A stretch of DNA of 64,000 bases from positions 1 through 64,000 of the forward strand of contig JAFUGA010000037.1 in NCBI GenBank assembly GCA_017469625.1, read 5' to 3'. The stretch is from Bacteroidales bacterium (GTDB lineage: Bacteria > Bacteroidota > Bacteroidia > Bacteroidales > P3). The notes beneath the pieces were generated by a model. It worked only from the letters and a program-made list of their open reading frames with translations. It made no database searches and had not been told where the DNA came from. Each line of letters opens with the position of its first letter. Position 1 is the stretch's first letter. Positions 1-64,000 of the stretch are shown in pieces. Made by a program: the position numbers and the translations under genes.

Positions 1-3000
1 AAACATAAATTGCAGAAAATTCTTTTTCCAATGACTTTCTGAACCCGTCTAATCCATTACTGTCAAGCCAAGAAGCGTTACTGATAAAAGCAATTACCCC
101 TTCGTCATCTTTACTTAGCCTGTCTGTTGCCCAACGGAATGTTTTAATATAACTATCGTACGTCGCTTTGTTCAGATTAGCGCAACTGGTGGCAACATAT
201 TTCTCTTCAATTTGTTTTTCTAATAAAGGGTAAGACTGATTTTGAGCATTATCATTTGCAGATTTCTGTCCAACGGAGTAAGGTGGATTTCCTATAATGA
301 CGGTTATAGGTTTATTTATCTGTTTTTTTATTCGGGCGGTGTTTTCTGGAAAAGTAGTTTCTATAAGTTCGGTTTGGGTATTTTGTTTTGAGTACATCTG
401 TTCGCCTAATTGGAAAGTATCAGTCAGACATATCCCCTCAAAAGACTGATATGTGTCTTTGTTTTTCTGCAAGTCGTGGTAAGAGTTTTCTATGTTGATA
501 CTTGCTATATAATAAGCCAAAAGAACTATCTCATTGGCGAATATCTCGTGTTTGTATTTTCTTTCCAAATCTTCATCTTTGATAATACCGCTTTGCAACA
601 GCCTTGTAATAAACGTACCCGTCCCTGTAAAAGGGTCAATTATATTAACGTTTTTATCAGTCAAAGAACGTGAAAATTCTTTATTCAACACATGCTCTAC
701 GCTTTTGATAATAAAATCCACAACTTCCACGGGAGTATATACAATTCCCAGTTGCTCGGTTGTTTTCTTGAAAGCCAGACGGAAAAACTTATCATAAAGT
801 TCCACAACTATCTTTTGCTTAGCTTGAGAGTTGTCAATACCTGCTGCTCTTAACTTAACACTGCGGTAAAACTTCTCAAGGTTTTCATTATCCTGCGCAT
901 CAATACGGTCATTTAATAAGTCAATGATTTTATTCAAAGACTTACTCATCGGATTATTAGCTGCAAAAGAATAATTCTCAAATAGGGCTTCAAAGACAGG
1001 CTTTGTGATAATATGTTGTGCCAACATCTCCACCGCAGTTTGCTCCTTAACTGACGGATTGATATTTTTGTGCAGACCTTTCAAAAATCTGTCAAATTCT
1101 TTTCTTGCCTTTTCGTCCGTATTTATCAATTCGGTAATTTGTTTTATGTGTCTTTCGGCTATTTTTGCCACATCTTCCGCCCATTGTTCCCAATAGCGTT
1201 TTTTACCTACCTTTTCAACCATACGGGCATAGATAACGCTTTGCATATTTTCAAAACGCATCTCCATCTGCTCGGCAATAGTTTGTTTTATATCCGTATT
1301 GTCAAAAGTATTATCCGATGTTTCCGTATCATTATTGGCACTTGTTCCGTCAAAAATAGAACCTGTCAAAAGGATATTTGACGGGCGTTTTTTATTTAGT
1401 TCAATCTTATTAACAAATGCGTCAAAGCGGTCATCGTGAGCCCGTAAGGCGTTAAGTATCTCCCAAACCACTTTGAAATCTTCGCTGTTATCCAACACGT
1501 TTTCAGGTTTTACATCTTCGGGAACTACAACGGGAATAATAATATAGCCGTATTTCTTCCCTTCTGCTTTCCTCATCACCCTGCCTACCGATTGCACGAC
1601 ATCCACCTGCGAATTTTTAGGAGAGAAAAACAGAATTGCGTCCAACGAAGGCACATCTACTCCTTCGGAAAGGCAACGTACGTTAGTCAATATCCGACAT
1701 TGGTTTCTGTCATTGGGAGATTGTTTCAACCAATTGAGTTTTTGGTCGCGTATTGTGGCACCCATAGACCCATCTACGTGATTTGCTTGTATTGTTACCG
1801 TAGTTTGTCTGTCTTTTTCCTCCAATTCCTGTGAATAAATCTCACTTGCGGTATTTAATACCTGACTTGTTGCTTTTGACCACGCTATTGTACGGCAGAA
1901 AGCAACGGCACGCCTCATCGGTTCGGGGTCTGTTAGTTTTAATATATCATTTTCCACCAATGTTTTCTTACTTAGCGCATTTATACAGCCGACAAGTTTT
2001 GCCATATCGTCAGTTTCCAAAGGTGTTTTGCCGTCATACTGTATTGTTTGCAGACTTTCTTTCATTCTTTGGCTTACTTCACTCTGCGAAACTGTCAAAA
2101 CAATTACTTTATAATCGGAAAGCAAATTCTTATCAACCGCCTCACCGAAACCTATTCTGTAAATATCATTGCCATACAACGCAACATCGTCCATACTACA
2201 CAAATAAGCGTCTTTTTCCCTTGCTTTGATTTGGTCATTTTGTTTATACAAACGCGGAGTTGCCGTCATATACAGACGTTTCTTGGCTTTGATAAAATCA
2301 TTGCTATGAACACGGACAAAAGTACTCTCTTCCTCGCCCTTAAGCGTAACTCCTGTAGTACGGTGTGCCTCATCGCAGATAATCAAATCAAAAATGAATT
2401 TTTCACCCATCAACTTCTGGGCATCGGATATTACTTTTATGGATTGGTATGTAGAAAAAACAACCAGCATCTCATCATTGCGTTTGCTGTTTATCCTCTC
2501 TATTTGATATTTTACATTGTTTGCATCAGTGGAAGCCGGCATCGCCAAATCTTCTATTGTATATATGTTGCTGTCTTCATCTTTCTTGGTTTTCTTTTGG
2601 CTTACTCCGCTGTCAGAACATACACATACGGCGTGGATTTTCCTTTCTGCATCATAATTCCAGGCTCTTAGTGTTTGGGACAGTAACGCTATTGACGGGA
2701 CAAGGAAAAGTATTGTACCTTTGTGTGCAGTTATCTCTTCCGCTATCTTTAAAGAAGTATAGGTCTTGCCTGTTCCGCATGCCATTATAAGTTTTCCGCG
2801 TTCGTTTTCCTTAAAATATTCTTTTGTCTTCTGCAAAGCCGTCAGTTGATGCTCCATTAACTGTTTTTTCTTACTTAAGACATTGTCTTTATTTGTGCCT
2901 TCGTCCAACTTTTTCCAGTCTATATCAAACGAAAGTAACTCCCCATAACCCAAACGTGCGGCAGGAATGATTTGATTTTGAAAATTACCCCAGGCATTTG

Positions 3001-3390
3001 CGGTCATACCTTTTTCCGTTGTGTCTATCCAAAGACGGAAAGCAAACTGACGTGTCTGTCCTTGGTCATCAACGAATTTTCTTGTTGAGGTGGAAAGAAA
3101 AGTATTCACATCGCCTTTGTCAATATAGGTGTCGGCAGCAAAACATTTGCATTGTATAGCCCAATAATCGTTTTCAAACGTTTGTGCAACCAAATCAATA
3201 CCCGTATCCGTCAAACTTATGGAATCTCTGTAAGGAAACTCATTCCATAACCAAACTTTACTCAGTTGATTCTTATACATCGGGTAAGTCAATAGGAAAT
3301 TCTTTATAAGGTTTTCAAATTTTCCACCCTTATCTCTTTGAGAAAAAGCTTCTTTTCTGTATTTCTCTAATACTTCTTTTAAATAGGCCA
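1..3390 (-). CDS. Type ISP restriction-modification enzyme (nuclease-helicase-N6-adenine methylase), 3' part outside window
   Basis: One open frame reads leftward from ATG at 3390 and runs off the window edge, giving about 1130 residues. An Mrr-like PD-(D/E)XK nuclease domain comes first (E26, D66 in DTGID, Q80-C-K82). A superfamily 2 helicase follows: Walker A MACGTGKTYT near residue 205, DEAH near 338, MTATPR near 375, and motif VI QSVGRVMRK near 600. A gamma-class N6-adenine methylase comes last, with DPFTGTGTF near 917 and NPPYSVGQ near 1033. This order, and the NPPYSVGQKSANDN stretch, match single-chain type ISP enzymes such as LlaGI/LlaBIII, which translocate on DNA and need no partner subunits. 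The target recognition domain should lie beyond the left edge. Arg codons are often CGT/CGC and GC-ending codons are frequent, unlike neighbouring genes that use AGA, which suggests horizontal acquisition. No other R-M gene is visible. Confidence 0.93.
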
Positions 3391-3429
3391 TAGTTTTGTT
3401 TTTCTTTTGTTGAGATAATATTTCTCTTG

Positions 3430-3437
3430 CAAAGGTA
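3430..3437 (-). promoter_or_regulatory. -7 box of the type ISP gene promoter
   Basis: The minus strand reads TACCTTTG, a perfect Bacteroidota TAnnTTTG box, about 40 nt upstream of the ATG at 3390. No TTG -33 element sits at the usual 19-20 bp spacing, so the promoter may be weak or controlled. Confidence 0.55.
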
Positions 3438-3736
3438 CAAAATTTAAATAGAAATTATATATGGAAGAAACAAATTTTACATCTTTTTACTTTGAAAAAC
3501 GCAATATTATTTCGCTATGAAAAGTGTTTCGTTTTGTATTTCTATTTCTTAAAATTTGAAAAATAAATCTTAATTTTAGTGTTCTAAATTACCTTTTTTA
3601 CTATAAAACTTACAATTCTAAAACGCTATTTCTTTGTTTTATAAAGAAAAAAATACTCGTTTTTATAGCAAATTTTTCTTTAGTGTTCTATATTTCTTAT
3701 ACTATTTTTGTAAAACGAAGTTTTGTTTTCATAGAA

Positions 3737-3858
3737 CTTTGTTTTAATTTTCTAAAACAAAGAGATAGAATTCTAAAACAAAGTTCTACAAAATTAAAAC
3801 AAAGAGATAGAAAATTCTTTCTTTGTTTTAGAAAAATAAAACAAAGTTTCGTGAGGGT
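3737..3858 (+). repeat. 21-bp module array, locus 1
   Basis: Direct units begin at 3754, 3775 and 3796 in strict 21-bp phase, with another at 3838. Inverted cores (CTTTGTTTT) lie at 3737-3745 and 3821-3829. Two 10-bp hairpins result: 3737-3746 with 3753-3762, and 3821-3830 with 3837-3846. The array lies just downstream of the lpxA terminator. Confidence 0.85.
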
Positions 3859-3871
3859 GGGGTAAAGAAAA

Positions 3872-3900
3872 ACGACTTGTAAAATTTATTTACAAGTCGT
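3872..3900 (-). terminator. Rho-independent terminator of the lpxC/fabZ-lpxA operon
   Basis: A perfect 12-bp stem (3872-3883 with 3889-3900) encloses a 5-nt loop. On the minus strand it is followed by TTTTTCTTTA. Confidence 0.85.
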
Positions 3901-3938
3901 AAGTGTTTGTATTATAAAGTATTATTCTTTATAATGAA

Positions 3939-4733
3939 TTAGATATTTGAACGCATATCTGTTGTGCTATGACCTTTTATAAGTCCTCTATCGGATTTTT
4001 CCATAAAGGTTGCTATAATGTTGGTAAATTTTGTTTGTTTTAAAGATTTTATTTCTTCAAGTGCTTCGCTGTATATAAGACCACTCTGAAATACTATGCG
4101 GTAAATATCTTGTATTTCGTTGATTTCGTCTTGGGTAAATCCTCTTCTTCTTAAACCAACTGAGTTAAGACCGCAATAAGATGCAGGAAACTTGCCCACT
4201 TTAACAAAAGGTGGAACGTCCTTATCTATCAAAGAGCCACCCATAAGAATAGCATGCTGACCTATATGTACGAATTGGTGAATGGCACTCATACCTCCGG
4301 TTATTACAAAGTCGCCTACCTCTATGTGTCCTGCAAGGGTGGTATTGTTTGCCAAAACACAGTTGTTTCCTATAACACAATCGTGGGCTATATGCACGTA
4401 AGCCATTATAAGATTGTTATCTCCAACAACTGTTTTGCCACTTGCAGCCGTACCTCTGTTGATAGTAACACACTCTCTTATAGTGTTGTTGTCGCCTATC
4501 TCTACAGTAGTATATTCTCCTTCAAATTTCAAATCTTGGGGAATAGCAGCAATGCTTGCATTAGGAAATATTCTACAATTGTTACCTATTCTTGCACCCG
4601 GAAAAACAACTGCTCCAGAACCAATGTAACAATTATCACCTATAACAACATCTTCGTGGATAACTGCAAAAGGTTCTATTTTAACATTTTTTCCAACTTT
4701 TGCTTCAGGACTTAAATAAAAAAGTTTATCCAT
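3939..4733 (-). CDS. lpxA: UDP-N-acetylglucosamine O-acyltransferase
   Basis: LpxA adds the first 3-hydroxyacyl chain from acyl-ACP to UDP-GlcNAc, the first step of lipid A synthesis in the cytosol. The 264-residue length is normal for the family. The N-terminal two thirds are hexapeptide repeats of a left-handed beta-helix (for example VVIGDN, ARIGNN, VEIGDN, HIEVGD). HIAHDC at residues 114-119 carries the histidines that match catalytic H122/H125 of the E. coli enzyme, and the C-terminal helical part follows. It lies 37 bp downstream of lpxC/fabZ and is probably co-transcribed, so three consecutive lipid-envelope activities share one transcript. Confidence 0.97.
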   Translation of the reverse strand: MDKLFYLSPEAKVGKNVKIEPFAVIHEDVVIGDNCYIGSGAVVFPGARIGNNCRIFPNASIAAIPQDLKFEGEYTTVEIGDNNTIRECVTINRGTAASGKTVVGDNNLIMAYVHIAHDCVIGNNCVLANNTTLAGHIEVGDFVITGGMSAIHQFVHIGQHAILMGGSLIDKDVPPFVKVGKFPASYCGLNSVGLRRRGFTQDEINEIQDIYRIVFQSGLIYSEALEEIKSLKQTKFTNIIATFMEKSDRGLIKGHSTTDMRSNI

Positions 4734-4770
4734 AAAATATGCACTTATTTTATTTTGTATTTAAGTTTTG

Positions 4771-6144
4771 TTATGCTTTAGAAACCATTGCCATCATTGT
4801 AGCCTCTACACAGACTTTGTTTCCAACGTATGCAACACCTTTCATAGTTACACAACCTCTTCGTACAGGGCCTTGTTGTGTAAGTTTTAGAATAAGGGTA
4901 TCGCCAGGTACAACCTTGTTTCTGAATTTTACTTCTTCAAATTTCATAAAATAGGTATTGTACTTTTCTTCTGGGGAAACATCTTTCAAAACAAGCATTC
5001 CACCTGTTTGACCAAGTGCTTCTACAATAAGAACTCCGGGCATTACGGGTTCTTCTGGGAAGTGTCCATTGAAGAAATCTTCGTTGCCTGTAACGTTTTT
5101 TAGACCTATAACATAGTCTTCTCCTACTTCTATTATTTTGTCTATTAGTAACATAGGGAAACGATGAGGTAATCTCTTTTTTATATCCACTATATCAAAC
5201 ACGGCAGGTTTGTTAGGGTCGTAAGTAGGGATATTTTTCTCTTCCATAATCTTTTTTATTTTTTTTGCGAATATATTATTTGCAGAATGACCAGGACATT
5301 TTATTATAAAATGACCTTTGATGTGAATACCAACAAGTGCCAAATCTCCTATAAAATCCAAGAGTTTATGACGTGCTGGCTCGTTGTGAAAACGTAAATC
5401 TACATTGTTTAAAATACCTCTTTCAACTTTTACATCAGAAGTATTTTTGTTAAAGAATTTTGCAATCTGTTCTCTTTCTTTCTCTTCCAAAACAGAATCT
5501 ACAAATATTATAGCGTTGTTTAAATCTCCTCCTTTTATGAGATTGTGCTGTACCAACATCATTATTTCAGATAAAAAAACGAATGTTCTACAGCAAGCAA
5601 AATCTTTGTTGAAAGAATTTAGATTGTCCAACTCTGCTATTTGTGTTCCTATAAGTGAAGATGAGAAATCTATAGTGCTTGTAACAGAAAAATCTTCAGA
5701 AGGCAAAGCCCAATACTCTATATCTTTGTCTTTGTAGTGTATAGGTTCGTTTATAGAATAGTATTTGCGTTCTTTGTCTTGTTCTTCTATACCTGCTTGC
5801 TCCAAAAGTTCTATCCAATATTTTGCACTACCATCTAATATTGGTACTTCTTCGCAATTTACATCTATTTCTATATTATCTATATAGTTTGCATATAAAG
5901 AGACCATAAGATGCTCTATTGTGGAAATCTTTGCACCGTCTTTTTCTATGGAAGTACCTCTTGATGTATCTGTTACTAACATAGCATCGGCAGGAATTAT
6001 AGGCTCGTTTGGTAGGTCTATTCTTTTAAAGAATATTCCTTTACCAGCATCGGCAGGCTTTAAAACAACCTTTGATACTTTGCCACTGTGCAAGCCTTTT
6101 CCTTCAATGCTTACGCTTCTTGTTATTGTCCTTTGTTTTACCAT
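4771..6144 (-). CDS. lpxC/fabZ: Bifunctional UDP-3-O-acyl-GlcNAc deacetylase / 3-hydroxyacyl-ACP dehydratase
   Basis: This is the LpxC-FabZ fusion characteristic of Bacteroidota. The N-terminal part (to about residue 300) is the zinc deacetylase of the committed lipid A step, with IEHLM and FHNEPARHKLLD carrying the zinc ligands. The C-terminal part (about 310-457) is the hot-dog fold dehydratase, with LPHRFP and NGHFPEEPVMPGVL holding the catalytic His and Glu. The fused enzymes compete for 3-hydroxyacyl-ACP, linking lipid A to fatty acid elongation. ATG at 6144 is chosen because the longer frame begins at a TTG lying inside the -7 box. Length is then 457 residues. Confidence 0.96.
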   Translation of the reverse strand: MVKQRTITRSVSIEGKGLHSGKVSKVVLKPADAGKGIFFKRIDLPNEPIIPADAMLVTDTSRGTSIEKDGAKISTIEHLMVSLYANYIDNIEIDVNCEEVPILDGSAKYWIELLEQAGIEEQDKERKYYSINEPIHYKDKDIEYWALPSEDFSVTSTIDFSSSLIGTQIAELDNLNSFNKDFACCRTFVFLSEIMMLVQHNLIKGGDLNNAIIFVDSVLEEKEREQIAKFFNKNTSDVKVERGILNNVDLRFHNEPARHKLLDFIGDLALVGIHIKGHFIIKCPGHSANNIFAKKIKKIMEEKNIPTYDPNKPAVFDIVDIKKRLPHRFPMLLIDKIIEVGEDYVIGLKNVTGNEDFFNGHFPEEPVMPGVLIVEALGQTGGMLVLKDVSPEEKYNTYFMKFEEVKFRNKVVPGDTLILKLTQQGPVRRGCVTMKGVAYVGNKVCVEATMMAMVSKA

Positions 6145-6153
6145 AATAGAGTG

Positions 6154-6184
6154 CAAAAATATACAATATTTTCTACAGCAACAA
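6154..6184 (-). promoter_or_regulatory. Promoter of lpxC/fabZ-lpxA
   Basis: On the minus strand, TTG (6184-6182), a 20-bp spacer and TATTTTTG (6161-6154). The box ends 9 nt before the ATG at 6144, so the predicted leader is only a few nucleotides. Confidence 0.75.
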
Positions 6185-6212
6185 GAAAAAAAAGAAAAAA
6201 ATGGAATAATTA

Positions 6213-6245
6213 TTGCTTTAATCTAAAATTAAATCATTATTTTTG
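6213..6245 (+). promoter_or_regulatory. Promoter of the secreted-protein gene at 6269
   Basis: TTG (6213-6215), 22 bp, TATTTTTG (6238-6245), 23 nt before the ATG. Confidence 0.55.
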
Positions 6246-6268
6246 CAAAGTTATAAAGAGTATAGAAT

Positions 6269-6739
6269 ATGAAAAGATTGCTTTTATTTACAGTAGTTAT
6301 ATTATCGTGTCTATGTGTTAAAGCACAGACAAATACAGAAACAGAAAATATATGTTATCCTTATATGTTTTCAAAAGATTATGCTGTAGTAGGGGTTTGT
6401 GCAAAGACAACAGATGAAGAGTTGTTGAACATAAGGAAAGATATATTGAAATATACATCTATAAGGTTTATAAATTTTGATGTCATAAGAGGAAAAGACG
6501 GAGATATATACTTTTTATCTATGGCAGTAGATTGCAGAGATGGATATAAAGGGGATATTTCTCATGCTTTTGAACCGGGAGATACAACTTATTATGGGTT
6601 TATAAGAGATTACACAAAACAACCAAATAAAGTTGCATTTTACATGGGTAATCTGAATGCAGAAACATCTTGTATAAAACACGTAGAACAAAGGGTTGCT
6701 ACACTGAAAGAACAAGAAGAAAAAGCAAACGAAAATTAA
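6269..6739 (+). CDS. Small secreted protein of unknown function
   Basis: A 156-residue protein with a clear signal peptide (MKRLLLFTVVILSCLCVKAQ, cleavage after the AQ) and no membrane segment afterwards. The mature part contains VDCRDGYKGD and ends in a charged helix. No family is recognised. It is transcribed alone, divergent from lpxC/fabZ, and closed by its own terminator, so it is not part of the ribosomal cluster that follows. It is probably periplasmic or outer-membrane associated. Confidence 0.75.
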   Translation: MKRLLLFTVVILSCLCVKAQTNTETENICYPYMFSKDYAVVGVCAKTTDEELLNIRKDILKYTSIRFINFDVIRGKDGDIYFLSMAVDCRDGYKGDISHAFEPGDTTYYGFIRDYTKQPNKVAFYMGNLNAETSCIKHVEQRVATLKEQEEKANEN

Positions 6740-6748
6740 AAAAAATAG

Positions 6749-6780
6749 AACTTGATTAGAAAAAAATCAAGTTTTTTATT
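6749..6780 (+). terminator. Rho-independent terminator
   Basis: 9-bp stem AACTTGATT (6749-6757) with AATCAAGTT (6765-6773), then a T run. It separates the secreted protein from rpmG. Confidence 0.8.
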
Positions 6781-6808
6781 GTAGTTTAAAAAAAAGTGTG
6801 TAATTTTG
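6779..6808 (+). promoter_or_regulatory. Promoter of rpmG-DUF4295-ftsY
   Basis: TTG (6779-6781), 19 bp, TAATTTTG (6801-6808). Its -33 element overlaps the preceding terminator's T run. Confidence 0.75.
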
Positions 6809-6833
6809 CACTTTCAAAAAAATTAAGAGAACA

Positions 6834-7022
6834 ATGGCAAAGAAAGTAAAAGACGTAAGAGTACAGGTTATATTAGAATGTACAGAGCAGAAGGCTTCAG
6901 GAGTTCCTGGTATATCAAGATACGTTACTACAAAGTCGAAGAAAAACACTCCTGAAAGATTGGAACTTAAGAAATACAACCCTTATCTTAAGAGAGTAAC
7001 AGTACATAAAGAAATTAAATAA
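6834..7022 (+). CDS. rpmG: Large subunit ribosomal protein L33
   Basis: A 62-residue basic protein with the L33 signature [17 protein letters not shown] at the C-terminal end. It binds 23S rRNA near the E site. Only one Cys remains (ILECTEQ), so this is the zinc-free C-minus form. It starts a cluster with DUF4295 (15 bp downstream) and ftsY, the usual Bacteroidota arrangement. rpmB (L28), which commonly precedes rpmG in this group, is absent here. Confidence 0.95.
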
Positions 7023-7037
7023 TAAGGAGAATAGATT

Positions 7038-7196
7038 ATGGCAAAGAAAGTTGTTGCAACATTAAAGACATCTGAAGGTGCAAGTTTCGCAAAGGTTATA
7101 AGAACAGTACGTTCAAAGAAAACAGGTGCTTATATCTTTACAGAAGAATTGGTTCCTGCAGATAAGGTAAAAGAAACCATAGCAAAGAAAAACTGA
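7038..7196 (+). CDS. DUF4295 family small basic protein
   Basis: A 52-residue lysine-rich protein (MAKKVVATLK...ETIAKKN) preceded by a good AAGGAGA ribosome site. DUF4295 proteins are Bacteroidota-specific and sit between L33 and FtsY. Their role is unknown, but size, charge and context suggest association with the ribosome. Confidence 0.85.
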   Translation: MAKKVVATLKTSEGASFAKVIRTVRSKKTGAYIFTEELVPADKVKETIAKKN

Positions 7197-7314
7197 GAAA
7201 TTGTTTCTAAAACAATTTACTTTATTTGAAGATAATGGGTGGTCAAATTCTTTCAAATAGTGAAGGAATTGACTGCCTTTTTCATTGTGTGTAAAAAATT
7301 AAATACTGAAGAAT

Positions 7315-8283
7315 ATGGGTATCTTTTCATTTTTAAAAAAGCAAGACAAAGAGTCTTTGAACAAAGGTTTGGAAAAAACCAAAGAGAGTGTCTTTTCCAA
7401 AATAACACGTGCTATTGCAGGAAAATCAACAATAGACGATGATGTATTAGATAATCTTGAACAGGTACTTGTAGAAGCAGATGTTGGTGTAGATACAACA
7501 CTTAAAATTATAGATAGAATACAGGCGAGAGTAACACGAGATAAATACATCGGTACTTCAGAACTTAAACGTATTCTAAGAGAAGAAATAGCCGAACTTT
7601 TGAAGGAAAACGAGAATGGAAACGAAACAAATGGTTTTGATTTTCCTAAGGGAGATAAACCATACGTTATTCTTGTTGTGGGAGTCAATGGAGTAGGAAA
7701 GACAACTACTATAGGCAAATTGGCTTACAACTTTAAACAGGCAGGAAAGAAAGTTGTACTTGGTGCAGCAGATACTTTCAGAGCAGCGGCTATAGACCAA
7801 CTGAAAATATGGGCAGAAAGGACTCAAACAGATATAGTTTGTCAGGATATGGGTTCAGACCCTGCTTCTGTGGCTTTTGATACTTTGAAATCTGCTATAG
7901 CAAAACAGGCAGATGTTGTAATAATAGATACAGCAGGAAGACTACATAACAAAGTCGGTTTGATGAATGAACTTGGCAAAATAAGAAAAGTATTGCAGAA
8001 ACTTATGCCAGAGGCTCCTCAAGAAGTGTTATTGGTTTTAGATGCTTCAACAGGACAAAACGCAATAGAACAAGCCAAACAGTTTACTGCTGCAACAGAT
8101 GTTAATGCTTTGGCTTTGACAAAACTTGACGGCACAGCCAAAGGCGGAGTTGTGATAGGAATATCCGATATGTTTAAAATACCTGTAAAATATATAGGTT
8201 TGGGAGAAAAAGCCGAAGATTTACAAGTCTTCAATAGGCAAGCATTTGTAGAAACTCTTTTTGAAAATTCCGATAAATTATAA
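7315..8283 (+). CDS. ftsY: Signal recognition particle receptor FtsY
   Basis: FtsY is the GTPase that receives SRP-ribosome complexes at the inner membrane. The 322-residue NG-domain form has a short N-terminal part (the acidic A domain is almost absent), a helical N domain, G1 GVNGVGKTTT near residue 122, the insertion-box region DTFRAAAIDQL, G3 DTAGR, and G4/G5 TKLDGTAKGG. It lies 118 bp after the DUF4295 gene on the same strand. Confidence 0.97.
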   Translation: MGIFSFLKKQDKESLNKGLEKTKESVFSKITRAIAGKSTIDDDVLDNLEQVLVEADVGVDTTLKIIDRIQARVTRDKYIGTSELKRILREEIAELLKENENGNETNGFDFPKGDKPYVILVVGVNGVGKTTTIGKLAYNFKQAGKKVVLGAADTFRAAAIDQLKIWAERTQTDIVCQDMGSDPASVAFDTLKSAIAKQADVVIIDTAGRLHNKVGLMNELGKIRKVLQKLMPEAPQEVLLVLDASTGQNAIEQAKQFTAATDVNALALTKLDGTAKGGVVIGISDMFKIPVKYIGLGEKAEDLQVFNRQAFVETLFENSDKL

Positions 8284-8320
8284 ATAGGATAATATTTTTA
8301 ATTTAAATTATACTAAAACT

Positions 8321-8965
8321 ATGAAAAAAACATTGTTAATCGTTGCTCTTTGTGTGGCAACCTTATTTGTAAAAGCACAAAACCAGCATCACTTTTCCAT
8401 GTCTATAGGATATGGTTATATGCTTAGTGATATAGAAAATACAACACCGTTTGCCAACTATGCAAATGAAAGTCATCAACGCCGTATGCACAATGGTATA
8501 AACTATGAATTGGATTACGATTGGGGTTTTCATCAAAACTTTTCTTTAGGTGCTGTTTTCTCTATGTACAACGCTTTTGATTCTTATTACCCTAATAGTT
8601 CTGCAAACGAAACTCGTTCAGATGATATATACATATTTTATGTAGGACCTTCATTTCTTGCTCATACAGATTGGATAAAAGAACATTGGAACCTATATGC
8701 AAGAGCAACCGTTGGATATATGAACTTTAGAAATGCAATGAGAGGAACTGCCAACCTTACTTTCAAAAGACCAACTTTTGGTTATGGAATAGAAGCAGGT
8801 TGTGAATATCTTCTAAGTAAATATTTCTCACTTGTAGGACAAGTTTCTTATATGGGAGGAAGTGTAAGCAAAGTAAAAGACGGTGCAGACAATAAGTACG
8901 AGTTAGGTGATAGCGAAAATATTTCACGTCTTAATATTTCACTTGGTGTGAAAGTGAAACTGTAA
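8321..8965 (+). CDS. Outer-membrane beta-barrel protein
   Basis: A 214-residue protein with a signal peptide (MKKTLLIVALCVATLFVKAQ). The mature region alternates aromatic and polar residues (FSMSIGYGYML, YARATVGYMNFR, FGYGIEAGCEY) and ends with a strand ISLGVKVKL, as in small 8-stranded outer-membrane barrels of the OmpX/porin-like type. No precise function can be given. It starts 37 bp after ftsY and ends at the hairpin of repeat locus 2. Confidence 0.75.
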   Translation: MKKTLLIVALCVATLFVKAQNQHHFSMSIGYGYMLSDIENTTPFANYANESHQRRMHNGINYELDYDWGFHQNFSLGAVFSMYNAFDSYYPNSSANETRSDDIYIFYVGPSFLAHTDWIKEHWNLYARATVGYMNFRNAMRGTANLTFKRPTFGYGIEAGCEYLLSKYFSLVGQVSYMGGSVSKVKDGADNKYELGDSENISRLNISLGVKVKL

Positions 8966-9010
8966 AACAGGATTTTAATTTCAGTGAAATAAAACTTTAT
9001 TCTAAATTTT

Positions 9011-9046
9011 TAAAACTTCGTTTTAGAAAAATAAAACGAAGTTTTA
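9011..9046 (+). terminator. Terminator-like hairpin, locus 2 of the 21-bp repeat family
   Basis: A perfect 15-bp stem (9011-9025 with 9032-9046) and 6-nt loop, followed by TTTTG. The core is AAAACGAAG instead of AAAACAAAG on one arm, with the matching change on the other arm, so pairing is kept. Confidence 0.8.
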
Positions 9047-9079
9047 TTTTGTCAAAACAAAGACTTATTCTTATAGATT

Positions 9080-10378
9080 ATGCAAAGACAGAAAATAAAC
9101 TTTATAAGTTTGGGTTGTTCCAAAAACACGGTGGATAGTGAGAATATTGCAGGAACATTAAGTAAAGATGGATTTCAAGTGGAGTTTGATTCCAAGGACA
9201 ACGATTTTGATTTTGTCCTTATAAATACTTGTGGTTTTATAGATAAAGCCAAAGAGGAGTCTATCAATACCATACTTGACTGCGTAAGGTTGAAACAACA
9301 GACGAACAAGTCTTTTCATATAATAGTTTTTGGTTGTTTGGCACAACGTTACAAAGAGGATTTGGAAAAAGAAATTCCAGAGATAGATAAGATTTTCGGT
9401 ATTATGCAGGAGAAAGATATACTTGCATATATACGAAAACAGACTACAACTTCTGAAACCTTTGCAAGACAATTATCTACTCCTAAACACTACGCATACG
9501 TTAAGATTTCAGAGGGTTGCGACCGTCATTGCTCATTTTGTGCCATACCTTTGATAAGAGGAAAACACGTTTCTCGCCCCATGGAAGAAATAGTGCAGGA
9601 GGTACAACAACTTGCAGAACAAGGTGTGAAAGAAGCCATACTAATAGCACAAGATACCTCATACTATGGTTTGGATTTGTACAAAGAAAGAAAACTTCCA
9701 CAACTTCTAAAGCAACTTTGCCAAACAGATATTCAATGGATACGTTTGCAATATTCTTACCCTAATCAGTTTCCAGAAGAAGTTTTGGATTTAATGCTTG
9801 AGCAGACGAAAATATGTCATTATTTGGATATGCCTTTACAACATATAAATAATAGAATACTTGATAGTATGAATAGGAATATTACAGATGATGAGATAAA
9901 ACAACTTATAAATAAAATAAGGGCAAAAGTCCCAGATATTGCACTAAGAACTACTCTTATAGTTGGTTATCCTTCTGAAAAGAAAACTGAATACGAAGAG
10001 TTGAAATCTTTTGTAGAACATACGAAGTTTGACCGTATGGGTGCTTTTACTTATTCTAAAGAAGAGGGAACAAAAGCAGGAATGATGAGAGATAGTGTTC
10101 CACAGAAAGAAAAGCAAAGGCGTTTAGATGAACTTGTGTTTATGCAGCAGGATATTTCATTGCAACTGAATAAAAACAAGATAGGTAAAACTTTTCAAAC
10201 GATAATAGACCGCAAAGAAGGAGATTATTTTATAGGAAGAACGCAATACGATTCTCCAGAGGTGGATAACGAAGTTTTAATCTTAGATAACGGAAAACAA
10301 AACATAGAGATAGGCAATTTTTATAACGTAAAGATAACTTCAGTAGAAGAATTTGACCTATATGGCGAAGTTGTGTAA
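9080..10378 (+). CDS. rimO: Ribosomal protein S12 (Asp) methylthiotransferase
   Basis: RimO adds a methylthio group to a conserved aspartate of S12, using SAM and two 4Fe-4S clusters. The 432-residue protein has the UPF0004 N-terminal domain (INFISLGCSKNTVDSE; cluster cysteines in LGCS, NTCGF and FGCLAQ), the radical-SAM motif C147-x3-C151-x2-C154 in EGCDRHCSFC, and a C-terminal TRAM domain. The LGCSKN and GCDRHCSFCAIP wording separates RimO from its paralogue MiaB. It stands between two terminators and is probably monocistronic. Confidence 0.96.
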   Translation: MQRQKINFISLGCSKNTVDSENIAGTLSKDGFQVEFDSKDNDFDFVLINTCGFIDKAKEESINTILDCVRLKQQTNKSFHIIVFGCLAQRYKEDLEKEIPEIDKIFGIMQEKDILAYIRKQTTTSETFARQLSTPKHYAYVKISEGCDRHCSFCAIPLIRGKHVSRPMEEIVQEVQQLAEQGVKEAILIAQDTSYYGLDLYKERKLPQLLKQLCQTDIQWIRLQYSYPNQFPEEVLDLMLEQTKICHYLDMPLQHINNRILDSMNRNITDDEIKQLINKIRAKVPDIALRTTLIVGYPSEKKTEYEELKSFVEHTKFDRMGAFTYSKEEGTKAGMMRDSVPQKEKQRRLDELVFMQQDISLQLNKNKIGKTFQTIIDRKEGDYFIGRTQYDSPEVDNEVLILDNGKQNIEIGNFYNVKITSVEEFDLYGEVV

Positions 10379-10431
10379 AGTGGTTTTCTTATAGAGAAAT
10401 CCTCTGATTATGACAATATTGCATAATTATA

Positions 10432-10472
10432 AGACAAAAAATCATAATTTCTATGACTTTTTGTCTTTTGTT
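10432..10472 (+). terminator. Terminator of rimO
   Basis: 15-bp stem (10432-10446 with 10452-10466, one G-T wobble), 5-nt loop, then TTTGTTTTTG. Confidence 0.8.
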
Positions 10473-10578
10473 TTTGTTTGGTATTTTTATTGTCATATAT
10501 GGTTTTTGAAAGTCGTAAGGTGAATGAACCAAAAAGACAGAAAACAAAAATGATTTAAAAAAATAGGAGATTAAAATT

Positions 10579-11007
10579 ATGTTACCACTAATGAGAAGAA
10601 ACAATTGGGTTCCAGAAGTATTTAACGATTTCTTTGATACTGACTTTATGCCAAGAATAAACGCAACTGCACCAGCTATCAACGTTATAGAAACAGAGAA
10701 AGACTATAAAGTAGAACTTGCAGCAGCAGGTATGAAAAAGGAAGACTTCAATGTAACAATAAACAACGAAGGAAACCTAAGCATAAAGATGGAATCTAAA
10801 AAAGAAAACAAAGAAGAAGAAAATAAGGGTCGCTATTTGAGAAGAGAATTCTCTTATTCAAAATTTGAACAAACACTTATTCTTCCAGAAGATGTAGAAA
10901 AAGAAAAGATAAGTGCAAAAGTTGCAGACGGAGTACTTACAGTTACTTTGCCGAAAACAGAAGTCAAAGTTATAGACCCTACACGCCAAATAACTATAGA
11001 AGAATAA
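10579..11007 (+). CDS. Hsp20/alpha-crystallin small heat shock protein
   Basis: A 142-residue cytosolic holdase that binds unfolding proteins without ATP. The alpha-crystallin domain spans about residues 35-135: PAINVIETEKDYKVELAAAGMKKEDF at its start, the FSYSKFEQTLILPEDV region, and the typical GVLTVTLPK near the end, followed by an IxI-like tail (ITIEE). A good AGGAG ribosome site precedes the ATG. The 200-bp upstream region shows no recognisable heat-shock operator. It is flanked by terminators and monocistronic. Confidence 0.95.
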   Translation: MLPLMRRNNWVPEVFNDFFDTDFMPRINATAPAINVIETEKDYKVELAAAGMKKEDFNVTINNEGNLSIKMESKKENKEEENKGRYLRREFSYSKFEQTLILPEDVEKEKISAKVADGVLTVTLPKTEVKVIDPTRQITIEE

Positions 11008-11036
11008 ACACATACAAAAACTAAAACAAAAACGAT

Positions 11037-11070
11037 AAAATAAGAGTTGTACTTTTGCAACTCTTATTTT
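11037..11070. terminator. Bidirectional terminator between hsp20 and the TSCPD gene
   Basis: 11-bp stem AATAAGAGTTG (11039-11049) with CAACTCTTATT (11058-11068), flanked by A and T runs so that it serves both convergent genes. Confidence 0.8.
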
Positions 11071-11092
11071 TTATAAATCTTTTCGCTTTTTG

Positions 11093-11362
11093 TTATACAT
11101 TTTCTTTATCTTTCTTTTCTAAATAGCCGATAAGGGCTTGTGCTAATTGGTCTGGGCAACTTGTGTTTTTGTTTCCACATTTTATACCTTGCAGTCTGTT
11201 TATAGCCTCTTTTATATGCATACCTTTTATTAAAGCACCCACTCCTTGAGTGTTACCAGAACACCCACCTATAAAATTTACTTGGTTTATAATACCGTTT
11301 TCTATTTCTATATCTATAAACTTTGAGCAAGTGCCAAAGGTTGTGTATGTTATTCTATCCAT
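11093..11362 (-). CDS. TSCPD-domain protein (TIGR03905 family)
   Basis: An 89-residue protein from ATG at 11362 (MDRITYTTFGTCSKF...). It carries GGCSGNTQGVGALIKG and the signature TSCPDQLAQAL near the C-terminus. The same fold forms the C-terminal domain of some class II ribonucleotide reductases, but the free-standing protein has no established role. The conserved cysteines (GTCS, GGCS, KCG, SCPD) suggest metal binding or redox chemistry. Longer versions of the frame upstream of 11362 lack family similarity. Confidence 0.85.
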   Translation of the reverse strand: MDRITYTTFGTCSKFIDIEIENGIINQVNFIGGCSGNTQGVGALIKGMHIKEAINRLQGIKCGNKNTSCPDQLAQALIGYLEKKDKENV

Positions 11363-11475
11363 TTCGTACTTTATTTTTTTTGCAAAGAAAACAAATTTTT
11401 TCCATACAAACGCAAATATTACAGAAAAAGTGTATTGTTTTTGTCGTTTTATTTTCAACTTATGAAAAAAAACTC

Positions 11476-11483
11476 TATCTTTG
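11476..11483 (+). promoter_or_regulatory. -7 box of the ruvX promoter
   Basis: TATCTTTG, 30 nt before the ATG at 11514. No clear -33 TTG. Confidence 0.55.
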
Positions 11484-11513
11484 CAAATAATTATTATAAA
11501 TATATATAGAAAT

Positions 11514-11969
11514 ATGGGAAGATTCTTAGCAATAGATTACGGAGAAAGAAGAGTGGGTTTGGCAGTAAGTGATTATATGCAAGTCATTGCTACAAAACTT
11601 ACTACTGTTTCCACGATAGACGTTTATAATTATTTGAGAGACTACATAGGAAAAGAAGAAGTAGATTTGATAGTTGTAGGAAACCCGAAACAATTGGATA
11701 ATACACCATCGGAATCTGCAAAAATGGTGAATGTGTTTGTAGATAATCTTTCAAAAATATTTCCAGATATGGATATTTATATGATAGATGAGAGATATAC
11801 AAGCAAGATAGCCTCACAGAGTATAGCAGTTAGCGGTATGAAAAAGAAAAAACGCCAAGATAAAGCATTGATAGACAGTGTTAGTGCTGTACTTATATTG
11901 CAGGATTTTATGGAAATGTACAAGGGAAACGGTATAGATAATATTCTAAAAGTTTCTCCGAAAGAGTAG
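11514..11969 (+). CDS. ruvX: Holliday junction resolvase-like protein YqgF/RuvX
   Basis: RuvX is an RNase H-fold nuclease implicated in rRNA end processing and in junction resolution. From ATG 11514 it has 151 residues: MGRFLAIDYGERRVGLAVSD holds the first catalytic Asp, IVVGNP the second strand, and DERYTS with DSVSAVLILQ the later acidic residues. A longer frame starts at a TTG that overlaps the -7 box and is rejected. def follows 65 bp downstream on the same strand, a common pairing. Confidence 0.94.
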   Translation: MGRFLAIDYGERRVGLAVSDYMQVIATKLTTVSTIDVYNYLRDYIGKEEVDLIVVGNPKQLDNTPSESAKMVNVFVDNLSKIFPDMDIYMIDERYTSKIASQSIAVSGMKKKKRQDKALIDSVSAVLILQDFMEMYKGNGIDNILKVSPKE

Positions 11970-12034
11970 AGTTTTATCTCAAAACAATATATTCAGAATT
12001 AAATAAAACAAACAAAAATAATATTTTTCAAAAA

Positions 12035-12622
12035 ATGATTTTACCCATAGTAGGATACGGACATTCGGTGCTTAGAATAGCAACAAAAGATATAGATACA
12101 AAGAACTTGAATCAGGAAGAGTTGCAAGAGTTGAAAACCTTAACAGAAGATATGTTTGAAACTATGTATAAGGCAAATGGTGTAGGGTTGGCGGCTCCTC
12201 AGATAAATAAATCTATCTCCCTTATGGTAATAGATGCAGACCCTTTGAAAGAAGAGTACCCTGAAGGCGAAGGATTTAAGATTGCAATAATAAACCCACA
12301 CGTTATAGAAACGAGTGGAGAGAATTGGTCATTTGAAGAGGGTTGTTTGTCTTTGCCGGGCATACACGAGAATGTATCTCGTCCCGAAAAAGTAAAGATA
12401 CAGTATCAAATAATAGAAGAAAAAGATGGTAAGTTGCAGATAGTAGATTGTGAAGAAGAACTTTCGGGCATACGTGCAAGGGTCTTCCAACATGAATACG
12501 ACCACCTACAAGGTAAAGTCTTTGTAGATAGAATATCCAATCTTAGAAAGGCTTTTCTAAAGAAAAAACTTTCGGATATATCTAATAATAAAGTTAGACC
12601 AGATTATAAAATGTTAAAATAA
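12035..12622 (+). CDS. def: Peptide deformylase
   Basis: This enzyme removes the formyl group from the N-terminal Met of nascent proteins. All three family motifs are present in the 195 residues: GVGLAAPQ, EGCLSLPG (metal-binding Cys) and QHEYDHLQG (two metal-binding His and the catalytic Glu). The gene is followed 13 bp later by a lipoprotein gene, probably in the same transcript. Confidence 0.97.
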   Translation: MILPIVGYGHSVLRIATKDIDTKNLNQEELQELKTLTEDMFETMYKANGVGLAAPQINKSISLMVIDADPLKEEYPEGEGFKIAIINPHVIETSGENWSFEEGCLSLPGIHENVSRPEKVKIQYQIIEEKDGKLQIVDCEEELSGIRARVFQHEYDHLQGKVFVDRISNLRKAFLKKKLSDISNNKVRPDYKMLK

Positions 12623-12635
12623 AAACGAAAACATT

Positions 12636-13160
12636 ATGAGAACAATATGCTTTTTATTGTCTTGTCTGTTGATATTAGTTTCTTGTAATGGTGGAGAAAC
12701 CAAACAACAGCAAAGACAAAAAGAAATAGAAAAGATTTCCAACGAGATAAATGAAAATCCTGTATTATTAAAAGAGGAAACGGCGAACAAAATCCTTAAT
12801 CTATACAATTCATATATAAAGGATTATCCGCAAGATACTATTTGCGAATACTATCTTTTCCAAATGCACAACGTTTATACTGCTATGCGTCAGTGCGACT
12901 CTGCTTTGTACTGTTTAGACCGTATTATAACAGAATATCCTAAAGGAAAAAATGTAGGTGCTGCTTATTTCTTTAAAGGGATTGTGTTAAACGATGTTTG
13001 CCATAATAGAGAAAAAAGTATAGAGGCTTTTGAGGAATACATAAGACGTTACCCAGACAATCCGCATGTATATGACGCAAAACGTATGATACAAATGGAT
13101 ACAATGAAAAACCCTTTGGAACTTATACAACCACAAACCCCGACAGAAGATGCAAAATAA
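12636..13160 (+). CDS. TPR-containing lipoprotein
   Basis: A 174-residue lipoprotein: signal peptide MRTICFLLSCLLILVSC with lipobox LVSC and lipidated Cys17. After a Gln/Lys-rich linker come tetratricopeptide-like helices (YNSYIKDYPQDTICEYYLFQMHN, ALYCLDRIITEYPKGKN, SIEAFEEYIRRYPDNP), similar in arrangement to YbgF/CpoB or BamD-type periplasmic scaffolds. No specific partner can be named. Its last 11 bp overlap the next gene. Confidence 0.8.
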   Translation: MRTICFLLSCLLILVSCNGGETKQQQRQKEIEKISNEINENPVLLKEETANKILNLYNSYIKDYPQDTICEYYLFQMHNVYTAMRQCDSALYCLDRIITEYPKGKNVGAAYFFKGIVLNDVCHNREKSIEAFEEYIRRYPDNPHVYDAKRMIQMDTMKNPLELIQPQTPTEDAK

Positions 13161-13818
13161 GATAGAATGCGATACTATAGTGTTGAACAATGGTAACAAT
13201 CTTGCCATAATGTTCTTAGGACACGGAAGTTTGATGTTTGATTACGAAAGCAGGATTATTTACACCGACCCTGTAAGTGAATATGCAGACTATTCTTTGT
13301 TGCCAAAGGCCGATGTTATCCTTGTTACCCACGAACATGACGACCATTTTGACCCTAAAGCCATAGAAATACTGAAAAAAGAAGATACAAGAATTATCTG
13401 CAATCAAAAAGTAAGGGATTTATTGGGTGAAGGTACTGTTTTGAATTATGGAGATGTGTGGGCTTTTGATGATTTTTCGGTAGAGGCTATGAAGGCATAC
13501 AACACCACAGAGGGAAGAGAAAAGTTTCACCCAAAGGATAGGGACAACGCATACTTTCTTCATTTTGATGAAAACACAGTATATATTTCTGGAGATACAG
13601 AAACGGTAGAAAATATAGAGGAAGTGAAAAATTGTGATTTACTTTTTCTTGCTGTAAATCAACCTTATACAATGACAATAAAACAAGCCTATCATTTTGC
13701 TACACAAATACAACCTAAGATTTTTTACCCTTACCACACAACCGACACAGATATGAACGAACTAAGAAAAGAATTTGAAAATGTGCCGTTTGAGGTAAGA
13801 ATAAGACAGATGCAGTAA
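13150..13818 (+). CDS. Metallo-beta-lactamase-fold hydrolase (UlaG-like)
   Basis: A 222-residue protein without signal peptide. It has FLGHGSLMF, the metal motif THEHDDHFD (HxHxDH) near residue 60, ISGDTE near 145, and a late YPYHTTD His. This is the pattern of cytosolic UlaG-type lactonases and hydrolases. The substrate is unknown. It overlaps the lipoprotein gene by 11 bp, implying coupled translation. Confidence 0.85.
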   Translation: MQNKIECDTIVLNNGNNLAIMFLGHGSLMFDYESRIIYTDPVSEYADYSLLPKADVILVTHEHDDHFDPKAIEILKKEDTRIICNQKVRDLLGEGTVLNYGDVWAFDDFSVEAMKAYNTTEGREKFHPKDRDNAYFLHFDENTVYISGDTETVENIEEVKNCDLLFLAVNQPYTMTIKQAYHFATQIQPKIFYPYHTTDTDMNELRKEFENVPFEVRIRQMQ

Positions 13819-13844
13819 AATTTTTCATGGTTATTATAAATTGG

Positions 13845-13878
13845 GACTAAGTTTCGCAAAGTTGAAACTTAGTCTTTC
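13845..13878 (+). terminator. Terminator of the def-lipoprotein-MBL run
   Basis: Perfect 11-bp stem GACTAAGTTTC (13845-13855) with GAAACTTAGTC (13864-13874), then TTTC. Confidence 0.8.
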
Positions 13879-13927
13879 ATATTTAAACCCCTAAATTTCT
13901 CTAATTCCATAAAACATATAATAATCT

Positions 13928-13990
13928 AAAACAAAATTTCACTCTCACGAAACAAAGAGATAGATTTCTAAAACAAAGTTTCGTGAAAAC
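13928..13990 (+). repeat. 21-bp module array, locus 3
   Basis: Three units at 13928, 13949 and 13970 in exact 21-bp phase, between the convergent MBL gene and metK. Confidence 0.8.
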
Positions 13991-14031
13991 CATATCAAAA
14001 CACAGAAAAATGAGTGTTGAAATAAACAAAA

Positions 14032-14065
14032 CACCTGCCAAACTATAGTTAAGGTTTGACAGGTG
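14032..14065 (-). terminator. Terminator of metK
   Basis: 12-bp stem (14032-14043 with 14054-14065, one wobble) followed on the minus strand by TTTTGTTTATTT. Confidence 0.75.
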
Positions 14066-14092
14066 AAAAAAATAAAAAAATGATGAAATAAG

Positions 14093-15337
14093 TTATAAAT
14101 TGAACTCTTGTTTTATTTTATCTACATAATCCAATTTTTCCCAAGGGTAAAACCAAACTGTTTTCTTCTCTTCTTTGTTGCCGTCTTTTATTATACATAC
14201 TTCTTTCTCATAAGGTGTTCTTCCAAAATGACCATAGGTAGAAGTAGGAGAGAAGATAGGATTTTTCAAACCAAAACGTTCTATGATAGAATAAGGTCTA
14301 AGGTCAAATATCTTCAAAATTTTTTCTGCTATTTCGCCATCGGATATGTTTATATGTGAAGAATTGAACGTATCTACAAACAATCCAACCGGTTCAGCCA
14401 TACCTATAGCGTATGCAACTTGCACAGAAACTTCATCGCACAAACCACTTGCTACCATATTCTTTGCAACGTGTCGCATAGCATAAGCAGCACTTCTATC
14501 AACCTTTGAAGAATCCTTGCCAGAGAAAGCACCACCACCATGAGAACCTTTTCCACCATAAGTATCTACAATAATCTTTCTACCTGTTAGACCTGTATCT
14601 CCATTAGGCCCTCCTATTACAAATTTGCCTGTAGGATTGACATACAACTTATAACCCTTAGAAAACAAATCTTTTGTCCTTTGATATTTTTGTTTTTCTA
14701 CTACTCTTGGAATAAGAATATTCTCTATATCCTCTTTTATTTTGGAGGTTTCAACGTTTTCATCGTGTTGAGTAGATAATACTATGGTATCTACAGAGAT
14801 AGGATTGTTGTTATCATCGTACTCTATAGTTACCTGAGATTTGGAATCGGGACGAAGATAAGGCATAAGAGAAGTAGTCTTTCTTATTTGTGCAAGTTCA
14901 TAAACAAGTTGATGTGCAAGCATAACAGGTAAAGGCATAAAATCTTCTGTATCTTTGTTTGCATAACCAAACATCATACCTTGGTCTCCTGCTCCTTGCA
15001 TAAGAGGGTCCTGTCTTTCTACTCCCTGATTTATATCCGGGCTTTGTTCGTGTATAGTTGAAATAACAGCACAAGAATCTGCTGCAAACTGATATTCTTC
15101 TTTGGTGTAGCCTATGTTTCTTATAACCTTGCGTGCTACTTCTTGTACATCTACATAAGAGTTGCTTTTTACCTCTCCTGCAAGAAAGACAAGTCCTGTT
15201 GTTACAAGAGTTTCGCAAGCAACTTTTGAACTACTGTCTCTTCTAAGAAACTCATCTAAAAGAGCGTCTGAAATTTGGTCGGCTATCTTGTCTGGGTGGC
15301 CTTCCGATACTGATTCTGATGTTATAAAACGTGACAT
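14093..15337 (-). CDS. metK: S-adenosylmethionine synthase
   Basis: MetK makes SAM from methionine and ATP. The 414-residue protein has the family signatures ESVSEGHPDKIADQISDALLDE near the N-terminus (ATP-binding His14), GAGDQGMMFGYA near 115-127, and the phosphate loop GGGAFSGKDSSKVDRSAAY near 266-285. It is transcribed alone. The 150-nt leader begins with a SAM-II-type riboswitch, so the product probably represses its own synthesis. Confidence 0.97.
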   Translation of the reverse strand: MSRFITSESVSEGHPDKIADQISDALLDEFLRRDSSSKVACETLVTTGLVFLAGEVKSNSYVDVQEVARKVIRNIGYTKEEYQFAADSCAVISTIHEQSPDINQGVERQDPLMQGAGDQGMMFGYANKDTEDFMPLPVMLAHQLVYELAQIRKTTSLMPYLRPDSKSQVTIEYDDNNNPISVDTIVLSTQHDENVETSKIKEDIENILIPRVVEKQKYQRTKDLFSKGYKLYVNPTGKFVIGGPNGDTGLTGRKIIVDTYGGKGSHGGGAFSGKDSSKVDRSAAYAMRHVAKNMVASGLCDEVSVQVAYAIGMAEPVGLFVDTFNSSHINISDGEIAEKILKIFDLRPYSIIERFGLKNPIFSPTSTYGHFGRTPYEKEVCIIKDGNKEEKKTVWFYPWEKLDYVDKIKQEFNL

Positions 15338-15430
15338 TTCCTTTTGTTGTTTTAAATTATTAAATCATAAATTAAGCAAAACGTGGAAATGATAAAGAAT
15401 TGATAAATCTCAATACTGAATAAAAGTTAT

Positions 15431-15485
15431 GTTGTTTTAGCATTCTTTTATTGTGGTTGCAATCAATCCAAATCTGTCCACAAAT
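15431..15485 (-). ncRNA. SAM-II-type riboswitch upstream of metK
   Basis: On the minus strand a 6-bp P1 (TTGTGG at 15483-15478 with CCACAA at 15456-15451) encloses a loop containing GATTT and ATTGCAA. It is followed by an A-rich segment and GCTAAAAC (15441-15434). The order GAUUU - AUUGCAA - P1 3' arm - UAAA - GCUAAAA matches the SAM-II aptamer as I recall it, and the P1 bases differ from alphaproteobacterial examples but stay paired. A pseudoknot between loop TTTGG (15472-15468) and CTAAA (15440-15436) is possible. The aptamer starts within about 10 nt of the predicted transcript start and ends about 95 nt before metK. Confidence 0.83.
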
Positions 15486-15492
15486 CTTTTTG

Positions 15493-15522
15493 CAAAAGTA
15501 ATACATATTTTTGTTATAACAA
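15493..15522 (-). promoter_or_regulatory. Promoter of metK
   Basis: On the minus strand TTG (15522-15520), 19 bp, TACTTTTG (15500-15493). Transcription would begin at the riboswitch 5' end. Confidence 0.8.
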
Positions 15523-15570
15523 TATTTTGCATATAAAAAAAAGAAAAATACTTGTTTTTAAGATTTTTTA

Positions 15571-15600
15571 TTGTAATAAGAAAAAAAAATATTATATTTG
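15571..15600 (+). promoter_or_regulatory. Promoter of ruvB
   Basis: TTG (15571-15573), 19 bp, TATATTTG (15593-15600), 30 nt before the ATG. Confidence 0.8.
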
Positions 15601-15629
15601 CAAGTCAGTATTTTAAGTAAAAAGAGTAT

Positions 15630-16664
15630 ATGAATCAAAACCTTAATCCAAATTCTGAAAGATTGTCAAAACAAGAGCGAGATTACGAGAGAGCCTTGAG
15701 ACCTCTTGGCTTTGAAGATTTTACAGGACAAGAGGATATTAAGGAGAACTTGAAAATATTCGTTGCAGCCGCAAAAGAAAGGGGGGAAGCTTTAGACCAC
15801 GTTCTCTTGCATGGACCTCCAGGTTTAGGAAAAACAACTTTGTCTTATATCATTGCAAATGAATTAGGTGTAAATGTAAAAATGACTTCAGGTCCTGTGC
15901 TTGACAAACCGGGAGAACTTGCAGGCATTCTTACAAATCTTGAACCTAATGACGTTTTGTTTATAGATGAAATACATAGACTTTCACCTATAGTAGAGGA
16001 ATATCTTTACTCTGCTATGGAAGATTATAAGATAGACATACTTATAGAAAGTGGACCTAATGCAAAAAGTGTAGAGATAGCGTTAAATCCTTTTACTCTT
16101 ATAGGTGCTACAACAAGAAGTGGTTTATTAACAGCCCCACTTCGTTCAAGGTTTGGAATAACTTGTAGGTTGAAATATTACAATCACGAAACATTATGTT
16201 CCATTGTCAAACGTTCATGTAAGATACTTAAAACTCCGATTTATGATGATGCAGCATTAGAAATAGCCTCACGTTCAAGAGGAACACCGCGTATAGCCAA
16301 CCTTTTACTCAGAAGAGTAAGAGATTTTGCCCAGATAAAAGGTGATGGAGTTATAACGGTGGAAATTGCACGTATGGCTCTAAAGGCTTTGAATGTAGAT
16401 AAGAATGGTTTAGACGAGATGGACAATAGAATACTTGCTACTATTGTAGATAAGTTTAAAGGAGGTCCTGTAGGACTTACGACTATTGCAACAGCAGTAG
16501 GAGAAGATGCAGGGACAGTAGAAGAGGTTTATGAACCGTTTTTGATACAAGAAGGTTTTCTTATGAGAACTTCAAGAGGTAGAGAAGCGACACTTTTAGC
16601 CTATAAACACCTTGGAAGAGATGTTTCTTTGAAGAAAACCACCCAACAGAATTTATTTGATTAA
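15630..16664 (+). CDS. ruvB: Holliday junction branch migration helicase RuvB
   Basis: RuvB is the AAA+ motor that drives branch migration with RuvA. The 344 residues include the N-terminal [11 protein letters not shown], Walker [10 protein letters not shown] near residue 64, Walker B FIDEIHRL near 111, sensor 1 [18 protein letters not shown], and the C-terminal winged helix ending in a region like [14 protein letters not shown]. ruvA and ruvC are not nearby. The gene is divergent from metK and monocistronic. Confidence 0.97.
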
Positions 16665-16837
16665 ATTTTTTTAAAATTTATTTTATTGATTTTGAAAGAT
16701 TTAATGAAAAAGTGGAATTTTTTTTGGGTTTTGAGTTTACTTTTTGACGTTTTTTGCTGTTATAAGGGGTGAAAAACGAATTAAAAAAAGCCAAAATAGG
16801 TTTTGTTAGTGTAAAAACAAAAAAAAATTATTATAGT

Positions 16838-19819
16838 ATGAAGACGTTATATTCAATTGTGCTCGTTGCGGTGCTTATGTTCGTATCAAACTTAAGCAAT
16901 GCACAAGTTTATAACTTGAACGAGACGAATAATGGTACAACTGTTACAACGTGTGTGGGTATATCACAAGATGACAAAGGAACAGCTAATTATTCTGCGA
17001 ACCAAGACAGGTCTATGACTTTCTGTCCTGGAAATCCTGTTCAGAGAATAAAACTTACCTTTGAGTCTTTCAATATAGACCCAACAGATACATTCTATGT
17101 ATATAATAGTCCAACAGTTGGAGGCGACCCTCTGTATAGTACATCTGAGGTTCCTTATTTTCAAAACCAAGATTTAGCAGGAGTAGAAATCTATGCGACT
17201 GCTTCTAATCCAAGTGGTTGTTTAACTATAAGATTGGTAGCCGATGGTTCTCAACAATCATCTGGTTGGAAAGCATCTATTACTTGTGAAAATATGTGTC
17301 AAGATGTGGTAAATGCTTTGGATACTTTTTATAGAAGGTATAATGAAGCAGGTGTTATGACAGAGAGAGAGTTGAAAATAGAAAGAGATATTACAATGAA
17401 AATGGTCGCAAACAATTTACCTTGCGACACAATAATAGATGGCGACCATTATAGGTACGATACGGTAGATTTCTATGCATTGGATATTTGCGAAGGCGAC
17501 TCTTTGGAAGTTATAGCAAAGCCTGAATTTCCTTACAACGATATAGGTTATCATCAAAGTGTAGAAAACTGTGTCTATACTTGGTCTTGGGGAGATAATC
17601 AATACGATACAATACAGTACAGTCCAAATGCAGGGCATAAATATGATATGATAACAGGTTATGACTTAAATTTGTATGTAAAAGATACTTCTTATGGAGG
17701 TTGTACTTCAAAGAATGCTATAGTAGCCCGCGTGAGAATAGCACAAAATCCTATTAAGACAGTTGCAAAACTACCAGATATGTGTTCTGGTGAAAGACAA
17801 CAGATATTTGTAGGATATTCTGCAAACTCTACAGTTATAGTAGATACTATTCAGTTCAACCAAACAGCAAGACAAAGTTTTGATACACGTCTGTTTATCC
17901 CTGACGGTGGAGGTAATGGTGGTAGTGAGTGTTACGAATCCCCTGTTCAGTTCACTACTTTTGCACCTAACGCTCAGATAAATAATGGTAATGATATTTT
18001 GGACGTATGTATAAGTATAGAGCATTCATTCATCGGCGACTTGGGATTTTTCTTAGAATGTCCAGATGGACAAACGGTAACTCTGAAATATAATACGCAC
18101 CAAAACGGTTATTTTTTAGGAGAACCTTTAGATGGAGGTTCGTATGACAATACCTCTCACCCAAGTGATTCCACTTATAATCCGATAGGAAATTGTTGGA
18201 CATATTGTTTCTCTAATCAGTATACAACAAATGGACAAGGTGTTATAGGAGAACCTAATAATCATTTTGTATCTGCTCCTTATAATAACGGGACTTCAAC
18301 CAACAGTAATACTATAGACTCTACTCATGTAGGAGATGGCACGTATTACTTCCAAACACCTATTCAAGGATTAACATCAAGTAGTAGTTGTGTTCCATGC
18401 AAACAAGTAGATACTACAGGTTTTGATGTTCTTGCAGGTTGTAAGATGAATGGTGAATGGAAATTGAGAATATGCGATAACTGGGGAGCAGATAATGGTT
18501 GGATTTGTTCTTGGTGGATGGACTTGTCTTCTGGTGCGTCTGCAAATTGGACATATCAAGTACCATTGGATACAGTTATTTGGAACGGACCGTTCCTTAC
18601 AGATTTTACATCAACAACTGCTATCATTGCCCCACCAATAGATTCTTGCGGAAACTTTGAATATGGTATAAATATTATAGATGCTTTTGGTTGTCCTTGG
18701 GACACAGTAACTTCTTTGCCTGTAGTTTGTACACCTGTAGTAGATTTAGGTCCGGATTTGACTGCTTGCGAAGGTTTTGGAGTAGAGTTAGATGCTGGCA
18801 ACGAAGGTGCTTTGCGTTACAATTGGGAACCTACAGGTGAAACTACAAGAACAATTATGGCACAACCAGCAACAAATGAAGTAGGTGTTACAACTTATAT
18901 AGCACAGGTAACTAACTACAACGGAGTTTTGTACTGCTATGGTACAGATACAATAGATTTGAATATTTTTCAAGGAGCTCAAGCAGCATTTACAACAGAT
19001 GACTTCCCATTGGAAGGTTGCGAACCTTTTGAATTCCAATTAAGGTCTGTTTCTTCCAATGCTCAAAACTATGAATGGATAGTAGGTGATGAAACTTCTA
19101 CAGAAGCAGACCCTTCATTTACATTTCCTTACGGTTCTTATAGTATAGATTTGAAAGTTACGAGTGAAAATGGTTGTGTAGATTCTGTTCATTATGATAG
19201 TATAATTACTGTCTTCAAAAATCCTGTAGCAGATTTCGGTTGGTCGCCATCTATACCTTATGCTTCCAATCCTACAGTTACCTTTATCAATCAAACTAAA
19301 CCAGAATCAAGTACAAACAGATATTTGTGGCAGTTCCAAACCAATAAACACAATCCTGATGATATAGTAAACAACACAGACGCTGCACCTGTTTATACTT
19401 GGGAACCTCAAGTAAATGAAAGTGTTGCAGGAGAGTATAGCGTACTTTTGGACGCTTATACATACAATGAAGGACCAAGTGGAAAGATGTATGAATGCCA
19501 CGATACTATTTCAAAGGTTATAACTATAATCAACGATAATATTTTGTTCCCTACAGTTATTACACCAAACGGAGACGGTATCAATGACGTGTTTGCTATT
19601 CATAATTTGATAGATGGTCAGGCTTTCCCAGACAATGAGTTGGCTATATACAACAGATACGGAAAGAGAATCTACTTTGTACAAGATTTGCGTACAGAAG
19701 ACGATTTCTGGGACCCAGACAAAACTAACTCCCCTACAGGAACTTACTTCTATAGATTTATAGGACGAGGACCTATTAGAGATGTAGAGTTCAAAGGTAG
19801 TGTTGAAGTCCTAAGATAA
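16838..19819 (+). CDS. T9SS-exported surface protein with P-domain, PKD domains and type-B C-terminal domain
   Basis: 993 residues from ATG 16838 (MKTLYSIVLVAVLMFVSNL...NAQ signal peptide); the longer frame begins with GTG in poor context. Regions in order: a CUB-like N-terminal beta domain (about 25-150), a region with PKD-like turns, and a proprotein-convertase P-domain (about 350-600: ISIEHSFIGDLGFFLECPDG ... NGEWKLRICDNWGADNG). Next are Ig/PKD-like domains (VDLGPDLTACEG, AFTTDDFPLEGCEPFEF), and last a gliding-motility-associated C-terminal domain (FPTVITPNGDGINDVF to the end). That last domain is the T9SS type-B sorting signal. It is probably a cell-surface adhesin; the ligand is unknown. 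Confidence 0.9.
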   Translation: MKTLYSIVLVAVLMFVSNLSNAQVYNLNETNNGTTVTTCVGISQDDKGTANYSANQDRSMTFCPGNPVQRIKLTFESFNIDPTDTFYVYNSPTVGGDPLYSTSEVPYFQNQDLAGVEIYATASNPSGCLTIRLVADGSQQSSGWKASITCENMCQDVVNALDTFYRRYNEAGVMTERELKIERDITMKMVANNLPCDTIIDGDHYRYDTVDFYALDICEGDSLEVIAKPEFPYNDIGYHQSVENCVYTWSWGDNQYDTIQYSPNAGHKYDMITGYDLNLYVKDTSYGGCTSKNAIVARVRIAQNPIKTVAKLPDMCSGERQQIFVGYSANSTVIVDTIQFNQTARQSFDTRLFIPDGGGNGGSECYESPVQFTTFAPNAQINNGNDILDVCISIEHSFIGDLGFFLECPDGQTVTLKYNTHQNGYFLGEPLDGGSYDNTSHPSDSTYNPIGNCWTYCFSNQYTTNGQGVIGEPNNHFVSAPYNNGTSTNSNTIDSTHVGDGTYYFQTPIQGLTSSSSCVPCKQVDTTGFDVLAGCKMNGEWKLRICDNWGADNGWICSWWMDLSSGASANWTYQVPLDTVIWNGPFLTDFTSTTAIIAPPIDSCGNFEYGINIIDAFGCPWDTVTSLPVVCTPVVDLGPDLTACEGFGVELDAGNEGALRYNWEPTGETTRTIMAQPATNEVGVTTYIAQVTNYNGVLYCYGTDTIDLNIFQGAQAAFTTDDFPLEGCEPFEFQLRSVSSNAQNYEWIVGDETSTEADPSFTFPYGSYSIDLKVTSENGCVDSVHYDSIITVFKNPVADFGWSPSIPYASNPTVTFINQTKPESSTNRYLWQFQTNKHNPDDIVNNTDAAPVYTWEPQVNESVAGEYSVLLDAYTYNEGPSGKMYECHDTISKVITIINDNILFPTVITPNGDGINDVFAIHNLIDGQAFPDNELAIYNRYGKRIYFVQDLRTEDDFWDPDKTNSPTGTYFYRFIGRGPIRDVEFKGSVEVLR

Positions 19820-19880
19820 CAAAATCTCTATTGACTGTAAGACACAGTAATCATAAATTTTAATGTTTTTTCATAATTTC

Positions 19881-19913
19881 AAAGGGTGAAAACAAAACTT
19901 CACCCTTTTTCTT
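19881..19913 (+). terminator. Terminator of the T9SS surface protein gene
   Basis: 10-bp stem AAAGGGTGAA (19881-19890) with TTCACCCTTT (19899-19908), then TTCTTATTTT. Confidence 0.85.
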
Positions 19914-19920
19914 ATTTTCT

Positions 19921-20193
19921 AAAACAAAGTTCTGCGAAAATAAAACAAAGAGATAGAATTTTAAAACAAAGAGATAGAAATTTAAAACAAAGTTCTACGA
20001 AAATAAAACAAAGAGATAGAAATCTAAAACAAAGTTCTACGAAAATAAAACAAAGAGATAGAAATTTAAAACAAAGTTCTACGAAAATAAAACAAAGAGA
20101 TAGAAGTCTAAAACAAAGTTTCGTGAAATTAAAACAAAGAGATAGAAAAATAAAACAAAGTTATATACAAATAAAACAAAGAAAAAGAAATCA
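19921..20193 (+). repeat. 21-bp module array, locus 4 (13 units)
   Basis: Thirteen consecutive direct units, each exactly 21 bp, start at 19921. Each begins with AAAACAAAG. The remaining 12 bp are of B type (AGATAGAA...) or A type (TTCTACGAAAAT or variants), mostly alternating; the last two units are diverged, and a decayed unit follows to about 20215. It is the only array with no inverted unit, and it follows a conventional terminator. Confidence 0.95.
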
Positions 20194-20282
20194 AAAAGAA
20201 GTTTTACGAGGAAAAATGATAGATATATTTGTTAAAATTTATTATAAAAAAATACTTTTATCTAAAAATATCTAAGAAAATC

Positions 20283-20313
20283 TTGTGCAATTGGAAATAA
20301 TATTATATCTTTG
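20283..20313 (+). promoter_or_regulatory. Promoter of rimP-nusA-infB
   Basis: TTG (20283-20285), 20 bp, TATCTTTG (20306-20313). The 60-nt leader holds a purine-rich GGAGAGGGGA stretch and a complementary TCCCC, a possible short hairpin. Confidence 0.8.
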
Positions 20314-20378
20314 CAAATTGAAAAAAGGAGAGGGGAGCGAAAAAGCAGTTCCCCTTTTGTTATATAAGAAAAACGAAA

Positions 20379-20816
20379 ATGCTTGATAAGGAAAAGATAA
20401 GACAGATAACTGAAACGTGCATAGAAGAGAACAATATGCACGATAAATTCGTTACAGAGGTTAAAGTGTCTAAAAACAATGTAGTAACAGTCGTTTTAGA
20501 CGGAGATAGCGGAGTAAAGATAGAGGACTGTATATTTGTTTCCAAGTATATAGAATCTAAAATGGATAGAGATAAAGAGGACTTTGAACTTACTGTAACT
20601 TCGTTTGGTTTAGATGAATATTTTGTTTTGCCAAGACAGTTTAAAAAGAATATTTCTCAAACTATAGAGTTGATAAACAACGATGAAGAGAGATTTGAGG
20701 GAGTTTTGGAACAAGTAACAGAAGAAGGTGTAAAACTTGTAACAAAGAAAGATAAAGAGGGAATGAATTTTCCTTATACAGACATAAAAAAAGCAAGAGT
20801 GATAATAAAATTTTAA
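20379..20816 (+). CDS. rimP: Ribosome maturation factor RimP
   Basis: RimP assists maturation of the 30S subunit. The 145 residues have the two-domain DUF150 layout: an alpha/beta N-terminal domain with VVTVVLDGDSGVKIEDC and the conserved FELTVTSFGLDE (the usual LEVSSPGLDR region, here diverged, with Phe instead of Pro), then an Sm-like C-terminal domain. It is the first gene of rimP-nusA-infB, which supports the call. Confidence 0.9.
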   Translation: MLDKEKIRQITETCIEENNMHDKFVTEVKVSKNNVVTVVLDGDSGVKIEDCIFVSKYIESKMDRDKEDFELTVTSFGLDEYFVLPRQFKKNISQTIELINNDEERFEGVLEQVTEEGVKLVTKKDKEGMNFPYTDIKKARVIIKF

Positions 20817-20843
20817 CAATAAATAAAAAATCATAGTTAAGAT

Positions 20844-22106
20844 ATGGAAAAGATAAACTTGATAGATTCATTTGCAGAGTTTAAGGAATACAAAGGTATA
20901 GATACAGAAACATTGATGCGTATTTTGGAAGATGTGTTAAGAGGTATTTTGGTAAAAAAATATGGTACAGACAAAAATATAGATATTATAAACAACCCAG
21001 ATAAAGGCGACCTTGAGATTTGGAGAAACAGAGTAATAGTAGAAGACGGTAACGTAATAGATGAAAATACTCAGATTTCATATTCAGAGGCTATTACTAT
21101 AGAACCAGACTTTGAAGTAGGTGAAGAATTATCTCAAGAGATACGTTTAGCAGATTTTGGTAGAAGAGATATACTTGCTATACGTCAAAACCTTATAGGA
21201 AAAGTACAAGAGTATGACAGAGCAAGAATTTATAATAAATATAAAGAAAAAGTAGGTACTATAGTTATAGCAGAAATATATCAAGTTTGGAAAAAAGAGA
21301 TACTACTTTTGGACGAAGATGGTATAGAACTTATACTACCAAAGACAGAACAGATACCAGGAGATTATTTCAGAAAAGGAGATAATACTAAGGCTATAGT
21401 TCTTAAAGTAGAGATGAAAAACGGAATACCAAACATCATACTTTCAAGAGTTTCTCCTATATTCTTGGAACGTTTGTTTGAGAATGAAGTTCCTGAAATA
21501 TTTGATGGACTTATTACAATAAGAAATGCAGTAAGACAACCTGGCGAAAGAGCAAAAATAGCGGTAGAAACTTATGATGATAGAATAGACCCTGTAGGTG
21601 CTTGCGTAGGTATGAAAGGTCAGAGAATACATGGTATAGTTAGAGAGTTGAGAAACGAAAACATAGACGTTATAAACTATACTCCAAATGCAGAACTTTA
21701 TATAACAAGAGCGTTGGCTCCTGCAAAAGTTTTGTCTGTAACACTACACGAAGACACAAAGAAAGCAGACGTGTTTATGAAACCAGACCAAGTTTCCCTT
21801 GCAATAGGAAAAGGTGGTTATAATATAAGACTTGCAAGCAAATTGACAGGATATGATATAGATGTTTATAGAGATAGCGACATGGAATACGAAGATGATG
21901 TGGATTTGATGGAATTTACAGACGAGATAGAACAATGGATAATTGACGCATTGAAAGGTATAGGTTGTGATACAGCAAAAGATGTTCTTTCTTTAACTAA
22001 GGAAGATGTGGCTGAAAGAGCAGACCTTGAAATGGAAACAGTGGATAATATTTTTGAAGTTTTGAGTTCAGAATTTGATGAAGAACAAAATAAAACAGAG
22101 GAATAA
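20844..22106 (+). CDS. nusA: Transcription elongation/termination factor NusA
   Basis: NusA binds RNA polymerase and nascent RNA and affects pausing, termination and antitermination. The 420 residues contain an N-terminal polymerase-binding domain, an S1 domain (about 135-200), and two KH domains, with RIDPVGACVGMKGQRIHGIVREL near 250 and VSLAIGKGGYNIRLASKLTG near 318. A C-terminal acidic part ends in a helix-hairpin-helix-like stretch. It lies 27 bp after rimP. Confidence 0.96.
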   Translation: MEKINLIDSFAEFKEYKGIDTETLMRILEDVLRGILVKKYGTDKNIDIINNPDKGDLEIWRNRVIVEDGNVIDENTQISYSEAITIEPDFEVGEELSQEIRLADFGRRDILAIRQNLIGKVQEYDRARIYNKYKEKVGTIVIAEIYQVWKKEILLLDEDGIELILPKTEQIPGDYFRKGDNTKAIVLKVEMKNGIPNIILSRVSPIFLERLFENEVPEIFDGLITIRNAVRQPGERAKIAVETYDDRIDPVGACVGMKGQRIHGIVRELRNENIDVINYTPNAELYITRALAPAKVLSVTLHEDTKKADVFMKPDQVSLAIGKGGYNIRLASKLTGYDIDVYRDSDMEYEDDVDLMEFTDEIEQWIIDALKGIGCDTAKDVLSLTKEDVAERADLEMETVDNIFEVLSSEFDEEQNKTEE

Positions 22107-22178
22107 AACTATTTTACCATTGTTTTTATAGGTCAATACAAAAAAAGAGAAGATAAGTAATAATTAAAATACAGGTTT

Positions 22179-25178
22179 ATGTCAGAAAAGAAGTCCGTAA
22201 GATTGAAACAGGCTGCTACCGAGTTTAATATAGGTATCAGCACAATAGTAGAGTTTTTAGCCAAAAAAGGTATTACAATAGAGAATAAACCTACTACAAA
22301 GATAGATTCAACGGCTTATGCTATGTTGGAAGATGCTTTTTTGAGCGAAAAACAAAAGAAAGAAAAAGCAAATAGTCTTCAAATAAGTGTTTCAAAAAAA
22401 GAAGAGATAGTTGCTGAAGATATTCACCCTGTAGATGATACTGAAAAAGTAGTAGAATCTAAGGATACTCCATTGGGAGATATAATCATAAAGACTTCAA
22501 CAATTGACTATTCTAAAGAGAAGAAGGAAAAGAAAGAACACTCTAAAAACGAGAAAACAGAGAAACAGGAAGAACCTGCTTCAAAGAAAGAACAGCAGTC
22601 AACTCCTCATAAAGCATCTGCTCCTTTGATAAATGTAGAACAAGCAGAAAAGATAGAATCAAAGGACGGTAAGGTGGTAAATATATTGGGTAAGATAGAT
22701 TTGGATTCTATCAACACCAAGATAAAACCAGATAAAAAAGAAAAACCAAAGAAAGAGGACAGAAAAAAAGACAAGAAAAAAGAGGCTAACAAAGAACAAA
22801 ACAAAGGACAAGTTCAGAACAATAAACCTGAAAAGAAAGATAAGAAAAAAGATAAACCTGTAAAAGATAAAAAAGACAAAAACCAAAATAACAATAAAGA
22901 ACAAAACAATAAACAGCCTCAAAAGGACTTAAAACCAAAAGAAGTAAAACAGGAAGAGAAGAAAGAAAACTTCATAGAAACACAATATGTAAAACTTTCT
23001 GGTCCTATTTTGACAGGAGAGAAAGTAGATTTATCTCAGTTCTCTGAACATAAACCTTCAAAGAATAAGAATGAAAAAGATTCGGATTCTAAAAAGAAGA
23101 GAAAGAGAATAAAGACTACAACAGCCACTCCTTTGAATAAGGACGAAAAGGCTTTGCAAAATGTTTCTAACTCTGCTGCAACCAACGATACTTCAAAGAA
23201 AGACAAGGATAAGAAAAAGTCTAAGAAAGATAAAGAAAAGAACAAAAAACGCCACAAGGTAGAGATAAGTAGCGAGGAGATAGAAAAGCAGATAAAAGAT
23301 ACCCTTGCAAGACTTTCTCCTATGGGTAAGAGTAAAACTTCTAAACACCGTAGAGAGAAACGTCAGATGATTTCTCAACAGCATCAAGAAGAACTTATCC
23401 AACAACAAGAAGAGAAGAAAATTCTTAAGGTAACAGAATTTGTTACAGCCAACGAATTGGCTACTATGATGAGTATACCTGTTACAAAGATTATTGCTTC
23501 TTGTATGCAATTAGGTATGTTCGTTTCTATCAATCAACGTTTGGACGCAGAGGCTCTTCAACTTATAGCAGATGAATTTGGTTTCCAAGTAGAGTTTGTA
23601 GGAGCAGAAGTCGTAGAAACTTTAAACAGCGAAGAGGAAGAAGATAGAGAAGAAGATTTAGAACCTCGTTCTCCTATAGTAACAGTTATGGGACATGTTG
23701 ACCACGGTAAAACTTCACTGTTAGACTATATAAGAAAGACAAACGTTATTGCTGGAGAAGCAGGAGGTATAACTCAGCATATAGGTGCTTATGAAGTGGT
23801 ATTGCCTCATAGTGGTAGAAAGATAACATTCCTTGATACACCGGGACACGAAGCATTTACAGCCATGCGTGCAAGAGGTGCCAAGATGACAGATATTGCT
23901 ATTATAGTAGTTGCTTGCGATGACAAGATAATGCCACAAACAGTGGAAGCCATCAACCATGCTCAAGCAGCAGGTGTGCCTATCATTTTTGCATTAAATA
24001 AGATAGATAAACCAGGAGCAGACCCTGAAAGAATAAAAGGAGAACTTGCTAATATGAATCTTTTGGTAGAAGATTGGGGAGGAAAGATTCAGTCGCAAGA
24101 AATCTCTGCCAAAAAAGGTCTAAACATAGATTTGCTTTTGGAAAAAGTGTTGTTGGAGGCAGATATGTTGGAGTTGAAAGGCAATCCACACAAGAGAGCC
24201 AAAGGAACTGTTATAGAATCATCTTTGGATAAGGGTAGAGGTTACATAGCCAAGATTCTTGTACAAGACGGTACTATAAGACAAACAGATGTTGTGCTTG
24301 CAGGTTCTACATACGGTAGAGTAAAGGCTATGTATAACGAAAGAAATCAACTTGTTACTTCAGCAGGTCCATCTACTCCTGTTTTGCTACTTGGACTTAA
24401 TGGAGCACCTCAAGCAGGAGATACTTTCAACGTTGTACAAACAGAAAAAGAGGCGAAAGATTTGTCTTCAAAACGTCAGCAATTGCAAAGAGAACAAGGA
24501 CTTCGTACTCAGAAACATATTACTCTTGACGAGATAGGAAGAAGAATTGCAATAGGAGATTTCAAAGAATTGAACATCATATTGAAAGCCGATGTTGATG
24601 GTTCAGTGGAAGCATTGGGAGATTCTCTATTAAAACTTTCTACTCCAGAAGTTCAAGTAAATGTTATACATAAATCTGTTGGACAAATAACAGAGTCAGA
24701 CGTTTTGTTGGCAACAGCATCTAACGCCGTAATCATAGGTTTCCAAGTAAGACCTTCACAAGGTGCAAGAAGATTAGCAGAACAAGAACAGATAGATATT
24801 CGTTTGTACTCAATCATTTACGATGCTATAAACGAATTAAAAGACGCTATAGAAGGTATGCTTTCACCAGAGATAAAAGAGAAAGTAGTTTGCAACCTTG
24901 AAGTTAAAGAAGTCTTCAAAATATCTAAGGTTGGTACAGTTGCAGGTTGCTTCTGTACTGAAGGAAAGATAAACAAGAACACTAAAGTACGTCTAATTAG
25001 AGATGGTATTGTAGTTTATACAGGTGTTTTGGCTTCTTTGAAACGTTTTAAAGACGAAGTAAAAGAGGTAGTTAGCGGACAAGATTGCGGTCTTAATATA
25101 GATAGATTCAACGATATAAAAGTTGGAGATATTATAGAAGGATATGACGAAATAGAAATAAAGAGAACCTTAAAGTAA
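22179..25178 (+). CDS. infB: Translation initiation factor IF-2
   Basis: IF-2 is the GTPase that places fMet-tRNA on the 30S subunit. The 999-residue chain has an N-terminal IF2N fold (about 1-55), then roughly 350 residues of low-complexity Lys/Glu/Asn/Gln sequence. A second IF2N follows (about 420-470), then the G domain (GHVDHGKTS near 505, DTPGHE near 551, NKIDKPGA near 605), and beta-barrel and fMet-tRNA-binding domains to the C-terminus. The long charged linker is typical of large bacterial IF-2 but unusually Lys-rich. It ends the rimP-nusA-infB operon. Confidence 0.97.
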
Positions 25179-25210
25179 ATCAAAAACCACTTTGATTACT
25201 TAGATAGTTC

Positions 25211-25253
25211 AAAAAATACGGCGAAGATTTTTCAAATCTCCGCCGTATTTTTT
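25211..25253. terminator. Strong terminator shared by infB and the esterase gene
   Basis: A 19-bp interrupted stem (25211-25223 with 25241-25253, 25225-25230 with 25234-25239, one A-C mismatch) and a TTC loop. A and T runs at both ends suit both convergent genes. Confidence 0.85.
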
Positions 25254-25286
25254 AGTAGTATAATAAAAATGACCATAATTCCTTTT

Positions 25287-26234
25287 TTATTCTTCACTGA
25301 AAAAATTATAGATTTCGTCTAAGTAGTCTATATCGTAAAGGTTGTTATCCAAATATATTTTATGTTCTCCGCCAATAACTTCAAGGAATTGAAGTTTTGT
25401 GTTATCCGTTTCGCTTTTTGCAGAATGTTTTACAAAACGTAGTCCATCGTTTTTTCTATCTAACAGAGTATCTACTTTTTCATTGCTTTCGCAATCAAGG
25501 TTTTGTTTCCAATAATTCATCGTTTTATCCAAACTAATCCCTATTCTTAGGTTGCGAAGTGGTCTTATCATAGATGTTTTACCGAGAGACGACACTATTT
25601 TATCCTCTGTTCCATGTATCTGCAAAAGATTTAGTTTCCCTTTAGGAGATTGCTTGGCTAAAGGTTTTGCAATCAGTCCACTAATGACAGCACAAGCATT
25701 TATCCTATCTGAACACTCTATAGCCAAACGATGACACATAAATCCACCCATAGAAAAGCCAGCAAAGAAAACACTGTCTGTATCTATCCTATATTCAGAA
25801 GATAAACTGTCTAATAAAGACATTAGAAATCCAACGTCATCTATATGTTTATTAGGCTTGATTTTAACACCCAAAACAGAAACTTCCATACCAGCATTCC
25901 ACATAGAACCCAAATCAAAAGTTTGCCATAGGAACTTTTCTTTTGCTTCAAGGGCTTGAGGTACAACAACTATCCATCTATGTTCATCGGAAAATTTTGC
26001 AAAATTCAGTTCCCTATCAAATTCTACTATGTTTCCACCCAAACCATGCAAGAAAAACAATACAGGAACATTGTCTAAAGAATCATAATCCAAAGGAAGA
26101 TGAAGTAAATACTCTCTTTCAAAGTTTTGAAAATGAAAAGTTTTGTACGCATTTTGACACTGTACCCCACTTGCAAAGAAAACTAAAGATAGGAAAAATA
26201 TCCTTGTCAATATAAATAAATTCTTTTTTATCAT
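25287..26234 (-). CDS. Secreted alpha/beta-hydrolase of the LpqC/polyhydroxybutyrate depolymerase-feruloyl esterase type
   Basis: 315 residues from ATG 26234; the longer frame starts at a TTG next to the -7 box. The signal peptide ends near GVQCQ. The hydrolase core has the oxyanion region FFLHGLGGN, the nucleophile elbow GFSMGG, an acidic residue in HGTEDKIV, and the late GGEH histidine. Such enzymes (COG3509) cleave polyester, feruloyl or acetyl esters outside the cytoplasm, and the substrate cannot be told here. It is monocistronic. Confidence 0.85.
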   Translation of the reverse strand: MIKKNLFILTRIFFLSLVFFASGVQCQNAYKTFHFQNFEREYLLHLPLDYDSLDNVPVLFFLHGLGGNIVEFDRELNFAKFSDEHRWIVVVPQALEAKEKFLWQTFDLGSMWNAGMEVSVLGVKIKPNKHIDDVGFLMSLLDSLSSEYRIDTDSVFFAGFSMGGFMCHRLAIECSDRINACAVISGLIAKPLAKQSPKGKLNLLQIHGTEDKIVSSLGKTSMIRPLRNLRIGISLDKTMNYWKQNLDCESNEKVDTLLDRKNDGLRFVKHSAKSETDNTKLQFLEVIGGEHKIYLDNNLYDIDYLDEIYNFFSEE

Positions 26235-26263
26235 ATTCTTGTTATTCAACCTTTATGCAATTA

Positions 26264-26294
26264 CAAAGATAAATAATTTCTAAATATCTTACAA
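26264..26294 (-). promoter_or_regulatory. Promoter of the esterase gene
   Basis: On the minus strand TTG (26294-26292), 20 bp, TATCTTTG (26271-26264). The ATG is 29 nt further on. Confidence 0.75.
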
Positions 26295-26352
26295 GTTTTT
26301 CGTGCTTCATAATCATATAATGCTATAAAATAAAACAGAAAAGAAACAAAAA

Positions 26353-26389
26353 ACCACGAAGATAATACTTTGAGAAATATCTTCGTGGT
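26353..26389 (-). terminator. Terminator of the aminotransferase gene
   Basis: 11-bp stem CCACGAAGATA (26353-26363) with TATCTTCGTGG (26379-26389), followed on the minus strand by TTTTTTG. Confidence 0.85.
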
Positions 26390-26456
26390 AATATTTTAGT
26401 ATAACCTTGTAATAGAAATTTTTACATAGATTATACACATATATACTTTAAGGTTA

Positions 26457-27650
26457 TTATTTCAATCTTGCACAAGCATCTTTTATTCTTTTCAATGCTT
26501 CTTTTATGTTTTCGTCAGATGTAGCGTAAGACATACGGAAACATTCAGGAGAGCCGAAAGCATCACCACCAACTGTAGCTACATGACCTACTTCCAAAAG
26601 ATACATAGCAAAATCTGTAGAATTGTTTATCACTCTATCTCCATCTTTTTTACCGAAATAAGCACTGCATTTTGGGAAAAGATAGAATGCACCTTGTGGG
26701 TCATTAACCTCAAAACCAGGAACTTCTTTTGCTAATTGTACTATAAGGTTCTTTCTTCTTTCAAAAGCCACTCTCATTTCTTCTACACAGTCTTGGGAAG
26801 ATACGTATGCAGCAACAGCGGCTTTTTGTGAAACAGAACAAGGACCAGAAGTGTATTGACCTTGAAGTTTGTTGCAAGCCTTTGCTATTTCCAGAGGAGC
26901 AGCGATGTAACCTATCCTCCAGCCGGTCATAGCATAGGCTTTACTTACTCCGTTTATTATAATACATCTTTCTTTCATACCATCGCAACTTGCCAAAGAA
27001 GCATGTTGTCCTGTGTAGTTTATATGTTCGTAGATTTCATCACAAATGATGTAAATGTTTTCATATTTTCTCAATACTTTTGCCAAACCTTCCATCTCTT
27101 CTCTGCTATATACAGAACCTGTAGGGTTGCTTGGAGAACAAAGGATTAACATCTTGGTTTTAGGAGTTATAGCACTCTCAAGTTGTTCTGGTGTAAGTTT
27201 GAAATCTTGTTCTATCTTGGCTTCTACAAATACAGGTTTGCCGTCTGCCAACAAAACCATCTGAGGATAACTTACCCAATAAGGTGCAGGAATTATTACT
27301 TCATCGCCTTCGCCTACTAAAGCCATAACGGTATTGCAAACACTCTGTTTTGCACCATTGGAAACTATTATCTGGTCTGTAGTATATTCCAAACCATTCT
27401 CTTTTTTCAGTTTCTCAACTATTGCTTTTCTCAAATCAGGGTAACCAGGTACAGGAGAGTATCTTGTATAGTTCTCGTCAGTTGCTTGTTTTGCAGCTTC
27501 TTTAATATGATTAGGTGTATTGAAATCAGGCTCGCCTACACTCATATTTATAATATCAATACCCTGTGCTTTTAATTCTCCACTCTTTTGACTCATAGCC
27601 AAAGTTGCTGAAGGTTGTAATCTGTTAATTCTTTCTGCTAATTTAATCAT
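26457..27650 (-). CDS. Class I/II pyridoxal-phosphate aminotransferase (aspartate aminotransferase type)
   Basis: 397 residues with the fold-type I aminotransferase pattern: NMSVGEPDFNTP near the N-terminus, the YTRYSPVPGYPDLRKAI region, the NPTGSVYS motif near 177, ICDEIYEH near 202, and the PLP lysine in GVSKAYAMTGWRIGY near 236. These match bacterial AspC/AatA subgroup Ib enzymes that transfer the amino group between aspartate and 2-oxoglutarate. Some relatives use prephenate, so specificity is not settled. It is monocistronic. Confidence 0.92.
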   Translation of the reverse strand: MIKLAERINRLQPSATLAMSQKSGELKAQGIDIINMSVGEPDFNTPNHIKEAAKQATDENYTRYSPVPGYPDLRKAIVEKLKKENGLEYTTDQIIVSNGAKQSVCNTVMALVGEGDEVIIPAPYWVSYPQMVLLADGKPVFVEAKIEQDFKLTPEQLESAITPKTKMLILCSPSNPTGSVYSREEMEGLAKVLRKYENIYIICDEIYEHINYTGQHASLASCDGMKERCIIINGVSKAYAMTGWRIGYIAAPLEIAKACNKLQGQYTSGPCSVSQKAAVAAYVSSQDCVEEMRVAFERRKNLIVQLAKEVPGFEVNDPQGAFYLFPKCSAYFGKKDGDRVINNSTDFAMYLLEVGHVATVGGDAFGSPECFRMSYATSDENIKEALKRIKDACARLK

Positions 27651-27704
27651 AGTTTATGAAATTTTTTTAAGATTAAGCAATTATATATTTTACGAAATGC
27701 ACTG

Positions 27705-27712
27705 CAAAGTTA
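27705..27712 (-). promoter_or_regulatory. -7 box of the aminotransferase promoter
   Basis: TAACTTTG on the minus strand, about 55 nt upstream of the ATG. No clear -33 element. Confidence 0.5.
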
Positions 27713-27817
27713 ATAAAAAAATTTTATAAAAACATATAAAACTTTAATTTTGTGCAAAATAAAACGAAGAAAAGCGAATAAAGTTTAGTAAATTCTACAA
27801 TCAAATTCTATGAAAAT

Positions 27818-27922
27818 AAAACAAAGTTCTATTTTTCTGAAACAAAGAGATAGAATTCTAAAACTTTGTTTTAGAAAATTAAAACAAAGTTCTACGAAAT
27901 TAAAACAAAGAGATAGAAAAAG
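27818..27922 (+). repeat. 21-bp module array, locus 5 (5 units)
   Basis: Units at 27818, 27839, 27860, 27881 and 27902 keep exact 21-bp phase. The unit at 27860 has the inverted core AAAACTTTGTTTT and can pair with the next unit (11-bp stem, 8-nt loop). Confidence 0.9.
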
Positions 27923-27928
27923 AAAAAT

Positions 27929-27962
27929 AAAACTTGATTATAGAGAAACATAATCAAGTTTT
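27929..27962 (-). terminator. Terminator of the M20 dipeptidase gene
   Basis: 12-bp perfect stem AAAACTTGATTA (27929-27940) with TAATCAAGTTTT (27951-27962), then TTATTTTTC on the minus strand. Confidence 0.8.
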
Positions 27963-28033
27963 ACCTTCTTAATAGAAATGTATAAATTATTTTGACAAGA
28001 ACTATAAAAAATTTCTTTCTCTATTTGCGAAAC

Positions 28034-29404
28034 TTACTTAGCCATAAGTTTTGCGTACTCTTCATAGAAGTAAGTAATACTTTCTATACCGTTGAAGAAC
28101 TGTTGTAAAGGATAGTTCTCGTTTGGTGAGTGTATAGCATCACTTCCCAATCCAAATCCCATAAGTATGGATTTTGTTCCCAAGATTCTTTCAAATCCTG
28201 CAACGATAGGAATACTTCCACCGCTACGAGTAGGTATAGGTTGTTTGCCATAAGTTTTTTGCATTGCTTTTTCGGCAGCCTTGTATGCTGGAAGGTCAAG
28301 TGGAGATACGTATGCATAACCACCATGCAAAGGAGTAACCTCTACTTTTACACATTTAGGAGCAATGTTTTCTATATGTTTTGCTACTCTTTCAGTTATT
28401 ACTTCAAAATCTTGGTCAGGTACAAGACGGAAAGATATTTTTGCACTTGCAGAAGATGGTATAATAGTTTTAGCACCTTCTCCTGTATATCCACCCCAAA
28501 TACCGCAAACGTCAAAACTTGGACGTACACCTGTACGTTCTATAGTTGTGTAACCTTTTTCGCCATGCAAAGAAGGAGAACCTGTAGTTGCAAGATATTC
28601 TTCTTCGGAAAAAGGAGCTTTATTCATCAAATCTCTTTCCTCTTGTGAAAGTTCAATAACTTCTTTGTAAAAATCTGGCACTGTGCAACGATTATTCTCG
28701 TCTTGCAATTGAGATATTATCTTGCACAAAATGTTTATAGGGTTAGCCACAGCACCACCATATATACCAGAATGTAAGTCTGCTTTTGATCCTGTAACCT
28801 TTACTTCTATGTACCCCAAACCTCTAAGACCTGCAGTTATAGAAGGAACGTCTGAGGCTATCATTGAAGTATCTGAAACAAGGATAACATCACTCTTTAA
28901 CAATTCTTTGTTCTTTTCACAAAAACCATAAAGAGAACCACTACCTATTTCCTCTTCACCTTCAAGCATAAACTTAACGTTACATTTCAAAGTATTGCTT
29001 TTAACCATAAATTCAAAAGCCTTTGCCTGCATAAAAGATTGACCTTTATCGTCATCGGCACCTCTTGCCCAAATAATATCATCTTTAACTACAGGTTCAA
29101 AAGGATTGGTACGCCATTGTTCTACAGGGTCTATAGGCATTACATCATAATGACCATAAACCAAAACAGTAGGATAATCTTTGTTTATTATCTTTTCGCC
29201 ATAAACGACAGGGTTTCCTTCGGTTGGCATTACTTGAGCCTTATCTGCACCGGCTTGTAGTAAGAGTTCTTTCCAGCGTTCTGCACATTTTACCATATCC
29301 TCTTTGTGTTCAGTCTGTGAAGATATAGAAGGAATTTTTATTAACGAAAATAATTCATCTAAGAATCTGTCTTTGTTCTCTTGTATATAAGATTTAATTT
29401 CCAT
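28034..29404 (-). CDS. M20-family dipeptidase
   Basis: 456 residues, cytosolic. The co-catalytic zinc motifs of the M20 family are clear: GHYDVMP (His, Asp) near 85, ARGADDDKG (bridging Asp) near 115, EGEEEIGS (catalytic and metal Glu) near 150, then DTSM and the late LGSDAIHSPNEN His. The lid/dimer domain lies at about 190-360. It likely releases amino acids from di- or oligopeptides, in keeping with peptide use by many Bacteroidales. It ends in its own terminator; the SPOR-like gene starts 48 bp upstream, so co-transcription is possible. Confidence 0.92.
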   Translation of the reverse strand: MEIKSYIQENKDRFLDELFSLIKIPSISSQTEHKEDMVKCAERWKELLLQAGADKAQVMPTEGNPVVYGEKIINKDYPTVLVYGHYDVMPIDPVEQWRTNPFEPVVKDDIIWARGADDDKGQSFMQAKAFEFMVKSNTLKCNVKFMLEGEEEIGSGSLYGFCEKNKELLKSDVILVSDTSMIASDVPSITAGLRGLGYIEVKVTGSKADLHSGIYGGAVANPINILCKIISQLQDENNRCTVPDFYKEVIELSQEERDLMNKAPFSEEEYLATTGSPSLHGEKGYTTIERTGVRPSFDVCGIWGGYTGEGAKTIIPSSASAKISFRLVPDQDFEVITERVAKHIENIAPKCVKVEVTPLHGGYAYVSPLDLPAYKAAEKAMQKTYGKQPIPTRSGGSIPIVAGFERILGTKSILMGFGLGSDAIHSPNENYPLQQFFNGIESITYFYEEYAKLMAK

Positions 29405-29452
29405 GTTGTTGAATTGTTTTATATAAGGTTTAATAAAATTTTTTAATTCTCT

Positions 29453-29926
29453 TTATTCATCATAACCACTTTCTTCTTCCATATTATCCTCATAATATTC
29501 TACTTGTTTCAAATCTTCTTGAGAGATAACGGGAGCATTGATTTGGTCTTGTATAATAACGGTTGTAGGTATTTGAGGTTTGATTTGTATGAGCATGGCT
29601 TGAGCATCAAGTTTTGTAACAAAATCCCCAAACTTTACAACAAAATCTGGCTCGTCAAATATCACATAAGCCCTTTCTTTTGGATAGATGTTTTGCAATT
29701 GTTCCTTAAGATTGAAAGCCTTACTCCTTGCATTATCACCAGAAAACTTCGCTACCTTTAATCTAAATCCAGCAAAAGTTCTTGCCATTTGATTATACGC
29801 AACATGTTGTTCAAGTATGGTTTGCAGACGACCATCTGCTATAACTTCTACTTGTGCATAAGTTTTTTTCTGACAAAAACACAGTAGGACAAAAGCAAAA
29901 ATAAGTGGGACGTATTTACTTTTCAT
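29453..29926 (-). CDS. Periplasmic SPOR-domain-like protein
   Basis: 157 residues with a signal peptide ending near KTYAQ. The mature part (FAGFRLKVAKFSGDNARSKAFNLKEQL, FDEPDFVVKFGDFVTKLDAQ) follows the SPOR fold, which binds denuded peptidoglycan at septa. An acidic tail (NMEEESGYDE) ends the protein. It lies 11 bp downstream of the universal stress gene, with which it probably shares a transcript. Confidence 0.8.
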   Translation of the reverse strand: MKSKYVPLIFAFVLLCFCQKKTYAQVEVIADGRLQTILEQHVAYNQMARTFAGFRLKVAKFSGDNARSKAFNLKEQLQNIYPKERAYVIFDEPDFVVKFGDFVTKLDAQAMLIQIKPQIPTTVIIQDQINAPVISQEDLKQVEYYEDNMEEESGYDE

Positions 29927-29937
29927 CTTTGTTTTTC

Positions 29938-30768
29938 TTAGATAGTGTAACCTCCAACTTGTTTAGGTGCAATGGTAAGTACAGGATAAGGAGAAAGGTT
30001 TATCATTTGCTGAGCATAAGGTCCTAAGAACAACATATTTGATAAAGTTTTCTCTTGTTCTGTCATAATAACAATCATATCTGCATTTATTTCCTTTGCA
30101 TAATCCAAAGTAGTAAGGGTAACGTTGTCTGAATCCTTTATTGTAGAAGTATATTTCAAACCTTTTTTACGCAAAAGGTCTTCCACACTTTCTACATAAT
30201 TGGTTACAGTATCTCTCATTGCTTTGCTGGAATAAGACAACAGACCAAGTATATGAATAGTTGTACCCGGGAACATACGTGCAAAATCTATAGTCCAAGG
30301 AACTTTTTGTCTGGTTTCTTCTGTGGAGTCTATAGGAAGAATTATAGAGTCAAGAGGTTTATTAAAGTTGAAATTCTCTCTTATAGATAGGATAGGTACT
30401 TTAGAATCTGCAATAGTCTTGTAAGCATTTGCACCTGCAAATCTTTCATCGTAACCACTGTTTCCATTAGTGCCAATAAGTACAAGATAAGGCTTTTCTT
30501 TGTTTATAAGTTTGGCAAGTGTGCTATGTACTTTTCTGCCCTTTACTATCATATAAGAGATTTCTTTTTCGCCTATAACACGTTTGAAACTCGTACAAAA
30601 TTCTTTCAAAATATTTTCTGCATCTGCAGGGTCTTTCTCTACGGTTTCTACCCATACCATTTTGATGTTGGAATTCGTCCTATTGGCAATATCCATTGAT
30701 AATCTAAGGGCTGATAATGAAGCATTGGAAAAGTCAATGCCTACCATAATTTCTCTTCTGTTGTCCAT
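29938..30768 (-). CDS. Tandem universal stress protein (UspA family)
   Basis: 276 residues containing two Usp domains, joined near residue 145. Domain 1 has MVGIDFSNASLSALRLS and the nucleotide-loop region IGTNGNSGYDERFAGANAYKTI. Domain 2 starts ILPIDSTEETRQKVPW and ends in MLFLGPYAQQMI. Usp proteins bind ATP or act as stress regulators; the role here is unknown. The start has an unusually good ribosome site (AAAGGAGT), rare in this window, which suggests strong expression. Confidence 0.92.
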   Translation of the reverse strand: MDNRREIMVGIDFSNASLSALRLSMDIANRTNSNIKMVWVETVEKDPADAENILKEFCTSFKRVIGEKEISYMIVKGRKVHSTLAKLINKEKPYLVLIGTNGNSGYDERFAGANAYKTIADSKVPILSIRENFNFNKPLDSIILPIDSTEETRQKVPWTIDFARMFPGTTIHILGLLSYSSKAMRDTVTNYVESVEDLLRKKGLKYTSTIKDSDNVTLTTLDYAKEINADMIVIMTEQEKTLSNMLFLGPYAQQMINLSPYPVLTIAPKQVGGYTI

Positions 30769-30796
30769 ACTGACTCCTTTCTAAATTTTATTTTTG

Positions 30797-30827
30797 CAAA
30801 TCTACTATTTTTTTTCGTAGAATACAA
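30797..30827 (-). promoter_or_regulatory. Promoter of the Usp-SPOR operon
   Basis: On the minus strand TTG (30827-30825), 20 bp, TAGATTTG (30804-30797), followed by AAAGGAGT just before the ATG at 30768. Confidence 0.75.
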
Positions 30828-30919
30828 ATAAAACGAACAAAAAGTGCAAAATATTTTAAAAATATCAAAATACAACCTCTCCAAACTTCAAAAATTATAC
30901 TTATTTTCAAATAAATTCA

Positions 30920-30927
30920 TATCTTTG
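30920..30927 (+). promoter_or_regulatory. -7 box of the hexosaminidase operon
   Basis: TATCTTTG, 28 nt before ATG 30956. A second TACCTTTG at 30947-30954 directly abuts that ATG and overlaps an alternative upstream start at 30944. Confidence 0.55.
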
Positions 30928-30955
30928 CAAAGAAATAAAAGAAATGTACCTTTGT

Positions 30956-33307
30956 ATGAAAAAAATAGTTTTAGTTTTAATAGTTTTTTGTCTTTGTTGT
31001 GCAGGAGTTTTACAAGCACAGGAAGATTTGAATATAATACCTAAACCCAATAAAATAGAGAAGAAGGACGGTGTTTTTAAGTTTGATGCAAAGAGTATAA
31101 AGATTTATGCTCCCTCTGATAAAGAGTTGCAAACCGAAGCACAGTATTTGCAAGATTTGTTTGCAGAATACATAGAACAGTACGAAAATCCTATCTATAC
31201 CCGTAGTGATAACCCATTTCCAAATATGGATAACAGTATAATATTCATTTATACAAACCTTAGAAACTTAGGAGAAGAGGGTTATGTTTTGGATATAAAC
31301 CAAAGAAGAATAACTATAGAAGCCAACACTAACACAGGCTTTTTCTATGGTATGCAAACACTGTTGCAGATGTTACAATTCTATCCAAGAGTTGCAAATA
31401 TCAAGTATCATAACTTTCAAAAAAATCTCTCTTGTTGCAGAATAACAGATTATCCTCGCTTTTCTTATAGAGGCAAACATTTAGACTGTGCCAGACATTT
31501 CTTTTCTGTGGATTATATAAAAAGGTATATAGATTTGCTTGCTTTTCATAAGATAAATACTTTTCATTGGCATTTGACAGATGACCAAGGTTGGAGATTG
31601 GAAATAAAGAAATATCCACTCTTAACCGAAATAGGAGGAAAGAGAAAACAAACTCTTGTAGGACACTACAGTGATACACCTGTAGAAGAACAGAAGTTTG
31701 ACGGAAAGGAGTATGAAGGATTTTATACTCAGCAAGAAGTGAGAGAAATAGTTGAATATGCAAAAGAAAGACACATAAATATAATACCCGAAATAGAACT
31801 ACCGGGACACTCTATGGCGGCTTTGAGTGCTTATCCTCAACTTTCATGTAGAGGAGAAAATATAGAAGTGGCTTGTACTTGGGGTGTATTTGAAAATGTT
31901 ATGTGTTCCAAAGAAGAAACCTTTCGTTTCTTGGAAGATGTTTTTGATGAGGTTTGTTCTCTCTTCCCTTCAGAATACATACATATAGGAGGCGATGAGT
32001 GTCCTACAGTAAGGTGGAAAGAATGCGATATTTGTAAAGAGAATGTTAAAAGATTAGGACTTAAAGACGAAACACAACTACAAGGCTATTTTACAAAAAG
32101 AGTGGCAGACTATCTAAAAACCAAAGGAAGAAAGATTATAGGTTGGGACGAAATCTTAGAGAAAGGTGTAGATACAAGTGCTACAATACTTTCATGGCAA
32201 GGTGAAATGGGAGGAATAAATGCTACAAAACAGGGTAACGATGCTATTATGGTGCCATCTGCTTATCTTTATTTTAATTTTTATCAAGGAGTAGCAGCAA
32301 CAGAACCTCTTGCTTTCGGAGGCTACACTCCATTAAAGAAAGTTTATACTTATGACCCTATACCAAAACAATTGGATAAGAAACAAAAGGAACATATAAT
32401 AGGTATGCAGGCTTGTACTTGGACAGAGTACATACAGGATTTTCAATCTTTGGAATACAACGATTTTCCACGCATTTCCGCCCTTAGTGAAAGAGCTTGG
32501 AGTGATAGTACCGTAAGAGATTATGATGATTTTGTAAGTAGATTGAATACTCTTTTGGATTGCTATGATATGATGAGGGTTAATTATGCTAAATCTCATT
32601 TTGCTGTTTTGGCAACTATGGAAAAGAATAAGAATAAACTACAACTGAAACTTTCTTCGCCACTATCTAATTCACCTATCTATTATACCACAGACGGAAG
32701 CAAACCTACAGTAAATTCTGCTAAATATACCAAACCTATTTCTTTGAAAGAGAACACCATTTTAAAGGCTTTTGCTTATAAAAACAACAAACGTTTTTCT
32801 CCTATACTTACGGCTGAATATCATATAAATAAAGCCACAGGTAAAACATATATTCAAAAAGATATAAACCCACAATACAACGGCGGAAACACATACGCTT
32901 TGACCGATGGACTGAAAGGGGATAAGAAAAGTTACGACCGATGGGTAGGAACATTAGGAAAGGATTATGATGTTTTGTTGGATTTGGAGAATAAGGAGCA
33001 AATAAACTCTATTTCTATAAACTTTTTGGACGAAGAGGATTCTTGGATATTTCTTCCTTTGTATGTGAAGGCGTATGTTTCAAATGACAAACAACATTGG
33101 GTAGAAATAAACGAGTCTGAGTTTGTAAAAGAGAACGTGAAAAATAATCCAAAGTTGGTGAACTATAAAACAAACTCCGAAAAACTGAATATAACAAAAT
33201 ATAGATATGTAAGAATTTTTGCTAAAAGTATAGGAACGTGTCCAAACGACCACCCGGGCAACGGATACCCTGCACATACTTTTGCAGATGAAATAGAAAT
33301 AAATTAA
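30956..33307 (+). CDS. Beta-N-acetylhexosaminidase, GH20, secreted
   Basis: 783 residues (start at MKKIVLVL; an ATG 12 bp earlier is possible). The signal peptide ends near LQAQ. It has a GH20 N-terminal domain (about 25-150), a catalytic TIM barrel (about 155-520) with the Asp-Glu pair D347-E348 in HIGGDECPT and the substrate-binding region FHWHLTDDQGWRLEIKKYP, a chitobiase-type C-terminal Ig domain (YYTTDGSKPT), and an F5/8-type C carbohydrate-binding-like domain at the end. It trims terminal GlcNAc/GalNAc from host or microbial glycans. It begins a three-gene run. Confidence 0.94.
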   Translation: MKKIVLVLIVFCLCCAGVLQAQEDLNIIPKPNKIEKKDGVFKFDAKSIKIYAPSDKELQTEAQYLQDLFAEYIEQYENPIYTRSDNPFPNMDNSIIFIYTNLRNLGEEGYVLDINQRRITIEANTNTGFFYGMQTLLQMLQFYPRVANIKYHNFQKNLSCCRITDYPRFSYRGKHLDCARHFFSVDYIKRYIDLLAFHKINTFHWHLTDDQGWRLEIKKYPLLTEIGGKRKQTLVGHYSDTPVEEQKFDGKEYEGFYTQQEVREIVEYAKERHINIIPEIELPGHSMAALSAYPQLSCRGENIEVACTWGVFENVMCSKEETFRFLEDVFDEVCSLFPSEYIHIGGDECPTVRWKECDICKENVKRLGLKDETQLQGYFTKRVADYLKTKGRKIIGWDEILEKGVDTSATILSWQGEMGGINATKQGNDAIMVPSAYLYFNFYQGVAATEPLAFGGYTPLKKVYTYDPIPKQLDKKQKEHIIGMQACTWTEYIQDFQSLEYNDFPRISALSERAWSDSTVRDYDDFVSRLNTLLDCYDMMRVNYAKSHFAVLATMEKNKNKLQLKLSSPLSNSPIYYTTDGSKPTVNSAKYTKPISLKENTILKAFAYKNNKRFSPILTAEYHINKATGKTYIQKDINPQYNGGNTYALTDGLKGDKKSYDRWVGTLGKDYDVLLDLENKEQINSISINFLDEEDSWIFLPLYVKAYVSNDKQHWVEINESEFVKENVKNNPKLVNYKTNSEKLNITKYRYVRIFAKSIGTCPNDHPGNGYPAHTFADEIEIN

Positions 33308-33315
33308 AACAAGAT

Positions 33316-33816
33316 ATGAACCTAAAAGTAAAAAGATTTCTAACACGAGTATTTGATAAATCCATAAAAACAGATTGGAAGATGAAGATAATGCTTTCAT
33401 TGTCATTCATCTTTGCAAGTGTATATTTTCTTTTCAATTTTTCCATGGTACTGTTTGCCGATAGTATAAGAAGTTTTATTACTTCTGAATCTTGGCCCAC
33501 TTCGTTGTATTTCTACAAAGAGAATCTTTTGTTTTTCCTTTCAGCAAATAGGCTAATGTATCTATTGTGTTCAGCAGTCGGTTTCTCTCTTTTGTATGGT
33601 GTAAATCTTATGTGGAGGGGTTTTAAGTGGGGACTGCTATTTTATACCATAGGAAAAGCCTGCCAAATCATAGTTCCCATAATATTTTTAGGTCATAGAA
33701 TGTGGGCAATAGGCGATATAATGATAGCCTTTCTTTTCCTTGTGTTCTACTATGTTTATTCTTTTTCTCACCAGATAGAAAAGGAGAATAGAAAATATAA
33801 TCAAATAGGTAAGTAA
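33316..33816 (+). CDS. Four-helix integral membrane protein of unknown function
   Basis: 166 residues with about four hydrophobic segments (IMLSLSFIFASVYFLFNFSM, a central pair, and IMIAFLFLVFYYVYSF) and basic ends. No domain is recognised. It starts 8 bp after the hexosaminidase stop, so it is in the same transcript. Confidence 0.7.
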   Translation: MNLKVKRFLTRVFDKSIKTDWKMKIMLSLSFIFASVYFLFNFSMVLFADSIRSFITSESWPTSLYFYKENLLFFLSANRLMYLLCSAVGFSLLYGVNLMWRGFKWGLLFYTIGKACQIIVPIIFLGHRMWAIGDIMIAFLFLVFYYVYSFSHQIEKENRKYNQIGK

Positions 33817-33841
33817 CAACGATTTAAACCCCGAAAACATT

Positions 33842-34546
33842 ATGGCTGCATTATATCTTTTTCCTACACTTTTATCCGATGTGGATTGGCAAGAATGTTT
33901 ACCTGTAAAAAATGTAGAAAAAATACTTTCCTGTGAATATTTTATAGTAGAGGAACTCAGAACTGCAAGAAGATTTTTAAGAAAGATAGGTTACACAAAA
34001 TCTTTTGATGAGGTTGGCTTTTATCTTCTAAATGAACATAGTACAGAGCAAGAAATAATGGATAGCCTTGAGCCTTTGAGAAATGGAAAAGATGTTTTTC
34101 TTATGTCTGAAGCAGGTTTGCCTTGTGTGGCAGACCCTGGCAGTAAAGCCGTACTTATAGCCCAAAAGATGAATGCAAAGGTTGTCCCCCTTGCAGGGCC
34201 TTCCAGTATATATATGTCGTTGATGGCGAGTGGGTTCAATGGTCAGAATTTTGCCTTTTTAGGTTATCTGCCTGTGAAAGAAGAAGAAAAACTGAAAAAA
34301 CTTCGCCGTATAGAAGAAAGAGTGTATAAGGAAAATCAGACACAAATATTTATAGAAACACCATATAGAAACGATAAACTGTTTCTTTCTATGCTTAAGA
34401 TTTTCAAAGACGATACTCTTTTATGCGTGGCTTCGGATATAACATCTATAAATCAGAGTATAAGGACGCAAAGTATAGGGGAGTGGAAAAAAGAAAAGAA
34501 TTTTTATATAGGAAAAGTAAATACCATATTTCTTGTATATAGATAA
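33842..34546 (+). CDS. RsmI-like SAM-dependent methyltransferase (tetrapyrrole methylase fold)
   Basis: 234 residues. Motifs are those of the RsmI group: FLMSEAGLPCVADPG, VVPLAGPSSIYMSLMASGF and IFIETPYRN. RsmI 2'-O-methylates C1402 of 16S rRNA. This shorter protein has a diverged N-terminus (MAALYLFPTLLSDVDWQ) in place of the usual PTPIGN motif, typical of a Bacteroidota paralogue whose target is not established. It is the last gene of the run and lies next to repeat locus 6. Confidence 0.88.
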   Translation: MAALYLFPTLLSDVDWQECLPVKNVEKILSCEYFIVEELRTARRFLRKIGYTKSFDEVGFYLLNEHSTEQEIMDSLEPLRNGKDVFLMSEAGLPCVADPGSKAVLIAQKMNAKVVPLAGPSSIYMSLMASGFNGQNFAFLGYLPVKEEEKLKKLRRIEERVYKENQTQIFIETPYRNDKLFLSMLKIFKDDTLLCVASDITSINQSIRTQSIGEWKKEKNFYIGKVNTIFLVYR

Positions 34547-34847
34547 ATAGAAATTTGCTGTTTTTCTTATACTTTTTTATGTTAAAATTTTATTGTAAAA
34601 CCACATAAAACACAATTTTTATACCACAGAACCAAGTTTTGAATGGAATTTTCTAACTCTTTGTTCTATTCTCACGAAACTTTGTTTTAATTTTCCATCT
34701 CTTTGTTTTAATTTCACGAAACAAAGTTTTAGAATTCTATCTCTTTGTTTTAATTTTCTCTTTCTTTGTTTTAGAAAATTAAAACAAAGTTTCGTGAAAA
34801 GGGTATTTAATTATGCAAAATTGTTTTATTATATATAATGTATGAAA
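34547..34847. other. Convergent spacer occupied by repeat locus 6
   Basis: This spacer lies between the stops of the RsmI-like gene and phoH. It has no conventional GC-containing terminator, so hairpins within the repeats are the only terminator-like structures. Confidence 0.7.
34647..34801 (-). repeat. 21-bp module array, locus 6 (6 units plus one inverted)
   Basis: Minus-strand units have cores at 34659, 34680, 34701, 34722, 34743 and 34764, all in 21-bp phase. The core at 34722 is inverted. A plus-strand unit at 34781 pairs with the core at 34764 (10-bp stem). Confidence 0.9.
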
Positions 34848-35783
34848 TTATTTTTTATCATTGTTTTCAAAGGCTGAAACTATTTTAGATACCAAAGGGT
34901 TTCTAACAATATCTGAATTTGTAAGAAAGATAACACTTATACCGTCTATATCTTTTAGTAATCCTACTGTAGAAAGAAGACCAGATGGTTGATTGTGAGG
35001 TAAGTCTGTTTGAGAAGGGTCGCCTGTAATTATAAACTTAGAATAGTTACCCATACGAGTAAGAAACATCTTTATTTGATTTTGTGTTGCGTTTTGGGCT
35101 TCATCAAGTATTACAAAGGAATTTTCTAAGGTCCTTCCTCTCATAAAAGCCAAAGGTGCAATCTCTATTATATGGTGTTCAATGTATTCATCTAATCTGC
35201 TTTGTGAAAGCATATCTCTAAGGGCATCGTACAAGGGTTGAAGATAAGGGTCTAATTTTTCTTTCAAATCTCCAGGTAGAAATCCAAGATTTTCACCTGC
35301 TTCCACCGCTGGACGAGTAAGGATAATACGTTTTATTCTTTTCTCTTTCAAAAACTTAACTGCCAAAGCCACTGCTGTATATGTTTTTCCGCTACCTGCA
35401 GGTCCTATAGCGAAAATCATATCTTTCTTTTCTATATCCTTAACCATCTGCTGTTGATTTTTGGTTTTGGCTTTTATAGCATAGCCATTAGCACCGTAAA
35501 GCAAAGTATCTGCATTCTCCGGTTTTATTTCCTCGTCCTTAGATACAGACATAATAAGTTTTTCATCTATATTCTTCTTTTTATTGTAAAGAGATAAGAG
35601 TTTGTTATAAAAAGTTTCAAAGTTTTTTATCAAGTTTTCTTCACCTTTAACGGTCATTTTCTCAAACCTAACTGTTATTGTAAGGTCTGAAAATAAAAGT
35701 CTTATAAACTGAAGATTCTTTTCATTTACTCCGAATAAAACTGTCTGATTTATATTTGAAATATCAAAAACTTTTTCTTTCAT
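34848..35783 (-). CDS. phoH: PhoH-family ATPase
   Basis: 311 residues with an N-terminal KH-like region and a RecA/SF1-like ATPase core: Walker A GPAGSGKTYT near residue 130, LTRPAVEAGENLGFLPGD, Walker B FVILDEAQNAT near 226, and TGDPSQTDLP near 262. PhoH/PhoL proteins are linked to RNA and ribosome metabolism, often with YbeY. Its ATG overlaps the stop of the upstream gene by one base (TAATG), so translation is coupled to it. Confidence 0.93.
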   Translation of the reverse strand: MKEKVFDISNINQTVLFGVNEKNLQFIRLLFSDLTITVRFEKMTVKGEENLIKNFETFYNKLLSLYNKKKNIDEKLIMSVSKDEEIKPENADTLLYGANGYAIKAKTKNQQQMVKDIEKKDMIFAIGPAGSGKTYTAVALAVKFLKEKRIKRIILTRPAVEAGENLGFLPGDLKEKLDPYLQPLYDALRDMLSQSRLDEYIEHHIIEIAPLAFMRGRTLENSFVILDEAQNATQNQIKMFLTRMGNYSKFIITGDPSQTDLPHNQPSGLLSTVGLLKDIDGISVIFLTNSDIVRNPLVSKIVSAFENNDKK

Positions 35784-37690
35784 TATTTGCTATTTATTAT
35801 TTTAAATTCTGTTCTTCTGTTTTGTTTTCTACCCTCCGGGGTCTTGTTATCTGCTATAGGAAATTGTTGTCCATATCCTTTACTTTGCAATCTTTCTGCT
35901 TTAACTCCCTTTTCTATCAACCATTGTTTTACACTATTAGCTCTTTTTTCAGATAAGGTTTGATTATAATCTTTGTTTCCCTCGTTATCTGTATGACCCG
36001 AAATCTCTATTTTTATATTTGGGTTATTATTCAATAGTTGCAAAAGTGTTTCTAATTCTGGTAGAGATGTTTCTAAAAGTTCAAAAGAGTTGGTTTGAAA
36101 GAATATGTTTTGCAAAACAACTACCGCACCCTCTTTTATAGAAGTAAGGTAAATATCTTTGTTGTAATATTTTTGCACTTCATCATTGGATATGGAAAAG
36201 TTTTCAGAACAGAACAAATAGCCTTCACTTTCCACACTTAAACCATAATCTGCATCTACAGGAATAGTCATAAGGTATGATGAATTGTATTTATTTGAAA
36301 CTGTTTGTGCAACAACTTTGTTTGTCTTTAAGTTTTTGATAACAAACTTTGCCTCTTTGTTTTCCGTTTTTCCATCATAGAAAACTTTTCCTTTCATACA
36401 GATAACTGCAGTAGGTCTTGCCTGTGGGTATAATTTAAAAGCATATAAATCTGTCTTACCCTCACCGTCTTCAAATCTATCTGAAGCATAGACAGCATAG
36501 GTTGCATCGGGTGAAACCACTAAACAAGTTTCATCTGAAGAAGTATTGATAGGATAACCTATATTTATAGGGTCTGAAAACTTGCCTTGATTGATACGGG
36601 AATAGAATATATCCATTCCTCCCATACCTTTATGACCATTAGACGAGAAATAAAGAGTTGTGTTTGATGGATGTATAAATGGTGAAATCTCATCTTCTTC
36701 GGTGTTTATCTTGCTTCCTAAATTTTTTGCAACAGTCCATGTCCCGTCATCTTTTAAATAAGTATAGTAAATATCGCTTTTACCATAACCACCCTTTCTA
36801 TTGGAAACAAAAAACAACGTTCTACCGTCTGAGGCTATAGACGGTTGAGAATCCCATGCAGAAGAATTGACGTTTGGTCCTAAATTCTTAGGTTTAGACC
36901 AAGTATTATCTCCCTCTTTCTTTGAAACGTAAATATCACACGAGCCAAAACCATCTTTCGCTCCGCAAATCGCATAATACATATATAGACCATCGGGACT
37001 TATAGTGCCAGCCCCTACATTTTCATCATTATTTGGAGGATACGGCATCTTTTGTTTAGGTAGCCAAACAAAGTTTTCCATTTGCGAAGTATCTCTTTTG
37101 CAAAAATAAAACTTCTCTTTATTGTTCTCTCTCTGAGTTATATACAATTGTTCATCTAATGTTAAAGTTGGTAAATATTGATAATTGGTATCATTTACAT
37201 TCTTCCCAAGATTGTAAGGAAGAAATTCTACAGGATTTTCTATACTTTTTTGTATAAAATCTATATTTTCTAATTCTTTTCTGCACTCTGCTATACGGTC
37301 TTTATACTTTGCATTCTTTTCATTTTGCACATAAAAATCAAAACATTTTTTTGCTTTGGTATAATTTGCCAATTGTTTATACATTTTACCCAAACGATAA
37401 TAGGAATTCAAATCGTGTTTAGGTGAAATCTCTATACCTTTTTCGTAAAAGATGATTGCTTTTTCGTAATCATCATTACTGCAATATATTTGCCCCAATG
37501 CAGAATACGCATCTGGAAAATCGGGGTACTTTTGTGTTATTTCCAACAGTGTTTCTACACATTTCTTTTCGTTACCTTTTCTACTATATTCGTAAGCCTT
37601 GTCCATCATTTGGTTTGCCTTATCATTATGCTGAGCAAACAAAGAGGCTGTAACACAAATATAAAATATAAAAATCAGTATCTTTTTCAT
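35783..37690 (-). CDS. TPR-PD40-OmpA outer-membrane/periplasmic protein, PorE-like
   Basis: 635 residues from ATG 37690 (signal peptide MKKILIFIFYICVTASLFAQ). Order: TPR helices (about 25-130), PD40/WD40-like beta-propeller repeats (about 170-430, with SPDG, PSIASDGRTLFFVSNRKGG and similar), a carboxypeptidase-regulatory-like beta domain (about 435-510), and an OmpA_C peptidoglycan-binding domain (about 535-630; ISGHTDNEGNKDYNQTLS). The layout matches PorE of the Porphyromonas T9SS, but no lipobox Cys follows the signal peptide. Many Bacteroidota have several such paralogues, so a T9SS role is only inferred. Confidence 0.85.
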   Translation of the reverse strand: MKKILIFIFYICVTASLFAQHNDKANQMMDKAYEYSRKGNEKKCVETLLEITQKYPDFPDAYSALGQIYCSNDDYEKAIIFYEKGIEISPKHDLNSYYRLGKMYKQLANYTKAKKCFDFYVQNEKNAKYKDRIAECRKELENIDFIQKSIENPVEFLPYNLGKNVNDTNYQYLPTLTLDEQLYITQRENNKEKFYFCKRDTSQMENFVWLPKQKMPYPPNNDENVGAGTISPDGLYMYYAICGAKDGFGSCDIYVSKKEGDNTWSKPKNLGPNVNSSAWDSQPSIASDGRTLFFVSNRKGGYGKSDIYYTYLKDDGTWTVAKNLGSKINTEEDEISPFIHPSNTTLYFSSNGHKGMGGMDIFYSRINQGKFSDPINIGYPINTSSDETCLVVSPDATYAVYASDRFEDGEGKTDLYAFKLYPQARPTAVICMKGKVFYDGKTENKEAKFVIKNLKTNKVVAQTVSNKYNSSYLMTIPVDADYGLSVESEGYLFCSENFSISNDEVQKYYNKDIYLTSIKEGAVVVLQNIFFQTNSFELLETSLPELETLLQLLNNNPNIKIEISGHTDNEGNKDYNQTLSEKRANSVKQWLIEKGVKAERLQSKGYGQQFPIADNKTPEGRKQNRRTEFKIINSK

Positions 37691-37696
37691 AATCTG

Positions 37697-37726
37697 CAAA
37701 GGTATAAAAAAAATATAATAGAACAA
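37697..37726 (-). promoter_or_regulatory. Promoter of the PorE-like/phoH pair, almost leaderless
   Basis: On the minus strand TTG (37726-37724), 19 bp, TACCTTTG (37704-37697). Only 6 nt separate the box from the ATG at 37690. Confidence 0.8.
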
Positions 37727-37775
37727 AACATAACTTTATTTTAAAGTATATTTCCTTTGTTTTAGATAAATTTAT

Positions 37776-37783
37776 TATCTTTG
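37776..37783 (+). promoter_or_regulatory. -7 box for the gene at 37811
   Basis: TATCTTTG, 27 nt before the ATG. A TTTG lies at 37756-37759 (16-bp spacer). Confidence 0.55.
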
Positions 37784-37810
37784 CAAACTGAGTTTAAAAA
37801 TAATAAAACA

Positions 37811-39397
37811 ATGAAAAAATTCTTTTTATATTTGACTACATTATTGTTTGGTCTTAATCTGTTTGCACAAATGGACGTTTCTTTTGGCAAAAGATTTTAT
37901 GATATAGCAGACGATTGCATGGACGTAAAATTTATAGCAGAAGATAATTCTGGCTTTTATTTTTACTATTGTATGAATGAATATCAGGGTGAAGGGGAAT
38001 TTGAATACAAATATTATTTAGCAAATACCGACACCGAAGGAAATATAGTAAAAATAGCAAAAATAGATTTTGGTTCTCCTAATTATAAAATAGAACAAAC
38101 ATGGAGAAACAACAATCTTATAGGATTTATTCTTTCTAAAACAAAACCAGACAAAGCAAAAGAATCTCGCCGTTCTACAAGAAGTAAAACCGCACCTAAG
38201 CAAACAGGTAATGAGAAATTATATGTTCAATACCTGCATTTAAAGGATATGCGTCTTATAGATAAACCTCAGATGTTTTTAAATTATTATTATGTTGTAG
38301 ATTCGGCACAAAAACCTTTCTTGTTTTCTTTCTCTGAAAACAAAACTAAGATGATATTCTGTTTGAAACGTGGAGATACAACAGGAACTTCTACCGAAAT
38401 AAAGGTGTATAACAATCAGATGGGTTTGCTTTGGTCAAAGAATTATTCATTGCCTCAAACAGATGGTATGCAATTGGAAATACAAGACGTAAATGTAAAT
38501 AACGATGGCGATAAAGCCCTATTGGCTATAAAAGCAAACGCTCAAGGAAAGAAAGTTGACCACAAAAACGATATTGCTTACCTTGTTTATTTCACACAAT
38601 TCCAAAAGAAAGAATATGCTTTGCAAATAGAAGAAGGTTGGGCTACTCAGATGAAATGTTGTTTCAATATGGAGGGTTCGCATATACTTGCTGGATATTA
38701 TGGCAACAGCAACGAAAAACCTTATCTTGCAAGTGGAACATTTGCATACACGTTTGACTCTCGCAGACTTCATCAAACCAATTTTTCAAAACAAGAGTTC
38801 AAAGAATACGAAACAGATGACATGGTAGCGAAAAACAACGATATGGCTTTACCAAGCAACTTTACTACATATGTAGAAGAATTGGTACCTATGGTTGGTG
38901 GCAATGTAGTAATGTTGGGCGAACAAAGATTTCAATCCCACATCATTCCACCAAAGAGAAGAGGTGAAAAATCTACAGGAGAAGAAGCTTCTTTTTACAG
39001 AGATTTAGTTCTAACAAATATAGACAAGACAGGATTTGTAACAGGCAACGCTTTTATAGCAAAACGTCAGAAAGAATTTAAAGGAAGCAACCAATACAAC
39101 GGTTATATAGCCACACGAGATAGATATGGAATGTACATAATGTTTAACGACCATATAGCAAACTATAAAAACGGTAAGTATTCTCCTACAAGACAGTACA
39201 ATTCTGACAAACTTAGAACACAAATCAACTTTGTACAAGTTTACTCAGATGGTTCTTATAATTGGCAACAAGTTTTGAGAACCCATGATATGAAGATGCC
39301 TTTGTATAAAACTTTATTCCTAACCAATACTAAGAATATATTGTTTATGTGTCATTGGGAAGACAACAACATTATAGGCAAGTTTCAAACAAGGTAG
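37811..39397 (+). CDS. Large secreted protein of unknown function
   Basis: 528 residues from ATG 37811 with a signal peptide (MKKFFLYLTTLLFGLNLFAQ). The mature chain is rich in beta-strand-like segments (FYFYYCMNEYQGEGEFEYKYYL, NIIGKFQTR at the end), without T9SS C-terminal domain, lipobox or long helix. It resembles beta-propeller-like Bacteroidales proteins only in general character. The 3' end overlaps the convergent dihydrouridine synthase gene by 26 bp. Confidence 0.7.
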   Translation: MKKFFLYLTTLLFGLNLFAQMDVSFGKRFYDIADDCMDVKFIAEDNSGFYFYYCMNEYQGEGEFEYKYYLANTDTEGNIVKIAKIDFGSPNYKIEQTWRNNNLIGFILSKTKPDKAKESRRSTRSKTAPKQTGNEKLYVQYLHLKDMRLIDKPQMFLNYYYVVDSAQKPFLFSFSENKTKMIFCLKRGDTTGTSTEIKVYNNQMGLLWSKNYSLPQTDGMQLEIQDVNVNNDGDKALLAIKANAQGKKVDHKNDIAYLVYFTQFQKKEYALQIEEGWATQMKCCFNMEGSHILAGYYGNSNEKPYLASGTFAYTFDSRRLHQTNFSKQEFKEYETDDMVAKNNDMALPSNFTTYVEELVPMVGGNVVMLGEQRFQSHIIPPKRRGEKSTGEEASFYRDLVLTNIDKTGFVTGNAFIAKRQKEFKGSNQYNGYIATRDRYGMYIMFNDHIANYKNGKYSPTRQYNSDKLRTQINFVQVYSDGSYNWQQVLRTHDMKMPLYKTLFLTNTKNILFMCHWEDNNIIGKFQTR

Positions 39398-40379
39398 TGA
39401 TTTCTGATAAACTTTTACTGTGAGTAAAAGGAGTAGAATCAAGGTTTAATCCTTGACAAATATATTTTGAAAATTCTTTCATTTTATTTAGAACAATAGT
39501 TTCGTTTTCTCTTCTTAATGAGGAAACGAAATTATTTTTTATCTCTTTAATAAATGGTTTTAATACGAGATTCTTATCAAAGTTTATCCCTCTTATTTCT
39601 CCTGCAAGAAAAGGATTTCTTAGCAATCCTCTACCTAACATCCAATTTTTTATATAAGGAAATCTTGTTTTCAAAGTAGTAAAATCTTCTTTTGAAAATA
39701 TATCTCCATTATATATTATTGTATGTTTTAGTTTCTTTGTTAAAAATTCAAATTTCTCTATATCTACACTTCCCTCATAAAAATCTATAGCCCTTCTTGC
39801 GTGTATGCAGACACTCTTTAAAGGATAGGAGTTTATCATAGGTAGCATTCTTTCAAAGTCTGTATCATTCTTAACACCTGTTCTTACTTTTATAGATAAA
39901 GAAAGATGTGTTTGTTCCAATACCCCTTTTATTATCTGTTCTACTTTTTTTTCATCCGTAAGCAAACCTGCACCTCTTTGCCTTGAAACTATATCTCTTT
40001 TAGGGCAACCCATATTAAGATTTACTTCTTTATAGCCAAACTGTTCCATTATTTTACAAGTTTGTACTATGTTCTCAACATTGTTTCCTATTATTTGAGG
40101 AACAAGTGGCAAAGAGTTGATATTGTTTTCCTTTCTTATATCATCAAAAAGAATGCTCTTTTCATCTACAGGAGTAGACGAAACAGATATAAACGGAGAT
40201 ACTGCATAATCTACTGTAGAGGAAAAAAACTTTTCAAAGGCTTTTCTATAAAATGAATTAGTAAGGTTTTGCATAGGGGCTAAAATCAACTTATCCTCTT
40301 GTGAAAACAAAGAATAATTGAATACAACCGTTTTGTTGTAGTTCAAACTTTCGGTAGGTATAAGTCTTATCAAGCCCAT
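39372..40379 (-). CDS. tRNA-dihydrouridine synthase
   Basis: 335 residues of the FMN-dependent Dus family, which reduces uridine in tRNA D-loops. The signature LILAPMQNLTNSFYRKAF (usually APM.GVTD) is near residue 35. The catalytic Cys is in NMGCPKRDIVSRQRGAGLL near 125, IKVRTG follows near 163, and CIHARRA and IIYNGDI are FMN/substrate segments. Which of DusA/B/C it matches is unclear. It lies 6 bp after the DUF2461 gene. Confidence 0.92.
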   Translation of the reverse strand: MGLIRLIPTESLNYNKTVVFNYSLFSQEDKLILAPMQNLTNSFYRKAFEKFFSSTVDYAVSPFISVSSTPVDEKSILFDDIRKENNINSLPLVPQIIGNNVENIVQTCKIMEQFGYKEVNLNMGCPKRDIVSRQRGAGLLTDEKKVEQIIKGVLEQTHLSLSIKVRTGVKNDTDFERMLPMINSYPLKSVCIHARRAIDFYEGSVDIEKFEFLTKKLKHTIIYNGDIFSKEDFTTLKTRFPYIKNWMLGRGLLRNPFLAGEIRGINFDKNLVLKPFIKEIKNNFVSSLRRENETIVLNKMKEFSKYICQGLNLDSTPFTHSKSLSEITTLFETCL

Positions 40380-40385
40380 ATTCTT

Positions 40386-41057
40386 CTAATAATTACCACT
40401 GAAAGATATAGCACTGTTTAACATATTTACCCAATTGTATGACAAACGCATATCTTTAACAACGTTTTTTATAAAGTCTTTATCTTCCAAATATGCTTTA
40501 TCCAAATTCTTACAAAGCAAAAAAGATTTCATTCTTATCAAATCATCGCAAGAACTTTCTGGAAAACCTTTTGGTCGTGTTTTCAATTGATTTTCTTTAT
40601 ACAAATGAAAGCCTTTTGTTTCTTTGATTGCTTTTCTGTATGCTTTCTCATTGTTGAATATATCTTCTCTTATAAGTTGCAACATATCTTTATCGGGCAT
40701 AAAACAACCGTTTGCTATCTGACTTCCTCCTGTATTATCTTCCCATTCTGGTTCTATATGCAAATAATATCCTGCTTCCCAAGATTTTTTTCCACCAGGA
40801 CAAATATATACTCCGAAATGTGTTTTGTATGGTGATTTATCATTGGAAAATCTCACATCTCTGTAAAATCTATATGTGCAGTCCTTAAGTTGCAAGTGTC
40901 TTACACTTTTATCAAACTTACCTACCTCAAAAAGAATTTCAGTAGCAATAGCGTTGAACTTCTTTTGAGCATTATCATACAAATCTTTATGCGAATGAAA
41001 CCACTCTCTGTTGTTGTTATATCTAACTTGTGTAAGAAAATCTAATATTTCGTTCAT
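40386..41057 (-). CDS. DUF2461 (TIGR02453) family protein
   Basis: 223 residues with the family features LTQVRYNNNREWFHSHK near the N-terminus, YRFYRDVRFSNDKSPYKTHFG near 65, and YLHIEPE near 100. The family is widespread in bacteria and fungi but its biochemical role is unknown. It precedes the dihydrouridine synthase by 6 bp; the two probably share a transcript. Confidence 0.9.
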   Translation of the reverse strand: MNEILDFLTQVRYNNNREWFHSHKDLYDNAQKKFNAIATEILFEVGKFDKSVRHLQLKDCTYRFYRDVRFSNDKSPYKTHFGVYICPGGKKSWEAGYYLHIEPEWEDNTGGSQIANGCFMPDKDMLQLIREDIFNNEKAYRKAIKETKGFHLYKENQLKTRPKGFPESSCDDLIRMKSFLLCKNLDKAYLEDKDFIKNVVKDMRLSYNWVNMLNSAISFSGNY

Positions 41058-41079
41058 CTTATAAACAGTTTTTGCGGTG

Positions 41080-41108
41080 CAAAATTACAAAAAACAATAA
41101 TACAACAA
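41080..41108 (-). promoter_or_regulatory. Promoter of DUF2461-dus
   Basis: On the minus strand TTG (41108-41106), 18 bp, TAATTTTG (41087-41080), 22 nt before the ATG. Confidence 0.7.
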
Positions 41109-41171
41109 AATATCCATAGGTAAAATAGAACACTTTTTTACTTTTCTTATGGTAATATCAGAAATTATTTA

Positions 41172-41179
41172 TATCTTTG
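41172..41179 (+). promoter_or_regulatory. -7 box of the AraC-type regulator gene
   Basis: TATCTTTG, 24 nt before the ATG at 41204. Confidence 0.55.
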
Positions 41180-41203
41180 CAAAAACTAAACATTAAATGA
41201 ATT

Positions 41204-42097
41204 ATGAAAGATATTGAAAAAGTAAATATCAACGAAATAAAGAAATCTAAAATCGTTGATTACGTTGATGGTGATATATTTATGATAAAGAATATTCCTA
41301 CTTTCTCAAAGAAGAATAAGGTGTTCAATTTTGATTTCATCGCCATAATAGTTTGTTACTCAGGTTACATAAAAGGAGAGTTGAATTCTGTTCCATACAA
41401 GTTGGAAGCAGGAGATATTCTTATGTGTAAACCAAACTCTACTGTTTTCACAACCGAAAAAAGTAAGGATGCAAAAGTAGGTTTGCTTGGTTTCTCTTTC
41501 CAAACTTTAGATGCAAGTCTATACAGTGCTAAAGACCTATGGGAGTTGGAACTTTACATAACCACACACCCCTTTTTGCACATGAAAAACATTGAAGACA
41601 GAAAACTATTCGCTATTTACGAAAAATTAGTCTATCATAAAAGCCAATATCATTCAAACAAATTTCACAAAGAAATTATTAGATGTCTGTTGTACTGTGT
41701 TTTGTTTGAACTGTTATCCATCATAAGCCAGCAAGAAGACGTTCACCAAATAACTATTACAAACATAAGTCAATCTGAAATAATTTTTAGAAAATTTATA
41801 CAAAAACTTATGTTGGAAGATGGTAGAATACACTCTGTAAAAGAGGTAGCCAGCGCCCTGAATATAACACCTAAATATCTATCTTCTATAGTTAAAAGTA
41901 TTAGTGGTAAAACCGCTATGATGTGGATACATGAATATATGGTAAAAAGTATAGAGAAACATCTGAAATATACTACTATGTCCATAAAAGAAGTGGCTAT
42001 AAGTCTAAACTTTGAAAACCTTTCTTTCTTTGGCAAATTCACAAAAAATCATTTAGGTTGTTCTCCTAAGGAATACAGAAAAAAAGTTTCTGAATAA
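41204..42097 (+). CDS. AraC/XylS-family transcriptional regulator
   Basis: 297 residues. The N-terminal half is a cupin-like sensor domain (FIAIIVCYSGYIKGELNSV, LEAGDILMCKPNS). The C-terminal about 100 residues form the double HTH (VKEVASALNITPKYLSSIVKSISGK ... MSIKEVAISLNFENLSFFGKFTKNHLGCSPKEYRK). This matches AraC regulators of Bacteroidota that respond to small molecules. The effector and targets are unknown, and no catabolic operon lies beside it. Confidence 0.92.
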   Translation: MKDIEKVNINEIKKSKIVDYVDGDIFMIKNIPTFSKKNKVFNFDFIAIIVCYSGYIKGELNSVPYKLEAGDILMCKPNSTVFTTEKSKDAKVGLLGFSFQTLDASLYSAKDLWELELYITTHPFLHMKNIEDRKLFAIYEKLVYHKSQYHSNKFHKEIIRCLLYCVLFELLSIISQQEDVHQITITNISQSEIIFRKFIQKLMLEDGRIHSVKEVASALNITPKYLSSIVKSISGKTAMMWIHEYMVKSIEKHLKYTTMSIKEVAISLNFENLSFFGKFTKNHLGCSPKEYRKKVSE

Positions 42098-42114
42098 AGA
42101 GGTTTTACTCTTTC

Positions 42115-42825
42115 TTATGGTCTTTCAAATCTAAGACCTAAAGAAAGAGTAAACATTTCTTTGAATTTCATCTTACGATTAACGGCTATGTGTCTTAATC
42201 TGTAATCGTCTGTACTTAGTTCGCTAAAATAGGTAACCCTTCTTAAAGGAAGGATTTTGTTTTGCGAAAAAATATGAGAAATTTGTTGTCCTACAAAAAT
42301 ATTCCATCGTGTATTTGTAGAAAAATGATAATATTTCTTTGGATAGTCTTGCGATTGGTAAGTCCAAAATTCGTGTCCGAAGACCGTACTTGTATAAAAT
42401 CCTGTATAGAAAGGAGTGTATGATATTTTTTCTCCGTCAAGAAATTTGTATGGAATATAGTTAAACTTGAAAGTAAGTGTCATTTTAGGACTATCCGATG
42501 AAAACTTAGGAATATATCCCAAAAGAAAACCTGTTTCAAACTGTCTTTTCTTGCCCCAATCCCAAGCAGGACCAAAAGAAAACATACCCATATTTCCAGC
42601 ATAATGCACCCAAAGTTGTTCTGGTCTTATACCTTGATAGTAGTTTCTTTGCCTATCCTCCTGTTTTATCATCGCAACTTTTTTATTAAACAAATTCCTT
42701 ACAGTATCTATCTTCATAGTAGAATTACCTATAACTATCATAGTATCATTTCCCTGTTGTGAAAAAGAATGCAAAGGGAACACAACAACAAACATTAAAA
42801 TAAGTCTAAAAATATATCGCTTCAT
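42115..42825 (-). CDS. Outer-membrane-like protein of unknown function
   Basis: 236 residues with signal peptide MKRYIFRLILMFVVVFPLHSFSQ. The mature part has many aromatic beta-strand-like segments (FETGFLLGYIPKF, LTFKFNYIPYKF, YTPFYTGFYTSTVFG) and ends in FTLSLGLRFERP, compatible with a small barrel. No family is recognised. Its start overlaps the upstream phosphoesterase gene by 20 bp, so the two are co-translated. Confidence 0.75.
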   Translation of the reverse strand: MKRYIFRLILMFVVVFPLHSFSQQGNDTMIVIGNSTMKIDTVRNLFNKKVAMIKQEDRQRNYYQGIRPEQLWVHYAGNMGMFSFGPAWDWGKKRQFETGFLLGYIPKFSSDSPKMTLTFKFNYIPYKFLDGEKISYTPFYTGFYTSTVFGHEFWTYQSQDYPKKYYHFSTNTRWNIFVGQQISHIFSQNKILPLRRVTYFSELSTDDYRLRHIAVNRKMKFKEMFTLSLGLRFERP

Positions 42826-43639
42826 AGGTGTAATTATTTTTAGTTATAGTCATAAGGTTATATTGTTTTCTTCTCATACAATCTGTTATGTAATAGATTA
42901 TTCCATCTGAAAACACATCTTTTTCAGCCAAATGATGTTCATGTGCTGCCGTGCAGAAGAGTATTCCTTTAAAGGATTTAACATAAGAATGGAACACCTC
43001 ATCAAGATTATTGTTAAACTCAGGATTATGTGGTGGTATATGCATACAAACTACCGTATTTGTATAAAGAGAAGTATCTTTTACCACCTCATGCTTCATA
43101 AACGAAAGATTTGGAACAGAATCCGTATTCAGAAACTCCATAGCATTGGTATTCAGACATACGAATTTTATACCTGCTGCTATAAAAGAGAAGTTTGGAT
43201 TGCCAAACAGTTTTTTATAAACATGAAATCCCGTTCCAAGACAATCATGGTTGCCTAAAAGAACTACATACGGACAATTAAGTCTCTCAAGTATATCTCT
43301 TTGATACAGATACTCGTTTGTTGTGCCAAAATCTGAAATATCCCCCAAATGCACAACAAAATCTACATCTTTCCTTTTGTTTATTTCATCTACAAAATCG
43401 TTTGTAGCATCGTACCTACCTTGAGTATCGCCACAGAAAACCACCCTTATGGTATCTTTGTTTCTACACTTGTTTTCTATCTTTTTTATATTCTCTGCAT
43501 TTATGTTTGTCTTGCCTGTAACTACCGCATCATAAGGACTGTAATCAAACATATCATTGCACCCCATGAACACAAAGACACAAGAAACAAACATAAGGTT
43601 TCTAAGTAGGAAATATACCTTATACCCTATCTTTTTCAT
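42806..43639 (-). CDS. Metallophosphoesterase lipoprotein
   Basis: 277 residues from ATG 43639 (an ATG at 43645 is equally possible). The signal peptide ends in the lipobox FMGC, lipidated Cys27. The calcineurin-like core shows FCGDTQGRYD, HLGDISDFG, LLGNHD, CMHIPPHN and AAHEHH, giving the full set of dimetal ligands. It would act on a phosphoester in the periplasm or outside the outer membrane. It overlaps the outer-membrane-like gene, and the pair may form one envelope unit. Confidence 0.87.
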   Translation of the reverse strand: MKKIGYKVYFLLRNLMFVSCVFVFMGCNDMFDYSPYDAVVTGKTNINAENIKKIENKCRNKDTIRVVFCGDTQGRYDATNDFVDEINKRKDVDFVVHLGDISDFGTTNEYLYQRDILERLNCPYVVLLGNHDCLGTGFHVYKKLFGNPNFSFIAAGIKFVCLNTNAMEFLNTDSVPNLSFMKHEVVKDTSLYTNTVVCMHIPPHNPEFNNNLDEVFHSYVKSFKGILFCTAAHEHHLAEKDVFSDGIIYYITDCMRRKQYNLMTITKNNYTYEAIYF

Positions 43640-43910
43640 AATCATTTTTGTTTTTTCTTTGAAACGATTAGAAGCCTTTTTTATTTTCAAATGTTCTCTT
43701 ATAGACCTTTTTATGCGAATAATAAAACAAAATCTACATTTTTTTTCTTACACTATTACAATACTTTAATAGAAAAATAGAAGAAATATTACGAATTTTA
43801 TAAAATATACAAAACGTTTTTCCATTATAAAGTATATAATTTTTATTTGTTAAATAAATTTCAATAAAATTGATTATAAAAAAAAATTAAATAAATAAGA
43901 AAAAAAAATT

Positions 43911-44530
43911 ATGAAAAGACTAATTTTAACAGCATTTTTGCTTTTAGGTTTTTCTGCTTTCGCACAGGAGAAAGGTGGTTCTTTTGTTTTAAGATTAACG
44001 GAGGTTTAATAGATTTTTATAATCATTCTGGTATAACAGAGTTAAACTATTCTATGGACAAAAACTCTGGAACTTTTACCAACTTAACATTTGGATATGC
44101 AAAGAATAATACCGTTTTGGTGGTGATTTATTTATAGCAATTGCGAACATAAAATCTTCAAGTTTGGAAGAAAAAGCTATGCTTTACGGTATAGGTTTCA
44201 ATGTCCAACGTTTTTACAATCTTAATAGTTATTTCCGTTTGGGGACAGACGCAAGTCTGGGTCTACTTTTGCAAAACAGCAATATATCTACCAACTGTAG
44301 AATACAAAACAGAAGATTATAACACCAGATTAGGAATATTTTGTAAGGTTGGTTTGCAAGGTGAGTACAAACTCACAAACTATCTTTCTTTATTGTTGAG
44401 CGATGGTTTTCTTTTCGGCACTTTAAACGAAAAGGATTTACCTGATGCATCTTTAAACATATATAAAGCCAAACGTATTCAACCTATATATTCCAACTAT
44501 TTCTCTATAGGATTGAAATTTTCTTTTTAA
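43911..44530 (+). pseudogene. Outer-membrane beta-barrel gene broken by three frameshifts
   Basis: ATG at 43911 gives signal peptide MKRLILTAFLLLGFSAFAQ and then stops at codon 33. The barrel sequence continues in three other readings: FKINGGLIDFYNH... to about 44095, then GGDLFIAIANIKSS... GIGFNVQRFYNLNSYFRLG to about 44290, then VEYKTEDYNTRLGIFCKVGLQGEYKL... to the TAA at 44530 (YFSIGLKFSF). The first two breaks fit loss of one T from a T5 run (GTTTTAAG, GTTTTGG); the third falls in an AT dinucleotide tract near 44282. A terminator follows. Confidence 0.85.
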
Positions 44531-44573
44531 GATTTTTTTTGTTATTATCATTTTTTTCATTTTTAATTTCTTC

Positions 44574-44613
44574 AAAGAATGTGTTTTCCTTAGGACACAT
44601 TCTTTATTTTTTT
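44574..44613 (+). terminator. Terminator after the barrel pseudogene
   Basis: 11-bp stem AAAGAATGTGT (44574-44584) with ACACATTCTTT (44595-44605), then ATTTTTTTT. Confidence 0.85.
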
Positions 44614-44623
44614 TCACTCTAAT

Positions 44624-44770
44624 AAAACAAAGTTTTATTTTTCTAAAACAAAGAAAGAGAATTCTAAAACAAAGAGATAGATTTCTAAAACTTTGTTTCG
44701 TGAAATTAAAACAAAGTTCTACGAAATTAAAACAAAGAGATGGAAAATTAAAACAAAGTTTCGTAGAAAT
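44624..44770 (+). repeat. 21-bp module array, locus 7 (7 units)
   Basis: Units start at 44624, 44645, 44666, 44687, 44708, 44729 and 44750. The unit at 44687 has the inverted core; AACTTTGTTT there pairs with AAACAAAGTT of the next unit (10-bp stem). Confidence 0.92.
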
Positions 44771-44790
44771 AGAGTAAAGAAAGGTTTTGT

Positions 44791-45333
44791 TTATAATAGA
44801 CTATAGAAAAACGAGATATAAAGACTGTTTTCTTTATGGTAGTAATCTTCTAAATCTCTTGCTATTACATCTACTTTGTAACCTATACAGACACGGTATT
44901 TGCTTAAGAAACCAATTCCAAATTCTCCATTCAACCCATAAATACAAGAACGTGAATGACTAATAAGGTTCAACTCCGTTTTCAGTTTTGTTCCAAACGG
45001 CACCATAGCATACGGTCCAGCGGCAAAGTATAGATTTATAGCATTGAACCCTAATTTCCATTTAAAGTTTAGAGGTATTACGAAAAATTCATAGTTTTTG
45101 TCCAAAACGTTGTTTTCTTTGTGGTAAAGATACCTTGAAGTGAATAGTACAGAAGTAGAAAGTCCAACACCGATAATAGGTATATGAACGTCTAAACTTG
45201 GTCCAAAAGAAAGGTGTCTTATAGGGAATGCGTCATGTTTTACATCTGATACGACCTTAACACCAAAATCTATTTGAGAATAAACAGAAATTGTTGTAAA
45301 AAAACATAATATGACTATAAATACTTTCTTCAT
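44791..45333 (-). CDS. Small outer-membrane beta-barrel protein
   Basis: 180 residues with signal peptide MKKVFIVILCFFTTISVYSQ. The mature part has strands typical of porin-like barrels (IDFGVKVVSDVK, LSFGPSLDVHIPIIGVGLSTSVLF, NLYFAAGPYAMVPFG) and a C-terminal aromatic strand (LYISFFYSLL). Function is unknown. It is divergent from the giant T9SS gene at 45454, and its promoter leaves a leader of only a few nucleotides. Confidence 0.8.
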   Translation of the reverse strand: MKKVFIVILCFFTTISVYSQIDFGVKVVSDVKHDAFPIRHLSFGPSLDVHIPIIGVGLSTSVLFTSRYLYHKENNVLDKNYEFFVIPLNFKWKLGFNAINLYFAAGPYAMVPFGTKLKTELNLISHSRSCIYGLNGEFGIGFLSKYRVCIGYKVDVIARDLEDYYHKENSLYISFFYSLL

Positions 45334-45343
45334 AATACACTTG

Positions 45344-45351
45344 CAAAGATA
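45344..45351 (-). promoter_or_regulatory. -7 box, near-leaderless
   Basis: TATCTTTG on the minus strand, 10 nt before the ATG at 45333. Confidence 0.65.
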
Positions 45352-45424
45352 TACAAATTTCTCTTTCTTTAAACATAAAGTTCAAAAAAAAGAAAAATTT
45401 TGTCTTTGTAAATATATATTTTTG

Positions 45425-45432
45425 TAAATTTG
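45425..45432 (+). promoter_or_regulatory. -7 box of the giant T9SS gene
   Basis: TAAATTTG, 21 nt before the ATG at 45454. Confidence 0.5.
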
Positions 45433-45453
45433 TAGTCTATAAACTTTTGTAAA

Positions 45454-48400
45454 ATGAAAAAAATATACTCTTTTCTTTTGTTGATAGTATGTCAAATATT
45501 AGTGTTCAACTCTTTGGCACAAAAATCCTTACGTTTGGAAAGAAATGAAGGGCAGTGGGATTCTGAGATATTGTATAAAGCAGAAAGAAAAGAAGGTAAA
45601 GTTTTCATAAGACAGGATAGGGTAACGTTTTTGGTATTTGATAGTACGAATTTCTCTTTTCATCCACACACAATAGAACACAAAGATGGTAGAGAACGTT
45701 ACAGTGTTTTCTCTTTGCGACCTTTGAATACCAAAGAGGCAAAAATAGAAGAAATGGAACTGTGCGAGGGTTATACAAATTATTTCAAAGGTAACGACAA
45801 AACAAAATGGAAAACCAATGTTCGTTCTGTAAAAGGTTTGGTTTTCAAAGAAATTTACGACAAAATAGATTGGCAAATAGAAACTTCGTTTGCAGATATA
45901 AAGCATACGTTTATAGTATATCCTTTTGGGAATGTAGAAGATATAAAGGTAGAATATAATGGTGCAGATTTGTATGAAAAAGACGGACAACTGCATATAG
46001 TTTCTAAATATGGGGAAATAGTAGAGGATAAACCATATATTTATCAAAAAATAGGAGATAAAGAAGTTGAAATTCATGGACAATACATCGTTCAGGACAA
46101 TGTTGTTTCCTACAAAATAGAAAACTATGATAGAAAAGAGAAACTTTACATAGACCCCGGTCTTGTCTTTTCTACCTATGTAGGTTCGCACTCAGACTCT
46201 TGGGGAATGACCTCTTGTTATGATGCAAAGAGAATGATGATAAGCGGAGGTATAGTTCACGGAGCCAATTATCCATATACAGAAGGTGCATACGATGTTT
46301 CATATTCGGGAGATTGGGATTGTGTAATAACAAAGTACGATTCTTTGGGTGAAAACCTTATTTTCTCTACATTTCTTGGAGGAAGTCAAGGTGAGATGCC
46401 TCATAGTATGATAGTGAATAAAAACAACGAGATAGTATTGTATGGAACTACAGGTAGTTTCAATTTTCCTACAACTTCAAATGCATATCAAAGGGTTATG
46501 CACCAAGGTGATAGCCTCTTGTATGACCATTCTGTAAATTACCCTTATGGTTCTGATATTTTCGTTGCTTGCCTTTCACCTATGGGAAATGAACTTATAG
46601 CCTCAACCTTTATAGGTGGTAGTGGAAATGACGGTTTGAATTTTAAACCTTATTATGACCCAAATACACGTGTTCTTTATGGTGGCAACGATTCTTTGTA
46701 TTACAATTACGGAGATTGTGCAAGGGGTGAGTTGATAACGGATTCGGTGAATAATGTTTATGTTGGTAGTTGTACTTTTTCAACAGATTTTCCTACAACG
46801 ACGAATGCTTTTCAGACAACTAATCATGGAGGACAAGAAGCAGTAGTTTTCAAGTTTGACCACTCGTTATCATCGCTTATTTTCTCTACTTATTTGGGTG
46901 GAGTGAAAGATGATGCTGCTTATTCTATAGATATAGATAATTTAGGTAGAATATACGTTGCGGGAGGTTGTGTTTCATCGGATTTTCCTTCTACTTCATC
47001 GGCTTATAACTCTACCCACAACGGAGGAACTACAGATGCGTTCCTATCTCTTTTGTCTTCAGACGGAGAAACCTTAATATCCTCTACTTTTTTCGGCTCT
47101 TCAGAATACGACCAAGCCTATTTCGTAAGATTGGATAAGAATTACTACCCATATATCTATGGACAAACAAAGGCAACAGGCTATACACTTATTCATAATG
47201 TCAATTACTCTATACCAAACAGCGGACAATTCGTAGCAAAGTTTTCTCCACTGTTGGATACTTTGATATGGAGTACCACTTTTGGCTCAGGACTCGGAAT
47301 AGTTAATATTTCTCCGTCCGGTTTTGCAGTAGATATTTGCGATAGAATATATTGTGCCGGTTGGGGAAGAGTATTCAAATCTATGCAAGCATATTTGGGT
47401 TATAACTTTTTAGGAACTACAAATATGCAAACAACTTTTAACGCTTATATGACAAATACCGATGGACAGGATTTTTATATTATTTCTTTGAATAAAGATG
47501 CTGAGAGTTTGGATTATGCATCCTTTTTCGGTGAAGTTTCAACATCTTCTGCCATAGGAACGGACCATGTAGATGGAGGTACATCTCGTTTTGATAGATA
47601 TGGAAACCTATATCAGACTATTTGTGCTTCTTGCGGTGCTTCACAAGGTTTGCCTACTACAATAAATGCTTGGAGTAATGAAAATGCGTCCAGCAATTGC
47701 AATATGGCTTCTGTCAAGTTTAATATCAACGATGATTTTGCTGTTGCAGACTTTGAAACACCTACAGTTTCGTGTAAGGAAACAGAGGTTGCGTTCCAAA
47801 ATACTTCAAGAGGAGATTTGTTTTATTGGTCTTTTGGGGACGGAGATACTTCCACGTTGGAAAATCCTACACACGTATATCATACAAATGGACTGTTTGA
47901 AGTAACTCTTATTACCAAACTTAACGCTGCTTGTAGAGAGTATGACACGATTAGAAAGAACGTTCTTATTCTTGCGGACTCATCTTACTATATAGATACA
48001 ATAAGAGCCTGCTATGGAATGCCTGTTCAGATAGGTTTAAACTATTTTTCAATAGTGCAGGATGAAAACCTAACATTTCGTTGGCAACCAGCAGAATTCC
48101 TATCAGATACAACGATTTGCAACCCTTACGTAACAATAACTTCTCCTACACTTCTAACACTTGTTATAGATAACACAGTTTGCAAGGACACTGTTTACCA
48201 ATTTGTAGATTTGATTACAATAGAGAATGATTTGCCAGACACGTTGAAGTACTGCACTTTACCACATACTTATAATATTCCAACCAATGATGGTATTACA
48301 GTCAGGGCTTCTTATCAAAGAGATTTTATGCCAATGTTACCTCTATCTACACAGAACCATACTTTGACAATAAAGGACACCAATAGATACTTGTATGTTA

Positions 48401-49659
48401 TGTATCAACAGGGTTCTTGTAGGAGTATAGACAGTGTTTGGTTAGAGTTTGAGGGTTATGATTTTACATTGCAAACCCATGATGAAACTTGTTCGGGTTA
48501 TAACGATGGAAAAGCAGAGATAACTTCAAATACTTTTCCGGGAAATGTTACATATACATGGTCAAATCAAAACAGTACTGCTTCTTTGTTAGAGAATATT
48601 CCAAGCGGGAATTATTATGTTACACTTAGTTCAGAAAATGGTTGTTCTACTACAAAGGAATTCTCTATCAACCCTTCAATAATAATAGATATAGCAGTAG
48701 AAAAGACGGACAACTCTTGCCATGGGGTGAATAATGGTGAGATTTCTCTTATTGTTTCGGGAGGAGATTATCCTTATACTTATCTTTGGAACAACAACTC
48801 TTCGGATAGCACTATCACAAATCTATCAGAAGGAAACTATACCTATAACGTAACCGATTCTAAAGGCTGTGTAATGACAGGCGATGTGGAGATACAACCA
48901 TTAGACTCAGTTTCTCTAACTCTTTATGCTACAAACAATAATTGTGAAACAGGTTGCTCAGCCTCTGCCTATGCAAAGGCAACAGGAGGTACGTTACCAT
49001 ATCGTTATTATTGGAGTACAGGGGAAACGATAAAAGATATAATTAACTTATGTAATGGAGATTACACTTTGGAAGTAAAAGATAGAAATGGTTGTGAAAA
49101 CACTGCTTCTGTACATGTAACCAATATAGATATATTCCAAGATTTTGAAGTAACGGCTTCTAAAACTCAAGTTTATGATGGAAATAGGGTAACTTTAGAT
49201 GCAACATATATAGACGGGTTTGAATATTCTTGGTTTCCAAGTACTCATCTGAGCAATCCATACAACCACACTACTACAGCAACTGTTTATGAAACAACGA
49301 CATATACTGTTTATGCTACCGACAATAAAGGTTGTAGTGAAGAGGATACAATAACTATTTTTGCAGAATATGTAGAATGTTCAGAGCCTAATATATATAT
49401 TCCTAACGCTTTTACTCCTAATAATGACGGAAAAAACGATAGGATAGGGGTTTCAGGAGATTTTATTGACAATATAGATTTTGCTATTTACGACCGTTGG
49501 GGTGAGAAAGTATTTCATACAACGGATATTTCAGAACAGTGGGACGGTACTTTTAGAAATTCACCTTGTCAGGCTGGAGTATATTATTATAGACTTGAAG
49601 TGAAGTGTACGGGTGGTAAAACTTTCTTAAAGGGTGGTGATATTACACTAATACGTTAA
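45454..49659 (+). CDS. Giant T9SS surface protein: SBBP beta-propeller, PKD, SprB repeats, type-B C-terminal domain
   Basis: 1401 residues. Signal peptide ends near SLAQ. Order: an N-terminal beta domain starting NEGQWDSEILYKAE (about 25-240); SBBP propeller repeats (about 245-760, with STFLGGS, STYLGGVKDDAAYSID, SDFPTT); a PKD domain (about 775-855, FYWSFGDGDTSTLENPTHVY); and further Ig-like modules. Three SprB-type repeats follow (about 1010-1240, for example GNYYVTLSSENGC), then the gliding-associated C-terminal domain (IPNAFTPNNDGKNDRIGV to the end). Such proteins are anchored on the surface by the type IX system and act in adhesion or motility. No SprF/PorP partner is adjacent. Confidence 0.93.
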   Translation: MKKIYSFLLLIVCQILVFNSLAQKSLRLERNEGQWDSEILYKAERKEGKVFIRQDRVTFLVFDSTNFSFHPHTIEHKDGRERYSVFSLRPLNTKEAKIEEMELCEGYTNYFKGNDKTKWKTNVRSVKGLVFKEIYDKIDWQIETSFADIKHTFIVYPFGNVEDIKVEYNGADLYEKDGQLHIVSKYGEIVEDKPYIYQKIGDKEVEIHGQYIVQDNVVSYKIENYDRKEKLYIDPGLVFSTYVGSHSDSWGMTSCYDAKRMMISGGIVHGANYPYTEGAYDVSYSGDWDCVITKYDSLGENLIFSTFLGGSQGEMPHSMIVNKNNEIVLYGTTGSFNFPTTSNAYQRVMHQGDSLLYDHSVNYPYGSDIFVACLSPMGNELIASTFIGGSGNDGLNFKPYYDPNTRVLYGGNDSLYYNYGDCARGELITDSVNNVYVGSCTFSTDFPTTTNAFQTTNHGGQEAVVFKFDHSLSSLIFSTYLGGVKDDAAYSIDIDNLGRIYVAGGCVSSDFPSTSSAYNSTHNGGTTDAFLSLLSSDGETLISSTFFGSSEYDQAYFVRLDKNYYPYIYGQTKATGYTLIHNVNYSIPNSGQFVAKFSPLLDTLIWSTTFGSGLGIVNISPSGFAVDICDRIYCAGWGRVFKSMQAYLGYNFLGTTNMQTTFNAYMTNTDGQDFYIISLNKDAESLDYASFFGEVSTSSAIGTDHVDGGTSRFDRYGNLYQTICASCGASQGLPTTINAWSNENASSNCNMASVKFNINDDFAVADFETPTVSCKETEVAFQNTSRGDLFYWSFGDGDTSTLENPTHVYHTNGLFEVTLITKLNAACREYDTIRKNVLILADSSYYIDTIRACYGMPVQIGLNYFSIVQDENLTFRWQPAEFLSDTTICNPYVTITSPTLLTLVIDNTVCKDTVYQFVDLITIENDLPDTLKYCTLPHTYNIPTNDGITVRASYQRDFMPMLPLSTQNHTLTIKDTNRYLYVMYQQGSCRSIDSVWLEFEGYDFTLQTHDETCSGYNDGKAEITSNTFPGNVTYTWSNQNSTASLLENIPSGNYYVTLSSENGCSTTKEFSINPSIIIDIAVEKTDNSCHGVNNGEISLIVSGGDYPYTYLWNNNSSDSTITNLSEGNYTYNVTDSKGCVMTGDVEIQPLDSVSLTLYATNNNCETGCSASAYAKATGGTLPYRYYWSTGETIKDIINLCNGDYTLEVKDRNGCENTASVHVTNIDIFQDFEVTASKTQVYDGNRVTLDATYIDGFEYSWFPSTHLSNPYNHTTTATVYETTTYTVYATDNKGCSEEDTITIFAEYVECSEPNIYIPNAFTPNNDGKNDRIGVSGDFIDNIDFAIYDRWGEKVFHTTDISEQWDGTFRNSPCQAGVYYYRLEVKCTGGKTFLKGGDITLIR

Positions 49660-49683
49660 AAATCAAAAATAAAAAACAAAAAA

Positions 49684-50343
49684 GTGAAGAAGCGACAGAA
49701 ATATTACGTAGTTTGGGTAGGTAGAAAAACAGGTATATTTGATAATTGGAGCGATTGCAAGGCGAGTGTTGAAGGATTTGAAAAAGCATCTTACAAATCC
49801 TTTGACACATATTCAGAAGCAGAGTTTGCTTATAATACACCGGGACTGAATTACTATAAAAAGACAGTGGAAAAAGAGAAAAAACAAAATTCAGTCTTCA
49901 ACCCTTTGAAATACAGCACCAATACAGTTTCTTCACATCTTCCTATAATAGATTCCATAGCAACAGATGCTGCCTGTAGTGGCAATCCCGGAGTTATGGA
50001 ATATCAAGGTGTGTATGTGAAAACAGGCAAAAGACTTTTTCATTACAAAACCCCATTGGGTACTAACAATATAGGTGAGTTTTTGGGTATAGTTCATGGT
50101 TTGGCTTTTTTGAAACGGCACAATTTTCCACAACCTCTATATACCGATAGTGTGAATGCTATTAAGTGGGTAAGAGAAAAAAAATGCAAAACAAAACTTC
50201 CTTTGAATAATGAAACGAAAGAGTTGTTTGATTACATACATAGAGCGGAACTTTGGTTGGAAAACAATACCTATACTACTCAGATAATAAAATGGGATAC
50301 AGATTCTTGGGGAGAAATTCCAGCAGATTTTGGTCGCAAATAA
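49684..50343 (+). CDS. Ribonuclease H with viroplasmin-like N-terminal domain
   Basis: 219 residues from a GTG start, 24 bp after the T9SS gene. The N-terminal about 55 residues (YYVVWVGRKTGIFDNWSDCKASVEGF...FAYN) are the caulimovirus viroplasmin/HBD domain, which binds RNA-DNA hybrids. The C-terminal RNase H fold has catalytic acids in ATDAACSGNPG, GEFLGIVHGL, YTDSVNAIKWV and the final DFGRK region. It degrades RNA in hybrids during replication. Close spacing suggests read-through from the upstream gene. Confidence 0.93.
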   Translation: MKKRQKYYVVWVGRKTGIFDNWSDCKASVEGFEKASYKSFDTYSEAEFAYNTPGLNYYKKTVEKEKKQNSVFNPLKYSTNTVSSHLPIIDSIATDAACSGNPGVMEYQGVYVKTGKRLFHYKTPLGTNNIGEFLGIVHGLAFLKRHNFPQPLYTDSVNAIKWVREKKCKTKLPLNNETKELFDYIHRAELWLENNTYTTQIIKWDTDSWGEIPADFGRK

Positions 50344-50399
50344 AATAAAAGTAAATTTCAACAAAACAACATCTTTCTCTATCTTTGTTTTAATTTCAC

Positions 50400-50483
50400 G
50401 AAACAAAGTTTTAGAAAATTAAAACAAAGTTCTACAAAATTAAAACAAAGAGATAGAATTCTAAAACAAAGTTTCATAAGAGT
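50400..50483 (+). repeat. 21-bp module array, locus 8 (4 units)
   Basis: Units at 50400, 50421, 50442 and 50463, with an inverted core CTTTGTTTT just before (50383-50391) that pairs with the first unit. Confidence 0.85.
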
Positions 50484-50694
50484 GTGGGTGTTGTTATGGG
50501 TGAAGAATGTGTTCTTAGGTAGGAAGAGAACTTTATATAAAAGTTAAAAAGTGGTATTTTAGAACAGTAAAATTATTTTTTTAGAATATTTTAACGACTT
50601 TTAGAACGGTGGAATTTATTTTTTGGATTATAAATTTTAACTTTATTTGAGTGGTATATAATAGAGTTCTTTTTAACATTTAAAGAAAAAGAAA

Positions 50695-50718
50695 ACGTTA
50701 CTTAGTATTAAGTAACGT
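50695..50718 (-). terminator. Terminator of rarA
   Basis: 10-bp stem ACGTTACTTA (50695-50704) with TAAGTAACGT (50709-50718), followed on the minus strand by TTTTCTTTTTC. Confidence 0.8.
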
Positions 50719-50791
50719 AAAGTAAAGATAAATAAAAATTTATCAATATTTTAGATAAGCATAACTTTCATTTAGAAAAACATTACAAAAC

Positions 50792-52048
50792 TTAGTAGTC
50801 ATATATTCCTGTCCAATTTTGTCTAAGTGTTTCTCTTATTTGGTTTTCCTTAGGATTGTTGCCCGGTTCATAAAACTTTGTACCTTGAAGTTCGTCTGGG
50901 AGAAACTGTTGTTGAACAAAGTTACCCTCATAGTTGTGAGCGTATTTGTAATCGTTGCCATAGCCTATTTCTTTCATAAGTTTTGTAGGTGCGTTTCTTA
51001 GATGTATAGGCACAGGAGCATCACCGGATTTTTTCACTTCTGCCAAAGCCGTATCTATTGCCATATATGAGGCATTGCTTTTCTTACTTGTGGCAAGGTA
51101 AATGGCAGTCTGTGAGAGTATTATCCTACATTCTGGGTAGCCTATCTTGTTGCAGGCCTCAAAACAAGTGTTTGCTAAAAGCAAAGCGTTAGGATTGGCG
51201 TTTCCTATATCTTCTGAAGCAAGTATTAACATTCTTCTGGCAATAAACAATGGGTCTTCGCCAGATGCTATCATTCTTGCCAACCAATAAACAGCAGCAT
51301 TAGGGTCAGAGCCTCTTAGACTTTTGATGAAAGCCGAGATAATATTGTAATGATTTTCACCTTTCTTGTCATAGATGCTTAAATTCTGCTGAATAATCTT
51401 GCTAACATTTTCATTAGTTACCACAAAATCCCCAACGTTTTGAGAACATACCATCTCAAAAGCATTGAGTAATTTTCTTGCATCTCCTCCTGAAATCCTT
51501 AAAAGAGATTCTGTTTCCTTTAGGTCTATCTTTCTGTTTTGCTCTTCTTCCACGTATTTTTTTGCTTTCATCAAAAGAGATAGCAAATCATCTTTCCCTA
51601 ATTCCTGTAAGATAAACACTTGACACCTTGACAAAAGAGGGGAGATTACTTCAAAAGAAGGGTTTTCTGTTGTGGCACCTATAAGGGTTATAATACCTTT
51701 TTCCACAGCCGAAAGCAAAGAGTCTTGCTGGTTTTTGCTGAAACGGTGAATTTCATCTATGAAAAGCAGACAGTTGCCACCGTGTTGTTTGGCTTTTTCT
51801 ACAACATCTCTTACCTCTTTTACACCAGAATTTATTGCACTAAGAGAATAAAACGGCATAATAAGAGTTTGTGCTATTATGTTCGCAAGTGTGGTTTTTC
51901 CAACGCCGGGAGGTCCCCACAAAATCATAGAAGGAACTCTTCCTTGTTCAATAGCGTTCCTAAGTATAGCACCTTCGCCCGTTAGGTGCTTTTGTCCTAT
52001 GTATTCTTCAAGGTTTTGCGGTCTAAGAATCTCTGCCAAAGGTTTCAT
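50792..52048 (-). CDS. rarA: Replication-associated recombination protein A (MgsA/RarA AAA+ ATPase)
   Basis: 418 residues, homologous to E. coli RarA and yeast Mgs1, which act at stalled replication forks. It has RPQNLEEYIGQKHL near the N-terminus, Walker A GPPGVGKTT near 46, Walker [19 protein letters not shown] near 95, sensor 1 GATTENPSFEVISPLLSRC, and the MgsA C-terminal tetramer domain (AAVYWLARMIASGEDPLFIARRM). It has its own promoter and terminator. Confidence 0.96.
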   Translation of the reverse strand: MKPLAEILRPQNLEEYIGQKHLTGEGAILRNAIEQGRVPSMILWGPPGVGKTTLANIIAQTLIMPFYSLSAINSGVKEVRDVVEKAKQHGGNCLLFIDEIHRFSKNQQDSLLSAVEKGIITLIGATTENPSFEVISPLLSRCQVFILQELGKDDLLSLLMKAKKYVEEEQNRKIDLKETESLLRISGGDARKLLNAFEMVCSQNVGDFVVTNENVSKIIQQNLSIYDKKGENHYNIISAFIKSLRGSDPNAAVYWLARMIASGEDPLFIARRMLILASEDIGNANPNALLLANTCFEACNKIGYPECRIILSQTAIYLATSKKSNASYMAIDTALAEVKKSGDAPVPIHLRNAPTKLMKEIGYGNDYKYAHNYEGNFVQQQFLPDELQGTKFYEPGNNPKENQIRETLRQNWTGIYDY

Positions 52049-52067
52049 AGTCTTGTAATCTTTTTTG

Positions 52068-52075
52068 CAAAGTTA
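52068..52075 (-). promoter_or_regulatory. -7 box of rarA
   Basis: TAACTTTG on the minus strand, 19 nt before the ATG. Confidence 0.55.
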
Positions 52076-52116
52076 AGAAATTATTATTTGACTTTTACCT
52101 ATTGACAAATAATTCT

Positions 52117-52124
52117 TAATTTTG
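52117..52124 (+). promoter_or_regulatory. -7 box of the EamA transporter gene
   Basis: TAATTTTG, 29 nt before the ATG at 52154. Confidence 0.55.
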
Positions 52125-52153
52125 CAAACCCAAAACAAAACAAATTTTATATA

Positions 52154-53083
52154 ATGCGAAACAAAGAAACCGTAAAAGGACATATAGTTATATTATTGAC
52201 AAACATCATCTTCGGAATAAATACTCCTATAGCAAAAGATGCTCTTAATGTAGTAGGACCTTATATACTTTCTACTCTGAGATTTGCAGTCTGTGCTTTG
52301 TTGTTTTGGTTAGTATCATTGTTTTTTCGTTTGCCAAAGGTAGAAAAAAGGGATATTCCTCTATTATGTGTTGCCTCTTTGTTCGGAATAGTTTTCAATC
52401 TGTTTTTGTTTATTCTTGGACTAAGCAAAACAACACCTACAAATGCATCTATAATAGTTAGTATGACACCTATTTTTACTATGATAATGGCTGCAATATT
52501 CCTAAAAGAGCCTCTTACTTTCAAAAAAATAATAGGAGTAGTTTGTGGTTTGACAGGTGCTTTAATACTTATATTTACAAAACAAAGTTCCTTAACTCTA
52601 AAACCTGAAAACAATATACTTGGCATAGTGTTTTGCATTATATGTAGTGTTTCCTATGCTCTTTACCTTACCTTGTTCGCACCTGTTGTCAAAAGAAACC
52701 ACCCTGTAAATGTGATGAAATGGATGTTTTTGACTTCCACCATAGCAATACTGCCATTTACATATAAACATATCATTGGTTTTGATTATAGTTTAATTAC
52801 CACCAAAACTTGTTTGGAAATAGGTTATGTTGTTATTATGGCTACATTTCTTAACTATCTTTTCATACCTATGGCACAGAATAGATTAAGACCTACAACC
52901 CTTTCTATGTACAATTATGTTCAACCCATAATGACAACAATTATTTCAGTAATAACACTTATGGACACCCTAACTATTTACAAGATAATAGCAGCACTTC
53001 TTATTTTCTCAGGCGTGTATATAGTTACCAAATCCAAAAGCAGACAACAAGTATTGGAACAACAATCCAAAGAAAGATTATAA
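52154..53083 (+). CDS. EamA-family drug/metabolite transporter
   Basis: 309 residues with about ten hydrophobic segments in two repeated EamA halves. The first half starts HIVILLTNIIFGINTPIAKDAL and includes the TTPTNASIIVSMTPIFTMIMA helix; the second starts near NILGIVFCIICSVSYALYL. These inner-membrane proteins export or import small metabolites; substrate unknown. Its stop overlaps that of the HTH gene by 6 bp, a tight convergent arrangement. Confidence 0.92.
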   Translation: MRNKETVKGHIVILLTNIIFGINTPIAKDALNVVGPYILSTLRFAVCALLFWLVSLFFRLPKVEKRDIPLLCVASLFGIVFNLFLFILGLSKTTPTNASIIVSMTPIFTMIMAAIFLKEPLTFKKIIGVVCGLTGALILIFTKQSSLTLKPENNILGIVFCIICSVSYALYLTLFAPVVKRNHPVNVMKWMFLTSTIAILPFTYKHIIGFDYSLITTKTCLEIGYVVIMATFLNYLFIPMAQNRLRPTTLSMYNYVQPIMTTIISVITLMDTLTIYKIIAALLIFSGVYIVTKSKSRQQVLEQQSKERL

Positions 53084-53335
53084 AGCATTCTTCTTTTCTA
53101 ATATCTTTTTTTGATGTTCCAATTCGTGTTCTGTCCAATCGCTATCTTCTAAAAAGAAAATATCCTTTACATCTTTGTTACACAAACGTGCAATCTTCAT
53201 AAGGACAAGCCCAGACGGAGCATATTTTCCATTTTCTATTGCATTGATAGTCTGTTTGGTTACACCCGTCATAAGACCTAACTCTTCTTGTGAAATATTT
53301 AGTTCAGCACGTTCTACTTTCAATCTATTCTTCAT
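53078..53335 (-). CDS. Small Xre/Cro-type HTH transcriptional regulator
   Basis: 85 residues with a helix-turn-helix at about 14-40 (ISQEELGLMTGVTKQTINAIENGKY), as in YozG-type regulators. The acidic/basic C-terminal helix may dimerise. It overlaps the upstream membrane-protein gene by 11 bp. Such pairs of a small HTH protein and a membrane protein recur in bacteria and often regulate themselves. A 12-bp palindrome at the predicted transcript start (53860-53871) is a candidate operator. Confidence 0.9.
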   Translation of the reverse strand: MKNRLKVERAELNISQEELGLMTGVTKQTINAIENGKYAPSGLVLMKIARLCNKDVKDIFFLEDSDWTEHELEHQKKILEKKNAL

Positions 53336-53810
53336 TGCTATTCATCTTTTTTATTCTGAATAAAGAAATCTTAAACCAAATAACATATACCAAAGGTAAC
53401 AGTTGCACAAGGTAAAATATTATATACAGAAAAATTATTCCATAAACGAATAAGTAACAAAAAGCAACCAAAGAGAAACCTAAAAGAATAGTTTTTTCGG
53501 CACTTGTTTGTCTTGTAAGGGATATAAGTTCGTCTTCCTCTTTTTCTTTAGAAAAGCCTATAAGCAAAGAACCTGCTATAATCAAAAGAGGTAAAATAGT
53601 TGTGTAGATAGATGTTTCGGCGATGGAAAAGCATACGATACCATTGTTGCCAAAGATTCCAGCGTTGTTTATAAGGGCTGGCATTTTAAATTCATAGTTA
53701 AGCAATTCCCAATTTGAAACAAATCCTACAATAGATAGAATAATTCCAACGGATAATAGTCCTAAACCTACATATTGCCATTTGTGTGGCAGTAAAATAA
53801 TTTTTTTCAT
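53325..53810 (-). CDS. Four-helix membrane protein paired with the HTH regulator
   Basis: 161 residues with about four membrane helices (YVGLGLLSVGIILSIVGFV, TILPLLIIAGSLLIGF, and two in the C-terminal third) and a cytosolic charged loop (SKEKEEDELISLTRQTSAEKT). No enzyme motif is visible. Co-translated with the HTH gene, it may sense a membrane state or antagonise the regulator, but this is inference from arrangement only. Confidence 0.75.
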   Translation of the reverse strand: MKKIILLPHKWQYVGLGLLSVGIILSIVGFVSNWELLNYEFKMPALINNAGIFGNNGIVCFSIAETSIYTTILPLLIIAGSLLIGFSKEKEEDELISLTRQTSAEKTILLGFSLVAFCYLFVYGIIFLYIIFYLVQLLPLVYVIWFKISLFRIKKMNSNEE

Positions 53811-53859
53811 TTTTTGTACTTGTTTTTTTTATCGTTAAACTTTCATTTTATTATTCTTT

Positions 53860-53871
53860 TCAAACGTTTGA
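53860..53871. promoter_or_regulatory. Candidate operator palindrome TCAAACGTTTGA
   Basis: A perfect 12-bp palindrome lies 6 bp downstream of the -7 box (53877-53884, minus) and covers the expected transcription start of the membrane protein/HTH operon. A repressor bound here would block transcription. Confidence 0.5.
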
Positions 53872-53876
53872 CGCTG

Positions 53877-53884
53877 CAAAGATA
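53877..53884 (-). promoter_or_regulatory. -7 box of the membrane protein/HTH operon
   Basis: TATCTTTG on the minus strand, about 67 nt before the ATG at 53810. Confidence 0.6.
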
Positions 53885-54111
53885 TGATATTATTTTATAA
53901 TAGTAAAATATTTTTTACTTTTTATTTAATTTCTTTGATTTTTATTCAGATATTATTGATTTAAAATAAGAGTAGAATATCTTGTAGTAAAGAATAGGAG
54001 TTGTGAAATTTTGTAATAAATGGAGGGTAGTGGAAAATAGAATATTTTAATCTAATTCTATTGAGAAAAAAAACGAAATTTAGAACATTTTTGATTTATA
54101 GTTATTTTAAT

Positions 54112-54321
54112 GAGACAAAGTTCTACGTCCACAGAACTTGATTCTAATTTTCTAAAACAAAGAGATAGAATTCTAAAACTTTGTTTCGTGAAATTAAAAC
54201 AAAGAGATAGAAAATTAAAACAAAGTTCTACAAAATTAAAACAAAGTTTCGTAAAATTAAAACAAAGAGATAGAAAATTAAAACAAAGTTTCGTGAGTGT
54301 AGAACTTTGTTATGAAAATAT
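54112..54321 (+). repeat. 21-bp module array, locus 9 (10 units)
   Basis: Ten units from 54112 to 54321 keep 21-bp phase. The outer units are diverged (GAGACAAAG at 54112, AGAACTTTG at 54301), and the unit at 54175 has the inverted core. The array follows the 3' end of the T9SS gene at 54383. Confidence 0.92.
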
Positions 54322-54382
54322 AAACTCTTGTTTTATGGTGTGGAGATAAGAGTTTTTATGGGTAGGGTAGGGAAGAAAAAGA

Positions 54383-57300
54383 TTAGTACACAACCATAAA
54401 GTTGCCTGTTTTTAGAAACTGTTTGTTTGGTGAGAATTTGGAATGATAGACTATCTTATAAACATAAGCGTCCTGCTGTACGAACTTGCCTTTGTACTTT
54501 CCGTCCCAATAGTCCGTTATATTCTTGCCCTCAAATACCAGAGTACCCCAACGGTTAAAGATTTTGTATTCGTCTATTTCCACAATATCATAGTCTGTGT
54601 AAATTCTGAAATAAGCGTTCTTTACATTGTCTTCACGTGGTGTTATAGCAGTAGGCAGAGTTACTAAATACATACTATTAACTTCAAGTATCAGAACCAC
54701 GTTTGAATCACAACCACCTATACTTGTATGATGTTGATAGTAGATACCAGGTTCGTTTTCATAGAAATTATTTTTGTTATAAACGCTACCATATTCTATA
54801 GTGTCAATAATAGTATCGTTATAAACTTTATTTACAAACAGATGAAGATTTACAGTAGAGTCGCAACCCTCAGAAGTTTGTATATTGGCAACATAACAAC
54901 CCTGAGTATTAAGGGATAAACCTGTGAAAAGATAACTTTCACCCTCGCAAATAGTTCTATATATGGTAGTATCTGCTTTAGGATATACAAGATGGATATT
55001 TTTCTCTATGCTATCTTCACAATATCCCTCACTTATGGAAGCAGAAACTTTTATGATATAATCTCCCTCGTCCAAAATAATATTAGGATTTCTATCATTC
55101 AGATAATAAGTATGTTCTCCATCTATTAGAGTCCATTTCACAGAAGAAAGTCCCTCGTCTATAATGTCATTACCCTGAGGGTCAGAAGTAATATAACTTG
55201 CATTGGTTAGTTGCAATAAAATCTTACAATCTTTATAGCCAACTATATCTGCAGAAAAATCTGCATGAGGATATTTGCTTGTTACAGTGGCAGGAATAGT
55301 TACGTAACAGGTATTTGAACCCTTGCTCATTGCTCTGCATTCATAATTTCCAGGAGTAGGAGGATAAAATACCCTATCTTGAGAAAGTATATTCCAAACA
55401 TCATCTACATTATACCAAGCATAGTCAAAGCCTTCGGGTGCAACAAGAACACTTGCCGTTACATCACCACAACCATCTGAAATTATATCTTTTTTACCGC
55501 AATCAAGGGCAAAATATGCGTAACCAAAATGTCCAGCCTTTGCACAGTCGTAAGTAATCAACCTTATGTAAATATCCTCTCCGTGAAACTCATCAAGGTT
55601 CATACTTACTGTTTCCCAATCTTTCCACATAACATAATGGACAGAGTCATAAGGCGTTCCGTCCAACATAATAGTATCATGCCACAGGTAAACGTTGTAA
55701 TCATTGTTCCCATTTGCAACAAAAGCCTTTGAATAGCAACGAGGATTGACCTCTCGCATAGCATAATCAAAGAGTTTTATCGTAAATTTAGGCTGTTCAT
55801 AATAATTATGGTCTGGGTTCTCCAAGATAGCAGCATATTTCAATATAAGCAAATCGCTAATAGAGGTATCTACCTTCATTTTATAAGTAAGTTTCTCCGC
55901 TTCCATTCCTGCTTTCCAATTACCTAAACGAACCGAAGCATCATATCCTTCTGGTACCATTCTAAGTTGATACCCTGTCCTTGCATCTCTTGCAGTGGTG
56001 TCCCATACTACAGTATGACGAGATTCTATATCTTCAAAACCATAATCTATAGCACCACTTTCTTTATCTGGGTCCAAGATAGTACCATAAGTAGGCTTTG
56101 CTCTACATGAAGAAACCTCTGTATAATCTACACAACCTATATTTTCAGCACAAGGAAGAGAAAATTCTATAAATCTCCAACTACATTTATGTCCAAAACT
56201 TATAGAATCTGTTATGCGAACAACAAAATTACCGTTTTCTAATAGAGAATCTAAAGTTATACAATTAGTATCAACTATCCTTCTTTGAAGAAAATGATTG
56301 GTATCTTCTAAAAAGATGTCTATATACCAATAATCTACCTCAAGTTCATCAACCCAACATAAATCTGCACTTGTAGGGGTGAAATTGCTTGCAGGAAATA
56401 TAGTAATATTATTAAATTCGCAAATTGTAGTAGCAAAACCTATAGTAGGACTACAAGGATTATCTGTTGTATATTCAAGGTTGTTTTCAATAGTAATTGT
56501 AAAAGTAGTGTTAGATGGAAGATTTTCAATGTTAAGTGTTTTTCCATAAACAACAGTATCTATGTTTATATTATGAAATAGATTTTTTATATTTACAGTC
56601 CAAGAAGTCGCTTCTGTGTCATCTTGCCAAGAAACAATAAAACCATCTGAACTTACACTATTTACTAAAAAACCATAAGTATGTTTTTCACATGGTGGAG
56701 TAAAACCTCCGAAAGGAGAATCAGAACAAAGTGTTATATTCTCATAAATAGAATTGGAAACTTTCACTTGATACGTTTGACTAACATCTACTCCACACAT
56801 AGTCTCAAAGGTTAGTCCGCCCTCTTCTACAGCAGAAAGTACTATGGTAGTATCGTCATTAAAAAGAGTAAAAGTCCATTCTCCACCTTCTATATTTGTT
56901 GTTATTCTGAAAACATAGCAAGAATCTGTTATATTTTCATAATTATAATTTGCAACATCGCAAATTGTGTGAAACAAATACTGACATTGACCATTGTCAG
57001 TTGCAGGAGAATTTATATAAACAATATACCACGTATTTGATTCTAAATCAGAGAGAGTTACATACGTATCATTTGTTTGTATAGTAGTCCATTGTCCTTG
57101 CAGATTATTAGGTTTATATCTCACTTCCCACTCTGTAACACTTGGGTCGCTATCTTCCCAAACCAAAGTTGCATTTCTGCTATTTACTTCAGTTGTTTCT
57201 ATGTTATAAACGGTGCTTAGATTTACGAAAAACTCAAATCCCTCTGCTCCGTTAGTAGAAGAACTGTTGAAAAGAATAAAACATGACCCCGTATTGCATA

Positions 57301-57640
57301 CAAGTACGGCTTCAAACGGACTTCCAGCGTCAAATCTGAAAAGAAGTTCTCCGAAAACATTAGTTCCGTCATACACCTCTACATAATCTCCGCTACTTAA
57401 TCCTAATTTTTTGCAACAAAGATAGATAGGAGAATTATCTTCTGAAATAAGGGTAACCGAAGCACCTACATTAGGGTTGTAATTTGAGTGTCCGCCAGGG
57501 TCTAATACAAGATAAGATTTGTTAGGATTGATATAAAAAGTAGGGTCGCCTGAAAGAATAATAGTACTATCGCATTCTGTTTGAGAGTGTATAACAAAAA
57601 TGCTCAGCATAAAAAACATAAACAATATTATTCTTTTCAT
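54383..57640 (-). CDS. T9SS-exported fibronectin-type surface protein with type-B C-terminal domain
   Basis: 1085 residues from ATG 57640 (signal peptide MKRIILFMFFMLSIFVIHSQ); upstream codons of the longer frame cross the promoter. Next is a CUB-like beta domain (about 25-140), then several fibronectin type III-like domains (SRNATLVWEDSDPSVTEWEVRYKP and repeats to about 510), a jelly-roll-like region (about 520-740), Ig-like modules, and a C-terminal gliding-associated domain (TLPTAITPRED ... YKIFNRWGTLVFEG). Probably a surface adhesin or matrix protein. No SprF/PorP gene is beside it. Confidence 0.9.
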   Translation of the reverse strand: MKRIILFMFFMLSIFVIHSQTECDSTIILSGDPTFYINPNKSYLVLDPGGHSNYNPNVGASVTLISEDNSPIYLCCKKLGLSSGDYVEVYDGTNVFGELLFRFDAGSPFEAVLVCNTGSCFILFNSSSTNGAEGFEFFVNLSTVYNIETTEVNSRNATLVWEDSDPSVTEWEVRYKPNNLQGQWTTIQTNDTYVTLSDLESNTWYIVYINSPATDNGQCQYLFHTICDVANYNYENITDSCYVFRITTNIEGGEWTFTLFNDDTTIVLSAVEEGGLTFETMCGVDVSQTYQVKVSNSIYENITLCSDSPFGGFTPPCEKHTYGFLVNSVSSDGFIVSWQDDTEATSWTVNIKNLFHNINIDTVVYGKTLNIENLPSNTTFTITIENNLEYTTDNPCSPTIGFATTICEFNNITIFPASNFTPTSADLCWVDELEVDYWYIDIFLEDTNHFLQRRIVDTNCITLDSLLENGNFVVRITDSISFGHKCSWRFIEFSLPCAENIGCVDYTEVSSCRAKPTYGTILDPDKESGAIDYGFEDIESRHTVVWDTTARDARTGYQLRMVPEGYDASVRLGNWKAGMEAEKLTYKMKVDTSISDLLILKYAAILENPDHNYYEQPKFTIKLFDYAMREVNPRCYSKAFVANGNNDYNVYLWHDTIMLDGTPYDSVHYVMWKDWETVSMNLDEFHGEDIYIRLITYDCAKAGHFGYAYFALDCGKKDIISDGCGDVTASVLVAPEGFDYAWYNVDDVWNILSQDRVFYPPTPGNYECRAMSKGSNTCYVTIPATVTSKYPHADFSADIVGYKDCKILLQLTNASYITSDPQGNDIIDEGLSSVKWTLIDGEHTYYLNDRNPNIILDEGDYIIKVSASISEGYCEDSIEKNIHLVYPKADTTIYRTICEGESYLFTGLSLNTQGCYVANIQTSEGCDSTVNLHLFVNKVYNDTIIDTIEYGSVYNKNNFYENEPGIYYQHHTSIGGCDSNVVLILEVNSMYLVTLPTAITPREDNVKNAYFRIYTDYDIVEIDEYKIFNRWGTLVFEGKNITDYWDGKYKGKFVQQDAYVYKIVYHSKFSPNKQFLKTGNFMVVY

Positions 57641-57664
57641 AGGACTAAGATAAATAGACACCTG

Positions 57665-57695
57665 CAAATTTATGCAAAATTTCTGAATGAACCAA
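57665..57695 (-). promoter_or_regulatory. Promoter of the fibronectin-type T9SS gene
   Basis: On the minus strand TTG (57695-57693), 20 bp, TAAATTTG (57672-57665), 24 nt before the ATG. Confidence 0.7.
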
Positions 57696-57713
57696 ATAAA
57701 ATGGCAAAAAAAT

Positions 57714-57752
57714 AAAACAAAGTTCAATTTTTTTGAATCTTTGTTCTATTTT
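57714..57752 (+). repeat. 21-bp repeat family, locus 10 (partial, palindromic)
   Basis: AAAACAAAG at 57714-57722 followed by an inverted copy (TGAATCTTTGTTC) forms an interrupted hairpin downstream of the RlmB-type gene. Confidence 0.6.
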
Positions 57753-57852
57753 TCTGTAAATAGTATTTAGGAGTTTATATCAAAAAATATAGAAAAATAC
57801 TATTTTATTTTGTATATAATTAACAAAAAATCTAAGTTCTAAAACAGTGAAA

Positions 57853-58602
57853 TTATTTTATATTTCTTTGTTTTACAGCCTCGTATATAATAACTCCAGC
57901 AGCGACACTTACATTCAGAGATTCTATTTCTCCGTTTATAGGTATGCGAATAAGTTCGTCAGACATCTTTAAAGCATCTTTGCTCACACCTCTATCTTCT
58001 GCTCCCATAATTAGAATAAAACCCTCTTTGAAATCTTGTTCGTAATACAAATGATTTGCTTTTTCAGATGCAGAATAAATTTTTAACCCCATCTGTCTAA
58101 GATAGTTAAGAGTACTTTTTGTGTTCCTAATCTTACAAATAGGCAAACGGAGTAAAGCACCAGCAGAGGTTTTTATAGCATCTTCATTTATAGCGGCCGA
58201 ACCCTCTTCTGGCACCACAAGACAAGTAGCCCCTGCACATTCACAAGTCCTTGCTATTGCGCCAAGATTTCTTACGTCTGTAATATGGTCAAGCATTACT
58301 ACAAAAGGTTGATTATTAGAATTTAAACACTCTTCTATTACATCTTCCAAAAGAGAATATTCCACCAAAGAAGTAACCGCAACAACTCCTTGATGATTGC
58401 CTACACGAGTAAGAGAATTTAGTTTCTCTATAGGAACGTACTGTATTTTAGGATTTTGCCCTTCTTGTTTCAGTTCTTCTTTTATGTTTTTTATTCCATC
58501 ATTGGATATATTTGTCTGTAAGAGAAGTTTTTCTATGGTTTTGCCCTCCCTTATCGCTTCCAAAATCGGACGTATTCCGTAAATAATATTTTCTTTTGCC
58601 AT
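57853..58602 (-). CDS. rlmB: 23S rRNA 2'-O-ribose methyltransferase, TrmH/SpoU family
   Basis: 249 residues. An L30e-like substrate-binding N-terminal domain (IIYGIRPILEAIREGKTIEKLLLQ) is followed by a knotted SPOUT domain with motif 1 LDHITDVRNLGAIARTCECAG, motif 2 IMGAEDRGVS, and motif 3 IPINGEIESLNVSVAAGVIIYE. RlmB methylates G2251 in the P-loop. The length and N-terminal domain fit RlmB, but the paralogue choice within the family is inferred. Repeat arrays flank the gene on both sides. Confidence 0.92.
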   Translation of the reverse strand: MAKENIIYGIRPILEAIREGKTIEKLLLQTNISNDGIKNIKEELKQEGQNPKIQYVPIEKLNSLTRVGNHQGVVAVTSLVEYSLLEDVIEECLNSNNQPFVVMLDHITDVRNLGAIARTCECAGATCLVVPEEGSAAINEDAIKTSAGALLRLPICKIRNTKSTLNYLRQMGLKIYSASEKANHLYYEQDFKEGFILIMGAEDRGVSKDALKMSDELIRIPINGEIESLNVSVAAGVIIYEAVKQRNIK

Positions 58603-58631
58603 AATATGCTGTGTTTGTGTTTATTCGTTAT

Positions 58632-58715
58632 GTTTTTCTATCTCTTTATTCTATTTTTCTAAAACTTTGTTTTAATTTCGTAGAACTTTGTTTTAAATTT
58701 CTATCTCTTCGTTTT
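58632..58715 (-). repeat. 21-bp module array, locus 11 (4 units)
   Basis: Minus-strand units with cores at 58644, 58665, 58686 and 58707 keep 21-bp phase. The core at 58707 has the AAAACGAAG variant. It is downstream of the LolD-like gene. Confidence 0.85.
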
Positions 58716-58764
58716 AGAATTCTAAAACTTGATTATAAATTTACATAATAAAAAAAATAAGTTT

Positions 58765-59415
58765 TTATATTATTTTGCCATCACTGATTATTAACTCTCT
58801 GTCTGTTAAGGAAGAAAGTTCTTTTGCGTGAGTTACTATAATAAAGGTTTGATGTAGTTTTTCTCTTAATAGGAAAAACAAATCAAAAAGGCTTTTTGCG
58901 TTTTTGGAGTCCAAATTTCCTGTTGGCTCGTCTGCAAGAATAAGGGCAGGGGAGTTGATAAGCGAACGTGCAACAGCCACTCTTTGTTGCTCACCACCAG
59001 AAAGTTCTGTAGGATAGTTGCTTTCTTTTCCTGCTATACCCAAAGTATCAAACAGTTCTTTGGCTTTTTCTTCGGCCTGTTTCTTATCCGTTCCACCAAT
59101 TAGGGCAGGCATAATGGCGTTTTCCAATGCAGTAAATTCATTCAGAAGATAATGAAATTGGAAAACAAAACCTATTTCCTTGTTTCTGAAAACGGATAAC
59201 TCCTTGTCATTTAGTTTAGTAATATCTTTGCCATTTATTATTACAGACCCTTCATCTGCTTTGTCAAGCGTGCCTATAATGTTTAACAAAGTAGTTTTTC
59301 CAGCCCCAGAGGCCCCTGTAATACTTACTATTTCAGAGTCTTGAATATCAAAACTTATATTTTTTAATACCTGTAAATTATCAAAAGATTTTGAAATATT
59401 GTTTAAACTTATCAT
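58765..59415 (-). CDS. ABC transporter ATP-binding protein, LolD/MacB type
   Basis: 216 residues: Walker A GASGAGKTT (34-42), Q-loop FQFHYLL, signature LSGGEQQRVAVA near 140, Walker B LILADEPTGNLDS near 160, and switch VTHAKEL. The sequence suits LolD, which powers release of lipoproteins from the inner membrane, or a related MacB/FtsE-type exporter. No LolC/E-like membrane subunit lies nearby. The ATG overlaps the stop of the patatin gene by 4 bp, so the two are translationally coupled. Confidence 0.9.
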   Translation of the reverse strand: MISLNNISKSFDNLQVLKNISFDIQDSEIVSITGASGAGKTTLLNIIGTLDKADEGSVIINGKDITKLNDKELSVFRNKEIGFVFQFHYLLNEFTALENAIMPALIGGTDKKQAEEKAKELFDTLGIAGKESNYPTELSGGEQQRVAVARSLINSPALILADEPTGNLDSKNAKSLFDLFFLLREKLHQTFIIVTHAKELSSLTDRELIISDGKII

Positions 59416-61730
59416 CGGTCTATATTTTTTTCATTAAACATTATGCTACCAAAACTAACTGATATATTCCAAGGCGAAGAGTCGTTATCTCTTTGATGAT
59501 ACGATACTCCAGCAGAAAAATCTCCTATAGGTGTAGAAATGATTAGGGATAAAGAGGCTATACCGTAAAGTTTTTGGAATAAATCTCCGTAATAGGCTTG
59601 GTTAAATTCATTTGCAAGGATTTGTCTTACAGGTGCAAAGATATAGGTTCCAAATCTTAAAGAAGCGTTGCCAATAAAAGAAGAACCTATGTTGAATATC
59701 TGTTCCATACCTCCAGCCAAATATTGATTGGCACGGTATTCTGGGTAAAAACTTGTAAGACATTCTTTTGTCGGTGTGTAGGTGCCAGCGTTAAGAAGGC
59801 TTGACTTTCTTGTATAAAACAAATCTTGGAAAGAGTAAAATATATTGGTAGAAAAACCAAGTGAATAAAGTTTTGAGATATGACGATAAAACTTATTGTT
59901 GAAACTTATCTGTATCCAAGTATGTTTGTGCGAGAAATAATTGTCGTAAAGTGATGCATTGCCGGGATGAAACTTCTCTATTCCTTTGACAAACTGCACA
60001 TTGAAACGAGAAATAAAACCTTCTGTAGGGTAAAAAATGTTATCCAAACTGCAATAATCTCTCATTATACCAACAACGAGATGAGAAAAGGTTGTATTGT
60101 CTGCTGTGTCTGTGCTAAGTATAATATCCTCTGCAAAATATTTATCATCTATATAACCATAACCTATTTTGGCAGTCAGCATATCTCGTCTGGATATAGG
60201 CAGACCTATTTTCAGTTGAACGTTTCTTTCTCTCTGTACAATATAATTTAAAGCCGAATACTCAAAAAAAGAAGAGTGATTACGAAAATAATTCCAATGA
60301 TTTAGAATTACTTTTCCTTCAACGAAGAATGGATAATAAAGATTTGGAATATCCAAGCGTACATCGTACATAGCAGATTGATAAAACCTACCTGCATAAA
60401 AGTTTAGTTTGTGTTGCCAAGATAGGTAACCAACTGAATTATAATCAATACCAAGAAACAGATTACTAATAGGGTCTGAAGAAATTATACCACCTACTTT
60501 TGTATTTATAGTTCGTTTCATTCTAACGTTCAACTCCAAGATATAATCCTTAGTAAAATGGTCGTAATACATATATGGCGTAACCGAACGAACGTTTGGG
60601 TGAGAGCAGAGAGTGAGATAGTTAGGCTTGATATTATTTATTGTAAGTGTGTCATCGTGCATATTCATCGTTAGCATCTTTTCAAAATATTTTTGTTGAT
60701 GTTCGCCCGCACCGTGAATGATAATGTTACCTATAGATATTTTGTCTTTCTTTGCATTGAAAGAGTTTCGTTTATTCATCATTTCGTTTTTGTCCAAAGT
60801 GTCAATAAACTGATATTTTATCCTCTCAATGTTCTCTTTTGCAATATCATAACCTCTTTTTATACACAACATTTTTTGCGAAAAGTCCATAACATCTATA
60901 TCACTCATATCTGGTTCAAGCAAAACACCTTCATCGCAAGGTATTTCATACTTTGAATCGTTGCTAACCATATTTTCTATATACAAAATAAGGTCTTCTT
61001 CGTTTGGGTCATCAAAATTGTTCGCTACTTTTACACCTAAGATTATGTCGGGGTTGAAAAATTCCTGCATCTCATTGGAAGGGAAGTTGTTATAAATACC
61101 TCCATCGCACATCATCTTACCGTCTATCTGTATGGGAGAGAAAAAGAAAGGGAAAGTCATAGAAGCCCTTATGGAACGACCTAAATCTCCGTTTCTCATT
61201 ATCTTAGGTTTGTTGTCATTTACGTTTGTTGCCACGCAAAAGAAAGGAATCATAAGATTGTTGAAATCTCCGTTGCATATCTTGTTTGCTTCGGCAAATA
61301 TTTCCAAAAAAGCGTAATCCATTTGCACAGGATTGATAAGACTAAGTGGTATATCTGCTTTGAATTTCTTGTCTATGTTTAGATTTACTTGGAACAGTGT
61401 GGCATCTTTCTTTGGTGTCCTATAATAAGGCAACAACCTCTCGTCTATACGACCAGATAACCAATTTTCAAAATCTTTAGAAAAGAAAATCTCTTCTATT
61501 TCCTCAGGTGAATAACCAGAAGCATACAACCCCCCAACGATGGCTCCCATAGATGTTCCGCCTATGTAATCTATTGGAATACCCTCTTCTTCCAAGGCTT
61601 TCAAAACTCCTATATGTGCCAAACCTTTTGCACCACCTCCACTCAAAACAAGACCCAAAGTTTGTTCTCTTTGAGCCAGCAGAGTATTAACCCCCAACAA
61701 TATCAATATGCAAAAAATTAGCCTTTTCAT
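59412..61730 (-). CDS. Patatin-like phospholipase with BamA-type C-terminal barrel (type Vd autotransporter-like)
   Basis: 772 residues. Signal peptide MKRLIFCILILLGVNTLLAQ. The patatin domain (about 25-330) has the oxyanion loop GGGAKG (31-36), the nucleophile S60 in GTSMG, and the catalytic Asp in CDGGIYNNFP near 216. A POTRA-like segment follows (about 340-430), then a 16-stranded BamA/Omp85-like barrel (about 440-772, ending in an aromatic strand). This is the layout of PlpD-type Vd secretion, but Bacteroidota homologues may keep the lipase in the periplasm facing the outer membrane. It is coupled to the LolD-like gene. Confidence 0.92.
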   Translation of the reverse strand: MKRLIFCILILLGVNTLLAQREQTLGLVLSGGGAKGLAHIGVLKALEEEGIPIDYIGGTSMGAIVGGLYASGYSPEEIEEIFFSKDFENWLSGRIDERLLPYYRTPKKDATLFQVNLNIDKKFKADIPLSLINPVQMDYAFLEIFAEANKICNGDFNNLMIPFFCVATNVNDNKPKIMRNGDLGRSIRASMTFPFFFSPIQIDGKMMCDGGIYNNFPSNEMQEFFNPDIILGVKVANNFDDPNEEDLILYIENMVSNDSKYEIPCDEGVLLEPDMSDIDVMDFSQKMLCIKRGYDIAKENIERIKYQFIDTLDKNEMMNKRNSFNAKKDKISIGNIIIHGAGEHQQKYFEKMLTMNMHDDTLTINNIKPNYLTLCSHPNVRSVTPYMYYDHFTKDYILELNVRMKRTINTKVGGIISSDPISNLFLGIDYNSVGYLSWQHKLNFYAGRFYQSAMYDVRLDIPNLYYPFFVEGKVILNHWNYFRNHSSFFEYSALNYIVQRERNVQLKIGLPISRRDMLTAKIGYGYIDDKYFAEDIILSTDTADNTTFSHLVVGIMRDYCSLDNIFYPTEGFISRFNVQFVKGIEKFHPGNASLYDNYFSHKHTWIQISFNNKFYRHISKLYSLGFSTNIFYSFQDLFYTRKSSLLNAGTYTPTKECLTSFYPEYRANQYLAGGMEQIFNIGSSFIGNASLRFGTYIFAPVRQILANEFNQAYYGDLFQKLYGIASLSLIISTPIGDFSAGVSYHQRDNDSSPWNISVSFGSIMFNEKNIDR

Positions 61731-61747
61731 TATACGAGTTTAATCGG

Positions 61748-61755
61748 CAAAGTTA
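61748..61755 (-). promoter_or_regulatory. -7 box of the patatin-LolD pair
   Basis: TAACTTTG on the minus strand, 17 nt before the ATG at 61730. Confidence 0.6.
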
Positions 61756-61949
61756 CGAATATTCTTTGATACTAAAGAAAATAAAAAGATAAATTTCTTT
61801 TTCTTTCCACATAAAACGAAATATGGACAAGTTTTAGAATGATAGTTTGAAGAGTAAGATAATTTTCTTTGTAGTATAATAGCGAAACAATAAATCTTTA
61901 TCTAAAATTTTTAGTCAAACTCTTTCTGTTTTTATGTAAAAAGAGAAAA

Positions 61950-61970
61950 GACGTTGTTATGAGCAACGTC
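61950..61970 (-). terminator. Terminator of the methylmalonyl-CoA mutase gene
   Basis: 7-bp GC-containing stem (61950-61956 with 61964-61970), 7-nt loop, then TTTTCTCTTTTTA on the minus strand. Confidence 0.75.
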
Positions 61971-62013
61971 CTTTCAATCAAAAACATGTAAATAATAAAA
62001 ATAATTATAACAA

Positions 62014-64000
62014 TTATTGTTTTCTTTCTGCAATAAGCAATTCCAACATCTTTATAGCACTGTCTGAAACTACTGTACCAGGACCAAAGACTGCTGCAAC
62101 ACCTGCATCATATAAGAATTGATAATCTTGTGGAGGGATAACGCCACCAGCGGTAACCATAATATCTTCTCTACCAAGTTTTTTCAATTCTGCTATTACC
62201 TGAGGGATAAGTGTTTTGTGTCCAGCAGCAAGAGAACTTACGCCAAGGATATGAACATCGTTCTCAACGGCTTGTTTAGCACTTTCTGCAGGAGTTTGGA
62301 ACAATGGACCCATATCAACGTCAAAACCTATATCTGCATAACCTGTTGCCACAACTTTTGCACCGCGGTCATGTCCGTCTTGCCCCATTTTTGCTATCAT
62401 TATTCTTGGTCTTCTACCTTCAAGTTCTTCAAACTCTTTTATAAGTTCTTGTGCTTTCTTAAACTTAGCACTGTCTTTTGTTGCTTGACTATACACACCT
62501 GAAATCAAATTTATTTTTGCTTTATATCTACCAAAATGTTTTTCGCATGCGTCAGAAATCTCGCCAAGTGAAGCATGTTTTCTTGCACAATCTATACTCA
62601 TTTCCAGCAAGTTTCCTTCGCCTGTTTCAGCCACATTAGATAAAGCTCTCAAAGCACTTTGTACATCGTCTTCGTTTCTTTCTGCACGAAGTTTTGCCAA
62701 TCTCTTTATCTGAGCCTCTCTTACTGCAGTATTGTCTATTTCCAATGTGTCTATAGATGCTTCGTGAGCCAAACGATATTTATTTACTCCAAGTATAGTA
62801 TCTATACCTGCATCTATTCTCGCTTGTTTTCTTGCAGAAGCCTCTTCTATTCTCATCTTTGGAACACCACTTTCTATAGCAGCAGCCATACCTCCAAGTT
62901 TTTCAACCTCTTGTATATGACTCCAAGCCCTGTGTGCAAGTTCGTTAGTCAAACTTTCAACATAATAACTACCAGCCCAAGGGTCTAAAGAACGGCAAAC
63001 ATTAGTTTCTTCTTGTATATATATCTGTGTATTTCTTGCAATACGTGCTGAGAAGTCTGTAGGCAATGCTATAGCCTCGTCAAGTGCGTTTGTGTGCAAT
63101 GATTGAGTATGACCCAATGCAGCACCCATAGCCTCTATACAAGTTCTACCTACATTATTGAATGGGTCTTGCTCTGTCAATGACCAACCAGAAGTCTGAG
63201 AGTGTGTTCTAAGTGCAAGAGATTTAGGATTTTGAGGGTTGAATTGTTTAACTATCTTAGCCCAAAGCATTCTTGCAGCCCTCATTTTTGCTATCTCCAT
63301 AAAATGATTCATACCTATGGCCCAGAAGAATGACAAACGAGGAGCGAATTGGTCAACACTCATTCCAGCATTTACACCTGCTCTAAGGTATTCAAGACCG
63401 TCTGCCAATGTGTAAGCCATTTCAATATCTGCTGTTGCACCTGCTTCTTGCATGTGATAACCAGAGATAGATATTGAGTTGAACTTAGGCATGTTCTTAG
63501 AAGTATATTCAAATATATCTGCAATGATTTTCATTGAAGGTTTAGGAGGGTAGATGTAAGTATTTCTTACCATAAACTCCTTAAGAATATCGTTCTGAAT
63601 AGTACCTGCAAGTTGCTCTTGTTTAACGCCTTGCTCTTCTGCTGCTATGATGTAGAAAGACAAAACAGGCAAAACGGCACCGTTCATAGTCATAGAAACA
63701 GACATCTTATCCAAAGCAATCTGGTCAAACAATATCTGCATATCCAAAACACTATCCACAGCCACACCTGCTTTACCTACATCGCCCACAACTCTCGGGT
63801 GGTCAGAGTCATATCCTCTGTGAGTAGGCAAGTCAAAAGCAACAGACAAACCTTTCTGTCCTGCTGCTATGTTTCTTCTATAGAATGCATTACTTTCTTC
63901 TGCAGTAGAAAAACCAGCATACTGTCTTATTGTCCAAGGACGCATAACGTACATTGTACTATAAGGTCCTCTAAGGAAAGGAGCAACTCCTGCTGCATAA
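62014..64000 (-). CDS. Methylmalonyl-CoA mutase large (alpha) subunit, 5' end outside window
   Basis: This enzyme interconverts succinyl-CoA and R-methylmalonyl-CoA with adenosylcobalamin, the key step of propionate formation in Bacteroidales. 661 residues are visible; the frame continues past the right edge ([24 protein letters not shown] is an internal substrate-binding region, so the Met at 63954 is not the start). The TIM-barrel substrate domain includes [19 protein letters not shown], and the C-terminal B12 domain carries the base-off ligand motif DGHDRG in [12 protein letters not shown], with GGVIPPQD. The small subunit should lie just upstream, outside the window. Confidence 0.96.

Follow-up and report, generated by a model that had tools for sequence, protein, structure and literature searches.

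The window, the whole stretch of 64,000 nucleotides analysed here, contains a tandem array of 13 units at positions 19921–20193 (+), located between a CHU_C-domain gene and the rimP-nusA-infB genes. The array measures exactly 13 × 21 = 273 bp, AAAACAAAG opens every unit, and units of two types, A and B, alternate along it. An ordinary intrinsic terminator of the upstream CHU_C-domain gene (AAAGGGTGAA...TTCACCCTTTTT; 19880–19917, +), identified by direct reading, lies ahead of the array, and the orthologous site upstream of rimP in genome G005 is empty. A 129-aa open reading frame (ORF) called at 19886–20275 (+) spans the array and is judged spurious, since all common unit types are stop-free in one lattice frame.

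The window has 60 copies of the core AAAACAAAG where shuffles predict 3.7 (~16-fold excess). Of 11 loci listed in an earlier note on this DNA, eight stand, with at least two exact cores on one lattice, and three are degenerate, with one exact core apiece. Besides the 13-unit array, the eight comprise 11 lattice positions of mixed orientation in a convergent gap (3628–3858); a 5-unit array with one unit inverted (27818–27922); two 7-unit arrays in convergent gaps, one with its outer units inverted relative to each other (34655–34801, −) and one preceded by an intrinsic terminator (44624–44770, +); a 5-unit array in a convergent gap (50379–50483); a 9-unit array whose flanking genes are on the minus strand (54133–54321, +); and a further 5-unit array (58640–58744, −). 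The degenerate loci are a vestige (TAAAACTTCG...AAAACGAAGTTTTA; 9011–9073), which is matched by a similar vestige in the corresponding gap (8965–9079 here) of the relative G007; a short array in a convergent gap (13928–13990, +), followed by a terminator-like hairpin of minus-strand metK, read by eye; and a very degenerate site that overlaps a called ORF at its 5' end (57714–57755). The neighbours of the arrays are housekeeping genes, including rimP, metK, an lpxA-type acyltransferase, a rarA-type AAA ATPase and a SpoU methylase. The sole Rfam match in the window above the gathering score is a SAM-II riboswitch (RF01726, 60.5 bits; 15427–15487, −) directly upstream of metK (14093–15337, −). 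The earlier note had named an Rfam match as evidence against a new element; no family covers the arrays. Blastn against phage and plasmid records likewise gave no match, and viral collections hold none.

Register, unit anatomy and placement in the host genome

The host genome is a Bacteroidales MAG of 2.37 Mb in 65 contigs, and it contains 408 exact AAAACAAAG-N12-AAAACAAAG pairs, against 0 for a reversed-pattern control. Detailed statistics cover 816 kb of it and use simple longest-ORF gene calls. In this sample, 524 of 534 same-strand core pairs no more than 210 bp apart have a spacing that is a multiple of 21; among opposite-strand pairs, 247 of 263 fall on the identical 21-bp lattice. The sample holds 108 arrays with at least two exact cores on one lattice, which extrapolates to ~314 arrays genome-wide; with diverged units counted, arrays average 6.8 units and account for 1.9% of the sampled sequence, or 15% of its non-ORF DNA. 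The genome-wide phase analysis proposed earlier thus bears out three claims made from the window: units are exactly 21 bp, phase is held through inverted units, and the two-turn spacing, which persists through inversion and across species, is more conserved than the bases.

The inverted core is displaced by 4 bp, which places the dyad axes of the lattice at unit positions 7 and 17.5; since units flip about these dyads, an inverted unit stays in phase. Folding the lattice on its dyads gives the consensus TAAAACWWWGTTTTA together with 6 variable bp. Of the two half-sites, taken in the outward direction from the dyad, one is nearly always GTTTTA (501/1116); the second takes the form GAGATA, GTTCTA, GTTTCG or GAAAGA. 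The unit had originally been described as the core plus a 12-bp half of A or B type. The 21-bp step and the two types hold, and the dyad lattice is the better description: the building block is a 15-bp site, TAAAAC-NNN-G(T/A)NNTA, repeated every 21 bp. The reported alternation of the types is far above chance (successive types BA 88, AB 56, BB 25, AA 13; P = 4e-15). Unit conservation declines stepwise outside arrays, so that the edges fade gradually, as in satellites, and a search of array ends for a constant border sequence or flank found none.

Arrays occupy about a quarter of intergenic gaps. Cores number 447 outside and 116 inside ORFs in the 816 kb, mostly within arrays, and 4 of the 108 arrays overlap an ORF call, at least one of these being the spurious ORF over the 13-unit array. 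Convergent gaps carry arrays most often (25/63, 40%), followed by tandem (56/225, 25%) and divergent gaps (14/72, 19%); the convergent–divergent difference has P = 0.013. Array orientation is independent of the direction of transcription, and cores show no strand bias by contig of the kind expected from replication polarity. A DNA uptake sequence (DUS) would be a single dispersed motif, present in coding DNA too, and a KOPS-like polar motif would be strand-biased by replichore; the concentration of cores in arrays outside ORFs and the absence of contig strand bias speak against both. A CRISPR array, which consists of identical repeats with unique spacers, is also rejected: each of the two unit parts recurs throughout the genome, and units are inverted inside arrays.

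Array turnover and the period in relatives

All genomes compared are MAGs, in which long arrays may be mis-assembled. First, contig L055, binned in a Clostridia MAG, is 95% identical to host contig C27 and so comes from the host species or one very close to it. The array on L055 holds four copies of AAAACAAAGCTTTAGAAAATT against one in the host genome, with the remaining array and the flanks nearly identical. Arrays therefore gain and lose exact whole units, and this within-species change in copy number by unit length, seen at one locus, is that of a minisatellite (bacterial VNTR); it favors the slippage-driven repeat that was among the options first put forward. Second, arrays come and go at intergenic sites among congeneric species. 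In addition to the gap upstream of rimP, an array on contig C1 at ~10.07 kb (locus L087) corresponds to a 79-bp gap in G007, the array-free host gap at 29404–29452 holds a 3-unit array in G007, and a 4-bp host gap holds a 3-unit array in G005. Third, the core and the spacing persist across genera while the filler is homogenised in each species, a pattern of concerted evolution. In a sample of 393 Bacteroidales, the exact core pair hardly occurs beyond the host's family, within which the core and its 21-bp step are found in at least four genera, each species with its own filler. With one variable base allowed, G007, G009, G010, G012, G005, G016 and G022 have 12 to 181 pairs each. The fillers are AAAACGAAG+AGTTAGAAAAAT in G007, +TTTCAGAAAATT in G009, +AAATAATTTACT in G022 and AAAACAAAG+AAATAATTTTCT in G016 and G307; an A-core form is present in G307 and G024. 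In genus g4 the register is identical, inverted units included (96/101 and 11/13). A genome scan with the exact filler of the host B unit has no match beyond the host genome, and a three-core scan matches related Bacteroidales MAGs together with unrelated, mostly coding, repeats.

Arrays of unrelated sequence in the host's family follow the 21/22-bp step as well. Many genomes of the host's genus (half) are without the core, and a sequence-free scan finds other 21- or 22-bp intergenic arrays there. In period spectra covering tens of kb per genome, with core-containing runs removed, 19 family genomes together show 33 lag-21 runs and 50 lag-22 runs, where the remaining lags average 2.6, and these lag-21/22 runs come from 11 of the 19; 15 genomes of other families yield 3 and 4 runs at the two lags, with no peak. 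The scan of related genomes that had been recommended thus recovers the 21-bp step, in letters that are often wholly different and with a period of 21 or 22. Palindromic units are rejected as a general trait of 21/22-bp arrays, as they are significant in only 12 of 74; it is the TAAAACNAAG family, along with a few others, that shows the dyad lattice. One genome of the host's family, G015, has a step of 11 bp.

Several further structures were observed in these genomes. The 11-bp-step arrays of G015 (L137, ~16469–16583; L138, 15390–15565) have mutually inverted halves that give long hairpins. Arrays of a 22-bp A7-NNN-T7 palindrome lie within long inverted-repeat arms (such as GTTTGCCTGCCGCCCCGTG...) at L192, L108 (G001) and L196 (G013), and a hairpin-plus-array element of this G001/G013 type occurs also upstream of rimP. 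In G024, oppositely oriented 21-bp TAAAACAAAG-type arrays flank a 22-bp AAGATGTACATCTT array (L147, 11389–11689; L148, 2966–3258). Outside the host's family, the Prevotella MAGs G427 and G428 (L086, L071) have a few 21-bp arrays with the core AAAACAA(A/C/T)G and another palindrome centre. In G005, the frame of an upstream gene appears to run into the first unit of a 3-unit array (L069, ~4080–4340), with its stop inside the array. Relative to C27, L055 carries an inserted gene pair (5533–7255) between the conserved flank and the array at 7383–7591; by eye, the translations resemble a DNA adenine methylase and a restriction endonuclease.

Candidate origins and significance of the arrays

REP/BIME elements are short palindrome-bearing intergenic repeats, present in hundreds of copies with a 3' bias and in both orientations, and their RAYT is a Y1 transposase. 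The arrays resemble them in number, intergenic location, palindromes, 3' bias and two orientations; unlike them, they form a tandem 21-bp lattice in a host genome without a Y1 transposase. Iterons and the end repeats of Tn7 and Mu are protein-binding repeats of ~17–22 bp, comparable in having a unit near two helical turns and both direct and inverted copies. The arrays differ in being spread genome-wide over about a quarter of gaps, instead of lying at an origin or element end, and no MuA/TnsB-type or rve protein was found. The TAACTGA heptamers of marine Beggiatoaceae, short intergenic direct repeats proposed as post-transcriptional signals (PMC4679880), likewise form abundant dispersed intergenic sets, whereas the module here is 21 bp and strand-independent. 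The closest parallel is BrickBuilt of Porphyromonas gingivalis, a 23-nt minisatellite inside a MITE (unit AGAYCATARTATCCTCTCRTRTG, 19 copies) that is intergenic, has a constant leader and tail with inverted-repeat ends, and varies in unit number by strain (PMC4596501). Shared with BrickBuilt are the order Bacteroidales, the intergenic location, spacerless short tandem units, unit numbers that differ between genomes, and predicted stem-loops. The arrays differ in their 21-bp unit with core AAAACAAAG, their number (~300), their single dyad lattice with units in both orientations, their lack of a constant leader or tail, their unrelated sequence, and the presence of one core across genera. Because unit length, leader and tail, and sequence all disagree, the arrays are not members of BrickBuilt, though they work like it. 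The opening claim that no described element has this structure therefore needs qualification: a comparable element exists, and the arrays fall outside it. Searches of the open-access literature found no description of a 21-bp Bacteroidetes repeat.

The reading preferred here, at about even confidence, is that the arrays form a MITE-like minisatellite family, non-coding, intergenic and dispersed, that is homogenised within species and built of two-helical-turn modules. Family-specific machinery would copy and paste whole modules and would thereby set the register; candidates are a recombinase- or transposase-like activity, or template switching during replication, with a bound dimer as guide. 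Arrays would build up where insertion is tolerated, mainly past gene 3' ends, and any cellular use would be secondary. Several observations weigh against this reading. No mobilising enzyme was found among the domains searched: Y1 (PF01797) has 0 matches in G000, G016 and G024, and Mu/Tn7 C-terminal (Mu_transpos_C) and rve domains are absent from the host genome and the core-bearing relatives tested. Neither a target-site duplication nor a constant terminal inverted repeat was found, the four filled/empty gap pairs being too diverged to show a duplication. Core and spacing kept across genera with diverged filler exceed plain neutral slippage, and the support comes from one array for copy number and from four gaps for gain and loss.

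The main rival is a functional DNA-binding lattice, on which a dimeric, possibly nucleoid-associated protein would recognise TAAAACNNNG half-sites every two turns on one helix face, with arrays as cooperative loading sites and their spacing under selection. This is a serious possibility, but we consider it unlikely. It accounts for the palindromic consensus, for a core and spacing conserved across genera while the filler drifts, and for orientations indifferent to transcription and contig strand, as double-strand recognition expects. Conservation in the core reaches ~95% at C5/G9 and ~88% at the outer T/A, but these percentages are inflated because exact cores were the search criterion for arrays, and in decayed units at the edges C and G are retained less than A/T. 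Moreover, array positions turn over among congeneric species, the core is missing from half of the genus, where other 21/22-bp sequences take its place, and no candidate protein was found.

A strict MITE moved by a known transposase family, its 21/22-bp units serving as transposase-binding sites, or REP units moved by a RAYT, is improbable. Tn7 and Mu ends carry ~22-bp sites, the outer units of many arrays are mutually inverted, the 22-bp arrays of G001 and G013 sit inside long inverted-repeat arms, and BrickBuilt is a precedent in Bacteroidales; yet the Y1, Mu_transpos_C and rve domains are missing from the host genome and from the core-bearing relatives tested with each, and neither a duplication nor a fixed terminus was found at the arrays.

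It is very unlikely that the arrays act in RNA, as bidirectional terminators or mRNA 3'-end protectors. On either strand they fold with far lower energy than dinucleotide shuffles (mean z −4.4 and −4.5), and they are biased towards gene 3' sides, but shuffling whole units within an array leaves the energy unchanged (mean z −0.3 and −0.4), so the hairpins follow as a by-product of the mixed-orientation lattice, and the 13-unit array scarcely folds (z −0.3). Intrinsic terminators proper, with a GC-rich hairpin plus U-tract that would replace other terminators at gene ends, are rejected by a unit-permutation z of ~0 and by the separate terminators ahead of arrays. Such ordinary terminators lie between stop codon and array in 16 of 52 cases, about as often as in array-free gaps (40/108); together with orientations that ignore gene direction, this leaves the termination element suggested earlier unsupported. 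Phased A-tract curvature has almost nothing in its favor beyond AT-rich repeats with a period of two turns, since AAA/TTT power at 10.5 bp is lower than in shuffles (0.40 vs 1.28) and the net bend predicted by a wedge model is 12.1 degrees per 21 bp, near the 11.2 of array-free gaps. Heptapeptide coding (21 = 7 codons) can be set aside: on each strand, 91 of 107 arrays have one lattice frame open, but this follows from common unit types that are stop-free in that frame, the strong stop avoidance in a simulation ignoring exact-core ascertainment shrinks to a weak effect in a position-matched control (16 vs 24.7 stops, P about 0.01), placement is convergent and orientation-free, and the 22-bp arrays of relatives are unable to hold a frame.

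Bacterial tandem repeats are usually put down to slippage, which favors no particular period. A family-wide, sequence-independent preference for 21–22 bp, kept through inversion and across species, implies that something measures the DNA helix, be it a recombinase, a polymerase complex or a DNA-binding protein. We tentatively propose, at less than even confidence, that the host's family possesses dedicated, sequence-agnostic machinery that makes or maintains intergenic arrays in two-turn steps (21–22 bp, sometimes one turn, 11 bp), each species with its own sequence and TAAAACNAAG as one widespread version. If so, the arrays would be the bacterial counterpart of satellite DNA, built on a structural unit, and array DNA used as bait, combined with strain-level unit changes, would offer a handle for finding the protein. 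Arrays of one step but often unrelated letters in related species point to a hitherto undescribed process by which DNA is made or read two helix turns at a time.
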